64,000 nt of DNA from a bacterium HR11 (GTDB lineage: Bacteria; Acidobacteriota; HRBIN11). A program made the position numbers and the translations under genes. The notes below the pieces were generated by a model, which saw only the letters and a program-made list of their open reading frames with translations, searched no databases and was not told the origin of the DNA. Positions 1 through 64,000 of the stretch are shown piece after piece (position 1 is the first letter of the stretch; each line of letters begins with the position of its first letter). The stretch is taken from NCBI GenBank assembly GCA_002898535.1, contig BEHN01000009.1:1-64000 (forward strand), read 5' to 3'.

Positions 1-1
1 G

Positions 2-112
2 ACGTTTGAGGAGCGGTACGTGACGTACGACCTGGCGCGGCAGATGGCGGGGGCGGTGGAGGTGCGGACGTCGCAGTTTGCCGAGCGGGTCGTGCGGAAC
101 ATGGGAGGATAG
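2..112 (+). CDS. icd: NADP-dependent isocitrate dehydrogenase, C-terminal end (partial)
   Basis: Only the last 36 codons are present, entering from the left edge and ending at TAG 110-112. The peptide contains VTYDLARQM, then GAVEV, then TSQFAERVVRNM. This matches the C-terminal tail of the homodimeric isocitrate dehydrogenase family (E. coli Icd ends with a VTYDFERLMDGA-like segment and a final IIENM). The enzyme oxidatively decarboxylates isocitrate to 2-oxoglutarate in the TCA cycle. The short-chain dehydrogenase starts 18 nt downstream, so the two may share a transcript. The identification rests on a short tail, so cofactor preference cannot be judged. Confidence 0.8.
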   Translation, partial: TFEERYVTYDLARQMAGAVEVRTSQFAERVVRNMGG

Positions 113-130
113 GCCAGAGGAGCGGATGGA

Positions 131-838
131 ATGTCGTGGGAAGGTCGAGCGGCGATCGTCACCGGCGCTGGCCGGGGCATCGGCCGGGCCATCGCCCGGG
201 CCCTGGGCCGGGAGCGCATGTGGGTCGGCCTCCTGGGTCGGCGGGTTTCCGACTTAGAAGCCGTCGCAGAAGAGGTCCGGAAGGCCGGCGGTCGGCCCGT
301 CGCATTGCAGGCCGACGTGCGGGATTACGTCTCGCTGGAACGGGCTTTTCAGGCCTTTTGGGACGTGACGGGCCGATTGGACGTCTTGGTCAACAACGCC
401 GGCATCGGCATCTTCCGACCCGTCGAGGAGATGACGCCCGAGGAGTTCGACGACGTCATCCGGACGAACCTGCACGGTGTCTTCTACTGTTGCAAGTTGG
501 CCATCCCCCTGATGAGGCGGACGGGTAGGGGCTACATCATCCAGGTCGGTTCGCTGGCCGGGCGGAACCCCATCGCCGGCGGAGCGGCCTACTGTGCGTC
601 CAAGTTTGCGGTCCGGGGCTTCTCGGAGAGCCTGATGCTGGAAGTGCGCTACGACGACATCAAGGTCACGACGATCGCCCCCGGCTCGGTCGATACCCAT
701 TTTGGGGGTCACGCGGGAGGCGAGGCCTGGAAGCTTCGGCCGGAAGACGTCGCCCAGGTCGTCGTCGACCTTCTCCACACGGCCCCGCATGCCCTGGCGA
801 GCTACGTCGAGCTCCGGCCCCTGAAGCCCCGGAAGTGA
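131..838 (+). CDS. Short-chain dehydrogenase/reductase (classical SDR)
   Basis: This 235-residue protein has the full classical SDR signature. The cofactor loop TGAGRGIG is at residues 11-18, NNAG at 88-91, the catalytic Ser is S141 in VGSLAG, and Y154-x3-K158 sits in AAYCASKF. Two arginines at the end of the second strand (LLGRR, 36-38) suggest NADP(H). It probably acts as a cytosolic NADP-dependent oxidoreductase on a small carbonyl or hydroxyl substrate (3-ketoacyl-reductase-like), but the substrate cannot be told from sequence. The ATG at 131 follows a GAGGAG stretch and lies 18 nt after the icd stop. Confidence 0.9.
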   Translation: MSWEGRAAIVTGAGRGIGRAIARALGRERMWVGLLGRRVSDLEAVAEEVRKAGGRPVALQADVRDYVSLERAFQAFWDVTGRLDVLVNNAGIGIFRPVEEMTPEEFDDVIRTNLHGVFYCCKLAIPLMRRTGRGYIIQVGSLAGRNPIAGGAAYCASKFAVRGFSESLMLEVRYDDIKVTTIAPGSVDTHFGGHAGGEAWKLRPEDVAQVVVDLLHTAPHALASYVELRPLKPRK

Positions 839-950
839 GTCAGACGATAGGGCCGTCAGGGGCTGTTGGGCATAGGATTTCTCACCGGCCGCTGAAAGCC
901 GGCTACCGTGCCTTAGGCGGACAGTTTGCCCCGGCATCCCCGAGGGACTC

Positions 951-1117
951 GAACCAGTCTCATCAATCCGACGGGACCGGGATCGGACCCTCGATATCCG
1001 ACCACAGACCATAGACCATGGACCCCCTTGGGTCCAAGCCGGTCTATGGTCTGGGGTCGATGATCGATGGTCGGATGGATGCGAGCGCTTCCAGGCACCT
1101 TTTATGAGATGGCTTGT
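951..1117. repeat. Dispersed ~160-bp element, copy 1 ('G' element)
   Basis: Most of the 314-bp gap between the SDR and thioesterase genes is one copy of an element that recurs at 44424-44544 (reverse, partial) and 45908-46067. It begins GAACCAGTCTCAT, continues through a shared CCGACGGGACCGGGATC block, and then carries heptamers of the CCATAGA/GGTCTAT type arranged as an inverted pair around CTTGGGTCCAAG. It ends with GCGAGCGCTTCCAGGCACC and GAGATGGCTTGT. The inverted pair would form a long hairpin. No open reading frame is credible here. At 839-950 I see nothing beyond ordinary sequence. Confidence 0.8.
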
Positions 1118-1152
1118 AATTACTTCAACCGCCGAACCCCCTGGGGCCTGCC

Positions 1153-1590
1153 ATGACCCGACCGGCCGGATGGCTCAGCATCGACGTCGAGGTCCGATTT
1201 CGGGACTGTGACCCGATGGGTCATGTGAACAACGCCGTGTACCTGACCTACTTGGAGGAGGCCCGCAAGCACTACTGGCGGGAAGTTTTGGGCGTCGAGG
1301 ACTACCGTCAGGTCGACTTTATTCTGGCCCGGGTGGAGATCGACTTCCGGGCCCCGGCGTTTCCGGGTCAGGTCCTCCGGGTGTGGATCCGGGTCGGCGA
1401 GCTTCGGCGGTCCAGTTTTGACTTTCACTACGAAATCCGGAATGCGGCGACGGACGGCCTGATCGCTGAAGCCCAGACCGTGCAGGTCATGTACGACTAT
1501 ATGCATCAACGGCCCAAGCCGATCCCGGACGCCGTCCGGGACCGCATCAGGGCCTTTGAAGCGGGGTTCCCCTCTGCCGGTAAGCCCTGA
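1153..1590 (+). CDS. Acyl-CoA thioesterase, 4HBT hot-dog family
   Basis: The 145-residue protein has the 4-hydroxybenzoyl-CoA-thioesterase/YbgC-type signature near its N-terminus: VRFRDCDPMGHVNNAVY, with the probable catalytic Asp at D20, then LTYLEEAR with the helix-borne acidic residues. The rest fits a single hot-dog domain of usual length. It should hydrolyse acyl-CoA thioesters in the cytosol, with unknown chain specificity. Its 3' end overlaps the convergent archaemetzincin gene by 44 nt. It starts 36 nt downstream of the G element, so its promoter must lie within or next to that repeat. Confidence 0.88.
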   Translation: MTRPAGWLSIDVEVRFRDCDPMGHVNNAVYLTYLEEARKHYWREVLGVEDYRQVDFILARVEIDFRAPAFPGQVLRVWIRVGELRRSSFDFHYEIRNAATDGLIAEAQTVQVMYDYMHQRPKPIPDAVRDRIRAFEAGFPSAGKP

Positions 1591-2095
1591 TCAGATGCTG
1601 GCATTTCGGGCAAAACGCCGGACCCTTCGCATCGGTCTCTCGGATCGTATTCGAGAAGAACATCGCACAGCTTCGGGTGGCACAGTGTTCCAGGCCCATC
1701 AAATGACCGAGCTCGTGGAGGATTTCCGTCAGGACCCGGTGGTGCCACCGCTCGGGGTCCGGGCTTTGGAGGCGGGCGAGACCGACGATACAGGTCCCGT
1801 AGGCCGGTTCGGCCAGGCCGAACACGAAGTTGAAGCCGGGGACGTACAGGTCGCCCGGATGGAGGGCGACGTTCAGGGCCGTCGGGTCCCGGTGGTGGTC
1901 GACGACCCACCGAATCAGGCGGGCGGCGTCCCACTGACGACGTCGGGCGTTGTAAGCCCCGGGGGGTGACGGGACCGACGGGACGATGAGGACCTCGACG
2001 GGGGGCGGCCCCAGGTATATCGGGACCTCGGCCTGGACCCGGGTCGTCGTGGCGTCAGCTTGCAAGGGCTCAAAGGGGGTAATTACAATATGCAC
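1547..2095 (-). CDS. amzA: Archaemetzincin-type zinc metalloprotease
   Basis: From the GTG at 2095 the protein is 182 residues, the normal archaemetzincin size. The signature is complete: HELGHLMGLEH (zinc ligands H127, H131, H137; general base E128), followed by C138 and C143, the SNTIRETD segment with the Met-turn region AMFFSN, then FCPKC (C162, C165), the second four-cysteine zinc site of the family. The ORF is open upstream to 2293, but that part is low-complexity and antisense to the next gene's start. VHIVITPF matches the expected first strand, and GGGGAG precedes the GTG. It is divergent from the LOG gene. The substrate is unknown; archaemetzincins are mainly archaeal with scattered bacterial members. 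Confidence 0.85.
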   Translation of the reverse strand: MHIVITPFEPLQADATTTRVQAEVPIYLGPPPVEVLIVPSVPSPPGAYNARRRQWDAARLIRWVVDHHRDPTALNVALHPGDLYVPGFNFVFGLAEPAYGTCIVGLARLQSPDPERWHHRVLTEILHELGHLMGLEHCATRSCAMFFSNTIRETDAKGPAFCPKCQHLIRAYRQRGTPLQRP

Positions 2096-2199
2096 GGCGG
2101 TCAAGCTCCCCAAGGGGTCTGTCGGTGCCGACGGCCTGGGACCGATGGGTTCGCCGGCGACGGACCAGAGTATCACATTCGGCGTGAGTCGCCAAAAGG

Positions 2200-2772
2200 A
2201 TGGAAAGATCGGGACTCGACGGACGATGGATTGCCGTCCTTGGTTCGGGACAGGTCGAGCCGGGACATCCTGTGTATCGACTGGCGGAAGCATGTGGCCG
2301 GGTGTTGGCAGAAGCCGGCTGGGGCGTCGTGACGGGTGGCTACTTTGGCGTGATGGAGGCCGCCAGCCGGGTGGCGCGGGCGGCAGGCGGTCGGGTCGCC
2401 AGCGTACCGTGCCGGGAGTTTCGGCGGGACCGGATTCACCCCTATGCGGACACCGTCCTGTGGACGGACCGGTACGAGGACCGGATCCGGACGTTATGCG
2501 AGGTGGCCCATGGCTACTGGGTCCTCCCGGGTGGGATCGGCACGATGGCCGAGCTCTTCTACACGTGGAGCATGGCCCAGCTCCGGTATCCCCGCCACAA
2601 GCCCGTGATCCTCGTCGGGCCGCAGTGGCCGGCTATCTTGGAGGGGTGGCGCCAGCACCTGCTGATTCCGGAAGGGGACTGGCGCTATGTCCAGTGGGCC
2701 GGTGACCCGACGGAAGCCCTCACCTTACTGGAACAGCACCTTCGCGACGCCCCGGGCGATTTGCTTGGATGA
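2200..2772 (+). CDS. LOG-family (lysine-decarboxylase-like) nucleoside 5'-monophosphate phosphoribohydrolase-type protein
   Basis: This 190-residue Rossmann-like protein carries the two LOG-family signatures: VTGGYFGVMEAA (44-55) and PGGIGTMAE (110-118). The family includes cytokinin-activating LOG enzymes and many bacterial proteins that hydrolyse purine nucleoside 5'-monophosphates to base plus ribose 5-phosphate. The old 'lysine decarboxylase' name is misleading. A conserved Arg (R95 in EDRIRTL) is in the usual place. The start is uncertain: ATG 2200 has only a weak AAAGG just ahead of it. HU follows 33 nt later, so they may be co-transcribed. Confidence 0.8.
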   Translation: MERSGLDGRWIAVLGSGQVEPGHPVYRLAEACGRVLAEAGWGVVTGGYFGVMEAASRVARAAGGRVASVPCREFRRDRIHPYADTVLWTDRYEDRIRTLCEVAHGYWVLPGGIGTMAELFYTWSMAQLRYPRHKPVILVGPQWPAILEGWRQHLLIPEGDWRYVQWAGDPTEALTLLEQHLRDAPGDLLG

Positions 2773-2805
2773 TCCTGATACCCTACGGTAAGTGGAGGAG
2801 ACACG

Positions 2806-3099
2806 ATGAACAAGCGAGACCTCGTGCGTGAGCTGGCCGCCCGAACGGGCTTGCGCTTGGCTCAGGCCCAGATGGTGGTAGAAGCACTCTTTGGCGTGCA
2901 GGACGAACCCGGGATCATCGCCTCGGCCCTTCGTTCGGGCCAGCGCATCAGCCTGCCCGGGTTCGGTGTCTTCGAGGTCCGGCCGCGGAAGCCTCGGAGG
3001 GCGCGAAACCCCCGGACCGGCGAGCCGGTCGACATCCCCAGTCGACGGGTCCCGCGCTTTAAGGCCGGCCGGTACCTGAAAGAATTCGTGGCCGGATGA
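2806..3099 (+). CDS. HU-family histone-like DNA-binding protein
   Basis: The 97-residue protein is a typical HU/IHF fold. It starts MNKRDLVRELAARTG, has the turn LPGFGVFEVRPRK leading into the DNA-binding beta arm, and contains RNPRTGEPVDIPSRRVPRFKAG, with the arm-tip proline and the conserved C-terminal helix. It binds and bends DNA in the nucleoid. The ATG is preceded by GGAGGAGA at good spacing. The length and the missing N-terminal extension favour HU over IHF subunits, but HU alpha/beta type cannot be assigned. It sits between the LOG gene and ccmC without an obvious operon link. Confidence 0.93.
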   Translation: MNKRDLVRELAARTGLRLAQAQMVVEALFGVQDEPGIIASALRSGQRISLPGFGVFEVRPRKPRRARNPRTGEPVDIPSRRVPRFKAGRYLKEFVAG

Positions 3100-3200
3100 G
3101 GCCCCTTCGGTCGCCGGGACCGGCCCGGCGACCGATACTTCCCGAAGCGCCCGCGTGATCGGGCGAAATCCCATATCACCGGGCGGAGGACGTCATTCCC

Positions 3201-3881
3201 ATGAAACGGCGATGGCCCGAGGTCTTGTGGGCGATGAGTGGCCCCGTCGGCGTCATCTTCTGGTGGATGGCCTTTTTCTACGCGCCGCGAGAGCGCGAAA
3301 TGGGGGACGTCCAGCGGATCTTTTACATGCACATGCCGATGGCCTGGACGTCCCTGCTGGCCTATGGGGTCAGTGCCGTCTGGCACGGCCTGTACCTGTG
3401 GAAGCGCCAGGTCCGATGGCTCTTCCACGGATGGGCGTGCGTGTGGGTGGGCGTCGTGACCAATGCCCTCGTCTTGGTGACGGGCATGTGCTGGGCCCGC
3501 CCCATCTGGGGAAGCTGGTGGCCTTGGGAGCCCCGGCTGACGACGACCTTCCTGATGTTCATCATGTATGCGGCCTACCTCGTCCTCTTCGCCGTCCTCC
3601 TGCCGGAGGGCCGTACCCTGGGCATCGTGGCCTACAACTTGTTCAGCGCCGTGAACCTCCCCGTCGTGTACCTGGCGCCCCGTCTATGGCGGGGCCTGCA
3701 CCCCGTCGTCATCGAGGGCGGCCAGGTCCGTCTGGAACCCGCCATGTGGCACACGGTGCTGGTCGGATGGCTGTGGTCCCTCTCGTTGGCCCTCCTCCTC
3801 GGGTTCGTCGCGGACCGGATTCAGTGGGCCCGCTTTCGTTGGGCCCAGTGGCTCTGGTCGGGGGGAGTGTCCGATGCGTGA
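3201..3881 (+). CDS. ccmC: Cytochrome c biogenesis protein CcmC (heme handling)
   Basis: This 226-residue protein with about six membrane spans carries the tryptophan-rich heme-handling motif WGSWWPWEPRLT (103-114), where most CcmC proteins have WDARLT. Candidate axial histidines lie in the flanking loops: H44 in FYMHMP and H167 in GLHP. CcmC binds heme at the periplasmic face and promotes its loading onto CcmE in system I cytochrome c maturation. GGAGG precedes ATG 3201. A short CcmD-like gene overlaps its end by 8 nt, which supports CcmC rather than CcsA/CcmF. No other ccm genes lie in the window. Confidence 0.88.
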   Translation: MKRRWPEVLWAMSGPVGVIFWWMAFFYAPREREMGDVQRIFYMHMPMAWTSLLAYGVSAVWHGLYLWKRQVRWLFHGWACVWVGVVTNALVLVTGMCWARPIWGSWWPWEPRLTTTFLMFIMYAAYLVLFAVLLPEGRTLGIVAYNLFSAVNLPVVYLAPRLWRGLHPVVIEGGQVRLEPAMWHTVLVGWLWSLSLALLLGFVADRIQWARFRWAQWLWSGGVSDA

Positions 3882-4053
3882 CCCCCGGGTCTCCTACCTG
3901 TTCTTGGCGGGTCTCGTCTTCTGGTTGGGCCTGTGGTTGGCCCTCGGCTGGCTCCTCTGGCAGACCCGCCGGTGGACCCAGCGGCTGGACACCTTCCTGA
4001 CGTCCTCTCCGCCCGACGGAGGTCGGCATGGAGAAGCGACGAAGCGGCCCTAA
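3874..4053 (+). CDS. ccmD: CcmD-like small single-span membrane protein
   Basis: This 59-codon gene starts at ATG 3874 inside the last codons of ccmC (ATGCGTGA overlap) and ends at TAA 4053. The product reads MRDPRVSYLFLAGLVF, a hydrophobic span to about residue 29, then QTRRWTQRLD, a basic cytosolic tail. That is the standard size and plan of CcmD: short, one membrane helix directly after CcmC, basic stretch after the helix. CcmD helps release holo-CcmE from the CcmABC complex. It overlaps the next gene by 26 nt. The call rests on position and architecture, since CcmD sequences are poorly conserved. Confidence 0.72.
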   Translation: MRDPRVSYLFLAGLVFWLGLWLALGWLLWQTRRWTQRLDTFLTSSPPDGGRHGEATKRP

Positions 4054-4519
4054 AGTCGACGTCGTTCAGATCGTTCAGCAGATCCGTCGCCAGATCGAAG
4101 AACAGCACACCGAGCAGGCGACGGCCAGCCAGGTCCGTCAGGAAGTCCGGGACCGGCTCCTCATCCAGTGGCGCCAGCTCCCCTTCCCCGAGGACGTCAA
4201 GAAAGACGTGGCGGACCAACAGCTCCAGTGGCTTTTCGACCCCGAAGCGTTCTGGTTCTCCCGGCGGCCGGGATGGGGTCCTATCATCAACTTTTTCCGA
4301 CGCCTGTTCCGCCCCTTCGTGAAGCTCTTCTTCAACCCGGACCCCTTGCTTCACCACGTCCACCGGCTCAGCTACTTGGTCCAGTTCCAGACTCAGCTCA
4401 TCGAGGACCTCCTGGTCGAGCGGGAGCTCCTCCAACGGAAGGCCTCCGACCGAGGCCAGCCCCGGCGATTTGCCCGGTCGGGTCGGCGTCGAAAGCCCCC
4501 GGACCGGGGTACCCCTTAG
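4028..4519 (+). CDS. Hypothetical charged protein encoded before a glycosyltransferase
   Basis: I do not recognise this 163-residue protein by name. The N-terminal half is highly charged and helical (VVQIVQQIRRQIEEQ). A middle stretch RLFRPFVKLFFNPDPLLHHVHRLSYLVQF has an amphipathic look, and the tail is very basic. The FNPDPLLHHVHRL segment recalls helical regions near the ends of some sugar-modifying methyltransferases and glycosyltransferase partners. That resemblance is an impression only. It overlaps the CcmD-like gene, has its own GGAGG, and ends 20 nt before the glycosyltransferase start, so it is probably co-expressed with that enzyme. Confidence 0.6.
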   Translation: MEKRRSGPKVDVVQIVQQIRRQIEEQHTEQATASQVRQEVRDRLLIQWRQLPFPEDVKKDVADQQLQWLFDPEAFWFSRRPGWGPIINFFRRLFRPFVKLFFNPDPLLHHVHRLSYLVQFQTQLIEDLLVERELLQRKASDRGQPRRFARSGRRRKPPDRGTP

Positions 4520-4539
4520 AGACGCGGAGGTCGGACCCG

Positions 4540-5733
4540 ATGCGCCTGGCCATCGTCGTCCAACGCTATGGGGAGGACATCGCCAGCGGGGCCGAACTCC
4601 ACGCCCGGAACCTGGCCGAACTCCTGCAGGGCCGCCATCACGTCGAGGTCTTCACGACCTGCGCCCGGGACTATGTGACCTGGCGCAACCACTACCCGGC
4701 CGGCTCGACGGCCGTCGGCCCCGTCCGGGTCCATCGCTTCCCGGTCCGACGGCCCCGGGACCCCCGGGCCTACGGCCTCTGGGAGCAGTACCTCCTGACG
4801 CATTCCCACGCGGAGGCCGACGAATACCGCTGGCTCCAACTCGAAGGCCCCTACGCCCCCCGGCTCGTCGACGCCGTCCGCCGCCGGGCGACGGACTTTG
4901 ACTTCTGGATCTTCTTCAGCTTTCGGTACTACACGACCTTCCACGGCGCCCTGACCGTTCCCGACCGGGCTATCCTGGTCCCGACGGCCGAGGAGGACCC
5001 CATCATCGGATTTTCCATCTTCCGGAAGCTGTTCCACGGCGTGCGGGGCATCGCCTATAACTCCGTCGAGGAGCAACGCCTCATCCAGGGCATGACCCGG
5101 AACTATTCGGTCCCCGGCGTCGTCGTCGGCATCCATGTCCAGCCGCCCCCGGAGCCGCCCCGACCCGAACGCTTCCGCCAACGATGGGACATCTCGGGAC
5201 CCTACGTCCTGTTCGTCGGACGGGTCGACGTCAATAAGGGAGCGCCCCAACTCGTCGAGATGTTTATCCGCTATGCCGAGTCTCGGCCGAATCCGCCCCT
5301 CCTGGTCCTCCTGGGACCCGTCGTGGACTCCGTCCCGGCCCATCCCCGCGTCCGCCTCCTCGGCCCGGTCGACGAACAGACCAAGTGGGACGCCCTGGCC
5401 GGCTGTGAGTTCCTGATCAACCCCTCGCCCCTGGAAAGCCTCAGCATGGTCTTGCTGGAAGCCTGGAAGGCCCGGAAGGCCGTCCTCGTCAACGGTCAGT
5501 GCGCCGTCCTGCGGGGCCAGTGCATCCGGAGCAACGGCGGCCTCTTCTACACGAGCCCCGCCGAGTTCAGCCGGATGATGGACTGGCTCCTGGAACACCC
5601 GGACCTCCGTCAGCAATTGGGCGAAAACGGCCGGGCCTACGTGGACGAGCACTACCGACCTGACGTGATCCTGCGGAAGTACGAGGAACTCTTCGAGCGG
5701 GCCCGGGCGGCCCCCGAGGCTCGGGTCGCCTGA
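4540..5733 (+). CDS. Glycosyltransferase family 4 (GT-B fold)
   Basis: The protein is 397 residues from ATG 4540, chosen because CGGAGG lies 9 nt upstream and MRLAIVVQRYGEDIASGAELHARNLAELL is the usual first strand and glycine-rich loop. The C-terminal donor-binding half has VLFVGRVDVNKGA and the retaining-GT E-x7-E motif in NPSPLESLSMVLLEAW. It should transfer a nucleotide-activated sugar to a cell-surface glycan or lipid acceptor on the cytosolic face. It follows the charged hypothetical protein by 20 nt. Donor and acceptor cannot be predicted. The longer in-frame extension to 4168 is antisense-like noise over the previous gene. Confidence 0.88.
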   Translation: MRLAIVVQRYGEDIASGAELHARNLAELLQGRHHVEVFTTCARDYVTWRNHYPAGSTAVGPVRVHRFPVRRPRDPRAYGLWEQYLLTHSHAEADEYRWLQLEGPYAPRLVDAVRRRATDFDFWIFFSFRYYTTFHGALTVPDRAILVPTAEEDPIIGFSIFRKLFHGVRGIAYNSVEEQRLIQGMTRNYSVPGVVVGIHVQPPPEPPRPERFRQRWDISGPYVLFVGRVDVNKGAPQLVEMFIRYAESRPNPPLLVLLGPVVDSVPAHPRVRLLGPVDEQTKWDALAGCEFLINPSPLESLSMVLLEAWKARKAVLVNGQCAVLRGQCIRSNGGLFYTSPAEFSRMMDWLLEHPDLRQQLGENGRAYVDEHYRPDVILRKYEELFERARAAPEARVA

Positions 5734-5740
5734 TGGAATC

Positions 5741-5849
5741 CTCCGGTGTTCGGTGCTGGGTGTTCAGGAGCCGGGGGATCGGGAGTCGGGGGTCTGAGAA
5801 AAAGAGCTTAGCTTTCGATCCCGGACCTTCTAACTCCTAAACACCGGAG
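5741..5849. repeat. Inverted repeat with degenerate heptamers between glycosyltransferase and rnhB
   Basis: CTCCGGTGTT at 5741-5750 is matched by its exact reverse complement AACACCGGAG at 5840-5849. Inside the left arm the unit is repeated imperfectly as heptamers (GGTGTTC, GGTGCTG, GGTGTTC). The intervening ~90 bp has no coding capacity. The right arm ends five bases before the rnhB ATG and includes its probable ribosome binding site. The transcript could fold into a large hairpin that hides that site, or act as a transcription barrier between the two genes. Confidence 0.6.
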
Positions 5850-5853
5850 TCCC

Positions 5854-6489
5854 ATGTTGGATTGCATCGCCGGTGTGGACGAGGCCGGTCGAGGCCCTGT
5901 CATCGGGCCCATGGTCCTGGCCATCGTGGGCGTCGCCCCGAAGGACGTGGCCGGTCTGCGGGTAGCCGGCGTCCGAGACTCGAAGCGTCTGACGCGGGTC
6001 CGGCGGGCATCCTTGATGGACCGAATTACCGAGCGGGCCCGATTCTGGGACGTCTTTTTCTTCCTGCCCGCCGCCATGGACCGGGCGTCCCTGACGGTCC
6101 TGACGGTCGACGTCCTCGTCGCCTGGATCGACCGCTACCGACCGGCGACCGTCCTGGTCGACGCCCTGACGGCCCCGGCGGCCATCCCGGCCCTCGTCGG
6201 GTCCATTCGCCGGCGGCTCCCGGACTGGACGGGCCGGCTTCGGATGTGGCCGGCCGCCGAGCGGCATCCGGCCGTGGCGGCCGCCTCGGTCGTCGCCAAG
6301 GTCTTCCGGGACGAGGCCGTCCGGTGGCTTCGGGATCGCTACGGCGACTTCGGATGGGGCTACCCCTCCGAGGCCCGGACCCGTCAGTTCCTGGAAGAGT
6401 GGTACCGTCGGTACGGCCGCTGGCCCGTGTGGGTCCGGACGAAATGGCAGACCTGCCGGCGCATGGAAGGGGCGGGAGATACAAGGTGA
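5854..6489 (+). CDS. rnhB: Ribonuclease HII, archaeal/eukaryotic-like sequence type
   Basis: This 211-residue enzyme cuts the RNA strand of RNA-DNA hybrids and starts excision of misincorporated ribonucleotides. The signature is GVDEAGRGPVIGPMV (D9, E10), then DSKRL, D103 in VLVDAL, AAASVVAKVFRD, and GWGYPSEARTRQFL with VRTKWQT near the end. The VIGPM core, the GYPSxxxT segment and the VRTxWxT tail are characteristic of archaeal RNase HII and eukaryotic RNASEH2A, whereas bacterial enzymes usually read DEVGRGPLAGPV. Where archaeal enzymes have an Asp in KADxxYP (the fourth metal ligand) this one reads AERHP, so Glu136 probably takes that role. Confidence 0.9.
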   Translation: MLDCIAGVDEAGRGPVIGPMVLAIVGVAPKDVAGLRVAGVRDSKRLTRVRRASLMDRITERARFWDVFFFLPAAMDRASLTVLTVDVLVAWIDRYRPATVLVDALTAPAAIPALVGSIRRRLPDWTGRLRMWPAAERHPAVAAASVVAKVFRDEAVRWLRDRYGDFGWGYPSEARTRQFLEEWYRRYGRWPVWVRTKWQTCRRMEGAGDTR

Positions 6490-6537
6490 CGGAGTGATAG
6501 CCTTACATCCCGTACCTCGCATGTTGGAGGAACCCTT

Positions 6538-7572
6538 ATGCGAGCCGTCGTCATCCGAGAACACGGGGGCCCGGAAGTCTTGCGGGTGGAAGAGCGACCC
6601 GTGCCGGACGTCGGGCCGGCCGACATCCGGGTTCGGGTCCGGGCCGTCGCCCTCAACCATCTGGACCTCTGGACCCGCCGGGGCATCCCGGGCGTGCGCC
6701 TCCCTCTGCCCATCGTCCCGGGCGCCGACGTCGCCGGCGTCGTCGACGCCGTCGGCGACCAGGTCCGTCACGTAAAGCCCGGCGATGCGGTCGTCCTCCA
6801 TCCGGCCGTCAGTTGCGGCGTCTGTCGGTTCTGCCTCCAGGGGGAGGACAACCGGTGCCGGGAATATAAGGTCCTGGGCCATCGGCGGGACGGCGGCTAC
6901 GCCGACTTCATCGTCGTCCCGGCCGTCAATGCGCTCCCCAAGCCGGCGGGTCTGACGTGGGAGGAGGCGGCCTCGATGCCCCTGGTCTTTCTCACGGCGT
7001 GGCACATGCTCGTGACCCTCGCCCGGCTCCGGCCGGCCGAGACGGTCCTCGTGATGGCCGCCGGGAGCGGCGTCGGCATCGCCGCCGTCCAGATCGCCCG
7101 GCTGATCGGGGCGACGGTCATCGCCACGGCCGGGACGGAGGCCAAGCGTCAGCGGCTTCGGGCCCTGGGCGCCGACCACGTCGTCGACCATTCGGACCCG
7201 GCGTGGCCCCAACGGGTCCTGGAACTGACGAACCGGGCCGGCGTGGACGTCGTCTTCGAGCACGTCGGCGAGGCCGTCTGGGACGGCGTCCTGCAGTGCC
7301 TCGGCTGGGGGGGTCGTCTCGTGACCTGCGGGGCCACGACGGGCGCCGAGGCCCGGCTGAACCTTCGGGCCCTCTTCGCCAAGCAGTGGCAGATCTACGG
7401 CTCTTACATGGGGACGCGGGGGGAGCTCCTGGCGCTGTGGCCCCTCGTCGAGCGGGGCGTCCTGCGGCCCGTCGTCGACCGGGTCTTCCCCCTGGAAGAG
7501 GCGGCCCAGGCCCACGCCTACATGGAGGCCCGTCAGCACTTCGGCAAGGTCGTCCTCCGCGTCAGTGCGTGA
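6538..7572 (+). CDS. Zinc-containing alcohol dehydrogenase (MDR superfamily)
   Basis: A 344-residue medium-chain dehydrogenase. The N-terminal GroES-like domain keeps the structural-zinc cysteines in CGVCRFCLQGEDNRC (about residues 92-106) and the GADVAGVV motif. The Rossmann domain has the glycine motif AAGSGVGIAAVQIA (about 181-194). At the usual first catalytic-zinc position the sequence is LNHLDLW, so Cys is replaced by His/Asp, as in quinone-oxidoreductase-like members. The enzyme probably reduces or oxidises a carbonyl compound with NAD(P)H in the cytosol. GGAGG precedes ATG 6538. It ends just before a repeat-filled gap. Confidence 0.87.
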   Translation: MRAVVIREHGGPEVLRVEERPVPDVGPADIRVRVRAVALNHLDLWTRRGIPGVRLPLPIVPGADVAGVVDAVGDQVRHVKPGDAVVLHPAVSCGVCRFCLQGEDNRCREYKVLGHRRDGGYADFIVVPAVNALPKPAGLTWEEAASMPLVFLTAWHMLVTLARLRPAETVLVMAAGSGVGIAAVQIARLIGATVIATAGTEAKRQRLRALGADHVVDHSDPAWPQRVLELTNRAGVDVVFEHVGEAVWDGVLQCLGWGGRLVTCGATTGAEARLNLRALFAKQWQIYGSYMGTRGELLALWPLVERGVLRPVVDRVFPLEEAAQAHAYMEARQHFGKVVLRVSA

Positions 7573-7607
7573 GAGGCACCCTCCGTTTCAGGGGTCCGAT
7601 ACCTCAA

Positions 7608-7905
7608 CAGAGCCGTTCGGTTCGTGAGAATGGCATCAGGACGGCCCTTTCCATCGCCCGGGAAGCACGATGTTTCGAAGGGACGGAAGGACGAAGTAAC
7701 GAAAGGGACGGAGTAACGAAGTGACGGAGGGACGAGCCAGGGTGATGGATGGTTCATAGCCGCTATTGGCTCATAGCTCATGGCTCATGGGTCATGGCTC
7801 ATGTTGGCTCATGGCTCATGGCTTATAGGACTATGAGCCATGAGCCACGAGCTATGAGCCAATAAGGCCGAATCCATACGGGTTTTCACGAACCGAAGGG
7901 CTCTG
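7608..7905. mobile_element. MITE-like element E1 with CAGAGCC terminal inverted repeats
   Basis: This 298-bp non-coding element fills most of the 380-bp gap 7573-7952. It starts CAGAGCCGTTCGGTTCGTGA and ends with the near-exact reverse complement (ACGAACCGAAGGGCTCTG), followed by ATA. The interior is modular. Positions 7675-7740 hold degenerate octamers around GTAACGAA/GGGACGGA. Positions 7751-7866 hold heptamers of the ATGGCTC type that switch to the reverse complement TATGAGC halfway, so that part can fold into a long hairpin. It ends with the block AATCCATACGGGTTTTCACG, shared with other copies. There is no transposase. Confidence 0.75.
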
Positions 7906-7952
7906 ATAAGAAATCCCATTCTTCCTTTCATATCCAGCCTTCGACGAAGCCC

Positions 7953-8450
7953 TTAAAAGCGCAGACCGACCGTCAAAAAATTCCACCCTATCGGGTAAAA
8001 ACCTGAAAAACCTGTCTGAATCGTCCACCGAGCGCCCTGGACCCGCAGGCCCGCCCAGAGAATCGGCCCGGGGATGCCGACAGATTCCAAATACTCCTCG
8101 AACGGCCAGCTGAGGCCGCCCCCCACCTCCCCGTATAACCAACCCGTGAGGGGAAAAGAGTAAACCCCTAAAATGGGGAACCACCAAGCACACTCATCCC
8201 CGCATGTTTCAAGAAAGTTGACCCGTACGGACCAGCGGCGACTCAGCCGGACATCGAACGAAAGATGAAGAGACAGAAAAAAATTACCGACTCTCTCCCA
8301 TTTTTCTAAACCGGCCGGGGTTAATGCCCCCCCGACGCCGACGGTAAGGCGCGGTTCCTGACCCCAGGCCGGGGGACCTGCCCGGCCTCCGACCCAGAGC
8401 CCCACCCCTACGACGATCCAACCGACCCACTTCCGTATCCTCGGACCCAT
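7953..8450 (-). CDS. Small outer-membrane beta-barrel-like protein, function unknown
   Basis: From ATG 8450, preceded by GGAGG at six bases, the product is 165 residues. It has a basic start (MGPRIRKWVG), a hydrophobic signal segment, and a probable signal-peptidase site near AWGQEP. The mature part alternates polar and hydrophobic residues in short strands, is rich in Gly, Trp and Tyr, and ends VGLRF with a C-terminal Phe, as outer-membrane barrels do. Two cysteines (CGDEC) sit in a loop. I cannot name a family; a small lipid-A-modifying or porin-like barrel would fit. It lies alone between two repeat elements, and its base use is slightly less GC-rich than its neighbours'. Confidence 0.65.
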   Translation of the reverse strand: MGPRIRKWVGWIVVGVGLWVGGRAGPPAWGQEPRLTVGVGGALTPAGLEKWERVGNFFLSLHLSFDVRLSRRWSVRVNFLETCGDECAWWFPILGVYSFPLTGWLYGEVGGGLSWPFEEYLESVGIPGPILWAGLRVQGARWTIQTGFSGFYPIGWNFLTVGLRF

Positions 8451-8587
8451 GCCCGCCTCCACAGGAATTCCTTTATGGGCAAGAGTAGCAGGCCGGCCCC
8501 GGCGGAATATAATAGTCGGGGTCGGCCCACCGAAGACACCGGGAAATCGTCGAGACGATCACGACCCCGCTATAATAACAGAAATAG

Positions 8588-8899
8588 CAGAGCTGTTCGG
8601 GAGGTGAGAAGTGAGATGGAGAGCGGAAAGGGCACCTCCACGAAAGCACGATATTTCAAGCATTCGGCAGATAGGCAGGTCGGCAGATGGGCAGGTCGGG
8701 AGACTGGCGTCTATCCCCGGAACACCGGCCGTCATGCCGGTGGCCCCCGGTCTTAGTGCCGCCCGTCATGGCGGTGTCCATCCCATCTGAACACCGCCAG
8801 GGATGGCGGTATCATCCTTAACAAGCTTAAAAAAATCGAGATCGCCGGCCTACCGCTTTCCCGGATGGGAACCGCATTTCTCCCAACCGAACGGCTCTG
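8588..8899. mobile_element. MITE-like element E2 with internal hairpins and octamers
   Basis: Most of the 8451-9305 gap is non-coding. This 312-bp element runs from CAGAGCTGTTCGG to AACCGAACGGCTCTG and is followed by ATA. Its interior holds four octamers of the CAGRTNGG type (about 8682-8713). Three hairpins with six-base loops follow at 8724-8741 (ACCGGC/GCCGGT), 8759-8774 (CCGCC/GGCGG) and 8793-8810 (ACCGCC/GGCGGT). A block around AATCGAGATCGCCGG is shared with elements E3 and E4. Upstream, two TATAAT hexamers at 8508 and 8571 may be promoters, but I see no matching -35 boxes. Confidence 0.75.
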
Positions 8900-9003
8900 A
8901 TAGTATACTAATCGCTTAGTATCAAAGTTCTGAGCTGACCGCAGGAACCGCGCCCGAACGGCGCTGTCGACCGATTCGCCTACCGAGAGCCTGTTTCACG
9001 ACT

Positions 9004-9081
9004 CACCGCCGAGGCGCAGAGGACGCAGAGGATGAGAGCTCTTCTTCGGTTTTTCTCTGCGTTCTCGGCGTCTCAGCGGTG
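9004..9081. repeat. Palindromic element beginning CACCGCCGAGGCGCAGAG (copy F1)
   Basis: An imperfect 78-bp inverted repeat: CACCGCCGAGGCGCAGAG on the left is mirrored by CTCTGCGTTCTCGGCGTC plus AGCGGTG on the right. Two further copies sit inside the arms of the large inverted repeat (about 31471-31546 and 32926-32999). From memory, very similar palindromes turn up between genes in many unrelated bacteria, where spurious ORFs read HRRDAENAEK. I cannot verify that here. The stretch 9082-9305 downstream shows only a weak AATGGCGAACGGCGAATGG heptamer run and the leader of the next gene. Confidence 0.7.
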
Positions 9082-9305
9082 GAATGGAGTTTTTGAAATA
9101 CGCTCGAAAACCGAAAACAGGATAGAACGCCCTTGGCTATAAATGACAGCGAATGGCGAACGGCGAATGGGAACCTATCTCCCTACCTGCCGATTGCCCA
9201 TCGGCCGGATCGCTGATCGGCGGGTTGCATCCGGGGCCTCCTTCCGCCCAGAATAGGGGTGTCGTGCATGGGCCGTCGGGTCCATGGAGAGTGGGGAGGT
9301 GTCCT

Positions 9306-10133
9306 ATGCGACAAATGGCCGTCCGAGGCCGGGCCGCCAGGGTCTTACGTTTTCTCGGGGTCGTCTTGCTTTTGGCCGGCACGGTCCCGGCCCAGGGGGA
9401 TACCCGCCAGGACCTCGCCAAGATCCAGCGGTACATCATCGACCTCCAGCAACAGGTGTGGGAGCTTCAAAAGCGGCTGGACGAGCAACAGGCGGCGACC
9501 CAGGCGGCCCTGGAGGGCCTGAAAAAGCAATTGGAAGCCTATCAGGCTACCCAGACCCAGGTCGTCCAGCAGATGCAGGTCCTGCTGAACGAGATTCAGG
9601 CCCTGAAAGAACAGCTCCGCCAGACGGAGAGCTACCTCCGGACCCGTCCGGCGCCCGGCGCCCCGCCGACCGGGCCGGGGAATACGACGCCGGCGGAGTC
9701 CCCCGGTGGGCCGCCCTCGACCGGGGAGGCGACCAAGAAGCCGGAGGCGAAACCGGCGCCGGACCTCTTTCAAATCGCCTATGCCGACTACAGCCGGGGC
9801 CAGTACGACGTCGCCGTCGCCGAGTTCCGCCAGTTCATCGAGGCGAACCCGAAGGACCCGCGGGTCCCGGAGGCCCGGTACTGGATCGGCGAGTGTCACT
9901 ACGCCAAGAAGGCGTACCTGGACGCCATCGTGGACTTTGACAACTTCCTGCGGGAGTACGCCGACCACCGGTTGGCGCCGGCCGCTTACTACAAGAAAGC
10001 CCTGGCCTACCTCCAGATGGGCCGGAAGGCCCAGGCGGCCAGCGAGTTTCGGAATCTGATCCGCCTCTATCCCGACTCGGAAGAGGCCCAGGCCGCCCGG
10101 AGCCAGCTCAAGCAGTTGGGGGTGGAGCCGTAG
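9306..10133 (+). CDS. cpoB: CpoB/YbgF-like periplasmic coiled-coil TPR protein
   Basis: From ATG 9306 (GGGGAGGTG seven bases upstream) the product is 275 residues. It has a signal peptide (MRQMAVRGRAARVLRFLG then VVLLLAGTVPAQG). A glutamine-rich coiled coil follows at about 27-115 (LQQQVWELQKRLDEQQ), then a Pro/Gly linker to about 150, then three TPR-like repeats (FQIAYADYSRGQYDVAVAEF, GECHYAKKAYLDAIVDF, KKALAYLQMGRKAQAASEF). This is the CpoB/YbgF plan, which in proteobacteria links the Tol-Pal system with cell-wall synthesis at division. No tol-pal genes are in the window, so the role is inferred from architecture. ORF sequence upstream of 9306 lacks a signal peptide and was rejected. Confidence 0.82.
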   Translation: MRQMAVRGRAARVLRFLGVVLLLAGTVPAQGDTRQDLAKIQRYIIDLQQQVWELQKRLDEQQAATQAALEGLKKQLEAYQATQTQVVQQMQVLLNEIQALKEQLRQTESYLRTRPAPGAPPTGPGNTTPAESPGGPPSTGEATKKPEAKPAPDLFQIAYADYSRGQYDVAVAEFRQFIEANPKDPRVPEARYWIGECHYAKKAYLDAIVDFDNFLREYADHRLAPAAYYKKALAYLQMGRKAQAASEFRNLIRLYPDSEEAQAARSQLKQLGVEP

Positions 10134-10169
10134 CCCGGTGTTGGGCGTCGGGCGTTCAGTCTTAAAAGG

Positions 10170-10290
10170 GGACCACGGACTGTAGACCATGGGCCTGTGC
10201 CTTCGTCTCCATCGGGCGTAAGGGCTTGTCCCTTGGCCTGACGGGCCCTGGAGTCCATGGTCTATGGTTCATGGTCTTTGGTCTTTGGTC
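10170..10290. repeat. Inverted heptamer arrays upstream of the cysteine-synthase-like gene
   Basis: The left part (10170-10192) reads GGACCACGGACTGTAGACC. The right part (about 10247-10290) holds five or six degenerate GGTCTAT/GGTCTTT heptamers in the opposite sense, so the two can pair across a ~55-bp loop. The array stops four bases before the ATG of the next gene, leaving no room for a normal ribosome binding site. Confidence 0.65.
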
Positions 10291-10294
10291 AGTC

Positions 10295-11260
10295 ATGCGA
10301 TATGCCGACACCGTCCTGGACCTCATCGGTCGGACGCCCCTGGTGCGACTCCACCGGGTCGTCCCGCCGGGCCGATGGGTCCTGGCGAAGCTGGAGTCCT
10401 TCAACCCCGGCGGGTCCGTCAAGGACCGCATCGGGATTTACATGCTCCGGAAGGCCGAGCAGGAGGGCCGTCTCCGGCCGGGCGCCACGGTCGTCGAGCC
10501 GACGTCGGGCAATACGGGCGTCGGCCTCGCCCTGGTGTGTGCCATTAAGGGGTATCGCTTGATCTGCGTGATGCCCGATAAGGTCCCCCGCGAAAAGGTC
10601 CATCTGCTGGAAGCCTACGGGGCCCAGTGTGTCCTGTGTCCGACGGACGTCCCGCCGGACGACGAGCGGTCGTACTACAAGACGGCCGAACGGCTGGCCC
10701 GCGAGATCCCGGGCGCCTTCATGCCCCAGCAGTACTACAATCCCGAGAATCCCCGGGCCCACTATGAGACGACGGGGCCGGAGATCTGGGAGCAGACGGA
10801 CGGCCGCGTGACCCACTTCGTCGCCGGGATGGGCACGGGCGGGACGATCACGGGCGTGGCCCGTTACTTAAAAGAACGGAATCCGGCCGTTCAGGTCATC
10901 GGCGTCGACCCCGAGGGCTCGGTCTACACGGAGTACTTCCGGACGGGTCGTCGGGGCCCGGCCCGACCGTACCTGATCGACGGTATCGGCGAGGACTTCA
11001 TCCCGGGGACCATCGACTTCCGGTACATCGACCGGGTCATCCAGGTGTCGGACCGGGACGCCTATCGGATGACCCTCCGCCTGGCGCGGGAGGAGGCCCT
11101 CCTGTGTGGGAACTCCTCGGGGGCCGCCGTTTGGGCCGCCGCCCGGGTCGCTGAAGAAGTCGGACCCGAGGCCGTCATCGTCGTGCTCCTGCCGGATACG
11201 GGGGAACGCTACCTATCGAAGCTCAACGAGGCGTGGCTCCGGGAGAAGGGCCTGGTGTAG
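10295..11260 (+). CDS. PLP-dependent cysteine synthase / cystathionine beta-synthase-like enzyme
   Basis: From ATG 10295 the protein is 321 residues, a fold-type II PLP enzyme. The PLP lysine is K43 in NPGGSVKDR. The substrate loop PTSGNTG is at 69-75, and the phosphate-binding glycine loop is GMGTGGTITG. Features such as VMPDKVPREK, LIDGIGEDFIP and the LLCGNSSGAA end segment resemble cystathionine beta-synthase cores more than CysK, but the regulatory CBS domains are absent. It should make cysteine or cystathionine from (O-acetyl)serine and sulfide or homocysteine. The longer ORF from 10226 begins in heptamer repeats and was not used. Confidence 0.85.
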   Translation: MRYADTVLDLIGRTPLVRLHRVVPPGRWVLAKLESFNPGGSVKDRIGIYMLRKAEQEGRLRPGATVVEPTSGNTGVGLALVCAIKGYRLICVMPDKVPREKVHLLEAYGAQCVLCPTDVPPDDERSYYKTAERLAREIPGAFMPQQYYNPENPRAHYETTGPEIWEQTDGRVTHFVAGMGTGGTITGVARYLKERNPAVQVIGVDPEGSVYTEYFRTGRRGPARPYLIDGIGEDFIPGTIDFRYIDRVIQVSDRDAYRMTLRLAREEALLCGNSSGAAVWAAARVAEEVGPEAVIVVLLPDTGERYLSKLNEAWLREKGLV

Positions 11261-11413
11261 AGATTCGGTGTTAGGTGCCGGGCAAGGCATCGAGAAGGCC
11301 AGGAGATAAGGAGGGAGAGCGTGAGACCTCTTACCGGTGGGAACGGCCTGGTCTTCTTGGCCTCTTTTCTCCTGTCTCTTGACCGATAACCCGACCGTCG
11401 GGGGATAGCCCGG

Positions 11414-14161
11414 ATGAAGGCCCCTCCGAAAGACCGAGGCCCGACCCTGCCGGTCGAGGCCGTCAAGCCGTTGATGCGGCAGTACCTCCAGATCAAGCGG
11501 AAGTACCCCGACTGTATCCTGTTCTTCCGTCTGGGGGACTTCTACGAGATGTTTTTCGACGACGCCGTCACGGCGGCCCGGGAGCTGGACCTCGTCCTGA
11601 CCTCCCGGGAGAAGGACGAGGGCCAGCGGGTCCCCATGTGCGGCGTCCCCTGGTTTGCGGCCGAGGGTTACATCGCCCGCCTCGTGCGCCGGGGGTACAA
11701 GGTCGCCATCTGCGAGCAGATGGAGGCGCCGACGCCCGGTCGCCGGTTGGTCCGCCGAGAGGTCGTCCGCATCGTCACGCCGGGGACGTTCCTCGGGGAC
11801 GAGGGTCCCGAGGCCGCCTACTTAGCCGGTCTGGTCCTCCATCGGGATCGGCTGGGCGTGGCCTTCCTGAACGTCGCCGACGGCGAGGTCGTCACGTGCG
11901 AAATCCCCGTGGCGGAGGCCGCCGACCGACTGGCCGACCTCTGGTCCCGGTTTCCCGTCTCCGAGGTCCTCTACCCCGAGGGATGGCCGCCGGAACGGTG
12001 CCGCCGCTGGCAAGGCTCGAACGGTCCGTCGGCCCCCTGGACGCCGGTCCCGGACTGGGTGACCGACCCGGCCTACGCTCGGGAGTTGTGTCGGCGGGTC
12101 TTCCGAGTCGAGTCCCTGCAGGCCTTTGACCTGGAGGACCGGCCGGTCGCCTGTGCGGCCGTCGGGACGGTCCTCCACTACCTGGAAGAGACCCAGCGAG
12201 TCCCGGCCCTTCATGTCCGGACGGTCCGTCATCTGTCGGTCGAGCGGGCCCTGGTCCTGGATGCGGCGACGGTCCGAAACCTGGAGCTCGTCCGAAACCT
12301 GGCCGACGGCACGACGCATGGCACGCTGTTCGGCGTCCTGGATCACACGCAGACGCCGATGGGCCAGCGTCTCCTGATGGACTGGATCCTCCAGCCCCTG
12401 CAAGACCGGGCGGCCATCGAGCGGCGGCTGGACGCCGTCGAGGCCCTGGTCGGGCGGCCGGCCGAGCTGGAGGAACTCCGCCGACGCCTCCGGCCGATCC
12501 CAGATTTATCCCGTATCGTGGCCCGCATCGGCGTCGGCACGGCCACGCCCCGGGACCTCGGTCGGCTTCGGGAGGGCCTGGCTCAGCTTCCGGCCGTCTG
12601 GCAGTGCCTGCAGGCCTGGCCGCCCCGGGGCCTCCTGGAGGAGCTGATCGAACCGCCCGGCGATGAAGTCCAGGCCCTGACCGACGAGCTCCGCCGGGCC
12701 CTGATCGATGACCCGCCCCCGCATACGAAGGACGGCGGCTTTATCCGGGATGGCTACGACCCCGAGCTGGACCGATACCGGGCCGTCGCCCGGGACAGCC
12801 GCCGGGTCCTGCTGGAATTTGAGCGCCGCGAACGTCAGCGGACGGGGATTCCCAACCTGCGGGTCGGCTACAACCGGGTGTTCGGCTACTACATCGAGGT
12901 CACCCGCTCCTACCTGGGGCGGGTCCCGGCCGACTACGAACGCCGTCAGACGCTGACCCAGGCCGAGCGCTTCACGACGCCCGAGCTTCGTCAGTTGGAG
13001 GAACAAATCCTCACGGCCGAGGAGCGGGCCCTGAGTCTCGAGCAGGACCTGTTCCGCCGGCTTCTGGAGCAAGCCCGGGCGTGCATTCCGGCCCTCCAGC
13101 GAGTCGCCGAGCGGGTCGCCCGCCTGGACGTCCTGGCGAACCTGGCCTACGTGGCCTTGCGGCATCGGTACGTGCGGCCGCACATCCACGAAGGGACGAC
13201 CCTCGAGATCCGGGGCGGTCGGCACCCCGTCCTGGAGACCCTCCTGACGGACCGGACCTTCGTCCCCAACGACACGCGTTTAGACCCGAGCGACCAGCAG
13301 ATCATCGTCCTGACGGGCCCCAACATGGGCGGCAAGTCGACCTATCTCCGGCAGGTCGCCCTGATCTGCCTGATGGCCCAGATGGGGAGCTTCGTCCCGG
13401 CCGAGTCGGCGTCCATCGGGCTGGTCGACCGCATCTTCACCCGCGTGGGGGCGACGGACCACCTCAGCCGCGGCCAGTCGACCTTCATGGTCGAGATGAT
13501 CGAGACGGCCTACATCGTGCGGAATGCGACGCCCCGGAGCCTCATCATCCTGGACGAAATCGGGCGGGGGACCAGCACGTTCGACGGGATGGCCATCGCC
13601 TGGGCCGTCCTGGAGTATCTCCATGAGCGTTGGCCATCCGGGCCTCGGACCCTCTTCGCGACCCACTTCCACGAGCTGGTCCACCTGGCCGACCTGTATC
13701 CCCGGGTCCGGAATTACGCCGTCGCCGTCCATGAAGACGCCGAGGGGATCACGTTCCTGTACCGTATCGTCCCGGGTCCCAGCGATAAAAGCTACGGCGT
13801 TCACGTGGCCCGTCGGGCCGGTCTGCCCGACGAGGTCGTCCGCCGGGCTCAACAGATCCTGGGCGAGCTGGAGGGCCTGGAGAAAAGCCTCGAGGCGGCC
13901 GTCGGGCGCATCTCCTCTTCGGAGGCTTCTCCCCCGGAACGTCCCCCGGCGGGGCCGCTCCCGGCCATGAAGCGGCAGGAAGTCGTCCGTCGGCACCTGC
14001 CGGCCCTCGTCCAGCCGACTCTGCTGGCGATGGACGCCCGGTATGCGGCCCTGGAAAAACTGGCCGAGGAGCTCCTCGGGATGGACCTCGACGCCGTCAG
14101 CCCCCGCCAGGCCTGGGAATTCCTGGAACGCTGGCAAAAGCGGCTCCGCAAGCCCCGGTGA
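11414..14161 (+). CDS. mutS: DNA mismatch repair protein MutS
   Basis: A full-length 915-residue MutS1. The mismatch-reading Phe-x-Glu is present in LGDFYEMFFDD (F43, E45). Connector, lever and clamp regions follow, then the ATPase with GPNMGGKSTYLRQ (Walker A near residue 635), the signature STFMVEM, LIILDEIGRGTSTFDG (Walker B), and ATHFHELVHL. The C-terminal region (about 830-915) carries the dimer/tetramer-type helices. It recognises mismatches and recruits MutL in the cytosol; no mutL is in the window. It stands alone with about 150 bp of unremarkable sequence upstream. Confidence 0.97.
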   Translation: MKAPPKDRGPTLPVEAVKPLMRQYLQIKRKYPDCILFFRLGDFYEMFFDDAVTAARELDLVLTSREKDEGQRVPMCGVPWFAAEGYIARLVRRGYKVAICEQMEAPTPGRRLVRREVVRIVTPGTFLGDEGPEAAYLAGLVLHRDRLGVAFLNVADGEVVTCEIPVAEAADRLADLWSRFPVSEVLYPEGWPPERCRRWQGSNGPSAPWTPVPDWVTDPAYARELCRRVFRVESLQAFDLEDRPVACAAVGTVLHYLEETQRVPALHVRTVRHLSVERALVLDAATVRNLELVRNLADGTTHGTLFGVLDHTQTPMGQRLLMDWILQPLQDRAAIERRLDAVEALVGRPAELEELRRRLRPIPDLSRIVARIGVGTATPRDLGRLREGLAQLPAVWQCLQAWPPRGLLEELIEPPGDEVQALTDELRRALIDDPPPHTKDGGFIRDGYDPELDRYRAVARDSRRVLLEFERRERQRTGIPNLRVGYNRVFGYYIEVTRSYLGRVPADYERRQTLTQAERFTTPELRQLEEQILTAEERALSLEQDLFRRLLEQARACIPALQRVAERVARLDVLANLAYVALRHRYVRPHIHEGTTLEIRGGRHPVLETLLTDRTFVPNDTRLDPSDQQIIVLTGPNMGGKSTYLRQVALICLMAQMGSFVPAESASIGLVDRIFTRVGATDHLSRGQSTFMVEMIETAYIVRNATPRSLIILDEIGRGTSTFDGMAIAWAVLEYLHERWPSGPRTLFATHFHELVHLADLYPRVRNYAVAVHEDAEGITFLYRIVPGPSDKSYGVHVARRAGLPDEVVRRAQQILGELEGLEKSLEAAVGRISSSEASPPERPPAGPLPAMKRQEVVRRHLPALVQPTLLAMDARYAALEKLAEELLGMDLDAVSPRQAWEFLERWQKRLRKPR

Positions 14162-14268
14162 TGTCGGGTGTTGGACGGCGGGGCTCGGGTTCTCTTGAAA
14201 AGGAATAAGGCCACCTCCTTATCCGCCGACGCCCGCTACGGCCGTACTGCCTTATCGCCTCATTGTCC

Positions 14269-14274
14269 TATAAT
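14269..14274 (+). promoter_or_regulatory. -10 box (TATAAT) of the universal-stress gene
   Basis: A perfect TATAAT stands 16 bases before ATG 14291, with the ribosome binding site AGAGGTGG directly after it (14275-14282). This implies a very short 5' leader. No good -35 match is found at 16-18 bp spacing. Confidence 0.5.
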
Positions 14275-14290
14275 AGAGGTGGAGTCGTCG

Positions 14291-15178
14291 ATGACCACGT
14301 ACCTGGTCGGATGGGACCGTTCGCCCAGCGCCGAAAAGGCCCTGCTCTTCGCCGTCGAGATGGCCCGACGGACGGGGGGTCGGCTGATTCTGTGGTATGC
14401 CGTCGATATCCCCAAGACGTATCGTCTCCTGACCAGTTACGGCGGCGCCGTCGACCCGTCTCTCCACCAGGAGATGCACCGCTGGCTCGATGAGGTGAGG
14501 ACCCACGCCGAAAGCGTCCTCCGGACCCGGGCCCATGCGATCGAGGCCCCGAATCTGTCCGTGGCCGTCGAGGTATGGACAGGAGACCTCTACGAAGGCC
14601 TCATGGACGCCGTCCAGCGGTATGACGCCGACTGGATCGTCTTAGGTCGAGGCCAGGATCCGCACCGCTTGGGAAGCTTTGCCCTGAAGGTCTTGCGGTC
14701 GACCTTGCGGCCGGTGGCGGTCGTCCCGGAGACTTACGAACCGGTCGGCCTGCGCGTCATCGTCGTCCCCGTCGACTGGACGGTTCGCAGGAGCGCCGCC
14801 CTTCCCCTGGCCCTCGACCTGGCGGAGCGTTACGCCGCAGAGGTTCATCTCGTACATGTCATCGAGACTTACGTGCCGGACGTGCCGGCCGTCATGGAGG
14901 CCGCCGTCGAGCAGATGGTCCGGGACTCGCTGGACGAGTGGTACCGTCAGCAGGCCGTGCCGCCGGGCCGGACCGTTCAAAAGGCCTTTCGCCGGGCGGC
15001 CGACGCCGGGACCGGCATCTTGCAGTATGCCACTGAGGTCCACGCCGACCTCATCGTCATGGACAGCCACGCCCGGGGGCCCCTCCTGCACCTGATGCTG
15101 GGGAGCGTGGCCGAGAAGGTCCTCCAACGGGCGATGGTCCCCGTCATCGTCACGAAGCCGGAAGGCGGGCAGGCTTGA
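14291..15178 (+). CDS. Tandem universal stress protein (two USP domains)
   Basis: From ATG 14291 the product is 295 residues with two UspA-type domains. The first (about 1-145) starts MTTYLVGWDRSPSAEKALLFAVEMA and ends near IVLGRGQDPHRLGSFALKVLRS. The second (about 155-295) starts VIVVPVDWTVRRSAALPLALDLA and ends LIVMDSHARGPLLHLMLGSVAEKVLQRA, with an ATP-binding-type G-x2-G/S-x9-G loop approximated by RGPLLHLMLGSVAEKV. It is cytosolic and probably a nucleotide-binding stress or persistence factor. Longer ORF starts upstream of the TATAAT box were rejected. Confidence 0.88.
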   Translation: MTTYLVGWDRSPSAEKALLFAVEMARRTGGRLILWYAVDIPKTYRLLTSYGGAVDPSLHQEMHRWLDEVRTHAESVLRTRAHAIEAPNLSVAVEVWTGDLYEGLMDAVQRYDADWIVLGRGQDPHRLGSFALKVLRSTLRPVAVVPETYEPVGLRVIVVPVDWTVRRSAALPLALDLAERYAAEVHLVHVIETYVPDVPAVMEAAVEQMVRDSLDEWYRQQAVPPGRTVQKAFRRAADAGTGILQYATEVHADLIVMDSHARGPLLHLMLGSVAEKVLQRAMVPVIVTKPEGGQA

Positions 15179-15220
15179 CTGCCTGATGGCCCGACTGCCT
15201 TGTACGCAGGTAGGTGCACG

Positions 15221-15661
15221 ATGTCAGGACACCGGCGGAAGTACCTTTGGGGCCTTGGGGTCGTCCTGAGCCTTTGGATTTGGCTCGGAGCCGGATGGGC
15301 CGCCGAGGTCGCTCTCCAGCCCCCGCCGGGGAGCCCCGAGTGGCTAAGGCGGCAAAACGAGCTGGCCATCCGGGCCGCTCGGCAGGCCTATTGGCCGGAG
15401 GCCGTATATCGATGGGCCAAGATCCTGCGCTTCAAACCGGACTGGGCGGCCATCTGGAATAACCTGGCGGTAGCGATGGAGGCGATGGGTCAGTGGGACA
15501 AGGCGATGGCTTACTACCGCAAGGCCATGGAGCTGGAACCGGACAATCCGGCCTACCGGGCCAATTACATCCGATTTCGGGAGATTCAGCAGAAGTACCG
15601 GAAGGGGCCGCCCGCCGGGTCTTCGGAGAACCCCCATGCCGGGTCCCCATCGTCGTCCTAA
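15221..15661 (+). CDS. Secreted TPR protein
   Basis: From ATG 15221 the protein is 146 residues with a signal peptide (MSGHRRKYLWGLG plus a hydrophobic run to GAGWAAEV). Two TPR-type helical hairpins are visible: AIRAARQAYWPEAVYRWAKIL followed by KPDWAAIWNNLAVAMEAM and GQWDKAMAYYRKAMELEPDNP. The tail is Ser/Pro/Gly rich. It likely acts as a periplasmic scaffold. It lies 42 nt after the USP gene and may be co-transcribed with it. Between the two genes are a few GACTGCCT octamers right after the USP stop codon. Confidence 0.75.
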   Translation: MSGHRRKYLWGLGVVLSLWIWLGAGWAAEVALQPPPGSPEWLRRQNELAIRAARQAYWPEAVYRWAKILRFKPDWAAIWNNLAVAMEAMGQWDKAMAYYRKAMELEPDNPAYRANYIRFREIQQKYRKGPPAGSSENPHAGSPSSS

Positions 15662-15882
15662 CCGTTCCGTCCGGATACGATGTGCAAGATGCAATGGCAT
15701 GGCGGTTGCAGGACGGCGTGAGAGACGGCGGGCGCGCGACGACGTCTCCGGCGGCGGATGGCCCCCGCTGAAGCCGTCAAGGGCGGGAGGATTCTATCGC
15801 CTGGGAGCCGTCGGGGTGTGTCGGTGGGGGCGGGCCCACGGGCGAAGGGGGTCGGGTCTGAAGTGACCCCCGCGGAGGACAC

Positions 15883-16677
15883 ATGACCCTGATGCGAGGA
15901 CACAGGCGCCGGGTTATCGAGCGTCGGGCCGCCGGATGGGTCCTGAGCCTGGTCCTGCTGGGCGGGGTCGGCTGTGCGTCGCAGGTCATCGAGGTCCCCG
16001 TGCGAGTCCCTACGCAGGCCCAGATTCCCTTGAACGATTACGACGCCGTCGTCGTGGTCCCCTTCCCGACGTATCGGGACTTTCAAGGCGTCGAGGACGA
16101 TCCTTCCATCGATTACGGGGAAGAGGTCCGGTCGATCATCCGGAACGAACTTCAGAGCCACCTTGCCCAGACCGTCCTGGCGCCTCGACCGGCCGGGGAT
16201 CGGCCTTCCCAAGCGGACCAGCTCGACCCCAAGGCATGGCAAGACCCGGGCGTGGCCGAGCGATGGATTCAGGACCACCTCCAAGGCGTGGCCGAGCTGG
16301 AGCATGTGACCCGGCCGGCCGTCGTGCTCGGCGTCGTGACCGTCCGGGGCGCCCTCCGAGAGGGGGCCGTGCCGCAGGAAGAATACCCCCTCCGGCCGCC
16401 GCCCCCTGGAGCGGTCCCCCAGGAGCCCTCGGCCGGCCGGCGGAATGTGGAGGTCCGGCTCGGCGTTCGCTTCTTCCTCTTCGACTGGGCGAACCGGAAG
16501 GTCCTGTACTCGGAAGCCGTCGAGGAATCCTTGCGGACGTCGGTGAATCGGATGCACTTGGGCGTCTTCTATGCCTTGCTGGACCGGGTCCTACCGAAGC
16601 TCCTGAGTAAGGTCGTCCCCGTTTACATCCAAACCGAACGCATCTTAGTCCAAAGCACACCGGAAGGCCGGCCATGA
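15883..16677 (+). CDS. Lipoprotein of unknown function, paired with the downstream barrel protein
   Basis: A 264-residue product with a basic N-terminus, a hydrophobic segment and a lipobox-like LGGVGC (Cys about residue 31), so probably lipid-anchored in the periplasm. The mature part begins with ASQVIEVPVRVP, contains the strand-rich VVVVPFPTYRDF, and later RFFLFDWANRKVLYSEAVEES, which resembles the GNA1162/curli-type penicillin-binding-activator lipoproteins that start by making an oligomeric alpha/beta fold. That similarity is an impression. GGAGG precedes the ATG. Its end overlaps the next gene by 4 nt (ATGA), implying translational coupling and possibly a physical partnership. Confidence 0.65.
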   Translation: MTLMRGHRRRVIERRAAGWVLSLVLLGGVGCASQVIEVPVRVPTQAQIPLNDYDAVVVVPFPTYRDFQGVEDDPSIDYGEEVRSIIRNELQSHLAQTVLAPRPAGDRPSQADQLDPKAWQDPGVAERWIQDHLQGVAELEHVTRPAVVLGVVTVRGALREGAVPQEEYPLRPPPPGAVPQEPSAGRRNVEVRLGVRFFLFDWANRKVLYSEAVEESLRTSVNRMHLGVFYALLDRVLPKLLSKVVPVYIQTERILVQSTPEGRP

Positions 16678-19589
16678 AGCGCTGGACCGTGTTTTGGCTA
16701 ACAGTCACCGGGGTCGCCCTGGGGGCCTGGCCCCTGGGGGCCCAAGTCTACATCCCTTACTATGGGAAAAACCAGGTCCACTACGATCACTTTCGGTGGA
16801 AGATTTACAAGACGGAGCACTTTGACATCTACTTCTATCCCGAGGCCGCCTATGCCCTGCCGACCGTGGCAGGGATCGCCGAGTCGGCCTACCAGAAGAT
16901 CTATCGCATCCTTCAGACGGCCCCGCCGTTCCGAATTCCCCTGATCTACTACCGCAACCAGGCCGAGTACGAGCAGATCAACTACCTCCAAGACGTCACG
17001 GGGAGCCTGGGCGTGGCGGAACCCGTCTACAACCGGATGGCCTTTCCCATCGACATGCCGCCAGACCTCCTCCAAGACGTCATCACCCACGAGCTGACCC
17101 ACATCTTTGAGTTCGCCATCATGTACGGCCAGCTGGGCGGCCGGGCCATCAACCTGCGGATCAGCCCGCCCGCCTGGGTGTGGGAAGGCTTCGCCGACTA
17201 TACGACGGGCCGACGGGACCCCTTCAACACGATGATCGTCCGGGACGCCGTCCTGACGGAGCGTCTGCCCTACGTGTCGGCCACGCGGGAGCTGGAAGTC
17301 CCGGCGGGAAGCGAAATCACGCTCCCCCAGTACACCCTGGGGTCGTTCATCTGGGAGTTCGTCCGGGACCGCTTCGGGGAGGCCGGCATCCGGCAGTTTT
17401 GGTTCCAGCTCCGTAAGATGGGCTTCCTCGGCGGGGCGGACCCCTTCCTGGCCGCCTTTGGCGTGACGGAACAGCGGTTCAACGAGCTGTTTGCCGACTA
17501 CCTGCGGAACCGGTTCCGGGACTTCCTGGACCGGGAGCCGGCCCTTCAGTACCACCGGGTCTTCGAGCTCCCCTATCCGTACCGGAACATCATGACCTAC
17601 GCCATTTCGCCGGACGGCCGCTACGTCGCCGTCGGGACGGTCAACATCTACGATTACGACCTGGACATCCTGATTTTGGACCGTCGGGGCCACGTCGTCC
17701 GGAACCTGACGCCGGGCTACACGACGGCCTTTCAGGACTTTCCGGCCGAGCTTCCGCCGGGCCGCTTCGACATGGCCTTACGGAGTCTGACCTGGTCGCC
17801 CGACAGTCGGCGGGTCGCCTTCTTTGCCCGGACGGGGAAGTACCAGAGCCTGTTCGTGATGGACGTCAGCGGTCGGAAGCTTCAGGAGATTTACATTCCC
17901 CTCAACAAGACGGCGTCCCCGGCCTTCCATCCGGACGGTCGCCACCTGAGTTTTACGGCCTACGACCGGGAGGGTCGGCCGACCATCTTCTTGATGGACC
18001 TCGTGACCCGGAAGTACGAGCCGTTGACCCAGGACGATACGTATAAAGAAACGCCCGTCTGGGTCGACGGCGGGAAGGCCCTCCTTTACGTCGGTCGCCA
18101 GCCGGGTCGGTCGGCTATTTACCGACTGGACCTCGCCACCCGCCAGGTCACCCGCGTCGGTCCGGCCGCCCCGTGGTACTTCTCGACACCGACGCTGTCG
18201 CCCGACGGCCGGTACTTGGTCTTTTCGGCCGACATGGACGGCGCCCTGGACCTCTACCGAATGGACCTTCAGTCTGGCGAGATCGTCCGGATGACCCGGG
18301 CGATGGGCGGCAACTTCAGCCCGACGGTCGTCGCCGAGACGGATGGCTCATGGGTCTATTTCATCGGTTTCTTCAAGGGCCAGCTCCACCTCTATCGCGT
18401 GGCGATGGACCGACAGTTGGCCGTGGTCCAGCTCCCGGCGGAGGCGACTCAGGTGGCCGAGGCGGCCGCCGAGCTCCCCCGCCTTAACATCGACCCGGCG
18501 GGCATCCAGAAGAAGGGCTTCCGGCCCGTCCTGGGGGCGCCCCCGACGCTGATCGGCGGGGCCGACCAGTTCACGTATGCCTTTGCGTCAGCCATCACCT
18601 TCGAGGACATCCTGGGCGACCAGGCCTTCACAGTCTTTCTCCAGCGCATCTCTTCGTTCAATACCTTCTATGTCTCGTATCTCGACCGGGCCCGACGGTT
18701 TCAGTACCTGACGGAGCTGTTCTGGGCGGATACCTTCTTCATCGGCCCCATCGACGACCGGTTTATCGACTTCGTCAAGGACTCGGTCATCGGGGGCGAC
18801 GTCTTCGGCTACTATCCGCTCAGCCTGTGGAGCCGTATCGAGCTGGGCCTCGGGTTCTTCCGGATCCGGCAGAAGTTCTTGGATCCCTTCTCGCAAGCCC
18901 TTCACGAGGCGTACCTCCGGCGGACGGGCGCTCAGGACTTCCTGATCAACCAGTGGGACGTGCCCGTGACGCTGGCCTACACCTTTGAGACGACCCGCTT
19001 CTGGTGGTTTGGTCCCCTGTCGGGCCAGACGGGCCGGATCGCCGTCATCTACTCGTTGCCCTTTTCTCAGGACTTTATCCGGCGGACGACCCTGTACGGG
19101 GACTACCGGCGGTACCTCCGCCTCAGTCGGTTCTCCCTCCTGGCGGTCCGGCTCCAGGGCTTCTTGTCGACGGGCGAGCGGCCTTACATCTTCGTCTTCG
19201 GCGGGGGCCTGAGCTTCCGGGGCTTCGACTTTCGGGAACTCATCGGGAATCGGGGGGTCGTGGCGAATCTGGAGTACCGGTTCCCTCTGTTCCCGGCGGC
19301 CTGGCGGCGGCGGACACCGGCCCTGGAGGCCTTTCGGGCTCGGCTGTTTGCCGATGCGGGCGTGCTTCGGCTCAACGAGGGCGTTTTCTTCGTCCCCATC
19401 TCGCGAAGCGGGTTTGACGTCCGCAAGGGCGTGGGGTCCTTCGGGGCCGGCCTGACGGTATTCTTCGGGGGCCTCCCCCTGAACCTGGACCTCTCCTACA
19501 CGTGGGGCCGGCCTATAGCCGAGCCCAACGCCCGGTACCGCATCGACACCCGCCTCCGCTTTGACTTCTCCATCGGATATCCCTTCTGA
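16674..19589 (+). CDS. Outer-membrane protein: gluzincin-like peptidase + TolB-like propeller + BamA-like barrel
   Basis: A 971-residue three-part protein. After a signal peptide (residues 1-23, ending LGAQ) comes a peptidase-MA-like domain with HELTH (H139, E140, H143) and E171 in WEGFADYTTG, a plausible complete gluzincin site. Residues about 270-600 contain WD40/TolB-type blades with repeated SPDGRYVAVGT, SPDSRRVAFFA, HPDGRHLSFTA and SPDGRYLVFSA motifs. From about 620 to the end are amphipathic strands of an Omp85/BamA-type barrel ending DFSIGYPF, with GGGLSFRGFDFRELIG near the conserved VRGF-like barrel motif. Similar combinations are known in Acidobacteriota and relatives. It may insert or trim surface proteins. 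Confidence 0.82.
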   Translation: MKRWTVFWLTVTGVALGAWPLGAQVYIPYYGKNQVHYDHFRWKIYKTEHFDIYFYPEAAYALPTVAGIAESAYQKIYRILQTAPPFRIPLIYYRNQAEYEQINYLQDVTGSLGVAEPVYNRMAFPIDMPPDLLQDVITHELTHIFEFAIMYGQLGGRAINLRISPPAWVWEGFADYTTGRRDPFNTMIVRDAVLTERLPYVSATRELEVPAGSEITLPQYTLGSFIWEFVRDRFGEAGIRQFWFQLRKMGFLGGADPFLAAFGVTEQRFNELFADYLRNRFRDFLDREPALQYHRVFELPYPYRNIMTYAISPDGRYVAVGTVNIYDYDLDILILDRRGHVVRNLTPGYTTAFQDFPAELPPGRFDMALRSLTWSPDSRRVAFFARTGKYQSLFVMDVSGRKLQEIYIPLNKTASPAFHPDGRHLSFTAYDREGRPTIFLMDLVTRKYEPLTQDDTYKETPVWVDGGKALLYVGRQPGRSAIYRLDLATRQVTRVGPAAPWYFSTPTLSPDGRYLVFSADMDGALDLYRMDLQSGEIVRMTRAMGGNFSPTVVAETDGSWVYFIGFFKGQLHLYRVAMDRQLAVVQLPAEATQVAEAAAELPRLNIDPAGIQKKGFRPVLGAPPTLIGGADQFTYAFASAITFEDILGDQAFTVFLQRISSFNTFYVSYLDRARRFQYLTELFWADTFFIGPIDDRFIDFVKDSVIGGDVFGYYPLSLWSRIELGLGFFRIRQKFLDPFSQALHEAYLRRTGAQDFLINQWDVPVTLAYTFETTRFWWFGPLSGQTGRIAVIYSLPFSQDFIRRTTLYGDYRRYLRLSRFSLLAVRLQGFLSTGERPYIFVFGGGLSFRGFDFRELIGNRGVVANLEYRFPLFPAAWRRRTPALEAFRARLFADAGVLRLNEGVFFVPISRSGFDVRKGVGSFGAGLTVFFGGLPLNLDLSYTWGRPIAEPNARYRIDTRLRFDFSIGYPF

Positions 19590-19629
19590 GAAGGAGCGCA
19601 GGCCGCCCGCTGGCCGGACGTCTCCGCCT

Positions 19630-19666
19630 GTGGATCCGTCCGATCCGCCGGATCCGACGGATCCAC
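19630..19666. terminator. 37-bp palindrome between convergent genes
   Basis: GTGGATCCGTC at 19630-19640 is the exact reverse complement of GACGGATCCAC at 19656-19666, and the centre (CGATCCGCCGGATCC) is itself nearly symmetric. It lies between the stop of the barrel gene (19589) and the stop of guaA (19674), so it may terminate both. There is no strong T-run on either side. Confidence 0.5.
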
Positions 19667-19673
19667 CCAAGCC

Positions 19674-21245
19674 TTACTCCCACTCGATGGTGGCGGGCGG
19701 CTTGGACGTCACGTCCAGGACGACGCGACCCACGCCCCGGACCTCGTTGACGATGCGGGCGGCCAGGCGTCGGAGCAGGTCTTCCGGGAGGTACACCCAG
19801 TCGGCCGTCATGCCGTCCTGGCTTTCGACGACCCGGAGGGCGATCACGTGGGCATAGCTCCGCTCGTCGCCCATCACGCCGACGGTCCGGACGGGGACGA
19901 GGACGGCAAAGCTCTGCCACAGTCGTTCATACCAGCCGCTCCGCCGGACCTCGGCCTCGACGATGGCGTCCGCCGCCCGGAGGATCGCCAGCCGCTCGGG
20001 CGTGACCTCGCCCAGGATGCGGACCGCCAGGCCGGGCCCCGGAAACGGCTGGCGGTGGACGATGTCGTCCGGAATCCCCAGCAGACGGGCCATCTGCCGG
20101 ACCTCGTCCTTGAAGAGCTCCCGGAAGGGCTCGAGGACCTCCATGCCCATCGAGCGGACGGCCTCGACGAGGTTATGGTGGGTCTTGATGACGGCCGACG
20201 GCCCCAGGGAGGCCCCGCTCTCGACGACGTCCGGGTACAGGGTCCCCTGGGCGAAGAACCGGAAGGGCCGGATCGAGCGGGTCACCTGAACGAATACGTC
20301 CACGAAGGTATCCCCGATGATGCGGCGCTTCTGCTCGGGGTCCGTCACGCCCCGGAGGCGTTCCAGAAAGACCTCCGAGGCGTCTACATAATGGAGGGGG
20401 ATGCCCATCCGGTCCCGGAGGTTCGCCTGGACGGCCTCGGGCTCGCCTTGCCGGAGGAGCCCGTTATTGACAAACACGGCCAGCATCCGGTCCCCGGCGG
20501 CCTCGTGGACGAGGCGGGCGAGGACCGTGCTGTCGACGCCCCCGCTGACGGCGACCAGGATATCGCCCTCCCGGCTCCGGGCCTGGACCCAGGCGATGAG
20601 CTCCCGCATGTAGGCCGCCAGGTCCCAGTCCCGCACGGCCCCGCACACGTCGAACACGAAGCGGGCCAGGATGTCCCGACCGTGGGCCGTATGGACGACC
20701 TCGGGGTGGAACTGGACGCCGTACAGACGCCGCCGGGGGTCCGCAAAGGCCGCATAGGGCGTGGCCTCCGTACGGGCCAGGGCCTGAAATCCCGGCGGCA
20801 GACGCTCGACCCGGTCGCCGTGACTCATCCAGACCTGGAAGGCCGGGGGCAGGCCCTGAAACAGGACGTCCGGCGTCAGGACCTCCAGGCGGGCCGGACC
20901 GTACTCCCGGACGGGTCCCGGCACGACCTGACCCCCGAGCTGATGAGCCATGAGCTGAAGCCCGTAACAGATGCCTAAGATCGGCACGCCGGCCTGATAG
21001 ACCTCGGGGCGGACCGTCGGGGCGCCGGGCTGGTAGACGCTTTGAGGGCCGCCCGAGAAGATGAGGCCCCGCAGGGTTCCTTCCGCCAGGCCCGCCGTGA
21101 GGACCTCCCAGGGCGCATGGCAGGAGACGATCTCGGCGTAGACGCCCATTTCCCGGATGCGCCGGGCGATGAGTTGCGTATACTGGGAGCCGAAATCGAC
21201 GACCCGAATCTGAGCCTGCCGGCTGGGCCGCATGGGTACCCCCAT
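19674..21245 (-). CDS. guaA: GMP synthase (glutamine-hydrolysing)
   Basis: A complete 523-residue GuaA. The class I amidotransferase domain has FGSQYTQLIARRIRE, the nucleophile C93 in GICYGLQLMA, and the His/Glu pair in VQFHPEVVHT. The ATP pyrophosphatase domain has the PP-loop VAVSGGVDSTVLA and VFVNNGLLRQGE. The dimerisation domain ends with the characteristic RVVLDVTSKPPATIEWE. It converts XMP to GMP in the cytosol. Its start lies 8 nt after the stop of the upstream minus-strand gene, so they form an operon, close to purF-purM-purN on the other strand. Confidence 0.97.
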   Translation of the reverse strand: MGVPMRPSRQAQIRVVDFGSQYTQLIARRIREMGVYAEIVSCHAPWEVLTAGLAEGTLRGLIFSGGPQSVYQPGAPTVRPEVYQAGVPILGICYGLQLMAHQLGGQVVPGPVREYGPARLEVLTPDVLFQGLPPAFQVWMSHGDRVERLPPGFQALARTEATPYAAFADPRRRLYGVQFHPEVVHTAHGRDILARFVFDVCGAVRDWDLAAYMRELIAWVQARSREGDILVAVSGGVDSTVLARLVHEAAGDRMLAVFVNNGLLRQGEPEAVQANLRDRMGIPLHYVDASEVFLERLRGVTDPEQKRRIIGDTFVDVFVQVTRSIRPFRFFAQGTLYPDVVESGASLGPSAVIKTHHNLVEAVRSMGMEVLEPFRELFKDEVRQMARLLGIPDDIVHRQPFPGPGLAVRILGEVTPERLAILRAADAIVEAEVRRSGWYERLWQSFAVLVPVRTVGVMGDERSYAHVIALRVVESQDGMTADWVYLPEDLLRRLAARIVNEVRGVGRVVLDVTSKPPATIEWE

Positions 21246-21253
21246 TCATTTTT

Positions 21254-22090
21254 TTACCGGAGCCAGTCGAGGGTCACGACGACGAAGACCCGTCCCTCGG
21301 CGGCGACCAGGCTGAAACCCAGGTCTTGCGGGCCCCGACGGGCTTCGATGACACCGGCCTCTTCGGGCGTCTCCCGGAGCAGGTCCGCCGCCTCCGACGC
21401 CGGGACCCCCTCGACCCAGGGCGGCCGGTCCCGAAATTTTAAGGCGATCTTTCGGATTTGCCAGTCTTGAGCCTGCAGGCGCTGGACAAGGGACTCGGCC
21501 AGGGGTCGCACGGTGTCCTCCAAGAGGCTGACGACCACCATGTAATGGTGGGCCTCCCAGAGTTCGCTTTCCAGTTCCCCGCCCGCCGGTAGGAGCGACC
21601 GGAGCGCTTCGTCGATGACCGGAAGGGGCATCCGACCCGTCGGGTAAGCCGAGCCTGCCTGGACGGTGACGGTCGCCTCCGGGGCCTGTGTACCGCGGAC
21701 CTCGTACCGCCATCCGTCTCGGTGAAGCCGGACTTGCCAAGAGACGCGAGGCCGCCCCCGGCCCCGACTCGTCAACTCGACGGAGCCGACGGACCAGGGC
21801 GCCGGCGTCGCCCGAAAGGGCAGGTCCCGGAAGAACGTGTAGAGGTCCCGCCACGAAGCGGACGGCGGAAGCTCGATCCGGGCTCGGCACGGGCCGTCCC
21901 TTGGGGCTTCGACGATCTGAAGACGGGCGGCCTCCGGCAGGGGCAAGTTCCGGAGACCGACGCAGGGGTCCTCAGATTCGAGGCCCGTCGTCAGCGGGGA
22001 TGGACCGACGAGGAGGCCGAGGAGAAGCCCGCCGAAGACCCGCAGGTACCAAGAGCCCACACTTCGAACATTCGCAATCTCATCCTGCAT
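21254..22090 (-). CDS. Hypothetical exported protein upstream of guaA
   Basis: A 278-residue protein that I cannot name. After about 14 residues comes a hydrophobic segment (WYLRVFGGLLLGLLVGPSPL) that could be a signal peptide or membrane anchor. The rest is a mix of strands and helices without a known motif. LEDTVRPLAESLVQRLQAQDWQIRKIALKFR and the final VAAEGRVFVVVTLDW suggest an alpha/beta fold. The first codons (ATG CAG GAT GAG) fall in a CATCCTG-type heptamer patch, so the true start could be a downstream GTG. It probably shares its transcript with guaA; a functional link to GMP synthesis is not evident. Confidence 0.6.
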   Translation of the reverse strand: MQDEIANVRSVGSWYLRVFGGLLLGLLVGPSPLTTGLESEDPCVGLRNLPLPEAARLQIVEAPRDGPCRARIELPPSASWRDLYTFFRDLPFRATPAPWSVGSVELTSRGRGRPRVSWQVRLHRDGWRYEVRGTQAPEATVTVQAGSAYPTGRMPLPVIDEALRSLLPAGGELESELWEAHHYMVVVSLLEDTVRPLAESLVQRLQAQDWQIRKIALKFRDRPPWVEGVPASEAADLLRETPEEAGVIEARRGPQDLGFSLVAAEGRVFVVVTLDWLR

Positions 22091-22139
22091 CTCGTATACC
22101 GCATCTCTCCGGGCAGTAGTCGGAGCCCCTCGGAAAGAC

Positions 22140-22145
22140 TATAAT
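22140..22145 (+). promoter_or_regulatory. -10 box (TATAAT) of purF
   Basis: A perfect TATAAT lies 36 bases before the purF ATG (22182), with GGGAGG at 22160-22165 as ribosome binding site. The expected -35 region reads TAGTCG at 17-bp spacing, a poor match. The 22091-22181 gap is also the divergent promoter region for the exported protein-guaA operon. No PurR-type operator or guanine riboswitch was recognised. Confidence 0.5.
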
Positions 22146-22181
22146 GAATCGACATCTCGGGAGGGAAGGGCGGAAAAGCCG

Positions 22182-23579
22182 ATGTGCGGTGTCTTTGGCG
22201 TCTGGAACCATCCGGAGGCGGCGCACCTGACCTACATGGGGCTGTACGCCCTTCAGCATCGAGGCCAGGAGAGCGCCGGGATCGTGACGGCCGACGGCGA
22301 GCGGCTGTTTGAACACAAGGGCATGGGGTACGTCAGCGACGTATTTACCGAGGACGTCTTAAAGAAGCTCCCGGGCCATCTGGCCATCGGCCACGTGCGG
22401 TACTCGACGGCCGGCCGGAGCTTTCTCCAGAATGCCCAGCCCCTGGTCGCCCACCGGGCGTGGGGGAGCCTCGCCATCGCCCACAACGGCAACATCGTGA
22501 ACGCCCTCTCCTTGCGGGAATCTCTGGAGCGGGACGGGGCCATCTTCAGCACGACGACCGACACGGAGGTCATCCTCCATCTGGTCGCCCGTTCCCGACG
22601 ATGGGACCTGGTGGATGCCATTTTGTGGGCCTTGCACCAACTGAAAGGGGCTTTCACGCTGGTCATCCTGACGCCGGACACGCTCATCGGTGTTCGGGAC
22701 CCCTATGGCTTCCGGCCCCTCTGGCTGGGCCGTAAAGACGGGGCGTGGGTCCTGGCCTCGGAGACGTCGGCCCTGGACCTGATCGACGCCGTCCCCGAGC
22801 GGGAGGTCCAGCCCGGCGAGGTCATCGTCATCAACGAGGACGGCATCCAGTCCCTGAAGCCCTTTCCGGCCGTCGGCCGGGCGCAGTGCATCTTCGAGCT
22901 GGTCTACTTTTCCCGACCTGACAGCGTCATCTTCGGGCGCTCCGTCAGTGAGGCCCGCGTCGAGATGGGCCGGTGGCTCGCCCGGGAGGCCCCGGCCGAC
23001 GCCGACATCGTCGTGCCCGTCCCGGACTCGGGCGTCCATGCGGCCATCGGGTACGCCGAGGCCTCGGGCCTGCCCTTCCAGTTCGGCCTCATCCGGAATC
23101 ACTACGTGGGCCGCACGTTCATCCAGCCCTCCCAGGCGAACCGGAGCTTCGGCGTGAAGGTCAAGCTGAACCCGGTGCGCCCTGTCGTGGGCGGCAAACG
23201 GGTCGTCCTCATCGACGATTCCATCGTCCGGGGTACGACGAGCCGCAAGATCGTTCAAATGCTCCGCCAGGCGGGCGCTCGGGAGATTCACATGCGCATC
23301 AGTTGCCCGCCCATCATCGGCCCCTGCTACTACGGCATCGACACGCCGTCCGAGGAGGAGCTGATCGCCAACCATTACGACGTGGCCGGCATCGCCCGCT
23401 TCATCGGGGCCGACACTTTAGCCTACCTGAGCCTGGAAGCCCTCCTGCGGAGCGTCGGCGACCCCGAGGGTCGGGAATTCTGCGTGGCCTGCTACACGCG
23501 GGACTACCCCATCCCGGCCGACCACCAGAAGATCAAGCAGGTCCGCATCCTGGAACGGGCGACGGTTGAATCAAGTTAA
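22182..23579 (+). CDS. purF: Amidophosphoribosyltransferase
   Basis: This 465-residue enzyme makes phosphoribosylamine, the first step of purine synthesis. The N-terminal nucleophile C2 follows the initiator (MCGVFGVWNH), so no propeptide is needed. The glutaminase half has LQHRGQESAGI, RYSTAG and NGNIVNA. The phosphoribosyltransferase half has the PRPP loop VVLIDDSIVRGTTSRKI. Cysteines near the C-terminus (REFCVACYTRDYP) together with those in ISCPPIIGPCYYG fit a Bacillus-type enzyme carrying an iron-sulfur cluster. It starts a purF-purM-purN series. Confidence 0.97.
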   Translation: MCGVFGVWNHPEAAHLTYMGLYALQHRGQESAGIVTADGERLFEHKGMGYVSDVFTEDVLKKLPGHLAIGHVRYSTAGRSFLQNAQPLVAHRAWGSLAIAHNGNIVNALSLRESLERDGAIFSTTTDTEVILHLVARSRRWDLVDAILWALHQLKGAFTLVILTPDTLIGVRDPYGFRPLWLGRKDGAWVLASETSALDLIDAVPEREVQPGEVIVINEDGIQSLKPFPAVGRAQCIFELVYFSRPDSVIFGRSVSEARVEMGRWLAREAPADADIVVPVPDSGVHAAIGYAEASGLPFQFGLIRNHYVGRTFIQPSQANRSFGVKVKLNPVRPVVGGKRVVLIDDSIVRGTTSRKIVQMLRQAGAREIHMRISCPPIIGPCYYGIDTPSEEELIANHYDVAGIARFIGADTLAYLSLEALLRSVGDPEGREFCVACYTRDYPIPADHQKIKQVRILERATVESS

Positions 23580-23580
23580 A

Positions 23581-23601
23581 GATGCAAGATGCAGGGTGCA
23601 G
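23581..23601 (+). repeat. Short GATGCAR heptamer run after the purF stop codon
   Basis: Three degenerate heptamers of the form GATGCAA/GATGCAG/GGTGCAG begin two bases after the purF stop. The reverse form (CATCYTG) recurs at about 62883-62922 and 22075-22090. The array adds no reading frame. Confidence 0.55.
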
Positions 23602-23655
23602 GTCGGGGTCCTTTCACCCGGCGCCCTTCTCATCCCGCATCTGTGAATCAAGGCC

Positions 23656-24675
23656 ATGCGGTACCGGGACACGGGCGTGGACATCGACCGGGGCCATGAG
23701 GCCGTCCGTCGGATCCGGCGGCTCCTGGAGCAGTACCAGCCGGCCTTCCGGGAGAACATCGGACGGTTCGGGGGTCTCCTGCCCCTGGCGGTCGAGGGGA
23801 TGGCGGCCCCCCACCTGGTGGCCAGCATCGACGGCGTCGGGACGAAGACCCGCGTGGCCGCCGCCGTCGGCCGGTGGGACGTCTGCGGCCGGGACGTGAT
23901 CGCCCACGGCATCAACGACGTCCTCGTCCAGGGCGCCTATCCCATCGCGGCGCTGGACTACCTCGGCATGGGCCGCATCGTGCCCGAGCGGGTCGAGGCC
24001 ATCGTCCGGGGGATGTTGGAAGAGTGCACCCGTCACGGGGTCGTCCTCATCGGCGGGGAGACGGCCGAGATGCCGGACGTGTACGGCGAGGACGACGTGG
24101 ACGTCGTGGCCGTCGTCATCGGCCTCGTCGATGGACCCCGAATGCTGGACGGCCGGGCCATCCGGCCGGGGGACCGTCTGCTGGGCCTTCCCTCGACGGG
24201 CCTTCACACGAACGGTTACACCCTGGCCCGGAAGCTCTTCTTCGAGCGCCTCGGCTGGGCGCCTGACCGGTGGCTGGACGAGTGCCGGATGACCCTGGCG
24301 GACGCCCTGCTCCAGCCGCACCGGTGCTATCTTCCCTACCTGAAGCCGCTCCTCGACCGGGGCCTCGTCCGGGGCTTGGCCCACATCACGGGCGGCGGCC
24401 TGACGGAGAACGTCCCCCGGATCCTCCCCGAAGGGACGGTCGCCCGGGTCCGCCTTGGGTCGTGGCCGGTCCCGCCGATCTTTGAGTTGATTCGGCGTCT
24501 CGGCGACGTCCCGCCGGACGAGATGCTCCGTACGTTCAACATGGGCGTCGGGATGGTCGTCGTCGTCCGGCCCGACGACGAGCCAGAGGCCCGACAGACC
24601 GTCGAGGACCTCGGCCTGCCCGTGTATACCATCGGCGAGGTCGGGCCGGGGTCGGGCGGCGTCGTCTATGAATAG
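23656..24675 (+). CDS. purM: Phosphoribosylformylglycinamidine cyclo-ligase (AIR synthetase)
   Basis: A 339-residue PurM that closes FGAM to 5-aminoimidazole ribonucleotide with ATP. Family markers are RYRDTGVDIDRGHEAV at the start, the ATP-site segment ASIDGVGTKTRVA, HGINDVLVQGAYPIAALDYLG, IGGETAEMPDVY, GLPSTGLHTNGYTLAR, HITGGGLTENVPRILP, and FNMGVGMVVVV near the end. Length and order are normal. It is separated from purF by 76 nt that include a heptamer run, and from purN by 141 nt of repeats, so the three genes are probably still one transcription unit. Confidence 0.97.
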   Translation: MRYRDTGVDIDRGHEAVRRIRRLLEQYQPAFRENIGRFGGLLPLAVEGMAAPHLVASIDGVGTKTRVAAAVGRWDVCGRDVIAHGINDVLVQGAYPIAALDYLGMGRIVPERVEAIVRGMLEECTRHGVVLIGGETAEMPDVYGEDDVDVVAVVIGLVDGPRMLDGRAIRPGDRLLGLPSTGLHTNGYTLARKLFFERLGWAPDRWLDECRMTLADALLQPHRCYLPYLKPLLDRGLVRGLAHITGGGLTENVPRILPEGTVARVRLGSWPVPPIFELIRRLGDVPPDEMLRTFNMGVGMVVVVRPDDEPEARQTVEDLGLPVYTIGEVGPGSGGVVYE

Positions 24676-24683
24676 GCCGTCGG

Positions 24684-24802
24684 CAGGTCGGCAGATAGGC
24701 AGATAGGGAAGTAGGTCCCTATTCGCCGTTCGCCATTCGCCCTTGATGGCGGGCAGTGGGAAAGGCCGTCTTGACGCCATTCTCACGACCCGAACGGCTC
24801 TG
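24684..24802. repeat. Octamer run plus truncated MITE-like end (purM-purN gap)
   Basis: Four octamers (CAGGTCGG, CAGATAGG, CAGATAGG, GAAGTAGG) start eight bases after the purM stop. A hairpin with six-base loop (CGCC-CTTGAT-GGCG) lies at 24738-24751. The gap then runs into a half element ending CCATTCTCACGACCCGAACG plus GCTCTG at 24802, the reverse of the left end of the CAGAGCC element family. The ribosome binding site GGGGGG of purN follows directly. Confidence 0.65.
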
Positions 24803-24816
24803 TTAGGGGGGCTACC

Positions 24817-25437
24817 ATGGCGACGGGTCGAATCGTGATCCTCATCTCCGGTCGCGGGACGAACATGGAGCGGCTCATCCAGGCCTGTCAGGCCGGGGAG
24901 ATCCCGGCCCGGGTCGTCCGGGTCATCAGCGACAACCCCGAGGCCCGGGGGCTCGAACGGGCCCGGGCTTACGGCGTCCCGACCGTCGTCGTGCCTGCCC
25001 GGGCGTTCCCGGACCGGGCGGCCTTCGAGGCGGCCCTCCTGGCGGCCGTGCGGGAGGCGGCGCCGGACCTCATCTGCCTGGCCGGCTTCATGCGAATCCT
25101 AAGCCCGACGTTCGTTCAGGCCTACCGGCACCGGATCATGAACATCCATCCGGCCCTGCTCCCGGCGTTTCCGGGCCTCCACGCCCAGCGGCAGGCCCTC
25201 GAGTACGGCGTGAAGGTCTCCGGCTGTACGGTCCACTTCGTCGACGAAGGCGTCGACACGGGCCCCATCATCGTCCAGAAGGCCGTCCCCGTCTTAGAGG
25301 ACGATACCGAGGAGACCCTGGCGGCCCGCATCCTGGAGAAGGAGCACGAGGCCTATCCGGAGGCCGTCCGCCTGTTTTTTGAGGGTCGGCTCCGCGTCGA
25401 GGGCCGGCGGGTCCGCATCGTAGACCGGCCAGAATGA
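24817..25437 (+). CDS. purN: Phosphoribosylglycinamide formyltransferase (GAR transformylase)
   Basis: This 206-residue protein transfers the formyl group of 10-formyl-THF to GAR. The phosphate-binding start is VILISGRGTNMERLIQAC. The folate-site residues are in MRILSPTFVQAYRHRIMNIHPALLPAFPG, with the catalytic Asn-His pair N109 and H111 in MNIHPALLPAF. The conserved Asp is in DEGVDTGPIIVQKAVPV. A normal PurN length and fold are indicated. It is the last of the three purine genes. GlyA and Fmt, which also draw on the one-carbon pool, are at 43-45.6 kb. Confidence 0.96.
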   Translation: MATGRIVILISGRGTNMERLIQACQAGEIPARVVRVISDNPEARGLERARAYGVPTVVVPARAFPDRAAFEAALLAAVREAAPDLICLAGFMRILSPTFVQAYRHRIMNIHPALLPAFPGLHAQRQALEYGVKVSGCTVHFVDEGVDTGPIIVQKAVPVLEDDTEETLAARILEKEHEAYPEAVRLFFEGRLRVEGRRVRIVDRPE

Positions 25438-25441
25438 CGGG

Positions 25442-25537
25442 CAGATGGGCAGGTCGGCAGGTCGGCAGGTGGGCAGATAGGCAGGTAGGCAGATGGGTAG
25501 ATGGGTAGGTGGGCAGGTAGGCAGATGGGCAGATAGG
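25442..25537 (+). repeat. Twelve-unit degenerate octamer array (CAGRTNGG)
   Basis: Twelve consecutive 8-bp units start five bases after the purN stop. All have the form YAGRTNGG: the first base is C (ten units) or T (two), position 4 is A or G, position 6 is G, C or A, and every other base is invariant. Examples are CAGATGGG, CAGGTCGG, TAGGTGGG and CAGATAGG. Variation is thus confined to three fixed positions. No spacers are present, so it is not a CRISPR array. The bases 25538-25635 after it show nothing recognisable. Confidence 0.85.
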
Positions 25538-25635
25538 TAGAGCCATGGGGGGTCAGGAGCAGTCTCCGGGGCCTTTTCAACCATCGGCCCATCCGCCGAA
25601 GTTTGAAAAATCGTCCTCCCCGAAGGTCTAGATAA

Positions 25636-26079
25636 CAGAGCCGTTCGATTGGGAGAAATGCAGTTCCTATCCGGGAACTCATCTCAAAACCATCTCCCTG
25701 GGGGAGAGGGTAGAGTGAGGGCCTTGATCCGGAGCTTCTCTCTCACTGAGATCAGGGACTTTTGAGACGAGTTCTGGGAAAACGGTGGCCCGGCGATCTC
25801 GATTTTTCAAGCTTTGTTAAGGATGACACCGCCATGACGGGCGGTGTTCAGAGGGGATCGACCCGGCCGGGACGGGCGGTGCATGAGGGTGACGCCCGCA
25901 GGACGGCGGGCTCTCTACGAAAGGCACCGGCATGACGGCCGGTGTTCCGGAGATAGACGCCCGTCTCTCAACCTGCCCATCTGCCCACCTGCCCATCTGC
26001 CGAATGCCTGAAACATCGTGCTTTCGTGGAGGTGCCCTTTCCGCTCTCCATCGCACTTCTCACCTTCCGAACGACTCGG
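25636..26079. mobile_element. MITE-like element E3 with a nested insertion
   Basis: This is the reverse-oriented relative of E2. It runs from CAGAGCCGTTCGATT to TTCCGAACGACTCGG, with TAA before the left end and ATA after the right. It contains three perfect hairpins with six-base loops: ACACCGCC/GGCGGTGT around ATGACG (25826-25847), GCCCGC/GCGGGC around AGGACG (25894-25911), and CACCGGC/GCCGGTG around ATGACG (25925-25944). CAGRTNGG-type octamers in the minus sense follow near 25975-26005. The internal block CGGTGGCCCGGCGATCTCG is shared with E4. It lies within the 719-bp gene-free gap 25438-26156. Confidence 0.75.
25678..25780. mobile_element. Small nested insertion inside E3 with GGGAA duplication
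   Basis: Compared with E4, element E3 has about 100 extra bases between CCGGGAA and AACGGTGG. The extra segment starts CTCATCTCAAAA and ends TTTTGAGACGAG, which are near-perfect inverted ends. GGGAA occurs directly on both sides (25673-25677 and 25776-25780), as expected for a five-base target duplication. It has no coding capacity, so it would be a mini-element moved in trans. Confidence 0.65.
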
Positions 26080-26157
26080 ATAAGCTAAGTCCATACGGGT
26101 TTTCGCGAACCGAAGGGCCCTGTTAAAGTCTATGGTCTGGGGTCTGTAGTCTGTTAT
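26080..26157. repeat. Half MITE-like end plus GGTCTGG heptamers
   Basis: The block TCCATACGGGTTTTCGCGAA followed by CCGAAGGGCCCTG (ending 26122) is the type-b right end also seen at 7905, 45899 and 42933. It is followed by TTA and then four GTCTATG/GTCTGGG-type heptamers up to the stop codon of the hydrolase gene at 26157. Confidence 0.6.
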
Positions 26158-26984
26158 CATCGGAGCCGTCCCAGGAAATCCCGCCAGCCTGCTTCGTAAC
26201 GGTCCCGGGCGACGAGAAAGGCGTCGTTATGGCCTCCGCGAAGCTCGACGAGGACCTTCGGCGCCGGACCGGTCGCCTGCAGGCGGAGGGCGTGGGCGAA
26301 GGCCACGATTTCGTCGTCCCGGCTGTGGAAGATCAGGACCGGACACGAGACCTCCTCGAGGTAGGCCCGGGTGGCGTACCGAAAGCGGGCCAGCCGCCGG
26401 GCCGGTAGGAAGGGATACAACTCGGCGGCGACCTCCGGGAGCGACGTGAAGGCCGCCTCGAGGACGAGCGCCCGCGCCGGAAATCGTCGGGCCAGATAGG
26501 CCGCCACGGCCCCGCCCAGGGATTCGCCGTACAGTAGGATACGGCTCGGCGGAACGTTCCGCCGTTCCGTCAGGTACGCCCAGGCGGCCTCGGCGTCCCG
26601 GTAAGTCCCGGCCTCGTCGGGCCGGCCCTCGCTCTGACCGTACCCCCGGTAGTCAAAAATAAAGGTACTGAGGCCCAGGTCGTGCAGGATGCGAAGCTTC
26701 TCCAGACGATGGGAGACGTTGCCCCCGTTGCCGTGGAGGAACAGGACGACGGCCGAAGGGTCCGGTACCGGGACCCACCAGCCGTGGAGCCGGACGTCGT
26801 CGGACGCCCGAAATTCGACGGATTCGTAAGGCAGGCCCACGTCGGCCGGCGTGCCCTCCAACACGCGGGTCGGGTAGTAAACGAGACGGTCCTGGAAGGC
26901 CCAGAACACGAGCAGAATCCCGACGTACACGACGACGCCCAGGCTCACGATCGCCCACGCCATGACCCACGACGGCCTCCGCAT
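26157..26984 (-). CDS. Membrane-anchored alpha/beta hydrolase (BEM46-like)
   Basis: From ATG 26984 the protein is 275 residues; an ATG at 27050 would add 22 charged residues. A single N-terminal membrane helix (VMAWAIVSLGVVVYVGILLVFWAF) is followed by the BEM46-type segment DRLVYYPTRVLEGTPADVGLPYESVEF and an alpha/beta-hydrolase core. That core has the oxyanion motif FLHGNGGN, the nucleophile Ser in YGESLGG, an acid in SRDDEIV and the His in RGGHNDAF. The catalytic domain probably faces the periplasm and acts on an unknown ester. The SRPBCC gene precedes it by about 100 nt on the same strand. Confidence 0.83.
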   Translation of the reverse strand: MRRPSWVMAWAIVSLGVVVYVGILLVFWAFQDRLVYYPTRVLEGTPADVGLPYESVEFRASDDVRLHGWWVPVPDPSAVVLFLHGNGGNVSHRLEKLRILHDLGLSTFIFDYRGYGQSEGRPDEAGTYRDAEAAWAYLTERRNVPPSRILLYGESLGGAVAAYLARRFPARALVLEAAFTSLPEVAAELYPFLPARRLARFRYATRAYLEEVSCPVLIFHSRDDEIVAFAHALRLQATGPAPKVLVELRGGHNDAFLVARDRYEAGWRDFLGRLR

Positions 26985-27091
26985 CTCGACGCCCCTGCCC
27001 GCCATCCCCCGGAAGCGGGACTTGAGCTCCCCACGCCCTTCGTCTCCCATCCCCCAGGACCCGGGGACCGCGCTTTGCGTCGGGCGACAGC

Positions 27092-27661
27092 CTATCGACC
27101 GGCCGGCCCGGACTGCCGCCGCAGGGCCTCCGCCCGGATGTCCTCGAGAATCCGGCGGACGCGGGCCCGGATCAGGGGTCGGCCGAGCCAGGGCGGGATC
27201 CAGAACTTACCCTGACTTTCCAACGTGTAGGTCACTTGCGTGCCTTCGTCCCGGGGTTCCAGCTGAAAGGCTCCCCGGTAGACCCGAAAGTCGCCGTCCA
27301 GGGCTTCAAATCGAATTTCGCCCGGCGGCCGTTCGACGACCCGAAGCCGGACCCGAAGGGAGATCCCCAGGACGCCCCGACCCCGCTGTTCGACGATGCA
27401 AACGTCGTCCTGCCGTTCGACGAGGCGGGACGCCTGAATGTCGTGGGCGAACTCGGCGACGTGGTCGTAGTCCGTCAGGACGGCCCAGACGGTCGCCGGT
27501 GGGGTCGGGACCCACAGGCGGGCCGATATGGAGTAGACGCCCTTCGCCTCGGTCACGGCGACGGTCAGCGTCGGGGTGTCCGCCTCATCGGCCGGAAGCC
27601 GAGAGGTCAGTCCGACAAGGAGAGTCATCGTCCAACCGACCCACGGGGTCCACCGCCTCAT
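27092..27661 (-). CDS. Exported SRPBCC/START-like (Coq10/polyketide-cyclase type) protein
   Basis: From ATG 27661 the product is 189 residues with a signal peptide (MRRWTPWVGWTMTLLVGLTS, cleavage near LPADE). The rest is a single SRPBCC domain: VYSISARLWVPTPPATVWAVLTDYDHVAEF is the classic first strand plus helix, and the final helix includes RARVRRILEDIRAEALRR. Such proteins bind lipids or quinones in a hydrophobic groove. The signal peptide places it in the periplasm, which is less usual for the family. The ORF is open further upstream to 27754, but that would bury the signal sequence. Confidence 0.78.
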   Translation of the reverse strand: MRRWTPWVGWTMTLLVGLTSRLPADEADTPTLTVAVTEAKGVYSISARLWVPTPPATVWAVLTDYDHVAEFAHDIQASRLVERQDDVCIVEQRGRGVLGISLRVRLRVVERPPGEIRFEALDGDFRVYRGAFQLEPRDEGTQVTYTLESQGKFWIPPWLGRPLIRARVRRILEDIRAEALRRQSGPAGR

Positions 27662-27797
27662 CGTCTCTCTTCTTCCCCGACCCCGTCCCGCCGGTCGAGG
27701 CGCCTTCGTGGGGGCTTGGGGTGGGAGGGGCGGGGTATCGATGTTGACCGTCAAAGCACGTCTTCAAACCCCCGCTGCCCCCGGAGTCTACGGCCTC

Positions 27798-28445
27798 TCA
27801 CCCGCCGGGCCGGGACCCGGGACCGAAGTCGCGGGGACGCGGGCCCAGCCGACTCGCTTGAGCCGGCTTGTACTTGACCGTGCAACCGTAGGGCTTCGTC
27901 TCTTGCACCGGCGGTCGTTCCCCCCGAAGCAAAGCGTCCAGGACCTGTTCCACATAGTTGACCGGCCCGACCCGGTCCCGGTCGGGGTCGTACGCGTTGT
28001 CGATGGCCCCCTGATACACGAGCGTCCCGTCCCGGTCGATGACGAACATGTGGGGCGTCGTCCGGGCCCCGTAGAGACGGCCGACGGCGCCGTCGGGGTC
28101 CTGAAGGGTCGGGTAGGGGATGCCGTTCTTCTGGGCCCATCGACGGGTATCCGCCGGCGTGTTGAAGTAGGAACTGTTGACGGCCAGCCAGACGATGCCT
28201 TTCGACCGGTACTTTTCATAGAGGCGGATCATCGTCTTGTTCTGGTAATGCTCTTGGACAAAGGGACATCGTTCATTGGTCCATTCCAGGACGACGATCC
28301 GGCCTCGATACTGACTGAGCTTATGGGGGGTGCCGTGCTCATCCGGCAGGGTAAAATCCGGCGCCGGTGCCCCGACCGGGGTCGCTGCTCCGACCGATGC
28401 CAGGAGCATCCAGACGAGAAGCCCACCGCTCAGAAGGTATCGCAT
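27798..28445 (-). CDS. Periplasmic redoxin (thioredoxin-like AhpC/TSA family)
   Basis: A 215-residue product with a signal peptide (MRYLLSGGLLVWMLLASVGA). It has a redoxin domain: APDFTLPDEHGTPHKLSQYRG, VVLEWTNERCPFVQEHYQ and TTPHMFVIDRDGTLVYQG with the cis-Pro. The active-site region has one cysteine (ERCPFV) instead of CxxC, so it is a one-Cys peroxidase-like or thiol-reacting protein rather than a classical thioredoxin. A second Cys (YGCTVKY) lies far downstream. GGAGG precedes the ATG. It sits 66 nt after the DsbD-N-like gene on the same strand, a sensible redox pair. Confidence 0.83.
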   Translation of the reverse strand: MRYLLSGGLLVWMLLASVGAATPVGAPAPDFTLPDEHGTPHKLSQYRGRIVVLEWTNERCPFVQEHYQNKTMIRLYEKYRSKGIVWLAVNSSYFNTPADTRRWAQKNGIPYPTLQDPDGAVGRLYGARTTPHMFVIDRDGTLVYQGAIDNAYDPDRDRVGPVNYVEQVLDALLRGERPPVQETKPYGCTVKYKPAQASRLGPRPRDFGPGSRPGG

Positions 28446-28511
28446 AGAGGACCTCCTCCCGCGGAAATCGGGGTCGATACGGAACGAGTCCTCGGCTGAC
28501 CCGCCGACCCC

Positions 28512-29303
28512 TCATGGGAATTGAACGTAGAAGACCCGCTGCGGGGTCCGGACTCGCAGGACGCCGGACCCGCCGATGGGGCCGGCCCCGATACGCTTCA
28601 GGCCGACCCGCAGGCGGGGGCTCCCATCGAGCACGACCGTCTGGTCCGTGACCCGTGTACGGGGGTCCTCCGGGAACCACTCGAGGCCCGTCACGGCCTC
28701 ACCGGCCGGGGGCCGGACCTCCAGGACCCGGACGTCCGGGGCCGGCGCCTCGACCCGAAACGTCCAGCCCGGCAGGGCCGTCGGTCGGAGCGGCACCAGG
28801 GCCTCGAAGCGCCGGAAGGTCTCCGCATGGGCCGAGACCTCGGTCGCCCGCCCGACCGTCAGGGTGAGGTGCAGGGTTTGACGCCCGGGGACGCAGATCT
28901 CCCGGCAGGCCAGCCATCGGGCCTCCCCCCGGACCGTCAAGCGCCGGCCGACGGGCACCGAGGGGCGGACCCGCACGGCCTGCCACAGGAGGACCCGGTC
29001 GGCGTACCCGTATGTCGTGATCCCCCCGGGGTCCTGAAATTGCCGAGGCCCGGGCCAGGCCCAATCGCCGGCCTCCAGCTCGGGGCCGTACTCGAAGCGG
29101 ACCTGCGTCGGAAGGCCGGCGTCGCCGCTGTTCTTCCAGTACACGTGCCAGCCCGGGTCGATCTCCAGGAGGACACCGAGACGAAAGTCATGGCCCGGCA
29201 CCACGACGGTCGCGTCCGCCACGGCCCGGGCCCGAACGGGGGCGTCCGACGCCGGGGCCCAAAGCCCCAGGGTCAAGATCAGACCCCCAAAGTACATCCA
29301 CAT
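28512..29303 (-). CDS. Stand-alone DsbD N-terminal-like domain protein
   Basis: From ATG 29303 the product is 263 residues with an N-terminal signal (MWMYFGGLILTLGLWAPASD). The body matches the DsbD/ScsB N-terminal immunoglobulin-like domain: GWHVYWKNSGDAGLPTQV, TYGYADRVLLWQAV and EARWLACREICVPG, with the CxxxC pair expected to exchange disulfides with a membrane partner. The transmembrane and thioredoxin domains of DsbD are absent. It probably delivers electrons to a periplasmic client such as the redoxin encoded just downstream. The ORF extension to 29384 (MSYEPI...) is translated repeat DNA and was not used. Confidence 0.78.
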   Translation of the reverse strand: MWMYFGGLILTLGLWAPASDAPVRARAVADATVVVPGHDFRLGVLLEIDPGWHVYWKNSGDAGLPTQVRFEYGPELEAGDWAWPGPRQFQDPGGITTYGYADRVLLWQAVRVRPSVPVGRRLTVRGEARWLACREICVPGRQTLHLTLTVGRATEVSAHAETFRRFEALVPLRPTALPGWTFRVEAPAPDVRVLEVRPPAGEAVTGLEWFPEDPRTRVTDQTVVLDGSPRLRVGLKRIGAGPIGGSGVLRVRTPQRVFYVQFP

Positions 29304-29370
29304 CTGTCGGGCTCCGTGTATCTGGGGTCGAATAGAGGATCGGAGCAGAAAGGTCGGGTCCACAAGAATC

Positions 29371-29420
29371 GGTTCATAGCTCATGGGCTATGAGCTGTAA
29401 GCCATGAGCTGACATGAGCC
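29371..29420. repeat. ATGGCTC-type heptamer pair
   Basis: TCATAGCTCATGGGC followed by TATGAGCTGTAAGCCATGAG gives about three heptamers in one sense and four in the other, forming a compact hairpin upstream of the DsbD-N-like gene. The rest of the 247-bp gap down to the pcm stop (29550) shows no other feature. Confidence 0.55.
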
Positions 29421-29549
29421 CATCCTCATTCCTCCGTCCCACATCCGGCATCTTGCCGACGTCACGGAATTTGTAAACCGCGCTTCCCGGGCGATGGAAA
29501 AAGCCCCGTCCGTCGGCATTCCGACCGACCGAAGGCCTATATTCGCCTT

Positions 29550-30239
29550 CTAATGCCGGCGGGTCCGCAGGGGAACGAAACGGACGGGTGTGATCGATTG
29601 GGCCGTATAGTCGGTCGGTGCCGGGCCATACTTGACGATGAGTTGGAGGTCTTGGTCCCACGTCCCGACGGGGATGACGAGGCGGCCGCCGACGCGGAGT
29701 TGCTCGACCAGGGCCGGCGGGACCTCCGGGGGGGCGGCCGTCACGATGATGGCGTCGAAGGGGGCCGCCTCGGGCCAACCCTCCGAGCCATCGCCATGGC
29801 GAAAGTAAACGTTCGTGTACCCCATCGACGTTAGGACTTGCTGAGCCCGTTCCAAGAGTTCGACTTCCAGTTCGATCGTATAAACCTCCCGGGCCAGCTC
29901 GGCCAAGATGGCCGTCTGATAGCCCGAACCCGTGCCGACCTCCAAGACCCGCTCCGGACCTTGCAGATGAAGGAGTTCCGTCATCAGGGCGACGATGTAC
30001 GGCTGACTGATCGTCTGGCCGGCCCCGATGGGCAGGGGGCCGTCGTCATAAGCGGCATAGACATACTCCGGCGGGACAAACCGATGACGGGGAATTTTCC
30101 GCATCACGGCCAGGACCCGTTCGTCCCGGATGCCCCGGTCGATCAACTGCCGCTGGACCATCTCTTCTCGGAGTAAGGCCATCCGGGTCTCAAAGTCCTC
30201 GGGTGCCTGCCCGTTCGTCGGGGAACCGTTCATAGGCAT
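29550..30239 (-). CDS. pcm: Protein-L-isoaspartate O-methyltransferase
   Basis: A 229-residue PCMT that methylates L-isoaspartyl residues to start repair of aged proteins. Markers are the FVPPEYVYAAYDDGPLPIGAGQTISQPYIVALM segment, with the substrate-contacting TISQP, the SAM motif VLEVGTGSGYQTAILAEL, motif II PFDAIIVTAAPPEVPP, and the final GRLVIPVG. Length and motif order are normal. The gene lies downstream of endonuclease V on the same strand, with a heptamer hairpin between them. Confidence 0.95.
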   Translation of the reverse strand: MPMNGSPTNGQAPEDFETRMALLREEMVQRQLIDRGIRDERVLAVMRKIPRHRFVPPEYVYAAYDDGPLPIGAGQTISQPYIVALMTELLHLQGPERVLEVGTGSGYQTAILAELAREVYTIELEVELLERAQQVLTSMGYTNVYFRHGDGSEGWPEAAPFDAIIVTAAPPEVPPALVEQLRVGGRLVIPVGTWDQDLQLIVKYGPAPTDYTAQSITPVRFVPLRTRRH

Positions 30240-30254
30240 GTCTTAATTCATGAG

Positions 30255-30403
30255 GGACCATGGACCATAGACCACGGACCTTAGACCTGTTTGGGTCTAT
30301 TCGGGGCTCTTTATCCCAGGACGGGAAGGCAGGGGCTTCCCAGGCATGTCTGGGGTCCGTAATCCATGGTCTATGGTCTATGGTCCATGGTCTATGGTCC
30401 ATA
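30255..30403. repeat. Inverted CCATAGA/GGTCTAT heptamer arrays (pcm-nfi gap)
   Basis: The left array (30255-30287) reads GGACCATGGACCATAGACC and onward. The right array (about 30354-30403) reads GGTCTATGGTCTATGGTCC and onward. They are reverse complements separated by about 66 bp containing TTCCCAGGCATGTCTGGGG. The right array overlaps the last codons of nfi, where a TAG within a heptamer serves as the stop. Confidence 0.75.
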
Positions 30404-31157
30404 CCTGCTTCCGCATGCGCTTGACCCACTGGTCGGCCTGCCGCTGGGGTTCGGGGAGCCGATAGCCGTCGCAACAATCGAGGACGATGGCGACGGCCCG
30501 CTCCAGGGAGACCCGATGGCCCGGCGAGACGTAGACGGGCCGCGTGCGGGGCCGCGTCGTCAGGACGGCCCCGATGACGGCACCGGTCCGGGGATGCCAC
30601 AGGGGGACCCACTGGCCGGCATTCAGGGCCGGTGCCTCGTGCCGACCGAAGAGTCGGCTCTTGCCGACGCCGACCGACGGCCAGTCCAGGAGGACGCCGA
30701 TGTGGCATGCGATGCCAAAGCCCCGCGGGTGGGCCGTGCCCTGACCGTCGACGAGCAGGACGTCCACGGGATGGTCGACCTGGGTCATCACCCGGAGGTA
30801 GCCCGGCGTCTCCCGGAAGGACAGAAAGCCGGGGACGTAGGGGAACTCCACGTCGGCCACGGCGACCCACCGACGGACGGTCGTCCGTTGAGCGGCGTCC
30901 CACAGGACGGCCCCGGCCACGATGCGCCGGCCACCCTCGACGAAAGCGCTGTCCAGGCCCAAGACCCAGCGCCACTGGGTCGGTCCGTCCTCGGTCCGGA
31001 CCCGTCGGGCCAGGGTCCACTGGAGGTTCCGGGCCTCTTTCAAGTCCGCCGGCATCCGCCACTGACGGAGGGCCTGCTGAGCGGCCTCGGCGAGACTCCG
31101 AGAGGCGTCTGTCCGTCTCGTGGCCGACTCCGCCCAGGGACCCATCGGGTGCGACAT
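30378..31157 (-). CDS. nfi: Endonuclease V
   Basis: From ATG 31157 (preceded by GAGAGGG) the product is 259 residues. It cleaves DNA near deoxyinosine. Motifs in order are WVLGLDSAFVEGG (first catalytic Asp), VADVEFPYVPGFLSFRETP (the strand-wedging PYV/PG and the Glu), VDVLLVDGQGTAHPRGFGIACHIG (second Asp, His) and SVGVGKSRLFG (Lys). All catalytic positions are kept. The last eight or so residues (VWTIDHGP) are read from the heptamer repeat that supplies the stop codon, so the native C-terminus has been altered by the repeat. Confidence 0.93.
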   Translation of the reverse strand: MSHPMGPWAESATRRTDASRSLAEAAQQALRQWRMPADLKEARNLQWTLARRVRTEDGPTQWRWVLGLDSAFVEGGRRIVAGAVLWDAAQRTTVRRWVAVADVEFPYVPGFLSFRETPGYLRVMTQVDHPVDVLLVDGQGTAHPRGFGIACHIGVLLDWPSVGVGKSRLFGRHEAPALNAGQWVPLWHPRTGAVIGAVLTTRPRTRPVYVSPGHRVSLERAVAIVLDCCDGYRLPEPQRQADQWVKRMRKQVWTIDHGP

Positions 31158-31186
31158 CGACGGCCCTCTCAAAAGGGACTCGGGAG

Positions 31187-31706
31187 TTCGGGAACCCGGG
31201 CATTCGGCAGTTGGCAGATGGGCAGGTAGGCCCTTTTTATCAGAGCCGCTCGGTTCGTAAAAACCCGCATGGATTCAGCCTTATTGGCTCATGGCTCGTG
31301 GCTCATATTAGCTCATGGGTCATAGCTCATGGCTCATAGTCCCATGAGCTATCAGCCATGAGCTATGAGCCAATAGGGGCCATCAGCTATGAGCCGTGAG
31401 CCAACATGGGCACGGACCCTTCGCTGTCTGCCGTCGGCTCGGCTCAAAGGGCTCGAGCCTGTTTCAAAACTCACCGCCGAGGCGCAGAGGACGAGGGTTT
31501 TCCTTCGATTTTTCTCTGCGTTCTCGGCGTCTCAGCGGTGAAATGTCTCGGCAAAGCCAGTCCCATCAGGATGCTCGCGGACGGAACGGTTCGGTGGGCG
31601 TAGTCCGCAAGGGCGCCCGCCGGACGGTGGACTTCCCGACCCGCCCGAGCTGCCGGACTCCCGAATTCCTGAACTCCCGGACTCCCGAATTCCCGAACTC
31701 CCGAAT
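31187..31706. repeat. Left arm of a ~520-bp inverted repeat
   Basis: The arm matches 32749-33275 in reverse complement over its whole length, with scattered substitutions and a few small indels. Outside to inside it holds TTCGGGAACCCGGG, a CAGRTNGG-type octamer run, the CAGAGCCGCTCGG end at 31241, ATGGCTC heptamers in inverted order (about 31285-31400), a CACCGCCGAGGCGCAGAG palindrome (about 31471-31546), and CCCGAAYT-type octamers (about 31654-31706). Differences include one ATGGCTC-type unit present here and missing in the other arm. Confidence 0.88.
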
Positions 31707-32269
31707 GACTCGGCCGTCCGCTGAAACAAGTATACCACATCGTCGCCGTGGGCGAGAGTCCCGTAGAGGGTCCAGCCGGTGGCCCTCGGCGCTGGACTCT
31801 TCTTAAACCGCTGGACTCCCAGGCGGGCGTCGTTCCTCGTCCAGTCGTACCGGACCAGTCGTTCCAGGACGGCCTCCAGACGGGGCGTCGGAAAATCGTA
31901 AGGCGGTCCCAGAAAGACCCAGTCCATCGGCACGGCCGGCGGCCGGGTCAAGACCCGCTGGATGTCCCCGACCCGCACGTCCGTCCGGTCGGCGAGGCCC
32001 AGACGCCGCAGGTTCTGCTCCAGAAGACGGGCGACCCGGGGGTCCTTCTCGATAAAGACCACGTGGGAAGCCCCCAGGCTGAGGGCATAGATGCCCATGA
32101 GGCCTGTCCCGGCAAAACCGTCCATGAAATGGCAGGCCTCGATGGTCGGGCCGGCGTGGGAGAAGAAGGCCTCTCGAAGCCGGGCCGGCAGGGGTCGGTA
32201 AGGCAGGTCCGGCCGGGTTTCAATCCACCGACCCCGCAGGCGGCCCATCGTGACCCGGATGCGCGACAA
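31532..32269 (-). CDS. rsmD: RsmD-like RNA methyltransferase with a repeat-encoded C-terminal tail
   Basis: A 245-residue frame. Residues 1-187 are RsmD-like: an N-terminal GRLRGRWI...RPLPARLREAFF region (substrate-side RPT-x-x-x-RE equivalent), SAM motif I FMDGFAGTGLMGIYALSLGA, the acidic FIEKDPRVARLLEQNL, and the catalytic loop FLGPPYDF, which has Gly where the family has Asp or Asn ([DN]PPY). RsmD methylates 16S rRNA G966. From about residue 188 the sequence (AESFGSSGIRESGSSG...) is translated octamer and palindrome DNA from the left inverted-repeat arm, so the native stop has been lost. Whether the tail is tolerated or the gene is decaying is unclear. Confidence 0.75.
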   Translation of the reverse strand: MSRIRVTMGRLRGRWIETRPDLPYRPLPARLREAFFSHAGPTIEACHFMDGFAGTGLMGIYALSLGASHVVFIEKDPRVARLLEQNLRRLGLADRTDVRVGDIQRVLTRPPAVPMDWVFLGPPYDFPTPRLEAVLERLVRYDWTRNDARLGVQRFKKSPAPRATGWTLYGTLAHGDDVVYLFQRTAESFGSSGIRESGSSGIRESGSSGGSGSPPSGGRPCGLRPPNRSVREHPDGTGFAETFHR

Positions 32270-32747
32270 GGGACGTCCCCCGCAAACAGGAATCGATGAA
32301 GACCAAGCCTCGGATCAGGCGGACGGCGCCCCGAAGTTCGGCGGCGGTCAGGATGCCCGTCAGGCCGACGACGGTCCAGGCCGACGCCCGGTGAAGGCCC
32401 GTCGGGACCTGTCCGACGGCCCGGGCCATCCCCGTGAAGAGGGGGACCATCCAGAGGGGCAGGCCCAGGGCCATCCACGGAAACAGCCGGTTCCGCCACC
32501 GGCGGAGAGATTCGACGGTCGCCTGCAGGTCGGGACGGCCCGCCGCCTGCTCCCGGACCTGTCGGGTCAGGGCCATCCACATGAAGAGGGTCATCGACTG
32601 GATCAGCATGTTCCAGAGGGCGACGCCCAGCCCGGCCAAGACGTGAGTGGACAGACCGGTCCATCCGAGGGTCTGGCCGAGGGCCAACCCCAGCCATGCC
32701 AGCCACCCGAGGAGCGCGCCGCAACTCAAGCCGATGACCATCCGCAT
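32220..32747 (-). CDS. Hypothetical four-span membrane protein
   Basis: From ATG 32747 the product is 175 residues. Hydrophobic spans are visible at about 3-25 (VIGLSCGALLGWLAWLGLAL), 33-58 (HVLAGLGVALWNMLIQSMTLFMW), 88-108 (FPWMALGLPLWMVPLFTGMA) and 120-140. I do not recognise the family. Its start lies two bases from the inner edge of the right inverted-repeat arm, and no ribosome binding site is visible. The ORF open upstream to 33062 is translated repeat DNA. Its 3' end overlaps the methyltransferase start by 50 nt, so the two are co-transcribed. Confidence 0.6.
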   Translation of the reverse strand: MRMVIGLSCGALLGWLAWLGLALGQTLGWTGLSTHVLAGLGVALWNMLIQSMTLFMWMALTRQVREQAAGRPDLQATVESLRRWRNRLFPWMALGLPLWMVPLFTGMARAVGQVPTGLHRASAWTVVGLTGILTAAELRGAVRLIRGLVFIDSCLRGTSLVAHPGHDGPPAGSVD

Positions 32748-32748
32748 G

Positions 32749-33275
32749 ATTCGGGAGTTCGGCAGTTCGGGAATTCGGGAGTCGGGGAATTCGGCAGTCC
32801 GGGAGTTCGGGAATTCGGGAGTCCGGCAGTTCGGGCGGGTCGGGAAGTCCACCGTCCGGCGGGCCCACGCCCACCGAGCCGTTCCGTCGGTGAGCATCTT
32901 GACGGGACCGGCTTTGCCGAGACATTTCACCGCCGAGACGCCGAGAACGCAGAGAAAAATCGAAGGAAAAACCCTCGTCCTCTGCGCCTCGGCGGTGAGT
33001 TTTGAAACAGACTCGAGCCTTTGGGCCGAGCCGACGGCAGACAGCGAAGGGTCCGTGCCCATGTTGGCTCACGGCTCATAGCGGATGGCCCCTATTGGCT
33101 CATAGCTCATGGCTGATAGATCATGGGACTGTGAGCCATGAGCTATGACCCATGAGCTAATATGAGCCATGAGCCAATAAGGCATGAATCCATGCGGGTT
33201 TTTACGAACCGAGCGGCTCTGATAAAAAGGGCCTACCTGCCCATCTGCCAACTGCCGAATGCCCGGGTTCCCGAA
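32749..33275. repeat. Right arm of the ~520-bp inverted repeat
   Basis: This arm is the reverse complement of 31187-31706. It fills nearly all of the 549-bp gene-free gap between the membrane protein and lpxD. From the inside out it holds about eleven TTCGGGAR octamers (32750-32850), a CACCGCCGAGGCGCAGAG palindrome (about 32926-32999), inverted ATGGCTC heptamers (about 33066-33175), the GAGCGGCTCTG end at 33221, and a CAGRTNGG-type run. Another short TTCGGCAR octamer run continues to the lpxD stop. Confidence 0.88.
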
Positions 33276-33296
33276 TTGCCGAACTGCCGAATTGCC

Positions 33297-34325
33297 CTAC
33301 TCCCCCCACATCCGGTCCCACCGGCGGAACTTCTCCAGCCACCGGGGAAGTTCCCGCAGAAAGGCATGAATCCGAAGCCACAGGGCCCGCTCGACGGCCG
33401 GGGAACCGGCCATGACCTTGCCGGGCGGCACGTTCCCCGTGATGCCCGTCTGAGCCGCCAGCCGGACGTCGTCCCCGACGGTTACATGGTCCGGTACGCC
33501 GGCCTGCCCGCCCATCCAGACCCGATGGCCGATACGGGAGCTCCCGGCGATGCCCGCCTGGGCCGCAATCAGGCAGGCCCGCCCGATGGACACATTGTGG
33601 GCGACCTGCACGAGGTTGTCGATCTTGGTACCGGCCCCGATGCGGGTCTCGCCCAGGAAGGCCCGGTCGACACACGTATTCGCCCCGATCTCCACGTCGT
33701 CCTCGATGACGACCCGCCCGAGTTGGGGCACCTTGACGGGTCGCTCCGGATGGGGAATGAACCGAAAGCCGTCCCCGCCCAGGACCGCCCCGGCGTGCAC
33801 GATGACCCGCCGCCCGACTCGGACCCGGGGATAGACGACGACGCCCGCATGGAGGACGCTTTCAGGCCCGACCTCGGCATCCCCGTAAAGGACGCAGTGA
33901 CCCATCAACTGAGCGCCTTCGTGAATCCGCACGCCGGGACCCACGTAGCAAAAAGGCCCGACCCAGGCCGTCGGATGAACCTCGGCCGCCGGGTCGACCT
34001 GCGCCGTCGGGTGAAGGCCCTGCCGGACCGGCGCCAGCCCCAGCCACTCGGCCAGGACCCACAGGACGGCGACGGGGTCCGGATGCAGGACCCACGTCGC
34101 GTCCGGTCGGACGGCCTCGGCCCCCGGGGCGGCGACGACGACGCCGGCCTGCGTGACGGCGACGGCGTCCCGGTGTCGTGGGTCCAACAGGACCGTCAGG
34201 TGTTCAGGCGCCGCCGTCGCTGGTTCGGCCACGTCGAAAAATGTCCGGCCCGGGTCCCCGACGACGGCGGCACCTGCGGCTTGGGCCAACTCATCGGCTG
34301 TCCACGGCGGCGGATGGGACACCAT
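33297..34325 (-). CDS. lpxD: UDP-3-O-(3-hydroxyacyl)glucosamine N-acyltransferase
   Basis: A 342-residue LpxD, third enzyme of lipid A synthesis, cytosolic trimer. The N-terminal uridine-binding region (1-100) is followed by hexapeptide repeats forming a left-handed beta helix. The catalytic His is most likely in VAHNVSIG, and nearby markers are [45 protein letters not shown] and [28 protein letters not shown]. The C-terminal helix ([21 protein letters not shown]) matches the ACP-binding end. GAGGAG precedes the ATG. It shows that the organism makes LPS or a lipid-A-like lipid. No other lpx genes are in the window. Confidence 0.95.
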
Positions 34326-34348
34326 ACGGGCTCCTCGGGCTCTACAGA

Positions 34349-34368
34349 CCCCGCTCTAACGAGCGGGG
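34349..34368. terminator. CCCCGCTC hairpin between ppiD and lpxD
   Basis: CCCCGCTC-TAAC-GAGCGGGG is a perfect 8-bp stem with a four-base loop, lying in the 62-bp gap between two minus-strand genes. The identical stem recurs at 62807-62826. There is no T-run on the minus-strand side, so it may be a processing or attenuating hairpin rather than a full terminator. Confidence 0.45.
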
Positions 34369-34387
34369 CTGGGGTCCTGCATCCCCA

Positions 34388-36340
34388 TCACATCAGGCTC
34401 TCCAACCGGTCCCGGCCCCGGGCGTCCTTGAGGGTCTCGACCCGGGCGTTCGCCTTGAGGGCTTCCAGGACGCTGAACAGGAGGGCCTGTCGCTTCTGCT
34501 GGAGGACCTGGGCCCGGACCTGATGGTAGCGGGCCTCGAAGTCCTTGGGGTCGAAGGCCTTCCGCTCGAGGACCTTCGCCACGACGACGCCCCGGTGGGG
34601 AACCTCGATGGGCGGAAGGACCGTGTCGGCCTGGGCTTGAAAGACGGCCCGGACCAGGTCCGACGCCTGACCCAGCTCCCCGACGGGACCGGCCTCCGGG
34701 AAGGGGCCGGCCTCCTTGACTTCGAGGGCCGCTCCTTCGGCGGCCTTCTTGAGGTCTCCGTTTTCGCTGAGGGCTCGCTGATAGAGTTCCTCCGCCTCCT
34801 TCCGGGCAAGGGCCATCTTCTGAGCCTCCTTCCAGTCGGCGGCGACCCGGTCCCGGACTTCCGTCAGGGGCGGAAGCGTCGGGGGAAGCGTCCCGGTCCA
34901 TTGCACGATGGCATAGGTCCCCTCGCCGAGGGCGACCGGGCCCCGAACCTCCCCGGGGGTCCGGAGCGAGAAGACGGTGTCCCGGATGGGGGCCGGCACG
35001 TCGGCCCGAAGCTCGTTGGGGGCGAAAAAGTCCGTCTCGACGTAGACGGCCTTCGGGGGCTGGGCCCGTCGGGCCAGTGAAACGCCCTTCTCGGTTTGCA
35101 CCTGCCGGGCCAGTTCCTCGGCGAAGGCCCGGGCCCGTCGGATGGCCTCCGGCCGGGCCAGACTCCGACGGATCTCTTCCCGGACCTCACTCAGAGGCCG
35201 TACCCGCGGGGGTCGCTTCTCTAAGACTTGAATGATGTGAAAGCCGTAGGCCGTCCGGATGGGCTCGCTGACCTGCCCGACGGCCAGCGAGAAGGCGGCC
35301 TGCTCGAATTCGGGCACCATCCGGCCCCGCTCGAACCACCCGAGGTCGCCGCCCTTCTCCCGGGTCCCCGGGTCGTCGGAGTATTCCCGGGCGACCTTCG
35401 CGAAGTCCTCCCCGGCCTTCAGGCGGGCCCGGACCGTCTCGGCCCGCTGGCGGGCCTCGTCCTCGGACCGCTTCTGGGTCGAGACGAGGACGTGGCGGGC
35501 GTGGACCCTTTCGGGCTCCATAAACTGGTCTTTGTGGTCGGCATAGTACTTCTCGATGGCGGTCTGATCGACGAATACGTCGGTCAGGAAGGCGTCGGCG
35601 TCGACCCGCAGGTAGCCGGCCTTTCGCCGCTCCGGGACCCGATAGCGGTCGGCATGAACCTGGTAGAACGGCTCGAGGTCCTTCTCCGTCGGCGTCGGGT
35701 CCTTGTAACGGGAAAGGGGGACCTCGACGTAGGCGATGCGGGCCGTCACGTACTGCTGGCGGTAAGCCTGCTCGACCTCGTCCCGACTCACGGTGACGGG
35801 GCCGCTCAGGAGGTTTTGTAGCTTCTGGATGCGCAACTGCTCGGCGACGGCCCGCTCGTAATCGGCGTACTGGACGAACCCCTGCCGCCGCAGGAAGTCC
35901 TCAAAGACCGCCTGGACCTGAGCCTGGAGCTCCCGGTCGGTGAGCTTGGGGTTCTGCATACGGAGTTGCTGGGCCAGCATCTCCAGGGACTGGCGAATCT
36001 GGGCCTGGACCTCGTCGGGCGTCACCTGCACGCCGAGCCGGTCGGCCAGGGCTCGCCACAGGTGCGTCTCGATGACCCGGTCCTTGGCCATCTGTAAAAT
36101 GATTCGCCGTTGTTCGGGTGAAGTCGGTCGGAACACCGACGTGAGGGCCTCCATTTCCCGTAAGACTTCCAGACGGGTGATGGGGCGACCGTCGAGGCGG
36201 AGGACGACCTCTTCAGCCGTCTGGGCCTCGTGGCGGCTGGCGGTGTAGTAGTAGCCGAAGAGGGGAATGAAGGACAGGATGACGACCCAAAGGACCCACT
36301 TGTAGCGGTGGATGTTCCGACGCATGTGCTGGAGGACCAT
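34388..36340 (-). CDS. ppiD: PpiD-type periplasmic peptidyl-prolyl isomerase / foldase
   Basis: A 650-residue product with one N-terminal membrane helix ([18 protein letters not shown]) after a short basic start. A SurA-N-like chaperone region follows (about 45-250: [21 protein letters not shown]). A parvulin domain at about 278-372 has [54 protein letters not shown] and [12 protein letters not shown] long second chaperone half runs to the C-terminus. This is the PpiD layout: anchored in the inner membrane, helping newly secreted proteins fold near the Sec translocon. A good GGAGA lies before the ATG. Confidence 0.9.
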
Positions 36341-36429
36341 CCCGTTCCGTCTCCTAAGGAAAGAGACATCATTATACAGGCATTATACAGGATGCGGGAT
36401 GCAGGGACACGGATGGCTGATCCCTTAGG

Positions 36430-36485
36430 CCATAGACCTTGGACCATAGACCTTAGACCATAGACCTTGGACCGTAGACTGTGGA
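36430..36485 (+). repeat. Eight-unit heptamer array alternating CCATAGA and CCTTGGA
   Basis: Eight exact 7-bp registers: CCATAGA units alternate with CCTTGGA or CCTTAGA for six units, then CCGTAGA and CTGTGGA. The alternation gives a 14-bp higher-order period. It sits in the 646-bp gene-free region 36341-36986, upstream of ppiD (divergent), preceded by two copies of ATTATACAGG. Confidence 0.8.
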
Positions 36486-36638
36486 CTCAGAAAGGGTCTC
36501 GAAAGCGCTCTTCGCCTCACCCCGAAATGAAAAAATCCAGAGGGCCTGAGGCTCTGTTGATATCCTCTTCAGGCTTCTGGAGAGGCCCGGAGGCCGTGGA
36601 CCCGCCGAAGAGAGCCCAAAACATTCAGATGGGATGGA

Positions 36639-36720
36639 CGCCGCCGTCACCGGCGGCGCCGGGACCGAGGGACGCCGGGATGACGCCCGGCGTTCGGATG
36701 GGACGGACGCCCCCGGGGGC
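36639..36720. repeat. Three GC-rich hairpins, two with six-base loops
   Basis: CGCCGCC-GTCACC-GGCGGCG lies at 36639-36658, ACGCCGGG-ATGACG-CCCGGCGT at 36672-36693, and the perfect palindrome GCCCCCGGGGGC at 36709-36720. The spacers GGGATGGACG and GGATGGGACG repeat between them. These belong to the same hairpin class as those in E2 and E3 but stand alone here, without CAGAGCC ends. Confidence 0.7.
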
Positions 36721-36806
36721 TTTGAGACGATGGCTCGGGGATGTCAACAGAGCCACCCATGAGCTAATATGAGCCACAGGACACCTCCCCGGAACCGCTC
36801 CGTACC

Positions 36807-36949
36807 CGCCATTCGCCATTCGCCACTCGCCACTCGCCACTCGCCATTTCGCCATTCGCTACTCGCCACTCGCCATTCGCCACTCATGTCTCGGGACCCC
36901 GGTCCATCGTCCATGGTCGATGGTCCATGGTCTACAGTCTATGGTCTCA
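36807..36949 (+). repeat. CGCCAYT heptamer array followed by GGTCNAT heptamers
   Basis: Eleven CGCCAYT units lie at 36807-36884 (one extra T after the sixth unit, one CGCTACT variant), differing almost only at the sixth base. After CATGTCTCGGGACCCC come seven GGTCCAT/GGTCTAT-type heptamers (36901-36949). The second array ends 37 bases before the glycosyltransferase ATG. Confidence 0.85.
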
Positions 36950-36986
36950 TCTATTGCCCTACTCCCTATCGCCTCCGGAGGCCCCG

Positions 36987-38018
36987 ATGCGCGTGCTGGT
37001 CCTGACGTCCCACATCCCCTTCGCCGACGGCGGCGAACTGCGGCGGGCCTACGGCCTGCTCCAGGCCCTCCGGGAAGCGGGCCATACGGCCGACCTCTTG
37101 ATTCTTTCCCAGAACCGCTTTGGGCGGACGCTCCTCGGCTACGCCGCCGCCGCCCTGACGGACGTCGGCTTTGGCGCCGGGGGACCACCGGACGTCGTCA
37201 TCTCGCTCCGCTTCCCCTGCTACGTGGCCCGCCATCCTCGGCACGTCGTGTGGCTGTGTCACCGCATGCGGGAGTACGACGACCTGTGGGACTTCTATCA
37301 AGCCCGGTGGTCGCCGGCCCAACGGGTCAAGGAACGGCTCCGGCGATGGATCGTCCGGCGTCTGGACCGTCGGGCCCTCCGGCGGGCGGCGAACCTATGG
37401 GCCATCTCCCGGGAGGTCGCCGGGCGCCTCGAACGGGGCCTGGGCCTCCAGGCCCGGGTCCTCTATCAGCCGCCGCCCCCCCGGCCGTACCGCACGGACC
37501 GGTACGGACCCTTTGTCCTCTGGGTCTCCCGGATGACCGAGCTGAAACGGCCCCGACTGGCCGTCGACGCCATGGTCCACGTCCGAAGCGGTCTCCAGCT
37601 CTGGATGGTCGGCGACGGACCCGACGCCGAGACCGTGCATCGGTACGTCCGAGACCGGGGCCTGGCAGACCGGGTCCGGGTCCTGGGCCCCGTCACCGAG
37701 GAAGACTTGATCCGGCTGTATGCCGAATGCCGGGGCGTTTTGTTCACGACATGGCGAGAAGACTTCGGCCTCGTGACGGTCGAGGCCTTTGCCTCGGGCA
37801 AACCCGTCATCGTCTGTAACGATGGCGGCGGGGCGACCGAACTCGTCCACCACGGCCGCAACGGATATGTCGTCGAGCCCAGGCCGGAGGTCATCGCCCG
37901 CTACCTGGACCGATGGGGCGAAGACGTCCGTCTGGCCGAGCGCCAGGGCGAAGCCGCCCGGGCGACCGTCCGGGACCTGCAGTGGCCCCGGGTCGTCGAG
38001 ACCCTGTTGGGCCGATAG
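36987..38018 (+). CDS. Glycosyltransferase family 4 (GT-B fold)
   Basis: From ATG 36987 (CCGGAG upstream) the product is 343 residues. The acceptor half starts MRVLVLTSHIPFADGGELRRAYGLLQALREAG. The donor half has VLWVSRMTELKRPRLAVDAM, LWMVGDGPD and the E-x7-E-type motif TTWREDFGLVTVEAFASGKPVIVCNDGG. It should transfer a sugar from a nucleotide donor to a surface-glycan acceptor. It stands alone between repeat DNA and a convergent GGDEF gene. The ORF open from 36927 begins in heptamers and was rejected. Confidence 0.87.
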   Translation: MRVLVLTSHIPFADGGELRRAYGLLQALREAGHTADLLILSQNRFGRTLLGYAAAALTDVGFGAGGPPDVVISLRFPCYVARHPRHVVWLCHRMREYDDLWDFYQARWSPAQRVKERLRRWIVRRLDRRALRRAANLWAISREVAGRLERGLGLQARVLYQPPPPRPYRTDRYGPFVLWVSRMTELKRPRLAVDAMVHVRSGLQLWMVGDGPDAETVHRYVRDRGLADRVRVLGPVTEEDLIRLYAECRGVLFTTWREDFGLVTVEAFASGKPVIVCNDGGGATELVHHGRNGYVVEPRPEVIARYLDRWGEDVRLAERQGEAARATVRDLQWPRVVETLLGR

Positions 38019-38059
38019 GTAAGTCGGCCGGGGGCTCTGCCGACCTGCCGAATACTCGT

Positions 38060-39058
38060 TCAATGCTCCGTCCCCCGAACCTGATACATGGCCGCATCGG
38101 CCCGGCTCAACAGGCCATCTAAGCCTTCTCCCGCACGGGCCTCGACGAGGCCGACGTCGCCCTCGACCCGCAGAGAGCCGATGGACGTCCGGATGGGGTC
38201 GGCGAAAACCCGTTGCAGGCGGTCCAGCGCATCCGAAGCCGCCGTGGCGACGATGAACTCGTCGCCCCCGTAGCGGATGACGAGGTCTTCCGACCGAAAG
38301 GCATTCAGGAGACGCCCGGCCACGGCCTGCAAGACCTCGTCCCCGACCCGGTGACCGTAAGTATCGTTGACCTGCTTAAAGCCACGCAAATCCACGAAGG
38401 CCAACCGGAAAGAGCGGCCGGCTCGAATCCACTCCTGGAGTTTTTCCAGACCGGCACCCCGATGGAGCGTCCGGGTCAGGGCATCCAGGCGGGACGACTG
38501 GAGTTGCCGGATGTAGCCCAGGGCCACGACGTCAAACAAGAGGACCGTCGCGCCGTGAAATCCCAGGAAGGGTCCGAGGCGGGGAAAGCCCCAGGCTCCA
38601 AGGGTCAGGGCCGCCAGGGCCACCCCGTTCAGCACGGCCAGGTTCAGGCCCGGCCGCTCCCGCAGGTTGGCCACGCACATCGCCACGAGCCACAGGTAGA
38701 TGAGGATCGTCAAGGGACTCTCGGACCCGCCCGAAGCCCGAAGGAGGAGGACAAAGAGGGTCAGGTCGGTCAGCAAGTTCAGTCCGTCCAGCCACACGCC
38801 CGCCCGGGGGCTGACCCACCAGACGAAGGCCGCGTACGCCCAGGCGGCCGCCGCCAGCCGGATATAGTCCCACCCGCTCATCGAGACCCAGCCGGAGGCG
38901 ATCATCAGGGGAGCGACGGCCGTCAGGAGGACCCGGAAGACCGCCCCCGTTCGCCAGAGGTCCCGGCCCGAGGGGCGGAAGCCCAGGTATAGGACCACCC
39001 TCTGAAGCCATCCCGTCAGGAGGCGGAAAACCAGGGCTCGGCGGCGGGGCTCCCGCAC
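38060..39058 (-). CDS. Membrane-bound diguanylate cyclase (GGDEF)
   Basis: Starting at GTG 39058 (GGGGAGGAAG upstream), the product is 332 residues. Roughly five to six hydrophobic spans occupy residues 35-180, then a GGDEF domain follows (about 190-332). The domain has the intact YGGDEFIV active site and an RxxD inhibitory I-site (RSED) exactly five residues upstream, so it should make cyclic-di-GMP from GTP with product inhibition. FVDLRGFKQVNDTYGHRVGDEVLQAVA is the metal/substrate region. The stimulus sensed by the membrane part is unknown. Confidence 0.92.
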   Translation of the reverse strand: MREPRRRALVFRLLTGWLQRVVLYLGFRPSGRDLWRTGAVFRVLLTAVAPLMIASGWVSMSGWDYIRLAAAAWAYAAFVWWVSPRAGVWLDGLNLLTDLTLFVLLLRASGGSESPLTILIYLWLVAMCVANLRERPGLNLAVLNGVALAALTLGAWGFPRLGPFLGFHGATVLLFDVVALGYIRQLQSSRLDALTRTLHRGAGLEKLQEWIRAGRSFRLAFVDLRGFKQVNDTYGHRVGDEVLQAVAGRLLNAFRSEDLVIRYGGDEFIVATAASDALDRLQRVFADPIRTSIGSLRVEGDVGLVEARAGEGLDGLLSRADAAMYQVRGTEH

Positions 39059-39086
39059 GGCGCTTCCTCCCCGGACCGTCTCATCC

Positions 39087-40253
39087 TCAAGAAAGCCGGA
39101 AGCCGATTTCCCGGAGGACCTGGCGGGCGATGACGATCCGCTGAATCTCCGACGTCCCCTCCCCGATCGTGCACAGCTTGGCGTCCCGATAGTATTTCTC
39201 GACGGGATAGTCTTTCACAAAGCCGTAGCCGCCGAAAATCTGGACGGCCATGTCGGCGACCCGCACGGCGACTTCCGAGGCAAACAGCTTGGCCATCGAG
39301 GACTCCTTCGGCGTCGCCCGCCCCTGGTCCCGGAGCCAGGCGACCCGATGGACCAAGAGCCGGGCCGCCTCGATCTGGGTCGCCATGTCGGCCAGCATGA
39401 ACTGGATGGCCTGGAATTCGGCGATGGGTCGGCCGAACTGACGCCGCTCCTGGGCATACCGCAGGGCCGCCTCGAAGGCGCCCTGGGCGATCCCGACGGC
39501 CAAAGCCCCGATCCCGACCCGACCGCCCTCGAGGACTTGCAGGACCTGAGGGAAGCCCTGGCCGACCTCGCCGATGACGTTTTCGGGCGGGACCCGGCAG
39601 TCGTCGAGGATGACCGACGCCGTGTCGCTGGTCCGCATCCCCAGCTTGCTCTCCCGCCGGCCGGGGACCAAGCCCGGCGTGCCCCGCTCGACGATGAAGG
39701 CCGTGAGGCCGCCCTTTCGGCCCTTTTCCCGGTCTGTGACGGCCATGACGACGTAGACGTCCCCGACCGTCCCATGGGTCGTAAAGTTCTTCGTTCCCCG
39801 AAGGACCCAGGCCGACCCGTCCCAGACGGCTTGCGTCTGCAGGCCCCCGGCGTCGCTTCCGGCTTCAGGCTCCGTCAGCGCCCAGGCACCCAGCTTCTCG
39901 CCCCGGGCCAGGGGAACGACGTATCGCTCCCGCTGGGCCTCGTTCCCGAAGCGATAGATGTGGCCCGTACACAGAGAGTTGTGGGCCGCCACGCTGAGGG
40001 CGATGCCCGGCTCGACCCGGGCCAACTCCTCGATGACGACGACAAACTCCGCATACCCGTAGCCAGCGCCCCCATACCGCTCCGGGACCATCACGCCCAG
40101 GAAGCCCAGCTCGGCCATCTTGCGGAACACGTCCCGGGGAAAGACCTCATGCTCGTCCCACTCTCGGATGAAGGGACGGATTTCCCGCTCGGCGAATGTC
40201 CGGACCGTGTCCCGGATCATCCGCTGGACGTCAGTGTAGTCGAAGTCCACCAT
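39087..40253 (-). CDS. Acyl-CoA dehydrogenase
   Basis: From ATG 40253 ([27 protein letters not shown]) the product is 388 residues, normal for the family. Signatures are [19 protein letters not shown], the FAD-contacting [92 protein letters not shown]; the catalytic base is the Glu in GEGTSEIQR. It oxidises acyl-CoA to trans-2-enoyl-CoA using FAD; short- or branched-chain substrates are likely but unproven. The longer ORF to 40436 is basic low-complexity sequence antisense to secG flank and was not used. Confidence 0.94.
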
Positions 40254-40362
40254 GACCGCCTCGGGACCCGTGACGGCATGACGACGGGATGACGCGACGG
40301 CGGAACAGCCTCTCTGCGATGGGTTCGAACTCAGGAGTCGTCTCATCACGCCGTCACGACGC

Positions 40363-40695
40363 TCATTTCTGGGGCGCCGGGGCCGTCGGCGGCGCCGGAG
40401 ACGGGGCGGCCGGGGCCGTCGGAGCCGGCGGCACACTCGGGATGGGGGGCCGCACCTCGGCCCGCCGGCGCTGGAGGATCGAAATCGCCAGGGACGTCCC
40501 GATAAACAGGACGAAGCAAGCGACCGTGATCTTGTTCAGGAGCGACATGGCGGCCCGGCCGCTCATGATCGGCGAAGCGCCGCCCCCACCGCCAAAGATG
40601 CTGGCGAGGTCCGACCCCTGCCCCTGCTGAAGCAGGACGGCGATGATGATGAGGATACACAGAAAGACGTGCAAGGCGATGATGAGTCCCAGCAT
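40363..40695 (-). CDS. secG: Preprotein translocase subunit SecG
   Basis: From ATG 40695 (AAGGAGA upstream) the protein is 110 residues. It has two membrane helices: [21 protein letters not shown], then the hallmark [17 protein letters not shown] loop, and [14 protein letters not shown]. The tail is Pro/Ala rich. SecG supports the SecYE channel during protein export. It lies on the same strand downstream of tpiA with one gene in between; tpiA-secG is a common bacterial order. An octamer-like patch (GTGACGGCATGACGACGGG) lies between secG and the acyl-CoA dehydrogenase start. Confidence 0.92.
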
Positions 40696-40785
40696 GACTC
40701 TGTCTCCTTGGCGTTGCCCCTCCACCCGGACACCCCCCTTCGGCCCCTCTCCCGCCGGGAGAGGAGGTACAAAGCGCTCTATGGG

Positions 40786-41673
40786 CTAAGAAACCGGTGT
40801 CTCTGTGCCCTCGGGCGACCGCCGTCGAAAGGCGACGAAGGCTTCCGATGGGACGCCATGAATGAGCCACCAGACACCCAATTCCTCGGCCAGGGCCTGC
40901 GTCTCCAGGCTGTCCCAACTGTCCCCGATGACGACCGGGACGGCATCGACACCGGCAGACTGTAAGGTCCGAGCCCGACGAACGGCCCGCCAAACATCGT
41001 CTTCATCGACGGTGACGGATACCTCCACGACGACGACCTGGTCCCCCTTCCACCAAATGAGGTCCGCCAGGGTCGGGTCCTCCTCGGATGGCAGGAATCG
41101 GTCCCCCTCCAAGAGACCCCGAAGCCACTGACTCAGGCGTTCCTGGACCCGGGGATCGTCCGTAGGACCGCCGACGCCGCCGCTGAATAGCATAGGGGCC
41201 CGCTTCACGATACTGCGCTCATAGCGCTCCCCTTCTCGACGGCCAGCTTCCCCCCTCTGCCAGCCCAAGAGGGTACTCACGCCCGTCGTCATCTCCTGGA
41301 CCTGGCGGGTCAAGTCCTCGACCCGTCCCGCTAAGCTCTGGACCTGGCGGGCCAGGTCATCCATCCGGACCGTGAGGGTATCTACCCGCGCCGTCAGCTC
41401 CTGGACGTGGCGGGCCAGGTCATCCATCTGGACCGTGAGGGCATCCACCCGCGCCGTCAACTCCTGGACCTGGCGGGTCAAGTCCTCGACCCGTTCGGTG
41501 AGGCTCGCCAGACGTCGCTCCGTCTCACGCTGGGCCTCGGCGAGTTCCCGCACGACCCGAGGTAAGTCCAGGAGCTCGTCCGTCAGGAGGAGCCGCCGCA
41601 GTTCGTCCCTCCACTGGGGATGCTCCTCCAACAATCGGACCAAATCGCGAAATTCTTTCACTGTGAAGGCCAT
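40786..41673 (-). CDS. Coiled-coil protein with a PD-(D/E)XK nuclease-like C-terminal domain
   Basis: A 295-residue protein. After a helical start (FRDLVRLLEEHPQWRDELRRLLLTDELLDLP) comes a long heptad-patterned coiled coil at about 50-130, with a near-exact 21-residue internal repeat (ELTARVDALTVQMDDLARHVQ then ELTARVDTLTVRMDDLARQVQ). The C-terminal domain has EDPTLADLIWWKGDQVVVVEVSVTVDEDDVWRAVRRA, a typical D...VxE pattern of restriction-like folds, where the usual Lys is replaced (EVS). Such proteins are frequent in thermophiles and cyanobacteria, and their role is unknown. It sits between tpiA and secG. Confidence 0.72.
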   Translation of the reverse strand: MAFTVKEFRDLVRLLEEHPQWRDELRRLLLTDELLDLPRVVRELAEAQRETERRLASLTERVEDLTRQVQELTARVDALTVQMDDLARHVQELTARVDTLTVRMDDLARQVQSLAGRVEDLTRQVQEMTTGVSTLLGWQRGEAGRREGERYERSIVKRAPMLFSGGVGGPTDDPRVQERLSQWLRGLLEGDRFLPSEEDPTLADLIWWKGDQVVVVEVSVTVDEDDVWRAVRRARTLQSAGVDAVPVVIGDSWDSLETQALAEELGVWWLIHGVPSEAFVAFRRRSPEGTETPVS

Positions 41674-41745
41674 CGCCGCTTCTTGGGGCCTTGGCCCAAG
41701 CCCTCCAAGATAACCCCTGGGGCCAGCTCGACCTGCCGGCTTGGG

Positions 41746-42522
41746 TCAACTTGATCGGCCCGCGGAAAGGTTTTGGGCTATGTCTAAGATAGTGCAGAAC
41801 GCCTCGGCCTTCAAACTGGCCCCGCCGACGAGGGCGCCGTCCACGTCGGGCGCCCGCAGGAAGCCCTCGACGTTGTCGGGCGTGACGCTCCCCCCGTACA
41901 GGACGTGCAGGTCTATGGACGCGTCCCAGATCCGGGCGACCTCGGCCCGGATGAAGGCGTGGACCTCCTGGGCCTGCTCGGGATGAGCCGGGACGCCCGT
42001 CCCGATGGCCCACACGGGCTCATAGGCGATGGTAAAGGCCGCCGGCGGGGTCAGGCCCTCCAAGGCTCCCCAGAGCTGACGCCGGATGACCTTCAGGGTC
42101 CATCCGGCCTGCCGTTGGTCCAGCGTCTCTCCGACGCACAGGACCGGCCGCAGTCCGACGGAGAGGGCCGCCTGGAGCTTCCGGAAGACCGTCTCGTCGG
42201 TCTCCCCAAAGTACTGCCGCCGTTCTGAATGGCCGATGATGACGTACTCGCACCCGGCGTCCTTCAGCATCTCGGGCGACACGGCCCCCGTGTAAGCACC
42301 CTTCTGTTCCCAATGGACGTCCTGGGCGCCGAGATGCACGGGACTCCCCGCCAGGGCCTCGGCCACGGGCAGAAGCCACGGAAACGGCGGGGCGACCATG
42401 ACCCGCACGGCCGGGACCGACCGGGCGTGTTCGGCGACCCGCCGGGCCAGGTCCACGGCCTCCGCCCGAAGCGTGTGCATCTTCCAGTTACCGGCGATGA
42501 AATACGAACGTACCCGTCCCAT
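41746..42522 (-). CDS. tpiA: Triosephosphate isomerase
   Basis: A 258-residue TIM that interconverts dihydroxyacetone phosphate and glyceraldehyde 3-phosphate. Catalytic residues are in the expected places: the Lys in AGNWKMH (K14), the His in IIGHSERR, and the Glu in AYEPVWAIGTG. The phosphate loop is YGGSVTPDNVEGFL and the final segment is DGALVGGASLKAEAF. It belongs to glycolysis/gluconeogenesis in the cytosol. It is the first gene of a minus-strand series with the coiled-coil protein and secG. Confidence 0.97.
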   Translation of the reverse strand: MGRVRSYFIAGNWKMHTLRAEAVDLARRVAEHARSVPAVRVMVAPPFPWLLPVAEALAGSPVHLGAQDVHWEQKGAYTGAVSPEMLKDAGCEYVIIGHSERRQYFGETDETVFRKLQAALSVGLRPVLCVGETLDQRQAGWTLKVIRRQLWGALEGLTPPAAFTIAYEPVWAIGTGVPAHPEQAQEVHAFIRAEVARIWDASIDLHVLYGGSVTPDNVEGFLRAPDVDGALVGGASLKAEAFCTILDIAQNLSAGRSS

Positions 42523-42824
42523 GACCGCCAGTCCTCCGATCAGTCTTCCTACTTCCTAAAAGGTTCAGCGCGAGGCGACGGGACCCCGGGAAGTCGGGCC
42601 GACATCACCGGGCCGTCCGAGGCGTGAGGTGCAAGATACAGGAGGAGACGGGAGGACGCAAGGTACGGGAATTCTCGCCGGCCGGAGCGGGGATGAGGCC
42701 TGGAGGCCGGTACCGGCGGTCGGCGACAAGAGGCGGCGAAGACTCGGGAAAACTTCAGGGAGACATGGACGCTTGAAACGATGGATGCCCCTCGCCTTCT
42801 ACGTCGGCCGCCGAACGGCCTTCC

Positions 42825-42934
42825 CGAACTGCCGGATTCCCGAACTCCCGAATGGCCCTTTACTTGAAAAACCGTCCCCCGGAGGGTCGGAAAAGCCGAA
42901 TCCGTGCGGGTTTTCACGAACCGAACGGCCCTGT
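42825..42934. repeat. CCCGAAYT octamers and a MITE-like end upstream of glyA
   Basis: In the 513-bp gap 42523-43035, four degenerate octamers (TTCCCGAACTGCCGGATTCC region, 42826-42856) are followed at about 42894-42933 by the type-b element end GCGGGTTTTCACGAACCGAA then CGGCCCTG, with TTA after it. No matching left end is visible nearby, so this is a partial element. The part 42523-42824 holds a GTGCAAGATACAGG heptamer scrap and otherwise nothing I can interpret. Confidence 0.6.
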
Positions 42935-42940
42935 TATAAT
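42911..42940 (+). promoter_or_regulatory. Probable glyA promoter at the edge of a repeat element
   Basis: TTTTCA (42911-42916, four of six bases of the consensus -35) and a perfect TATAAT (42935-42940) are separated by 18 bp. The -35 hexamer is part of the conserved repeat-element end, and the first bases of the -10 are the NTA that follows the element's CCCTG. The leader to ATG 43036 would be about 90 bases. Confidence 0.5.
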
Positions 42941-42949
42941 GGCCTCGAG

Positions 42950-42986
42950 TCTTCGGCGTCCGGCCGGGTCGCCTCGGCGCCGAAGA
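42950..42986 (+). promoter_or_regulatory. Hairpin in the glyA leader
   Basis: TCTTCGGCG at 42950-42958 pairs exactly with CGCCGAAGA at 42978-42986, enclosing a GC-rich 19-base loop. It lies just downstream of the predicted glyA start of transcription. I do not recognise a known riboswitch class. Confidence 0.4.
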
Positions 42987-43035
42987 TTCCGTTCCGCCCG
43001 GGCGATACCGTGAACATGTAGCGTGGAGGACCGTC

Positions 43036-44304
43036 ATGATGGGGACCCCCCTTTGGCAGGCCGACCCCGAGGTCGCCCGGCTCATGCAACGGGAGCTGGA
43101 GCGTCAGCGCCAGACCCTGGAGCTGATTGCCTCCGAGAACTTCACGACCCGGGCCGTCTTAGAAGCCGCCGGCTCGGTCCTGACGAACAAGTACGCCGAG
43201 GGCTATCCGGGCCGGCGGTATTACGGCGGGTGCGAATTTTACGACCGCATCGAGCAGTTGGCCATCGACCGGGCCAAACAGCTCTTCGGGGCCGAACACG
43301 CGAACGTCCAGCCCCATTCGGGCACGCAGGCCAACATCGCCGTCTACTTTGCGATGCTCCAGCCCGGCGACACGATCCTCGGGATGGAGCTGTCTCACGG
43401 GGGGCATCTCAGTCACGGCCATCCCCTGAACTACTCGGGCAAATACCTCCGGGTCGTCGCCTACGGCGTCTCCCGGGAGACCGAGACGGTCGACTACGAC
43501 CAGGTCGAGGCCCTTGCCCACGAATATCGCCCGAAGCTCATCCTGGCGGGCTTCAGCGCCTACCCCCGCAAGCTCGACTTCGCCCGCTTTGCGGAGATCG
43601 CCCGGAGCGTCGGCGCGTACATGATGGCCGACATCGCCCACGTCGCCGGCCTCGTCGTCGCCGGGCTGTATCCCGACCCCGTGCCCCACTGCGATTTCGT
43701 GACGACGACGACCCACAAGACCCTCCGGGGTCCCCGGTCGGGCCTCATCCTGTGTCGGGAAGTCTACGCGAAGGAAATCGACCGGGCCGTCTTCCCCGGC
43801 ACCCAGGGCGGGCCCCTCATGCATATCATCGCCGCCAAGGCCGTATGCTTTCAGCAGGCGATGACGCCGGAATTTCGTGAGTATCAAGCCCAGATCGTGC
43901 GTAACGCGCAGGCCCTGGCTCAGCAACTCATCGAGGAGGGCCTCCGGCTCGTCTCCGGGGGGACGGACAACCATCTCATGCTCGTCGACCTGCGGCCCAT
44001 CGGGATGACGGGTAAGCAGGCCCAGGCCCTCCTCGAGGAGGTCGGCATCACGGTCAACAAGAACACGATTCCCTTCGACCCGAACCCGCCGATGGTCACG
44101 TCGGGGATCCGTATCGGGACGCCGGCCGTCACGACCCGGGGGATGCGGGAGCCCGAGATGCGCCTCATCGGCCACTGGATCGCTGAGGTCCTGAAGAATC
44201 CTGAGAACGAAAAGATCAAGGCCGAGGCCCGGGCCGTCGTCCGGCGGCTTACCCAACAGTTCCCCCTCTATCCGGACCTCGTCTACACGCCAGAAGAGAC
44301 GTGA
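43036..44304 (+). CDS. glyA: Serine hydroxymethyltransferase
   Basis: A 422-residue SHMT that converts serine and THF to glycine and 5,10-methylene-THF. Markers are [76 protein letters not shown] and the PLP lysine (about K227) in [17 protein letters not shown]. The C-terminal [15 protein letters not shown] is normal. Either of two adjacent ATGs (43036, 43039) may be used; GGAGGA precedes both. It supplies one-carbon units used by PurN and Fmt, both encoded in this window. Confidence 0.97.
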
Positions 44305-44603
44305 TGAAGTGACGAGGGACATGGGGGATGGAGTAACGAAGCGATAAAGCGGTGAGGTGACGGTGCAAAATTTAGAACATTCGGGTTTAACTTCAGCTCT
44401 TTTTTGACTTCCAAGCGATCTCGTAAATCCGACCATAGACCCCAGACCATAGACCGGCTTGGGCCCAGGGGGTCTATGGTCCATGGTCTGTGGTCGGATG
44501 TCGAGGGTCCGATCCCGGTCCCGTCGGATGTATGAGACTGGTTCTTCATCACGCCGTCACTTTGTCACTTTGTCACGCCGTCACATCGTCACGTTCCTTA
44601 CAT
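44305..44603. repeat. Repeat-filled glyA-fmt gap with GTNACGAN arrays and a G element
   Basis: Directly after the glyA stop come degenerate octamers of the type GTGACGAG/GTAACGAA (44300-44366). A reverse, partial G element (44424-44544) carries a CCATAGACC heptamer hairpin around CTTGGGCCCAG. Then come six GTCACNNN octamers (44555-44596), which are the reverse complement of the first array. The whole 315-bp gap could thus fold into one nested hairpin. The sequence at 44367-44423 holds nothing recognisable. Confidence 0.7.
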
Positions 44604-44619
44604 CCGACACGCAAGACCG

Positions 44620-45576
44620 ATGACTCGTATTCTTTTTTTCGGAACGCCGCACGCCGCCGTCCGGGTCTTGGAGGCCCTGGTCCAGTGGCCGATGGGGACC
44701 GTCGTAGGTGTCGTCACGGCGCCGGACCGCCCCCGGGGCCGGGGTCAGCAGGTCGAGCCGACGCCGGTGAAGGCCTGGGCCCTCCGAGCCCAGCTCCCGG
44801 TCTTTCAACCAGACACGTTGAAACGGCCCGAGGTCGCCCGGGCCCTTCGGGTGTGGTCGGCCGACGTGTTCATCGTGACGGCCTACGGTTTCATCCTGCC
44901 GCCGGCCGTCCTGCAAATCCCGCTCCACGGGTGCCTGAATGTTCACTTCTCGCTCCTCCCGAAGTACCGGGGGGCCGCCCCGGTCGCCCGGGCCCTGCTG
45001 GCGGGGGAACGGGAGACCGGCGTGACGATCATCCGGATGAATGAGCGGATGGACGCCGGCCCGATCCTCGCCCAGCGGGTCGTCCCGATCCGGGACGACG
45101 ACACGACGGGGACCTTAGAGGACCGGTTGGCCCGGGCGGGCGCCGCCCTGCTCATCGAGGTCCTGCCGGATTACTTGGCGGGCCGTATCCGGCCGGTCGA
45201 GCAGGACGAATCGGCCGCCACGTTCGCCCCGAAGGTTCAGAAAGAGGAAGGCCGGATCCGCTGGGACCGACCGGCCGAGTGGATCGAACGGCAGGTCCGG
45301 GCGATGGACCCGTGGCCGTCGGCCTACACGTGGTGGCGGGGGCGACTCCTGAAAATCACCCGGGCCCGGGTCGTGCCGGACATGGACGACGAAGCGCCGG
45401 GGACGACGGTTTACGTGGACAAGAAGCGGTGGGTCGTCGCCTGCGGCCGGGATGCCCTGGAGCTCCTGGAGGTCCAGCTGGAGAGCCGTCCCCGGATGGC
45501 CGTCTCGGCATTCCTGCAGGGGCACCCCGTCCGCTTAGGGGAACGCCTGGAAGAGGCCGGGCCTGGGTCGCCATGA
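44620..45576 (+). CDS. fmt: Methionyl-tRNA formyltransferase
   Basis: A 318-residue enzyme that formylates initiator Met-tRNA with 10-formyl-THF. The N-terminal formyltransferase fold has RILFFGTPHAAVRVLEAL and the catalytic motif CLNVHFSLLPKYRGAAPVARALLAGERETGVTI, where the Asn-x-His of LNVHFSLLP and the Asp in ERMDAGPIL are active-site residues. The C-terminal OB-like domain begins near KVQKEEGRIRWDRPA. No def gene is adjacent, unlike in many bacteria. The stop codon is 6 bases from the left end of the E4 repeat element. Confidence 0.95.
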   Translation: MTRILFFGTPHAAVRVLEALVQWPMGTVVGVVTAPDRPRGRGQQVEPTPVKAWALRAQLPVFQPDTLKRPEVARALRVWSADVFIVTAYGFILPPAVLQIPLHGCLNVHFSLLPKYRGAAPVARALLAGERETGVTIIRMNERMDAGPILAQRVVPIRDDDTTGTLEDRLARAGAALLIEVLPDYLAGRIRPVEQDESAATFAPKVQKEEGRIRWDRPAEWIERQVRAMDPWPSAYTWWRGRLLKITRARVVPDMDDEAPGTTVYVDKKRWVVACGRDALELLEVQLESRPRMAVSAFLQGHPVRLGERLEEAGPGSP

Positions 45577-45582
45577 TATCAT

Positions 45583-45838
45583 CAGAGCCGTTCGGTTCGT
45601 GAGAATGGCGTCGGAACGACCTTTCCCATCCCTCGGGAAGCACGATGTTTCAGGCAGTCGGCCGATGGGCAGGTCGGGCGACGGGCGTCTATCCTCGGAA
45701 CACCGGCCGTCCTGCGGGCGTCCTCCTCATGCACCGCCCGTCATGGCCGGGTCATCCGGAGGAATCTTGAAAAATCGAGATCGCCGGGCCACCGTTTTCC
45801 CGGATGGGAACCGCATTCCTCCCAACCGAACGGCTCTG
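45583..45838. mobile_element. MITE-like element E4 (256 bp) with perfect 15-bp terminal repeats
   Basis: The cleanest copy of the family. CAGAGCCGTTCGGTT at the left is the exact reverse complement of AACCGAACGGCTCTG at the right, and similarity continues inward (GTGAGAATGGCGT versus GGAGGAATGCGGT). ATCAT precedes it and CTA follows it. Inside are octamer remnants, two six-base-loop hairpins with mismatched arms (CACCGGCCGTCCTGCGGGCG; ACCGCCCGTCATGGCCGGGT), and the shared block AAAATCGAGATCGCCGGGCC. No ORF of substance. It is part of the 523-bp gap 45577-46099. Confidence 0.82.
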
Positions 45839-45899
45839 CTATGAGCCATGAGCTAATAAGGCCGAATCCATGTGGCTTTTCACGAACCGAACGACTCTG
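45839..45899. repeat. Type-b element end abutting E4
   Basis: Directly after E4 come two TATGAGC heptamers and then AATAAGGCCGAATCCATGTG, ending in TTCACGAACCGAACGACTCTG at 45899, followed by GTA. This matches the right half of E1 (7849-7905). E1 may thus be a fusion of an E4-type left part with this right part. Confidence 0.65.
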
Positions 45900-45907
45900 G
45901 TATTCTT

Positions 45908-46067
45908 GAACCAGTCTCATAAATCCGACGGGACCGGGATCGGACCCTCGATATTCGACCACGGACCATAGACCCCCCTGGGCCCAAGCCGGTCTATGGT
46001 CTATGGTCCATGGTCGGATTGATGCGAGCGCTTCCAGGCACCTTTTACCTTTTGTGAGATGGCTTGT
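45908..46067. repeat. G element, copy 3
   Basis: Direct-orientation copy matching 951-1117 from GAACCAGTCTCAT to GAGATGGCTTGT. It has a few substitutions and a small insertion (TTTTACCTTTTGTGAG instead of TTTTATGAG). Its central heptamers differ in number and order from copy 1, while the flanking unique parts are almost unchanged. Confidence 0.8.
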
Positions 46068-46099
46068 TGTATCCCGGTCCGTTCGACGACGGTTTGTCC

Positions 46100-47149
46100 A
46101 TGGTCCGAAAGCGGAAGCCGCCGGTCTCGAAGACGAGCCTGCCGACGGCCGCCGTGTCGCCTGAGCAGGTCCGGGCATGGGGCGTCCCTGTAGGGGATTT
46201 CCCGGCCTTCCTGACGGCTCACAAGCAGTGGGCCTCATGTTCGGTGTTCGTTTGCTTAGCGGAGCCGCCCTTCCTGGCGATGAAGGCCCAAGACTACGTC
46301 TGGAAGGTACTCCGTAAGAAGTATCCCGGCATCCGTCGGTGGGACCAGGTCCAGACCTGGCCTGAGACGGGATCGGCCCTGCTGTCCGTCGTCTTCTTGG
46401 TTCAGCTCCCGGTAGCGTCCCTGTCGGCCGATCTCTTTGAACGCCACACGCAGGTCATCCTGCGGGCGCCGCCGGGTCTGCTATGGTGGGTCGAGGGCTG
46501 GCCCCCTTGGTCCGAGTCGGTCTGGCAATCCTTGGGTTCTCGGGTGTGGGTCCTCCATCAGCCGGCCCTGGGACCGGCGGACTTCCCCAATTGGATCGTT
46601 CGGCTGGCCCGGGCTTTTCGGCTGACGATATCGCCGGCCCTGGCCCAACGGCTGGCGGCGGCCGTCTTTCTGGACGTCGTCCCCGTGATTCAGGCTTTCG
46701 AGAACCTGGCAGTCGTCGAACCGAGTCGGCCCCTGGAATGGGCGGACATCGAACCTTACCTGCCGGCGTCGGCCCGTCAGACCTCGGCCGCCACGGTCCT
46801 GCCGTGGGTCCTGCACAAAGACTACGAACGTCTGCTCTCGTTCGTCGCCCGACTGGACCCGGCGGCCCTGGACGTGGATACTTTTCTTCGGCAGAGCTTT
46901 GACCTCTGGCGGCTGTGGGTCCTGACGGGACGGATGGCCGAGTACGAGCCGGCGGCCTGGAATCGCTGGAATATCGGCCGTCGCGTGTATCAGGAGTATC
47001 ACCGCGAGGGGACGGCCCTGACGGCGGCGCAGTGGCAAGCGTGGGCCCAGGAAGCGGCCCGTCTGGAGGTATGGGCCCGCAAGACCGACGTCTCGCCGGC
47101 CAGCCTGCTGGCCCTGGGCCTTTGGGGATGGCTTCGGGTCCTGGCATAA
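46100..47149 (+). CDS. Probable DNA polymerase III delta subunit (HolA-like), divergent
   Basis: From ATG 46100 the product is 349 residues. The layout fits HolA: an N-terminal alpha/beta part (about 35-170) without a functional Walker A, then the helical lid with LARAFRLTISPALAQRLAAAVFLDVVPVIQAFENLAVVEPSRPLEWADIEPYL. That last part matches the delta-subunit pattern of a helix choosing between partner residues followed by 'x(t)xxDIxxxl'. A C-terminal helical collar follows (VLHKDYERLLSFVARL). If correct, it helps load the sliding clamp. The similarity is distant, and the ORF from TTG 46064 begins in the G element, so ATG 46100 is preferred. Confidence 0.55.
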   Translation: MVRKRKPPVSKTSLPTAAVSPEQVRAWGVPVGDFPAFLTAHKQWASCSVFVCLAEPPFLAMKAQDYVWKVLRKKYPGIRRWDQVQTWPETGSALLSVVFLVQLPVASLSADLFERHTQVILRAPPGLLWWVEGWPPWSESVWQSLGSRVWVLHQPALGPADFPNWIVRLARAFRLTISPALAQRLAAAVFLDVVPVIQAFENLAVVEPSRPLEWADIEPYLPASARQTSAATVLPWVLHKDYERLLSFVARLDPAALDVDTFLRQSFDLWRLWVLTGRMAEYEPAAWNRWNIGRRVYQEYHREGTALTAAQWQAWAQEAARLEVWARKTDVSPASLLALGLWGWLRVLA

Positions 47150-47188
47150 TCGTGGGCCCCGAAACTCGATGTCTTCCGGAGACATGGC

Positions 47189-47968
47189 ATGACGGCGCCT
47201 GAATCGCGTCGGCCTCAAGCCGTCCGTGGGGAAGAGAGGGAGCCTGCCCCCCTCTGGGTCAGCGGAGTCCATGCGGTCAAGGAGGTCCTGCGCGCCAAGC
47301 CGGACCAGGTCGACCTGATCGTCCTGGTCGGTCAGCATCCCTCGCACCGCATGTTCATCGCCATGGCGAGGGAGCACGGGATTCCCTACACGACGGGCGA
47401 GGAGCGTCTACCCGAGTTTCTGCGCCGGAAGAAGCACGCGCCCGTATTCGCCCGACTGGCGGCCTTTCGGTACGCCGACCCGGAAGACCTCCTGGAGACG
47501 GTCCGCCCGACGACGATCTTCCTCGTCCTGGACCATGTCCAGGACCCCACGAACCTGGGGAACGTCCTGCGCACGGCGGCCGGTGCCGGCGTCCAGGGGG
47601 TCTTCATTCCCCGGCATCGGGGCGTCCGGGTCACCCCGACGGTGGCCCACATCGCCTCGGGCGCCCTCCCGTACGTGCCCGTCGCCCGTTACGGGAGCCT
47701 CCAGCAACTCATTCAACAGCTTCAGGAGCGGGGCGTGTGGGTCGTGGCGGCCGACCCCTATGCGCCCGAGCCGTGGTTCGCCTTAAAGGGGAACCGGCCC
47801 ATCGCCCTGGTCCTGGGCCATGAGGGGGAGGGCTTGACCAAGACGGCCTTGCAGCTATGCGACCAGACGGTCCGCATCCCGATGGTCCACCTGGAGTCGT
47901 TGAACGTCGCCGCCTCGGCGGCCATCCTCCTGTATGAGGTCGTTCGTCAACGGATGACGACCGCTTGA
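47189..47968 (+). CDS. rlmB: 23S rRNA 2'-O-ribose methyltransferase, TrmH/RlmB (SpoU) family
   Basis: A 259-residue SPOUT enzyme. The N-terminal L30e-like substrate domain starts at WVSGVHAVKEVLRAKPDQVDLIVL. The knotted catalytic domain has the three SpoU motifs: DPTNLGNVLRTAAGAGVQGVF (motif 1, Asn and Arg), ALVLGHEGEGL (motif 2), and IPMVHLESLNVAASAAILLYEV (motif 3). It most likely methylates G2251 of 23S rRNA (RlmB); a related rRNA or tRNA target is possible. It starts 39 nt after the HolA-like gene. Confidence 0.9.
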   Translation: MTAPESRRPQAVRGEEREPAPLWVSGVHAVKEVLRAKPDQVDLIVLVGQHPSHRMFIAMAREHGIPYTTGEERLPEFLRRKKHAPVFARLAAFRYADPEDLLETVRPTTIFLVLDHVQDPTNLGNVLRTAAGAGVQGVFIPRHRGVRVTPTVAHIASGALPYVPVARYGSLQQLIQQLQERGVWVVAADPYAPEPWFALKGNRPIALVLGHEGEGLTKTALQLCDQTVRIPMVHLESLNVAASAAILLYEVVRQRMTTA

Positions 47969-48088
47969 GTCTCTTTCGGCCATTGGGAAGACCGGTCCAC
48001 CGTCGTTCAGGGGTCACACCGGTTAAAATATTGGGTCTCTCGTCTCCCCAACGCCCGGATTCCCGAATGGCCGGACTGCCGAATTTGG

Positions 48089-49045
48089 ATGGACAGATGG
48101 GTCATGCCGGTTCGGAAATTGAAGGAAGCCCCCGTCCTGATGGGCATCAGCGAGCCCTGGCTTCAACTGACCGAGAGCCTGCACCTGGTCGTGCGCGACC
48201 GGGCGGGCCTGGTCCTGCACGGCGAGCCGGGGGTCGGTAAGACGGCCTTATGGGAATATGCCCTGCACCTTCGGGGACAGGGGAGTTATGTCTGGATCGA
48301 TGCCCGTCATCCCCGGAGCCTGGCCGAATGGACCCGGGCCATCCAGCGGCGGCAGGCCTTCTTCCTTTACCACTGGCACGAATGGCCCCCGGCCTGGATG
48401 GAGAAGGCCCTGACGGTGCTCCGCAAGACCCGGAACGGCCTCGTCTGGGGCGCCTCCCTGGTCATGATGCAGGCCGAAGAAGCTCGCCAGTGGTGGCAAC
48501 GGTGGCAGATGGAACGTCTGCCCGTCTATCTCCTCCACGTCCCCCCGCTCCGGGAGCGGTCCGAGGACATCCCCGTCATCGCCCAGCGGGTCCTGGAGGA
48601 CACGGCTCGCCAGTATCAGCGGCCGGCCCGGGGCTTCACCGTCGAGGCGATGGAGCGCCTCCGCCTGCACCCCTGGTGGGGCAACGTCCGGGAGCTCATC
48701 GAGGTCGTCAAACAGGCCGTGTTTCGCCAATCGTCGGGCCTGTTCATCGAGCTGGCGACGGTCCAGAAGGCCATCCGTCAGGCGCACTTCATCTCCGACC
48801 GGGCCGACCTGCAGGCCCAGTGGGAGACGTTCGTCTCCCGGATCCTGCGATACCTCTTCGAGCACCCCGAGGTCGGCCATCGGATTCGCCCCTGGCCGTT
48901 TATTCTGGGGGAAGTCCGCCGCCTGACGGCCCAGTCGGTCCTGCAACTCCTGCAGGTCCGGGAGGAAGACGCCGCCCGCATCTTGGGTGTATCCCTACGG
49001 ACGCTCCGCCAGTACCTGAAACAACGGCCCGACCACTGGGTCTAA
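48089..49045 (+). CDS. Degenerate enhancer-binding-type AAA protein with C-terminal helix-turn-helix
   Basis: A 318-residue protein clearly derived from sigma-54 activators. Walker A is intact (LHGEPGVGKTALWEY, about 50-64). The usual GGTLFLDEIGELP is replaced by AFFLYHWHEWPPAWMEKAL, so the Walker B acidic pair is missing. The GAFTGA sigma-54 loop is absent. The later parts are preserved: VPPLRERSEDIPVIA (arginine finger region) and HPWWGNVRELIEVVKQAV. The end (VREEDAARILGVSLRTLRQYLKQR) is a Fis-type helix-turn-helix. It probably binds DNA and perhaps nucleotide without opening sigma-54 promoters. An ATG at 48104 is an alternative start. A few CCCGAATN octamers lie just upstream. Confidence 0.75.
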   Translation: MDRWVMPVRKLKEAPVLMGISEPWLQLTESLHLVVRDRAGLVLHGEPGVGKTALWEYALHLRGQGSYVWIDARHPRSLAEWTRAIQRRQAFFLYHWHEWPPAWMEKALTVLRKTRNGLVWGASLVMMQAEEARQWWQRWQMERLPVYLLHVPPLRERSEDIPVIAQRVLEDTARQYQRPARGFTVEAMERLRLHPWWGNVRELIEVVKQAVFRQSSGLFIELATVQKAIRQAHFISDRADLQAQWETFVSRILRYLFEHPEVGHRIRPWPFILGEVRRLTAQSVLQLLQVREEDAARILGVSLRTLRQYLKQRPDHWV

Positions 49046-49076
49046 GGTGGTCTGCGGGATGGGTCCGGGGGCCGGA

Positions 49077-49142
49077 CTATAGACCGACCGACCATAGACC
49101 ACAGACCACAGACCACAGACCACGGACCATAGACTATAGACT
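49077..49142 (+). repeat. ACCACAG/ACCATAG heptamer array
   Basis: About nine heptamers, including three identical ACCACAG units flanked by ACCATAG and ACCACGG variants, start after the AAA-protein stop. At 49173-49202 a degenerate element end follows (CAGGGTCGTTTGGTTCTTGG plus GAATGGCGTC). The rest of the gap up to 49241 is plain. Confidence 0.7.
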
Positions 49143-49241
49143 TCGGCGGTAGCAGAACCGCCTTGCCTGAACAGGGTCGTTTGGTTCTTGGGAATGGCGT
49201 CGGATCAACTTCTTATCACACTTTTTAATCCCCGCAGGGCT

Positions 49242-49622
49242 ATGCGCAGAGGACGTTCGAATCGCCCGGTCAAGTCCACGGTCTGGGGTCTATGGTCTAT
49301 GGTCCTTTGTCTTGCATCGTGCATCGTGGGGGTTGCCTGCCAATGGTGGCCGCCGGGCCGATGGGTCGAGGGCAATCAATTCGTCATCGCACCCTACGCA
49401 TATCGGGGCGAGACGATTACCTTGAAGGTCCTCGTTGCCCCCCGGTGGCAGGATGGGACCCGTCTGCGGGTCGCCGACGCCAGCCCCTCGGTCTTCATTC
49501 GCTTTGAAAACGCCGACCGATTTCCCTGGGAGACAGGACGGGTCTATCTCGTGACTTTCGAATGTCGGGCCGGGAGTCTCTACTGGGACAACTGGGTCCG
49601 CCGGACTCAACGGCTCCGGTAA
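49242..49622 (+). CDS. Hypothetical exported lipoprotein-like protein whose signal peptide is repeat-derived
   Basis: From ATG 49242 the product is 126 residues: MRRGRSNRPVK, a hydrophobic core STVWGLWSMVLCLASCIVGVA, then C at about residue 34 in a lipobox-like GVAC. The DNA coding the core (about 49278-49320) is a run of GGTCTATG heptamers followed by GCATCGT heptamers, so the signal peptide seems built from repeat sequence. The mature part is a beta-rich domain (FVIAPYAYRGETITLKVLVAPRW, then VYLVTFECRAGSLYWDNWVRRTQRL). I do not know the family. The GT2 gene starts 25 nt later. Confidence 0.6.
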   Translation: MRRGRSNRPVKSTVWGLWSMVLCLASCIVGVACQWWPPGRWVEGNQFVIAPYAYRGETITLKVLVAPRWQDGTRLRVADASPSVFIRFENADRFPWETGRVYLVTFECRAGSLYWDNWVRRTQRLR

Positions 49623-49646
49623 TCCCCGTGCAGGACGTGCTCCTGT

Positions 49647-50612
49647 ATGACGCAGGGACCGATGTACTCGATCGTCGTTCCGGCTTACAACGAACAGGAA
49701 ACGATCGAAGAACTGTGGCGCCGTATCACGGCCGTAATGGCGTCGGTCGGGGGGGACTACGAAGTCTTGTTCGTCGACGACGGGAGTACGGACGCCACGC
49801 CGGCGATCATCCGGCGCTTGCATGCGCAGGACCCGCGCGTTCGGCTCCTGAGGTTTTCCCGGAACTTCGGCCACCAGGCGGCCATCACGGCAGGCCTGGA
49901 TTATGCTCGCGGACAGGCCGTGATCGTCATGGATGCGGACTTACAGGACCCGCCGGAGGTAATCCCGGCGATGATCGCCAAGTGGCGGGAGGGGTACGAC
50001 GTCGTATATGCCGTGCGGAAACGGCGGCACGGGGAGGGCCTCTGGAAACGGCTTACGGCCGCTTTGTACTACCGCCTGCTGGCCCGTTTGGCTCACGTCC
50101 CCATCCCCTATGATACGGGGGACTTCCGCCTGATGAGTCGGGCCGTCGTCGACGTCCTGCGGGAACTTCGGGAACGGGCCCGTTTCTTGCGGGGCCTTTC
50201 CGCATGGGTCGGCTTCCGACAGGTCGGCATCGAGTACGAGCGGGCGCCCCGATACGCGGGGACGACGAAGTACTCGGTATGGCGGATGACCCGCTTTGCC
50301 CTGGACGGGATTACGGCCTTCTCGTCGGCGCCCCTCTACGCGGCTCTATACATAGGGATCATTCTGCTCATCGGAGTCGCCTTGGGTTTAGGCTATTTCG
50401 TCGGCCTCGGCTTAGTCGCCGGCCGCCCGCCTGCCGCCTGGGCGTGGGTCGCCCTGGGTTTTCTGTTCCTGATGGCGTGGCAGTTCATCGCCTTGGGCCT
50501 TCTGGGCCTTTACATCGCCCGGATCCACGATGAGGTCAAAGGTCGTCCCCTCTACGTCGTGGCCGAGACTCTCCCCGAACCGTCGGGACCCGCCTCAGCA
50601 ACAGAACCATGA
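49647..50612 (+). CDS. Family 2 glycosyltransferase, polyprenyl-phosphate type (DPM1/GtrB-like)
   Basis: A 321-residue protein with a GT-A domain: YSIVVPAYNEQETIEELW, LFVDDGSTDATPAI, and VIVMDADLQDPPEVIPAM (DxD-type metal site), with RFLRGLSAWVGF and YERAPRYAGTTKYS near the acceptor site. Two C-terminal membrane helices follow (about 228-255 and 263-290). This plan matches enzymes that make polyprenyl-phosphate sugars used by GT-C transferases. The next gene overlaps it by 4 nt (ATGA) and encodes such a large membrane protein, a sensible donor/transferase pair. Confidence 0.9.
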   Translation: MTQGPMYSIVVPAYNEQETIEELWRRITAVMASVGGDYEVLFVDDGSTDATPAIIRRLHAQDPRVRLLRFSRNFGHQAAITAGLDYARGQAVIVMDADLQDPPEVIPAMIAKWREGYDVVYAVRKRRHGEGLWKRLTAALYYRLLARLAHVPIPYDTGDFRLMSRAVVDVLRELRERARFLRGLSAWVGFRQVGIEYERAPRYAGTTKYSVWRMTRFALDGITAFSSAPLYAALYIGIILLIGVALGLGYFVGLGLVAGRPPAAWAWVALGFLFLMAWQFIALGLLGLYIARIHDEVKGRPLYVVAETLPEPSGPASATEP

Positions 50613-53134
50613 CCCTGAAGCTTCGTCACATCTGGACGGACGTCGCTATCGTCGCCGGTCTGGTCGGGTGGACCCTGGCCAACCATGGGACGCTCCTCCG
50701 GCGTATCGCCACGCATGCTTACAGCACACAGGGCGACATCGCCATCTTTACGTGGGTCTTGACCTGGAACTGCCGGGTCCTGGAGACAGGTCAGTGGGCT
50801 ACATACTGGGCCTCCAACGCCATGCGGCCGTACCCCTACGCTACGGCCTTTTCGGAAAACATGATGGGCCTGGCCCCTCTGGCCTGCCCGGTCTGGTGGC
50901 TGACCCGCAATCCGATCTTCACGATGAACGTAACCTGCCTGATCTTGGTCCTGCTCACGGCGGGGACCACCTTCTTTGTCTTGCGAGGGGTGTCCCGGGA
51001 CCGATGGGCCGCCCTCGTCGGGACACTGGTCTTCGCCTTTTACCCCTGGATCACTTGGAATCTGGCCCTGGGCCACGCCCACATCATCGCCCTGTTTCCC
51101 CTGCCGGTCGTCGTCTATGCGAACTGGCGCTTCTGGCAGGATGGGGCCTTCCGATGGTGGCTTCTCCTGTGGGGGGCCTTCCTGTGGACCTTCCTCACCA
51201 GCCTGTACCTGGGTATTATCCTGACGTTCTTCCTGGTCCTGTGGACCGCCCTGTGGTTTCTCGCCGACCGGTCTCCCTTCGGCTTCCGACGGGTCCGGAC
51301 GTGGCTCCTCGGCCTCGGCCTGGCCTGGCTGGCCATGAGCCCGGTCCTGGGGGTGTACTACCGGGTCTCCCGAGATATGGGAGCCGTGCGGACCCTCCAG
51401 CATCAGACGTACTTCACGGGCTATGCGTGGGTGTGGCTCGTGCCGCCGCCGAACGCCTGGCTGTGGCATCAGAAGCTGGGCGTCCTGCCAAGACCCCGCT
51501 TGCCGCCCCAGGAGGACGCCCTGTTCCCAGGCGTCCTGGCCGTCGGCCTGTTTGGCCTGAGTTTCGCCCTCCGGGGACTCCCCCCATGGCTCCGGAGCCT
51601 GCGTTGGACGGGGATCGTCACGGCCCTGTTGGCCTTAGGACCCTACGCCTCCGGTCCCGGCTGGCGGGTCCCGGCCCCCTATATGCTGGCCTTGTACGTG
51701 TATCCACCCTTATGGGCGACCCGAAATCCCCTGCGATGGAGCCTCCCGACCATGCTGGTCGCCGGGTTCCTGGCGACGGCCGTGGGCCAGCGACTCGGCC
51801 GACGGTCTCGATGGACCGACCTCCTCCGGATAGGCGTGGTCCTGGGCCTCGCCGCCGAAACGTTCAGCGTCCTGCCTGTCGAGGAGGCCCTCCATCCCAA
51901 ACTGGCCCGACCCTACCGGCTCCTGGCCCTACGGCCGGAAATCGAGACCGTCGTCGAGCTCCCGATGCCTATGGCATGGGTCGGCGAGATCTACGGCCGG
52001 CCCATCGCTTGGCTGGACGAGCCCGAGCGTCTGCTGGCCTCGACCTACCACTGGAAGAAGCTCATCAACGGACTGACAGGCTTGTGGCCCCCCATCCAGT
52101 ACCAGTTGGGAAGTGAGCTGGAAGAGTTTCCGACGACCCACTCGATCCGGTTGCTCCAGGCCCTCGGCGTGGACACGGTCCTCTTGCACGAACGACGCTA
52201 CGGCCCGGCCGCTCCGAGCCTCGTTCGCCGACTCTCGAACTGGCCGGGCATCCAGTCCTGGGGCCGAGTCTGGAGCGTCTCCTTCTGGCGAATCCCCCCG
52301 GGCCAGCGGGCGACGACCCTCCGAGGCGATACGGACTTGCGGTTACTGGTACCCTCCAAGCTTCTGGCCGGTCGAGTCACCCTGGGCCTGGAGGTCCCGC
52401 CGGCCTGCCGCGGGGTCGTCTGGAACACGCGAGCCCCGGCCAAATGGGCCTTCCCCTTCGGAAAAGCCTGGCGGGTCCGGATCGCCTGGGACGAAGGAGC
52501 GACCCCGGCTACGGAACTGACTTGGGACCCACCGGCCCTGTTCCATCCCCGGAAGTGTCGTTTTGCCTTCTCCGCCCCGGCCTCGCCCGGCCGCCACGTC
52601 CTGACGGTGGAGGTCGACCGCCTCGGACGAATCACGCGCCTCCGCCGGACGGTCGACGTCCTGCCGGCCTGCCCAGACCCGTCTCGGCCGCTCTTTTTGG
52701 AACTCCCTTGCGGCGCTCCGACGCCGCCTTGGGAGGACTTACGCGTGGAGATCGACGCCGAGTTCCCGCCGCCCGGGGACGTCCAGCCGGGCGATGTGCT
52801 GGAGGGTGACGTGATCGTCCGGAACCCCGGTCCCTTTTACTGGCGGGCTGACCCGGATCGAGGGGTCTTCATCGCCGCCCGACTCATCTGTGACGGACGC
52901 CTGACAGACCGACTCTTCGGCCTTCCCCACGACCTGTCTCCCGGAGACCGGACTCGCGTGCGGATTTTCGTACCGCTTCCCGATACCCTCCGTCAGTGCA
53001 GTCTGTACCTGAACGCCGTCGGCCAGACGGGCGACGGGCGACGGGTCTGGTTCCCGACAACGAACTGGGACCCCGTCTGGCAAAAGCGCCAGGGAACTGT
53101 CGGACGTTCGATGGCCGGTCCGCTCGCCCCCTGA
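50609..53134 (+). CDS. Large membrane protein, GT-C-like, with periplasmic beta-rich tail
   Basis: An 841-residue protein with about ten to twelve membrane spans in residues 10-470 and a soluble C-terminal part of some 370 residues. Short acidic motifs in the first loop (TQGDIAIFTWVLTW, with Asp after span 1) fit the catalytic position of GT-C glycosyltransferases. YASNAMRPYPYATAFSENMMG-like loop residues recur in its distant relatives at 58425 and 60557. The end (EFPPPGDVQPGDVLEGDVIVRNPGPFYW) reads like a beta-sandwich, perhaps carbohydrate-binding. It probably moves a sugar from a lipid carrier onto a periplasmic acceptor. The precise family is not recognised. Confidence 0.65.
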   Translation: MTLKLRHIWTDVAIVAGLVGWTLANHGTLLRRIATHAYSTQGDIAIFTWVLTWNCRVLETGQWATYWASNAMRPYPYATAFSENMMGLAPLACPVWWLTRNPIFTMNVTCLILVLLTAGTTFFVLRGVSRDRWAALVGTLVFAFYPWITWNLALGHAHIIALFPLPVVVYANWRFWQDGAFRWWLLLWGAFLWTFLTSLYLGIILTFFLVLWTALWFLADRSPFGFRRVRTWLLGLGLAWLAMSPVLGVYYRVSRDMGAVRTLQHQTYFTGYAWVWLVPPPNAWLWHQKLGVLPRPRLPPQEDALFPGVLAVGLFGLSFALRGLPPWLRSLRWTGIVTALLALGPYASGPGWRVPAPYMLALYVYPPLWATRNPLRWSLPTMLVAGFLATAVGQRLGRRSRWTDLLRIGVVLGLAAETFSVLPVEEALHPKLARPYRLLALRPEIETVVELPMPMAWVGEIYGRPIAWLDEPERLLASTYHWKKLINGLTGLWPPIQYQLGSELEEFPTTHSIRLLQALGVDTVLLHERRYGPAAPSLVRRLSNWPGIQSWGRVWSVSFWRIPPGQRATTLRGDTDLRLLVPSKLLAGRVTLGLEVPPACRGVVWNTRAPAKWAFPFGKAWRVRIAWDEGATPATELTWDPPALFHPRKCRFAFSAPASPGRHVLTVEVDRLGRITRLRRTVDVLPACPDPSRPLFLELPCGAPTPPWEDLRVEIDAEFPPPGDVQPGDVLEGDVIVRNPGPFYWRADPDRGVFIAARLICDGRLTDRLFGLPHDLSPGDRTRVRIFVPLPDTLRQCSLYLNAVGQTGDGRRVWFPTTNWDPVWQKRQGTVGRSMAGPLAP

Positions 53135-53154
53135 AGGAGAATGATCAGACCTCG

Positions 53155-54135
53155 TCATTTCCCCGTGTAGGCCACCGCCGGGAGAAGACGCCACTCCTGA
53201 AACAGCCGGGCCAGCGTGTCGCCGACCATCCGGTGGGCCCGAGCATTCGGATGGGCGTCGTAGCCGGGACGGACCTGCAGGGCGTCCGAGGCCTGGCCAA
53301 AGAAGGTCGTCCGCCAGAGGTCCACGACGGCAAAGCCCCGCCGCCGGGCTTCTTGCGCCACCCAGGCGTGGATATCGGCAAAGGGGTACGTCTTGTCCAG
53401 GGGGTAGTCGAAGAAGGGGAAGATGATGACGATCACGGGTACGCCCCGGGCCCGGGTCCGTTCGGCCAGAATGTCCATCGCCCGATGCCATCGCTGGATG
53501 CCCCGGGGGTTGGCCATGTAGATGGACCGAAAGTAGGCCTGCCAGGCGGCCTTCAGCCGGGGCCACTCGTGGCGTAGAAACCACAGACGATACAGAGAGG
53601 AATGCTCGACGAGCCACCGCTCGAGCCGACTCCGGGGTCGATAGAAGAGGTCCTCGACGGTGATGGCCTCGGGACGGGCCGCGTCGCTCTCGACGTCGTT
53701 CAAGACGTACGCCAGGATGACCCAGTCGGGCTCAAAGCGCTCACACAGGTGGATGTACGCCGTGACCTCATCGACGGTCGTCCACCCGGCCCGGGCGCAT
53801 AAGATGGCCTCGTAGCGGTGGGACGGGTCCATCGCCTGAAGCCGACGGGCCAGGTACGGCCCGAAGAGGTCGTCGTATCGGATGTCCCAGCCCTCCGTGA
53901 CGGTGAAGGAGTCCCCCAGGACGACGATCCGACGGGTGCCCGGCGGCTTCGGCAGGGCGTGCTCGACGTCCTGCACGCCGTATCGGTTTTGGATGAAGTC
54001 GTGGTACTTCAGTCGCACCGGCTGTTGATGCGCCGGCGGGACCAGCCGGAGGGCCGTCGCCAGGAGGTCGGCGGCGACGGCCCCGACCAGCGTGCCCCCA
54101 AGGACCATCGTCAGACGCATGAGCCAGCGACGCAC
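53155..54135 (-). CDS. Membrane-anchored SGNH/GDSL hydrolase
   Basis: Starting at GTG 54135 (GAGGT seven bases upstream) the product is 326 residues. An N-terminal hydrophobic segment (LTMVLGGTLVGAVAADLLATAL) acts as anchor or signal. The SGNH fold is shown by VVLGDSFTVTEGWD (nucleophile Ser), the Asn in AYVLNDVESD, and the Asp-His pair in GYDAHPNARAHRMVGD. It probably removes or adds an acyl/acetyl group on an extracytoplasmic glycan, which fits the surrounding glycan locus. It is the only minus-strand gene in the 46-64 kb stretch. ATG 54120 is a possible later start. Confidence 0.8.
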   Translation of the reverse strand: MRRWLMRLTMVLGGTLVGAVAADLLATALRLVPPAHQQPVRLKYHDFIQNRYGVQDVEHALPKPPGTRRIVVLGDSFTVTEGWDIRYDDLFGPYLARRLQAMDPSHRYEAILCARAGWTTVDEVTAYIHLCERFEPDWVILAYVLNDVESDAARPEAITVEDLFYRPRSRLERWLVEHSSLYRLWFLRHEWPRLKAAWQAYFRSIYMANPRGIQRWHRAMDILAERTRARGVPVIVIIFPFFDYPLDKTYPFADIHAWVAQEARRRGFAVVDLWRTTFFGQASDALQVRPGYDAHPNARAHRMVGDTLARLFQEWRLLPAVAYTGK

Positions 54136-54161
54136 GGACCGGACCTCGGGTCGGGGCCCAT

Positions 54162-54185
54162 ATTTTTGACATGATTTTTGACATG
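54162..54185. promoter_or_regulatory. Tandem 12-bp repeat ATTTTTGACATG upstream of the SGNH gene
   Basis: Two exact copies stand head to tail, 27 bases upstream of the GTG start at 54135. In a GC-rich genome this AT-rich direct repeat, roughly one helical turn per unit, resembles an operator. On the plus strand each copy also contains TTGACA, but no suitable -10 follows. Confidence 0.45.
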
Positions 54186-54438
54186 CCTCATTGGGTCCCC
54201 GGGCCGGGACGATCATAGCCGAGGACGGCGACTCGGCCAAATCGAGGCCCCCCGATGGGGCTATCCGTTATGGAGACGAACCTGGGGGAACCCGCGGGCG
54301 GACCGGACGTCAAATTTTTAGAGGAAAATGACCCGTGACGGGGTTATTCTTCTAATAACATAGAATCGAGCCGGCGCCGGGGCATCGGGAGATGCGCTCA
54401 GAGGCGCTATTCATCCGTCCTGGGGGGAGTCGGAGCGG

Positions 54439-54666
54439 ATGAAGCGGTCGGTCTGGCGGCGGTTCGTCGAAGTCCTGTGGGTCGTCGCCCGGTGGCCGGG
54501 GCAGGTCCTGTTGTTCCTGTACTTTTTAGGGGTCCTGGCCCTTCCGGCCCTGTGGATCCGGCTTCGGCAGGACCCCCTGCGGACCCGGCGCCGGGCCGTG
54601 CCGACGTATTGGGACTTTCGAAAGCGCTTTCCGGCGACTTTAGAAGAGGCCCGGCGTCAGTTTTGA
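54439..54666 (+). CDS. Small membrane protein beside the carbamoyltransferase gene
   Basis: A 75-residue product with CGGAG ahead of its ATG. A basic start (MKRSVWRRFVEVLW), one hydrophobic span (QVLLFLYFLGVLALPALWI) and a basic tail (RTRRRAVPTYWDFRKRFPATLEEARRQF) are seen. Carbamoyltransferase genes of surface-glycan loci are often flanked by tiny membrane proteins, so it may belong to that complex. No family name can be given. The carbamoyltransferase starts 36 nt downstream. Upstream, 54343-54359 has a small GTTATT-AATAAC hairpin and TAGAAT (54361) as a possible -10. Confidence 0.6.
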   Translation: MKRSVWRRFVEVLWVVARWPGQVLLFLYFLGVLALPALWIRLRQDPLRTRRRAVPTYWDFRKRFPATLEEARRQF

Positions 54667-54702
54667 AGCCGGCTTCGGGCATCACCGGGGACACATCCGG
54701 CC

Positions 54703-56544
<1,842 letters not shown>

Positions 56545-56581
56545 GGCCCGTCCTTGGGTTCACGGAGTGGAGGCGGAAGCC

Positions 56582-56761
56582 ATGAAGGGATGGACGTCCA
56601 TCAAGACCCGGGCCGCCATCGTGGCGGAGTTGTTCGGTTTTTTGTGGACTCATAAGCTCTGGTGGCTGATTCCCATGATGGTCACCTTGCTCTTGTTGAG
56701 CTTACTCATCGTGCTGGGCCATAATCCTGTCTTGGCTCCCTTCATTTACACGCTGTTCTGA
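56582..56761 (+). CDS. DUF5989-like small membrane protein
   Basis: From ATG 56582 (GGAGGCGG upstream) the product is 59 residues: MKGWTSIKTRAAIVAELFGFLWTHKLWW, one membrane helix (LIPMMVTLLLLSLLIVLG), and the ending APFIYTLF. The WxxLWxxKLWWLIPM start and the APFIYTLF end match the DUF5989 family as I remember it, which is regularly encoded next to NodU/CmcH carbamoyltransferases. It lies 37 nt after that gene. Function unknown; perhaps a membrane tether for the enzyme. Confidence 0.8.
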   Translation: MKGWTSIKTRAAIVAELFGFLWTHKLWWLIPMMVTLLLLSLLIVLGHNPVLAPFIYTLF

Positions 56762-56854
56762 TGGGCGTTCGGCGTAGGCCGTGGGCATAAGACTTACGGA
56801 CCCGACGTCGAACACCCAAGATCAAACGCTGAAGCCCGTTCCTTTGTCCTGTCC

Positions 56855-58333
56855 ATGAGGCCCGAAATCCAGAATCGGCCGTCTGAGGACGTCTTGTACC
56901 TGCGGCGGCGCCGGGAGCGGAATCAGCAACTCCGGGCCTTCTTCGACCGGTGGGCGTCCCGACGGGACGTCTATCGCCGCCGTCATCGGGCCTACTACGA
57001 CGAAATCGCCCGTCTCTACACGTTCTGGATTCCGCCGGGCGCCCGGGTCCTGGAGGTCGGCTGTGGGACGGGGGACCTGCTGGCCCAGGTCCGGCCGGCC
57101 TTTGGCGTCGGCATCGACTGGAGCCCGGCGATGGTCCGGATCGCCCGGGCCAAGTATCCCCATTTACACTTTGTCGTCGCCGACGCCGAGGCCCTGAGCC
57201 TCCGGGGGACCTTCGACTACGTGATCCTGTCGGACCTCTTGGGTTACGTAGAAGACGTCCAGGCCGTCCTCGAACAGGTGCGGTCCGTATGCGCCCCCCA
57301 TACGCGGGTCGTCCTGAACTTCTACAACGCCCTGTGGGAGCCGGCCATCTGGCTGGGGGAGAAGCTTCGATGGAAGTTCCCGGCCTCGATCCGGAACTGG
57401 CTGTCCCTGCCGGACGTCGAGAATCTTCTCTACCTGACGGGCTTTGAGGCCGTCGCCCGGGGCCGGCGCCTGCTCCTCCCCCTGCGGATTCCCCTCTTGA
57501 GCACCATCCTGAATCGGTGGGCCCTGCTCCTGCCGGGCGTGCGGCGGTTGGGCCTGATCCAGTGGTGCGTCGCCCGGCCCGTCCCGTGGGAGGACCGGGG
57601 GCTTGACCCGCCGCCGTCGGTGTCCGTCGTCGTCCCCGTCCGCAATGAGGCCGGCAACATCGAGGAAATCTTTCGGCGGGTGCCCGAGATGGGCGCCGGG
57701 ACGGAGCTCGTCTTCGTCGACGGGGCCTCGACGGACGGGACCGTCGAGGCCATCGAGGCCTGCAGGGTGCGGTATCCCGAACGACGCGTCCAGCTCATCC
57801 ACCAGGGGGCACCCCTCGGCAAGGCCGACGCCGTCCGGAAGGGCTTTGCGGCGGCCCGGGGCGACGTCCTGATGATCCTCGACGGCGACCTGACGGTCCC
57901 GCCGGAGGACCTGCCGAAGTTTTACGAGGCCCTCGTGCAGGGCCGGGGCGAGTTCATCAACGGCTCCCGGCTGGTGTACCCGATGGAGCGGGGGGCCATG
58001 CGGTTTTTCAACCTCCTCGGCAATAAGTTCTTCAGCATGGCCTTCACGTGGCTCCTCCAGCAACCCATCAAGGACACGCTGTGCGGGACGAAGGTCCTGT
58101 ACCGGCGGGACTACGAGCGGATTCGGGCCCTGCGGGGCTACTTCGGGGACTTCGACCCCTTTGGCGACTTCGAGCTCTTGTTTGGTGCGGCCAAGCTGGG
58201 TTTGCGGATCGTGGACCTGCCCATTCGATATCAGGAACGGACGTACGGGACGACGAAGATCCGCCGCTGGCGTCACGGCTGGCTCCTGCTCCGGATGTGC
58301 CTCGTCGCCTTCCGGAAGCTCCGGCTGGGCTGA
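56855..58333 (+). CDS. Fused SAM methyltransferase and family 2 glycosyltransferase
   Basis: A 492-residue two-domain protein. Residues about 30-240 form a class I methyltransferase: WIPPGARVLEVGCGTGDLLAQV (motif I), VGIDWSPAMVRIARAKYP, FDYVILSDLLGYVEDVQAVL. Residues about 255-492 form a GT2 domain: VSVVVPVRNEAGNIEEIFRRVPEM, ELVFVDGASTDGTVEAI, GKADAVRKGFAAARGDVLMILDGDLTVPPEDL, DTLCGTKVLYRRDY. Such fusions are known in glycan loci. The GT half lacks a long membrane tail. It may glycosylate a lipid carrier and methylate the same or another sugar. It is flanked by the carbamoyltransferase module and the membrane transferases. Confidence 0.9.
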   Translation: MRPEIQNRPSEDVLYLRRRRERNQQLRAFFDRWASRRDVYRRRHRAYYDEIARLYTFWIPPGARVLEVGCGTGDLLAQVRPAFGVGIDWSPAMVRIARAKYPHLHFVVADAEALSLRGTFDYVILSDLLGYVEDVQAVLEQVRSVCAPHTRVVLNFYNALWEPAIWLGEKLRWKFPASIRNWLSLPDVENLLYLTGFEAVARGRRLLLPLRIPLLSTILNRWALLLPGVRRLGLIQWCVARPVPWEDRGLDPPPSVSVVVPVRNEAGNIEEIFRRVPEMGAGTELVFVDGASTDGTVEAIEACRVRYPERRVQLIHQGAPLGKADAVRKGFAAARGDVLMILDGDLTVPPEDLPKFYEALVQGRGEFINGSRLVYPMERGAMRFFNLLGNKFFSMAFTWLLQQPIKDTLCGTKVLYRRDYERIRALRGYFGDFDPFGDFELLFGAAKLGLRIVDLPIRYQERTYGTTKIRRWRHGWLLLRMCLVAFRKLRLG

Positions 58334-58424
58334 CGGAACCTTTCGATTCCCAGGAATGGGGACGGTATCGGCCCTTGGGTATCGTCTTGGGAAAGACGAT
58401 AAAATCGTCCTCTTCGGATATTGA

Positions 58425-60560
58425 ATGACCAAAGGGTCCTATCCCCTCATGCGGAATTCCGGTTTCTGCCGACCCGACCGCCTCGTCTTGGCACTGTACC
58501 TCCTGTATACCGTCGCCAATGTATATCCCTATAGTCATCCGGCTTTCATCGGAAAGGCCGTCTACGGCTGGGGCGATGCCCTGGTCGACGTATGGCTCCT
58601 CGGGACCTCCGTGTCCCAGCTCCTGCGGGATCCCCTTCACCCCTGGGATGGTCCCGGCCTGTATCCGTTTCCCCGGACCCTGACGTTCAACGACGCTCAA
58701 TGGGGATTAGGCCTGCTGGGCGCGCCGATCGGCTGGACGACCGGCAACTGGCTCCTGGCCCGGAACGTCCTACTCTTGCTGGGCTTCTGGCTGAGTGCCT
58801 GGTGGACCTATCGGCTCGCCCACCGGCTCGGGGCCAGTCGCTTTGGGGCCTTCATCGCGGGGCTCCTGTATGGATTTTGCAGTCTGCGGTTTCATCACGT
58901 ACGAATTCTCAAGATGGCCTTTGGACCCCTGATCCCCCTGTTCTTTCTATATTTGACCCGATGGTCTCAGACGGGTCGGCTTCTGGATCTGTGGAAGGCG
59001 GCCCTGACCTGGGCCCTGCAGATGGTCTCGGGTCTGTATTACGGGTTTTTCCTCCTGACCCTGGGTCCCCTCTATGGGCTTTTGATGAGAAGTCGATCCC
59101 CGGCCGACCCGGCGCCCCGGGTTCGGAAAAAGTGGGAGACGGTCCTCGCCGCTGTCGGCCTGGCCTCGATAGGCCTCGGGGTGACGTTCGGCCTTCTCCT
59201 GCCGTACTGGGAGTCCCGGTACCTCTTCGGCCTGGAGCACGACATCGGCCTGAATCGCCAGTGGGCCGCGCGAGTCACGAATTATCTGGCCACCGAATCC
59301 CGCATCGGCCGCGAGATGACGGCCCGATGGTGGGATTGGGAACGGCCCCTATGGGTCGGCGTCCTGGCGTGGGCGGCTTTCCTCGTGCCCCCCTGGGCCG
59401 GCCGTGTCCCGGGGACCCTTTGGACGCTGACCACCCTAAGCTTTTTGCTGTCCTTGGGGCCTCAGACGCCTGTATTTCGGGTCGCTTACGACGTCCTGCC
59501 CTACTTTTCGGCGATGCGCTACCCGGCCCGGTGGGGCATGATGGTCATCTTTTTCATGGCCCTCTTGGCCGGCCTGGGTATCACCCGCCTGCAGACATGG
59601 TGTCCGGCTCGCTTCCGATGGGCCCTGATGGCTTTCCTCGGCGGGGTCGCCGGGATCGACCTGTGGCATGCGCCTCTACGCGTCGAGTCGGCCCCGACGC
59701 CGCCGGCCGTTTATGCCCGCCTGCGGGCACACCGGGAGCCCGGGGCGGTCGCCGCGTTTCCGCTGTACTCCAATTACGATATCGGCTCTGCCCTGTACGG
59801 ATCTTGGACGTTGGCCCATCAGAAGCCGACCCTCGGGGCCTATAGCGTGTGGCCCATCCCGGGGGCCGAGTGGATCCGCACGGGCCTGGCCGATTTCCCG
59901 AGCGCCCACGCCTTGTGGCTTGCGGCTCAGCTCAACGTCCGTTACTTTGTGTTCCATGCCGGTTTGTTCAGCCGCCTGGGTCAAGACGAGCTGTTTCGCC
60001 GGTACGAGCAAAGTGTGGACCAGCTCCCACGAGCGTGGGTCCGGCATCTCGAACGGGTCGAGGGGGATATCCTCCTGACCCTGAATCTGGAACAAATCCG
60101 ACAAGACCTATGGGTCGCCCCACCGTCATCGTGGCGATGGGCGTCTGTACCGCCGAGTCAGGTCCAAGTCCCGCTGGAACCACCGGCCCGGACGGCTATC
60201 ACGGATGGGGACCCCCGGACCGTCTGGACCATTCCCTATACAGGCGATTGGCAGGTCCAGATCGACCTGGGGCGTCCGGTCTACGTGCGGGCGATTCGGA
60301 TTCGGCACGACCCGAAGGACAAGATGTTTTTCTTGAGCGGTTCGGCAGACGGTCAGGATTGGAGGCCCATCCATACGGTCCCGTGGTGGATGTGGGTCGG
60401 CCTGCGTCGACTCCCCTATGCCCGGGAGTACCCCTCCGACCGCCCGGGTCAGGCCGTCTTGCTGTGTGCCCGAAATTGGGTTCGATACCTGCGGATCACC
60501 TCGACCCGTGTGGCCGGCCATATCGCCATTCGGGACATTCAGCTGATTGGGGAGCCATGA
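58425..60560 (+). CDS. GT-C-like membrane protein with C-terminal F5/8-type-C-like domain (copy 1)
   Basis: A 711-residue protein. About ten to eleven membrane spans lie in residues 10-430, with the conserved loops GWGDALVDVWLLGTSV (Asp pair after span 1), FNDAQWGLGLLGAPIGW, GFCSLRFHHVRILKMAFGPL and FRVAYDVLPYFSAMRYPARWG. A soluble region follows. The last ~125 residues (from about 587) look like a discoidin/F5-8C domain: TAITDGDPRTVWT, WQVQIDLGRPVYVRAIRIRHD, RYLRITSTRVAGHIAIRDIQLIG. It is probably a periplasm-facing sugar transferase whose tail binds glycan. The next gene is its paralogue, overlapping by 4 nt. Confidence 0.75.
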   Translation: MTKGSYPLMRNSGFCRPDRLVLALYLLYTVANVYPYSHPAFIGKAVYGWGDALVDVWLLGTSVSQLLRDPLHPWDGPGLYPFPRTLTFNDAQWGLGLLGAPIGWTTGNWLLARNVLLLLGFWLSAWWTYRLAHRLGASRFGAFIAGLLYGFCSLRFHHVRILKMAFGPLIPLFFLYLTRWSQTGRLLDLWKAALTWALQMVSGLYYGFFLLTLGPLYGLLMRSRSPADPAPRVRKKWETVLAAVGLASIGLGVTFGLLLPYWESRYLFGLEHDIGLNRQWAARVTNYLATESRIGREMTARWWDWERPLWVGVLAWAAFLVPPWAGRVPGTLWTLTTLSFLLSLGPQTPVFRVAYDVLPYFSAMRYPARWGMMVIFFMALLAGLGITRLQTWCPARFRWALMAFLGGVAGIDLWHAPLRVESAPTPPAVYARLRAHREPGAVAAFPLYSNYDIGSALYGSWTLAHQKPTLGAYSVWPIPGAEWIRTGLADFPSAHALWLAAQLNVRYFVFHAGLFSRLGQDELFRRYEQSVDQLPRAWVRHLERVEGDILLTLNLEQIRQDLWVAPPSSWRWASVPPSQVQVPLEPPARTAITDGDPRTVWTIPYTGDWQVQIDLGRPVYVRAIRIRHDPKDKMFFLSGSADGQDWRPIHTVPWWMWVGLRRLPYAREYPSDRPGQAVLLCARNWVRYLRITSTRVAGHIAIRDIQLIGEP

Positions 60561-62710
60561 ACCCAAAGGACGCCTCTCGGGAGGTTCGACCGTCTCACCG
60601 TCGGTGGGACCGTTGGGTCTTCGTCCTGTACCTCCTGTACGCCCTGGCGAACACGTATCCTTACAGTCATCCAGCCTATATCGGCCGCTTTGTCCCCGAC
60701 AAGGGCGACCCCCTCTTCGACCTCTGGCAGATGAAGTGGTTTGCTCGTCAGCTCTTCCGGGACCCCCGGCACCTGTGGGACGCCAACGTGTTGCACCCCC
60801 TCGAGCGGGCCATGACGTTCAACGACAGCCTCTTGGGGTTGGCCCTCCTGGGCCTCCCGATCGGCGGTCTAACCGGCGACTGGGTCCTGGCCCGCAACGT
60901 CCTCTTTGTCTTAGGCTTCCTGCTCAGTGCCTGGTCCACCTACCGGTTGGCCCGACTCCTGGGTGCCTCGGACGGGGGTGCCTTGGTCGCCGGGCTCCTC
61001 TATGGGTTTTGTAGCATCCGCTTCCATCACGCCACGAACCTGAAGTTGGTCTTCGGTCCCCTGATACCCCTCTTTTTTTACTATTTGACCCGTTGGGCCC
61101 GGACGGGCCGGGCGGGGTCTCTCCTGGGTGCCTTCTTGACGTGGGCCTTTCAAATGATATCGTCTATGTACTACGGATTCTTCTTATTTACGCTGGGGCC
61201 CCTCTATGGGGCTTGGATGAGATGGAACTACCGGGGCCATCTCAGCGGGGCCGCCCGCCCCGGACCCCGGTGGCATCGATGGGCGGCCCTCGGAATCGGG
61301 ACCGCCGTCGGCCTGGGTTTGGTCTTCGGCGTCGCCCTCCCGTACTGGGAGACGAGCTTCCGATTTGGGCTTCGGCGGAGCATGGAAGAGAATGCCATCT
61401 GGTCGGCCGTCCCGGGGAGTTACCTGGCGACGGGCGCTCGGCTGGGCTTTACCTGGTGGGGCCATCGCTGGTGGGATGGGGAACGGGTCCTGTGGCCGGG
61501 CGCCCTGGCCGTCACGGCCCTGGCGGCGCTTCCCTGGCGAAATCGGACGGCCCTGGGCCTGTGGGGGTTAGCGACGATCAGCTTCCTGCTGTCCCTGGGA
61601 CCGCAGACGCCCGTATTTCGGGTCGCTTATGGGGTCCTACCCTACTTTTCGGCCATGCGGTATCCGGCCCGTTGGGGGATCATGACTATCTTTTTCCTGG
61701 CCCTGCTGGCGGGCTTGGGCACGACGCGACTGCTCCAGGACCTGCCAGACCGAGTGCGCCGATGGGCCCTGGCCGGACTTTTGGTCGTCGGCCTGATCGA
61801 CCTGTGGCATGCGCCCCTGCGGGCGCTCCCCATCCCGGCGCCTCCGCCGATCTACCGGGTGCTGGCCGCCGCGCCCGAACCGGGGGCCGTGGCCGTCTTC
61901 CCGCTTTACTCCAACTTTCGGGAGGGCTCCACCTTCTACGCTTACTGGACGACCTTTCACTGGAAGCCCGTCATCGGGACCTATGCGGCTTGGGCGCCCC
62001 CGAGTCACGAGTGGATCCGGTTCGTCCTGAAAGACTGGCCCCTGCCGCATGCGCTCTGGCTGGCCCAGTACTTGGACATTCGGTACATCATCTTCCACCC
62101 AGAGAGCTTCCGGAACGTCGGTACCCAAGACCAGTGGGAGCGATACCGGCGACTCATGACGGCCCTCCTGCCGCCCGAGTGGGTCCTGCGTCGAAAGCAG
62201 GAGCTGGAGGACGTCCTCTTGGTCCTGAATCTGGAGCAGATCCGGCGGGACTTGGCCGTGCGACCCCCGACCCGTTGGAATTGGCAGTCGCCGGCGTCGG
62301 CTCAGGTCCTGGAACCCGCCGCCCCGGCGGCTCGGCAGGCGATGACAGACGGCGACCCCGAGACGGCATGGGTCACCCGATATACCGACGACTGGCATGT
62401 GACGGTCGATTTCGGACGCGAGGTCTCTCTCCAAGCCCTCCGGGTCTTTACGGACTCCAAGGACAAAGTCCTGTATCTGTGGGGCTCCTCGGACGGCTCG
62501 TCATGGAGGCCCGTCTACACGGTGCCCTGGTGGGTCTGGGCCGGCGCTCACGTCCTGCCCGACGGCCGGACCTATCCGGACCCGACGGCCCGGAGGGACC
62601 GACTCGTCTTCTTATGCGCCCCGAACCGGATCCGCTATCTGAAGCTGACGGCCTCGCCCGTAGCGGGCCACATCGCCGTCCGAGAACTCCAGGTCATCTT
62701 GCTAAGATAA
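60557..62710 (+). CDS. GT-C-like membrane protein with C-terminal F5/8-type-C-like domain (copy 2)
   Basis: From ATG 60557 (ATGA overlap with copy 1) the product is 717 residues and clearly paralogous: DKGDPLFDLWQMKWFARQLF, FNDSLLGLALLGLPIGG, GFCSIRFHHATNLKLVFGPLIPLFF and FRVAYGVLPYFSAMRYPARWG all match. The C-terminal domain starts near ARQAMTDGDPETAWV (about 593) and ends YLKLTASPVAGHIAVRELQVI. Divergence is highest in the periplasmic loops, suggesting different donors or acceptors after a tandem duplication. The ORF open back to 59849 is an antisense-frame artefact over copy 1. Confidence 0.75.
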   Translation: MNPKDASREVRPSHRRWDRWVFVLYLLYALANTYPYSHPAYIGRFVPDKGDPLFDLWQMKWFARQLFRDPRHLWDANVLHPLERAMTFNDSLLGLALLGLPIGGLTGDWVLARNVLFVLGFLLSAWSTYRLARLLGASDGGALVAGLLYGFCSIRFHHATNLKLVFGPLIPLFFYYLTRWARTGRAGSLLGAFLTWAFQMISSMYYGFFLFTLGPLYGAWMRWNYRGHLSGAARPGPRWHRWAALGIGTAVGLGLVFGVALPYWETSFRFGLRRSMEENAIWSAVPGSYLATGARLGFTWWGHRWWDGERVLWPGALAVTALAALPWRNRTALGLWGLATISFLLSLGPQTPVFRVAYGVLPYFSAMRYPARWGIMTIFFLALLAGLGTTRLLQDLPDRVRRWALAGLLVVGLIDLWHAPLRALPIPAPPPIYRVLAAAPEPGAVAVFPLYSNFREGSTFYAYWTTFHWKPVIGTYAAWAPPSHEWIRFVLKDWPLPHALWLAQYLDIRYIIFHPESFRNVGTQDQWERYRRLMTALLPPEWVLRRKQELEDVLLVLNLEQIRRDLAVRPPTRWNWQSPASAQVLEPAAPAARQAMTDGDPETAWVTRYTDDWHVTVDFGREVSLQALRVFTDSKDKVLYLWGSSDGSSWRPVYTVPWWVWAGAHVLPDGRTYPDPTARRDRLVFLCAPNRIRYLKLTASPVAGHIAVRELQVILLR

Positions 62711-62806
62711 AGGGGGTCTGGGCACTGGGTACCGGGTCTCAGGCAGGGACCCCAAGCCCTGATTCGGCAGTTGGGCCGATGGGCTGGCGGACCATTTTCG
62801 TCCAAG

Positions 62807-62838
62807 CCCCGCTCGTAAGAGCGGGGTCCTTCTTCCCT
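62807..62838 (+). terminator. Probable rho-independent terminator after the GT-C pair
   Basis: CCCCGCTC-GTAA-GAGCGGGG (62807-62826) is followed by the pyrimidine run TCCTTCTTCCCT. The stem equals the hairpin at 34349-34368. It lies 96 bases after the stop of copy 2. Downstream, CATCYTG heptamers fill about 62883-62922 before the next gene. Confidence 0.6.
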
Positions 62839-62944
62839 GCCCGGCTCACCCGAGCGGGTCTCGGATTCCCATTCCCCATTTCCATCCTGCGTCCTGCATC
62901 TTGTATCTTGCATCCTGCACCTCCTGTCCGGGAGCATCCGGGCG

Positions 62945-64000
62945 ATGGGCTTGGATGAACGAAGGGTCCTGCGGGCTTGGCTGAGTCGGGGCGTCCGGCG
63001 TCTCCGGTGGCTGGACCGGCCGGTGGTCCGTTGGGGCCTGCTGGTCGCCGGTTGGACCCTGTGGGTCCGGCTCTTCTTTCACGGACCCCTTCAAATAGGC
63101 GGGTGGTCTGTGCCGGACCGGCCCTGGACCCTCGTCTCCCTGGGCTTGGCTGTGGGACTTCTCCTGGCCCGGAATACCGGCTGGATCCAGGCCTGGAATC
63201 CACGGGGATGGGTCCGACCCGTCGGAATCATCGTTCTCCTTGGGCTGGCCGTCGGGGGCTGGGTCGGCCTGACCCGGATGGCCTGGCGGGACGCTCCCCC
63301 GCGGGGTTTTACGGCCTTTTACTTCCGAGACCTGGAAGCCGTGGGTACGCCCTGGCTACGGGTTCACGACCGCACGACGCAAGTGCGGTCATGGCTGTTC
63401 CCGCCGGATCAACCGTGGGCTGTAGAGTGGGTCGGATTTTTCCATATCTCTCGGCCGGGTCCTTATCACCTCTCGGTCTACGCCGACGACGCGGCCTGGG
63501 TCTGGATCGACCGACAGATGGTCGTTCGACCCACCGGGGGACGGACCGGGGAGACCTCCAAGGCCCTGGTTCCCTTAACGGGCGGCTGGCACGGCATCCG
63601 ACTTCGACTTCAGAACCGTTCGGGACCTTACGAATTCGTCTGGTACCTGTGCCCGCCGGACCGGCCCGGTCGGACGGCGTGCCTCCGGCCTTCGGACTTC
63701 TGGACGGCCGTCCCCGCCCGGTCTCATCTCCAGCGGCTCCGGGTATGGAAGACGGTCTGGTGGGGATGGACCCTGGTCTTGCTCGGGGCGCTGGCCTGGC
63801 GAGGGTTCCGGGCCGGGCGCCGTCCGGAGAAGCGTCAGGCCTTCGTCCACGGGCTCTGGGTCCTCGGGGTCCTGGGCGTCGGATGGTGGCTCCGGTCCGC
63901 GATGCATCCGGTCGTTCCGGCCATGGTGACGAGCGATGAGGCCGTCTTTTACGACATGGCGATGGATATCGTCGAAGGCCGGGGCTATATGTCTTGGGCG
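62945..64000 (+). CDS. Membrane glycosyltransferase-like protein with PA14-like domain (partial, runs off the window)
   Basis: An open frame of 352 codons from ATG 62945 to the window edge. Order of parts: basic start (MGLDERRVLRAWLSRG), three to four membrane spans to about residue 115, then a PA14-like beta domain at about 150-235 (WVGFFHISRPGPYHLSVYADDAAWVWIDRQMVV, with the typical DD-x-W-x-W-ID), then two more spans. It ends with SDEAVFYDMAMDIVEGRGYMSW, which resembles the first catalytic loop of GT39/ArnT-type transferases (Asp-Glu...Tyr...A). So the PA14 module precedes a probable GT-C core. Function is inferred: periplasmic transfer of a sugar from a lipid carrier. Confidence 0.72.
   Translation, partial: MGLDERRVLRAWLSRGVRRLRWLDRPVVRWGLLVAGWTLWVRLFFHGPLQIGGWSVPDRPWTLVSLGLAVGLLLARNTGWIQAWNPRGWVRPVGIIVLLGLAVGGWVGLTRMAWRDAPPRGFTAFYFRDLEAVGTPWLRVHDRTTQVRSWLFPPDQPWAVEWVGFFHISRPGPYHLSVYADDAAWVWIDRQMVVRPTGGRTGETSKALVPLTGGWHGIRLRLQNRSGPYEFVWYLCPPDRPGRTACLRPSDFWTAVPARSHLQRLRVWKTVWWGWTLVLLGALAWRGFRAGRRPEKRQAFVHGLWVLGVLGVGWWLRSAMHPVVPAMVTSDEAVFYDMAMDIVEGRGYMSWA

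Follow-up and report, generated by a model that had tools for sequence, protein, structure and literature searches.

Positions 31,187 to 33,275 of the window (the whole stretch of 64,000 nucleotides analysed here) hold two genes between inverted repeats of about 520 bp. The arrangement raises the question of whether the genes arrived as a mobile unit, whether they form a segment that can be flipped, or whether they were already in place when the repeats accumulated on either side. We consider the last of these quite likely: the genes are residents that have come to lie between a stack of repeat debris and its inverted copy in the neighbouring spacer, and cassette movement is not involved. The arms are real and visually striking, and they are explained by dispersed intergenic repeats.

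The source genome (G000) is an Acidobacteriota MAG of 2,988,257 bases in 49 contigs, 95% complete; about 1.24 Mb of it was read, and the repeat statistics are derived from the first 843 kb. It was compared with two genomes of the same genus, G001 and G002 (isolate SKYB104, a named MAG that is 87% complete), and with nine other genomes of the phylum. All three genomes of the genus are multi-contig drafts, and G001 breaks at contig ends within both of the central genes, its synteny being pieced together from two contigs.

Organization of the locus

The features discussed below are as follows.

30378..31172, reverse strand, endonuclease V gene (nfi), flanking resident, syntenic
31178..31193, forward strand, outer octamer array of the left arm, GGGAATTC-type, forward half
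31180..31706, forward strand, left arm, a composite intergenic repeat stack in the nfi/rsmD-like spacer
31241..31411, forward strand, MITE left half in the left arm: TIR CAGAGCCGCTCGGTTCGT and GCTCAT-array hairpin, the usual right half missing
31471..31543, forward strand, left-arm palindrome CACCGCCGAGGCGCAGAG...CTCGGCGTCTCAGCGGTG, a dispersed module
31651..31706, reverse strand, inner octamer array of the left arm, inverted half
31730..32269, reverse strand, core of the RsmD-like methyltransferase gene, resident; the open frame runs into the left arm to 31532
32220..32747, reverse strand, small membrane protein gene (175 aa), resident; weak, sub-threshold LNT_N match
32749..33282, reverse strand, right arm, inverted copy of the left-arm stack, in the membrane-gene/lpxD spacer
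32749..32828, forward strand, inner octamer array of the right arm
32927..32998, reverse strand, right-arm copy of the CACCGCCGAGGCGCAGAG...CTCGGCGTCTCAGCGGTG palindrome
33051..33221, reverse strand, MITE left half in the right arm, as in the left arm; start placed from the arm alignment
33269..33292, reverse strand, outer octamer array of the right arm
33297..34325, reverse strand, lpxD, flanking resident, syntenic

Beyond lpxD and nfi lie a gene for a SurA-like PPIase and pcm, respectively. The first-pass annotation had read the centre as a membrane-protein gene and an RsmD-like gene, and both identifications hold, the core of the latter matching Pfam Cons_hypoth95 with E 3e-29. A small correction is that genes and arms overlap, the rsmD-like frame reaching into the left arm.

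Positions 31180-31706 align with the reverse complement of 32773-33282 over 529 columns, with 489 matches, 19 mismatches and 6 indels. The identity is 96.3% ungapped and 92.3% gapped, the longest identical run is 91 bp, and the match (E ~ 4e-222) is far beyond chance. This agrees with the earlier description of arms of about 520 bp with few differences, as does the finding that the repeat families are stacked in an identical order in both; the right arm is lengthened to 32749 by octamer arrays. A search for the stacked arm elsewhere in G000 (2.99 Mb) returned just these two full-length copies, 1.6 kb apart. Its sub-modules, by contrast, are dispersed, dozens of sites matching parts of the arm. 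The recurring parts are arm positions ~59-232, comprising the MITE left end and the GCTCAT hairpin, and ~276-366, comprising the CGCAGAG palindrome; the octamer arrays at both arm ends also recur across the genome, and it is within such arrays that homology ends at both ends of both arms. G000 also has composite repeats of 260-590 bp at other, unlinked sites, the two orientations being about equally frequent. For structured RNA in the arms, Rfam gave only sub-threshold matches to microRNA models (scores of 20-37 against gathering thresholds of 59-90), which we attribute to the arm hairpin.

The locus in related genomes

A single 9-kb contig of G002 carries the surA-like gene, lpxD, the membrane gene, the rsmD-like gene, the endonuclease V gene and pcm in the order and orientation seen in G000, and it has no arms. 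Window positions 31723-32771 align end to end with G002 L059 6130-7178 at 80% identity, the flanking lpxD and nfi genes being 87% and 84% identical. The G002 spacers on either side of the gene pair, of ~170 and ~240 bp, are different in sequence and contain no arm. The first-pass annotation had proposed looking for joint absence of the two genes in relatives; both are present in G002, and the G001 contigs agree. It had also held that its cassette would be contradicted by relatives with the genes and without arms, together with a lack of mixed orientations in reads: G002 is such a relative, which bears out the first of these two points.

In G001 the spacer between lpxD and the membrane gene is ~35 bp long and consists of octamer units (...TAG GGCGGTTCGGCCCGAATTCCCGAATTCCCGAATC ATG...). 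The flanking alignments meet at one base at this point, where G000 carries 514 extra bp. The nfi/rsmD spacer of G001, which is on the other contig, is ~150 bp in length and made up mainly of octamer-like arrays. Related octamer arrays are found at the same places in G001, and degenerate remnants of them in G002.

Since the genes are resident in relatives that lack the arms, they did not come with the arms, which are additions of the G000 lineage. Gene order marks the pair as long-standing members of a conserved run, all on one strand, of surA-like, lpxD, membrane gene, rsmD-like, nfi and pcm. The lpxD DNA of G000 and G001 is 91% identical (9% divergence), and the arms differ from each other by 3.7% substitutions, from which it follows that the arm duplication is younger than the split between these two genomes.

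A genus-restricted MITE-like family

The ends that the first-pass annotation had assigned to its cassette, CAGAGCCGCTCGG, represent a variant of CAGAGCCGTTCGGTTCGTGA, the TIR of a MITE-like family confined to this genus. With up to 4 mismatches allowed, CAGAGCCGTTCGGTTCGTGA has 130 matches in 843 kb of G000 and 1 in the reversed sequence. Elements with the CAGAGCCGTTCGG TIR form 34 convergent +/- pairs in the same 843 kb, with a modal length of 258-260 bp, and 13 of these pairs have identical 4-bp flanks where 2.9 would be expected (permutation mean; 0 of 20000 shuffles reach 13). These flanks are often TTAA, CTAA, ATAA or TTAT. Near-exact TIRs (up to 2 mismatches, whole genomes) number 337 in G000, 153 in G001 and 2 in G002, and none occur in the nine other genomes.

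One subfamily of ~260 bp has copies in G000 (C1:266928-267191, C1:319036-319300, C1:45234-45497, C2:242860-243127 and C9:94617-94880) that are 93-95% identical and have 4-bp target duplications, which marks it as recently active. A complete element of the subfamily present in the arms is located at L004 on contig C6 of G000, with both TIRs around the GCTCAT hairpin; the arms themselves are not complete members, as the left half is followed by other repeat material.

In its TIR of ~20 bp, modal length of ~260 bp, 4-bp target duplication and hundreds of TIR copies, the family resembles other bacterial MITEs. Its elements are likewise mostly intergenic with no gene inside. It differs in its internal hairpin, which varies by copy and is built of GGCAGATG, GCTCAT or GGTCTAT arrays, and the arms differ from bacterial MITEs in that each has only half of one. 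Pfam models DDE_Tnp_1, DDE_5 and Y1_Tnp detected no transposase in G000, and IS4-, IS701- and IS200-type transposases were rejected as the driver, none having been found in that genome. No description of this family was found in the open-access literature on bacterial MITEs, intergenic palindromes, heptameric repeats and Acidobacteria. What is new at this locus is the genus-restricted MITE-like family and the inverted spacer duplication, both of kinds already known; the locus brings to light, in a genus of the Acidobacteriota, hundreds of TIR copies along with paired heptamer and octamer hairpins.

Tandem arrays and palindromes

The source genome is rich in tandem arrays of 7- and 8-bp units, mainly intergenic (e.g., C9:80299-81565). 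Neighbouring arrays favour one inverted order, found in 21/27 cases for the GGGAATTC type, 18/23 for the GGCAGATG type, 14/14 for the GCTCAT type and 20/23 for the GGTCTAT type, the corresponding polarity counts being 21:3, 18:1, 14:0 and 20:1. Heptamers and other tandem repeats of 6-9 nt have been described in bacteria (PMC4692102). The G000 arrays are similar in being abundant intergenic units of 7 and 8 nt, and differ in forming inverted pairs of fixed polarity.

Repeat modules were nested in 30 cases, side by side in 7 and crossing in 2. This prompted the idea that new repeats enter the centres of palindromes ("onion growth"), which was unsupported on 25 clean G000/G001 indels: the empty sites had a mean palindrome score of 15.0 against 15.6 for random intergenic sites (p = 0.82). 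REP, BIME and REPIN sequences are intergenic palindromes that serve as targets of insertion sequences (PMC1525189, PMC2817692; PMC3116915 for REPINs), with REPs in this role covered in PMC1525189, and they show, as a precedent, that mobile elements can land in palindromes outside genes. The arms likewise stack dispersed intergenic palindromic modules into composites, but they are built with heptamer and octamer tandem arrays instead of REPs of 20-40 bp; in addition, G000 has no RAYT (Y1) transposase, and the test described above gave no sign that insertions generally favour the centres of palindromes.

Repeats in other Acidobacteriota genomes of the same class and phylum (L043-L048 and L051-L055) match part of the CACCGCCGAGGCGCAGAG palindrome (window 31471-31543). 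These matches indicate that the module is older and more widespread than the MITE.

Origin of the arms

Under the reading we prefer, that of resident genes between a stack and its inverted copy, composite debris (octamer arrays, a truncated MITE left half, the GCTCAT-array hairpin and the CGCAGAG palindrome) would have built up in one of the two spacers. It would then have been copied recently, in inverted form, into the spacer across the gene pair. The copying may have proceeded by recombination, gene conversion or replication template-switching, with octamer arrays that both spacers already contained as the anchor; as inverted pairs, such arrays can align in either orientation. They are also so common that finding breakpoints within them says little in favour of recombination by this route.

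The first-pass annotation had left two readings open, and the inverted copying of one stacked repeat is the one that stands, arm homology extending beyond the TIR. The other reading, that the two genes and the arms entered as a unit with CAGAGCC ends, as in a compound MITE-ended transposon, is extremely improbable. Its appeal lies in the two MITE TIRs, which face outward (31241 on the forward strand and 33221 on the reverse strand) in a geometry like that of compound transposon ends and belong to a truly mobile family with 4-bp target duplications. Against this, the genes occupy the same site and orientation in the armless G002, arm homology carries on past the CAGAGCC end for another ~60 bp, and the 4-mers beside the TIRs, TTAT and ATAA, are inverted and constitute no direct target duplication. 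Each arm, moreover, contains just a MITE left half, and the genome lacks transposases of the three Pfam families sought. We rejected a transposed cassette on the synteny in relatives, the homology past the TIR and the missing target duplication, and we rejected MITE transposition alone because the duplicated block passes the TIR on the outside by ~60 bp and has no complete right TIR inside. Symmetric arms around genes by themselves point to neither a mobile unit nor a switch, and a striking inverted-repeat "cassette" can come from repeat debris alone.

That a mobile, MITE-like composite of ~520 bp inserted twice independently, in opposite orientations by chance, is unlikely. The composites at unlinked places in G000, in about equal orientations, are what such a process might leave behind, yet the only full-length copies are the two at this locus; the arm ends have neither a TIR pair nor a target duplication, and they consist of octamer arrays that the relatives also carry there.

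Recombination between the arms could, as a further alternative, flip the centre in part of the population and switch both genes relative to their neighbours. Arms of this length, with their high identity and long identical run, are sufficient for homologous recombination, and a flip would uncouple the genes from neighbours whose strand they share on both sides. We nevertheless regard an invertible segment as quite improbable: the centre is assembled in its ancestral orientation, that of G002, the arms are recent and missing in relatives, and a housekeeping-type methyltransferase with a small membrane protein is untypical phase-variable cargo. A non-exhaustive scan of the neighbourhood showed no invertase next to the arms. 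As in chromosomal inversions between inverted repeats, a short segment is enclosed by long repeats in inverted orientation; the difference is that this locus gives no evidence of flipping. The arms could in principle serve RecA-type recombination as a substrate for inverting the 1-kb centre; nothing indicates that such inversion occurs or is used.

To return to the copying of a stack between two spacers, a broader version of it would be local concerted evolution, in which intergenic spacers lying close together trade their repeats, with paired octamer arrays at the spacer edges as recombination handles for either orientation. Both G002 spacers share one element, in direct orientation (L059 5975-6118 and 7224-7363), of which G002 has no third copy; it differs from the arms of G000, which are inverted. 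That two species carry unrelated pairs in the same spacers hints at exchange between neighbouring spacers. As a general habit, local duplication showed no clear excess in the G000 sample, where 14 of 444 intergenic repeat pairs lie within 5 kb and ~11 would be expected; with this result, and with G002 at 87% completeness, we hold such exchange to be rather doubtful.

The RsmD-like gene and its C-terminus

RsmD is the methyltransferase for m2G966 of 16S rRNA, and the usual motif in the family of RsmD-like enzymes is (N/D)PPY. The best NCBIfam model for the protein encoded here is RsmD (TIGR00095), at 102.7 bits and under the cut-off of 117.5. G000 yielded no other strong homologue of RsmD. At the catalytic motif, G000 and G002 have GPPY, and the relatives from the phylum in which the motif was found have DPPY or DPPF.

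In G000, G001 and G002 alike, the rsmD-like frame continues without a stop at its conserved end. The resulting tails lie at 31532-31730 of the window (reverse strand), at 7172-7425 of G002 L059, where the open frame amounts to 288 aa, and at 4225-4275 of G001 L058, where the tail is short. The open frames predict three different repeat-derived C-termini on the rsmD-like gene in the three species, so that spacer turnover at this locus would have given one conserved gene a different tail in each.
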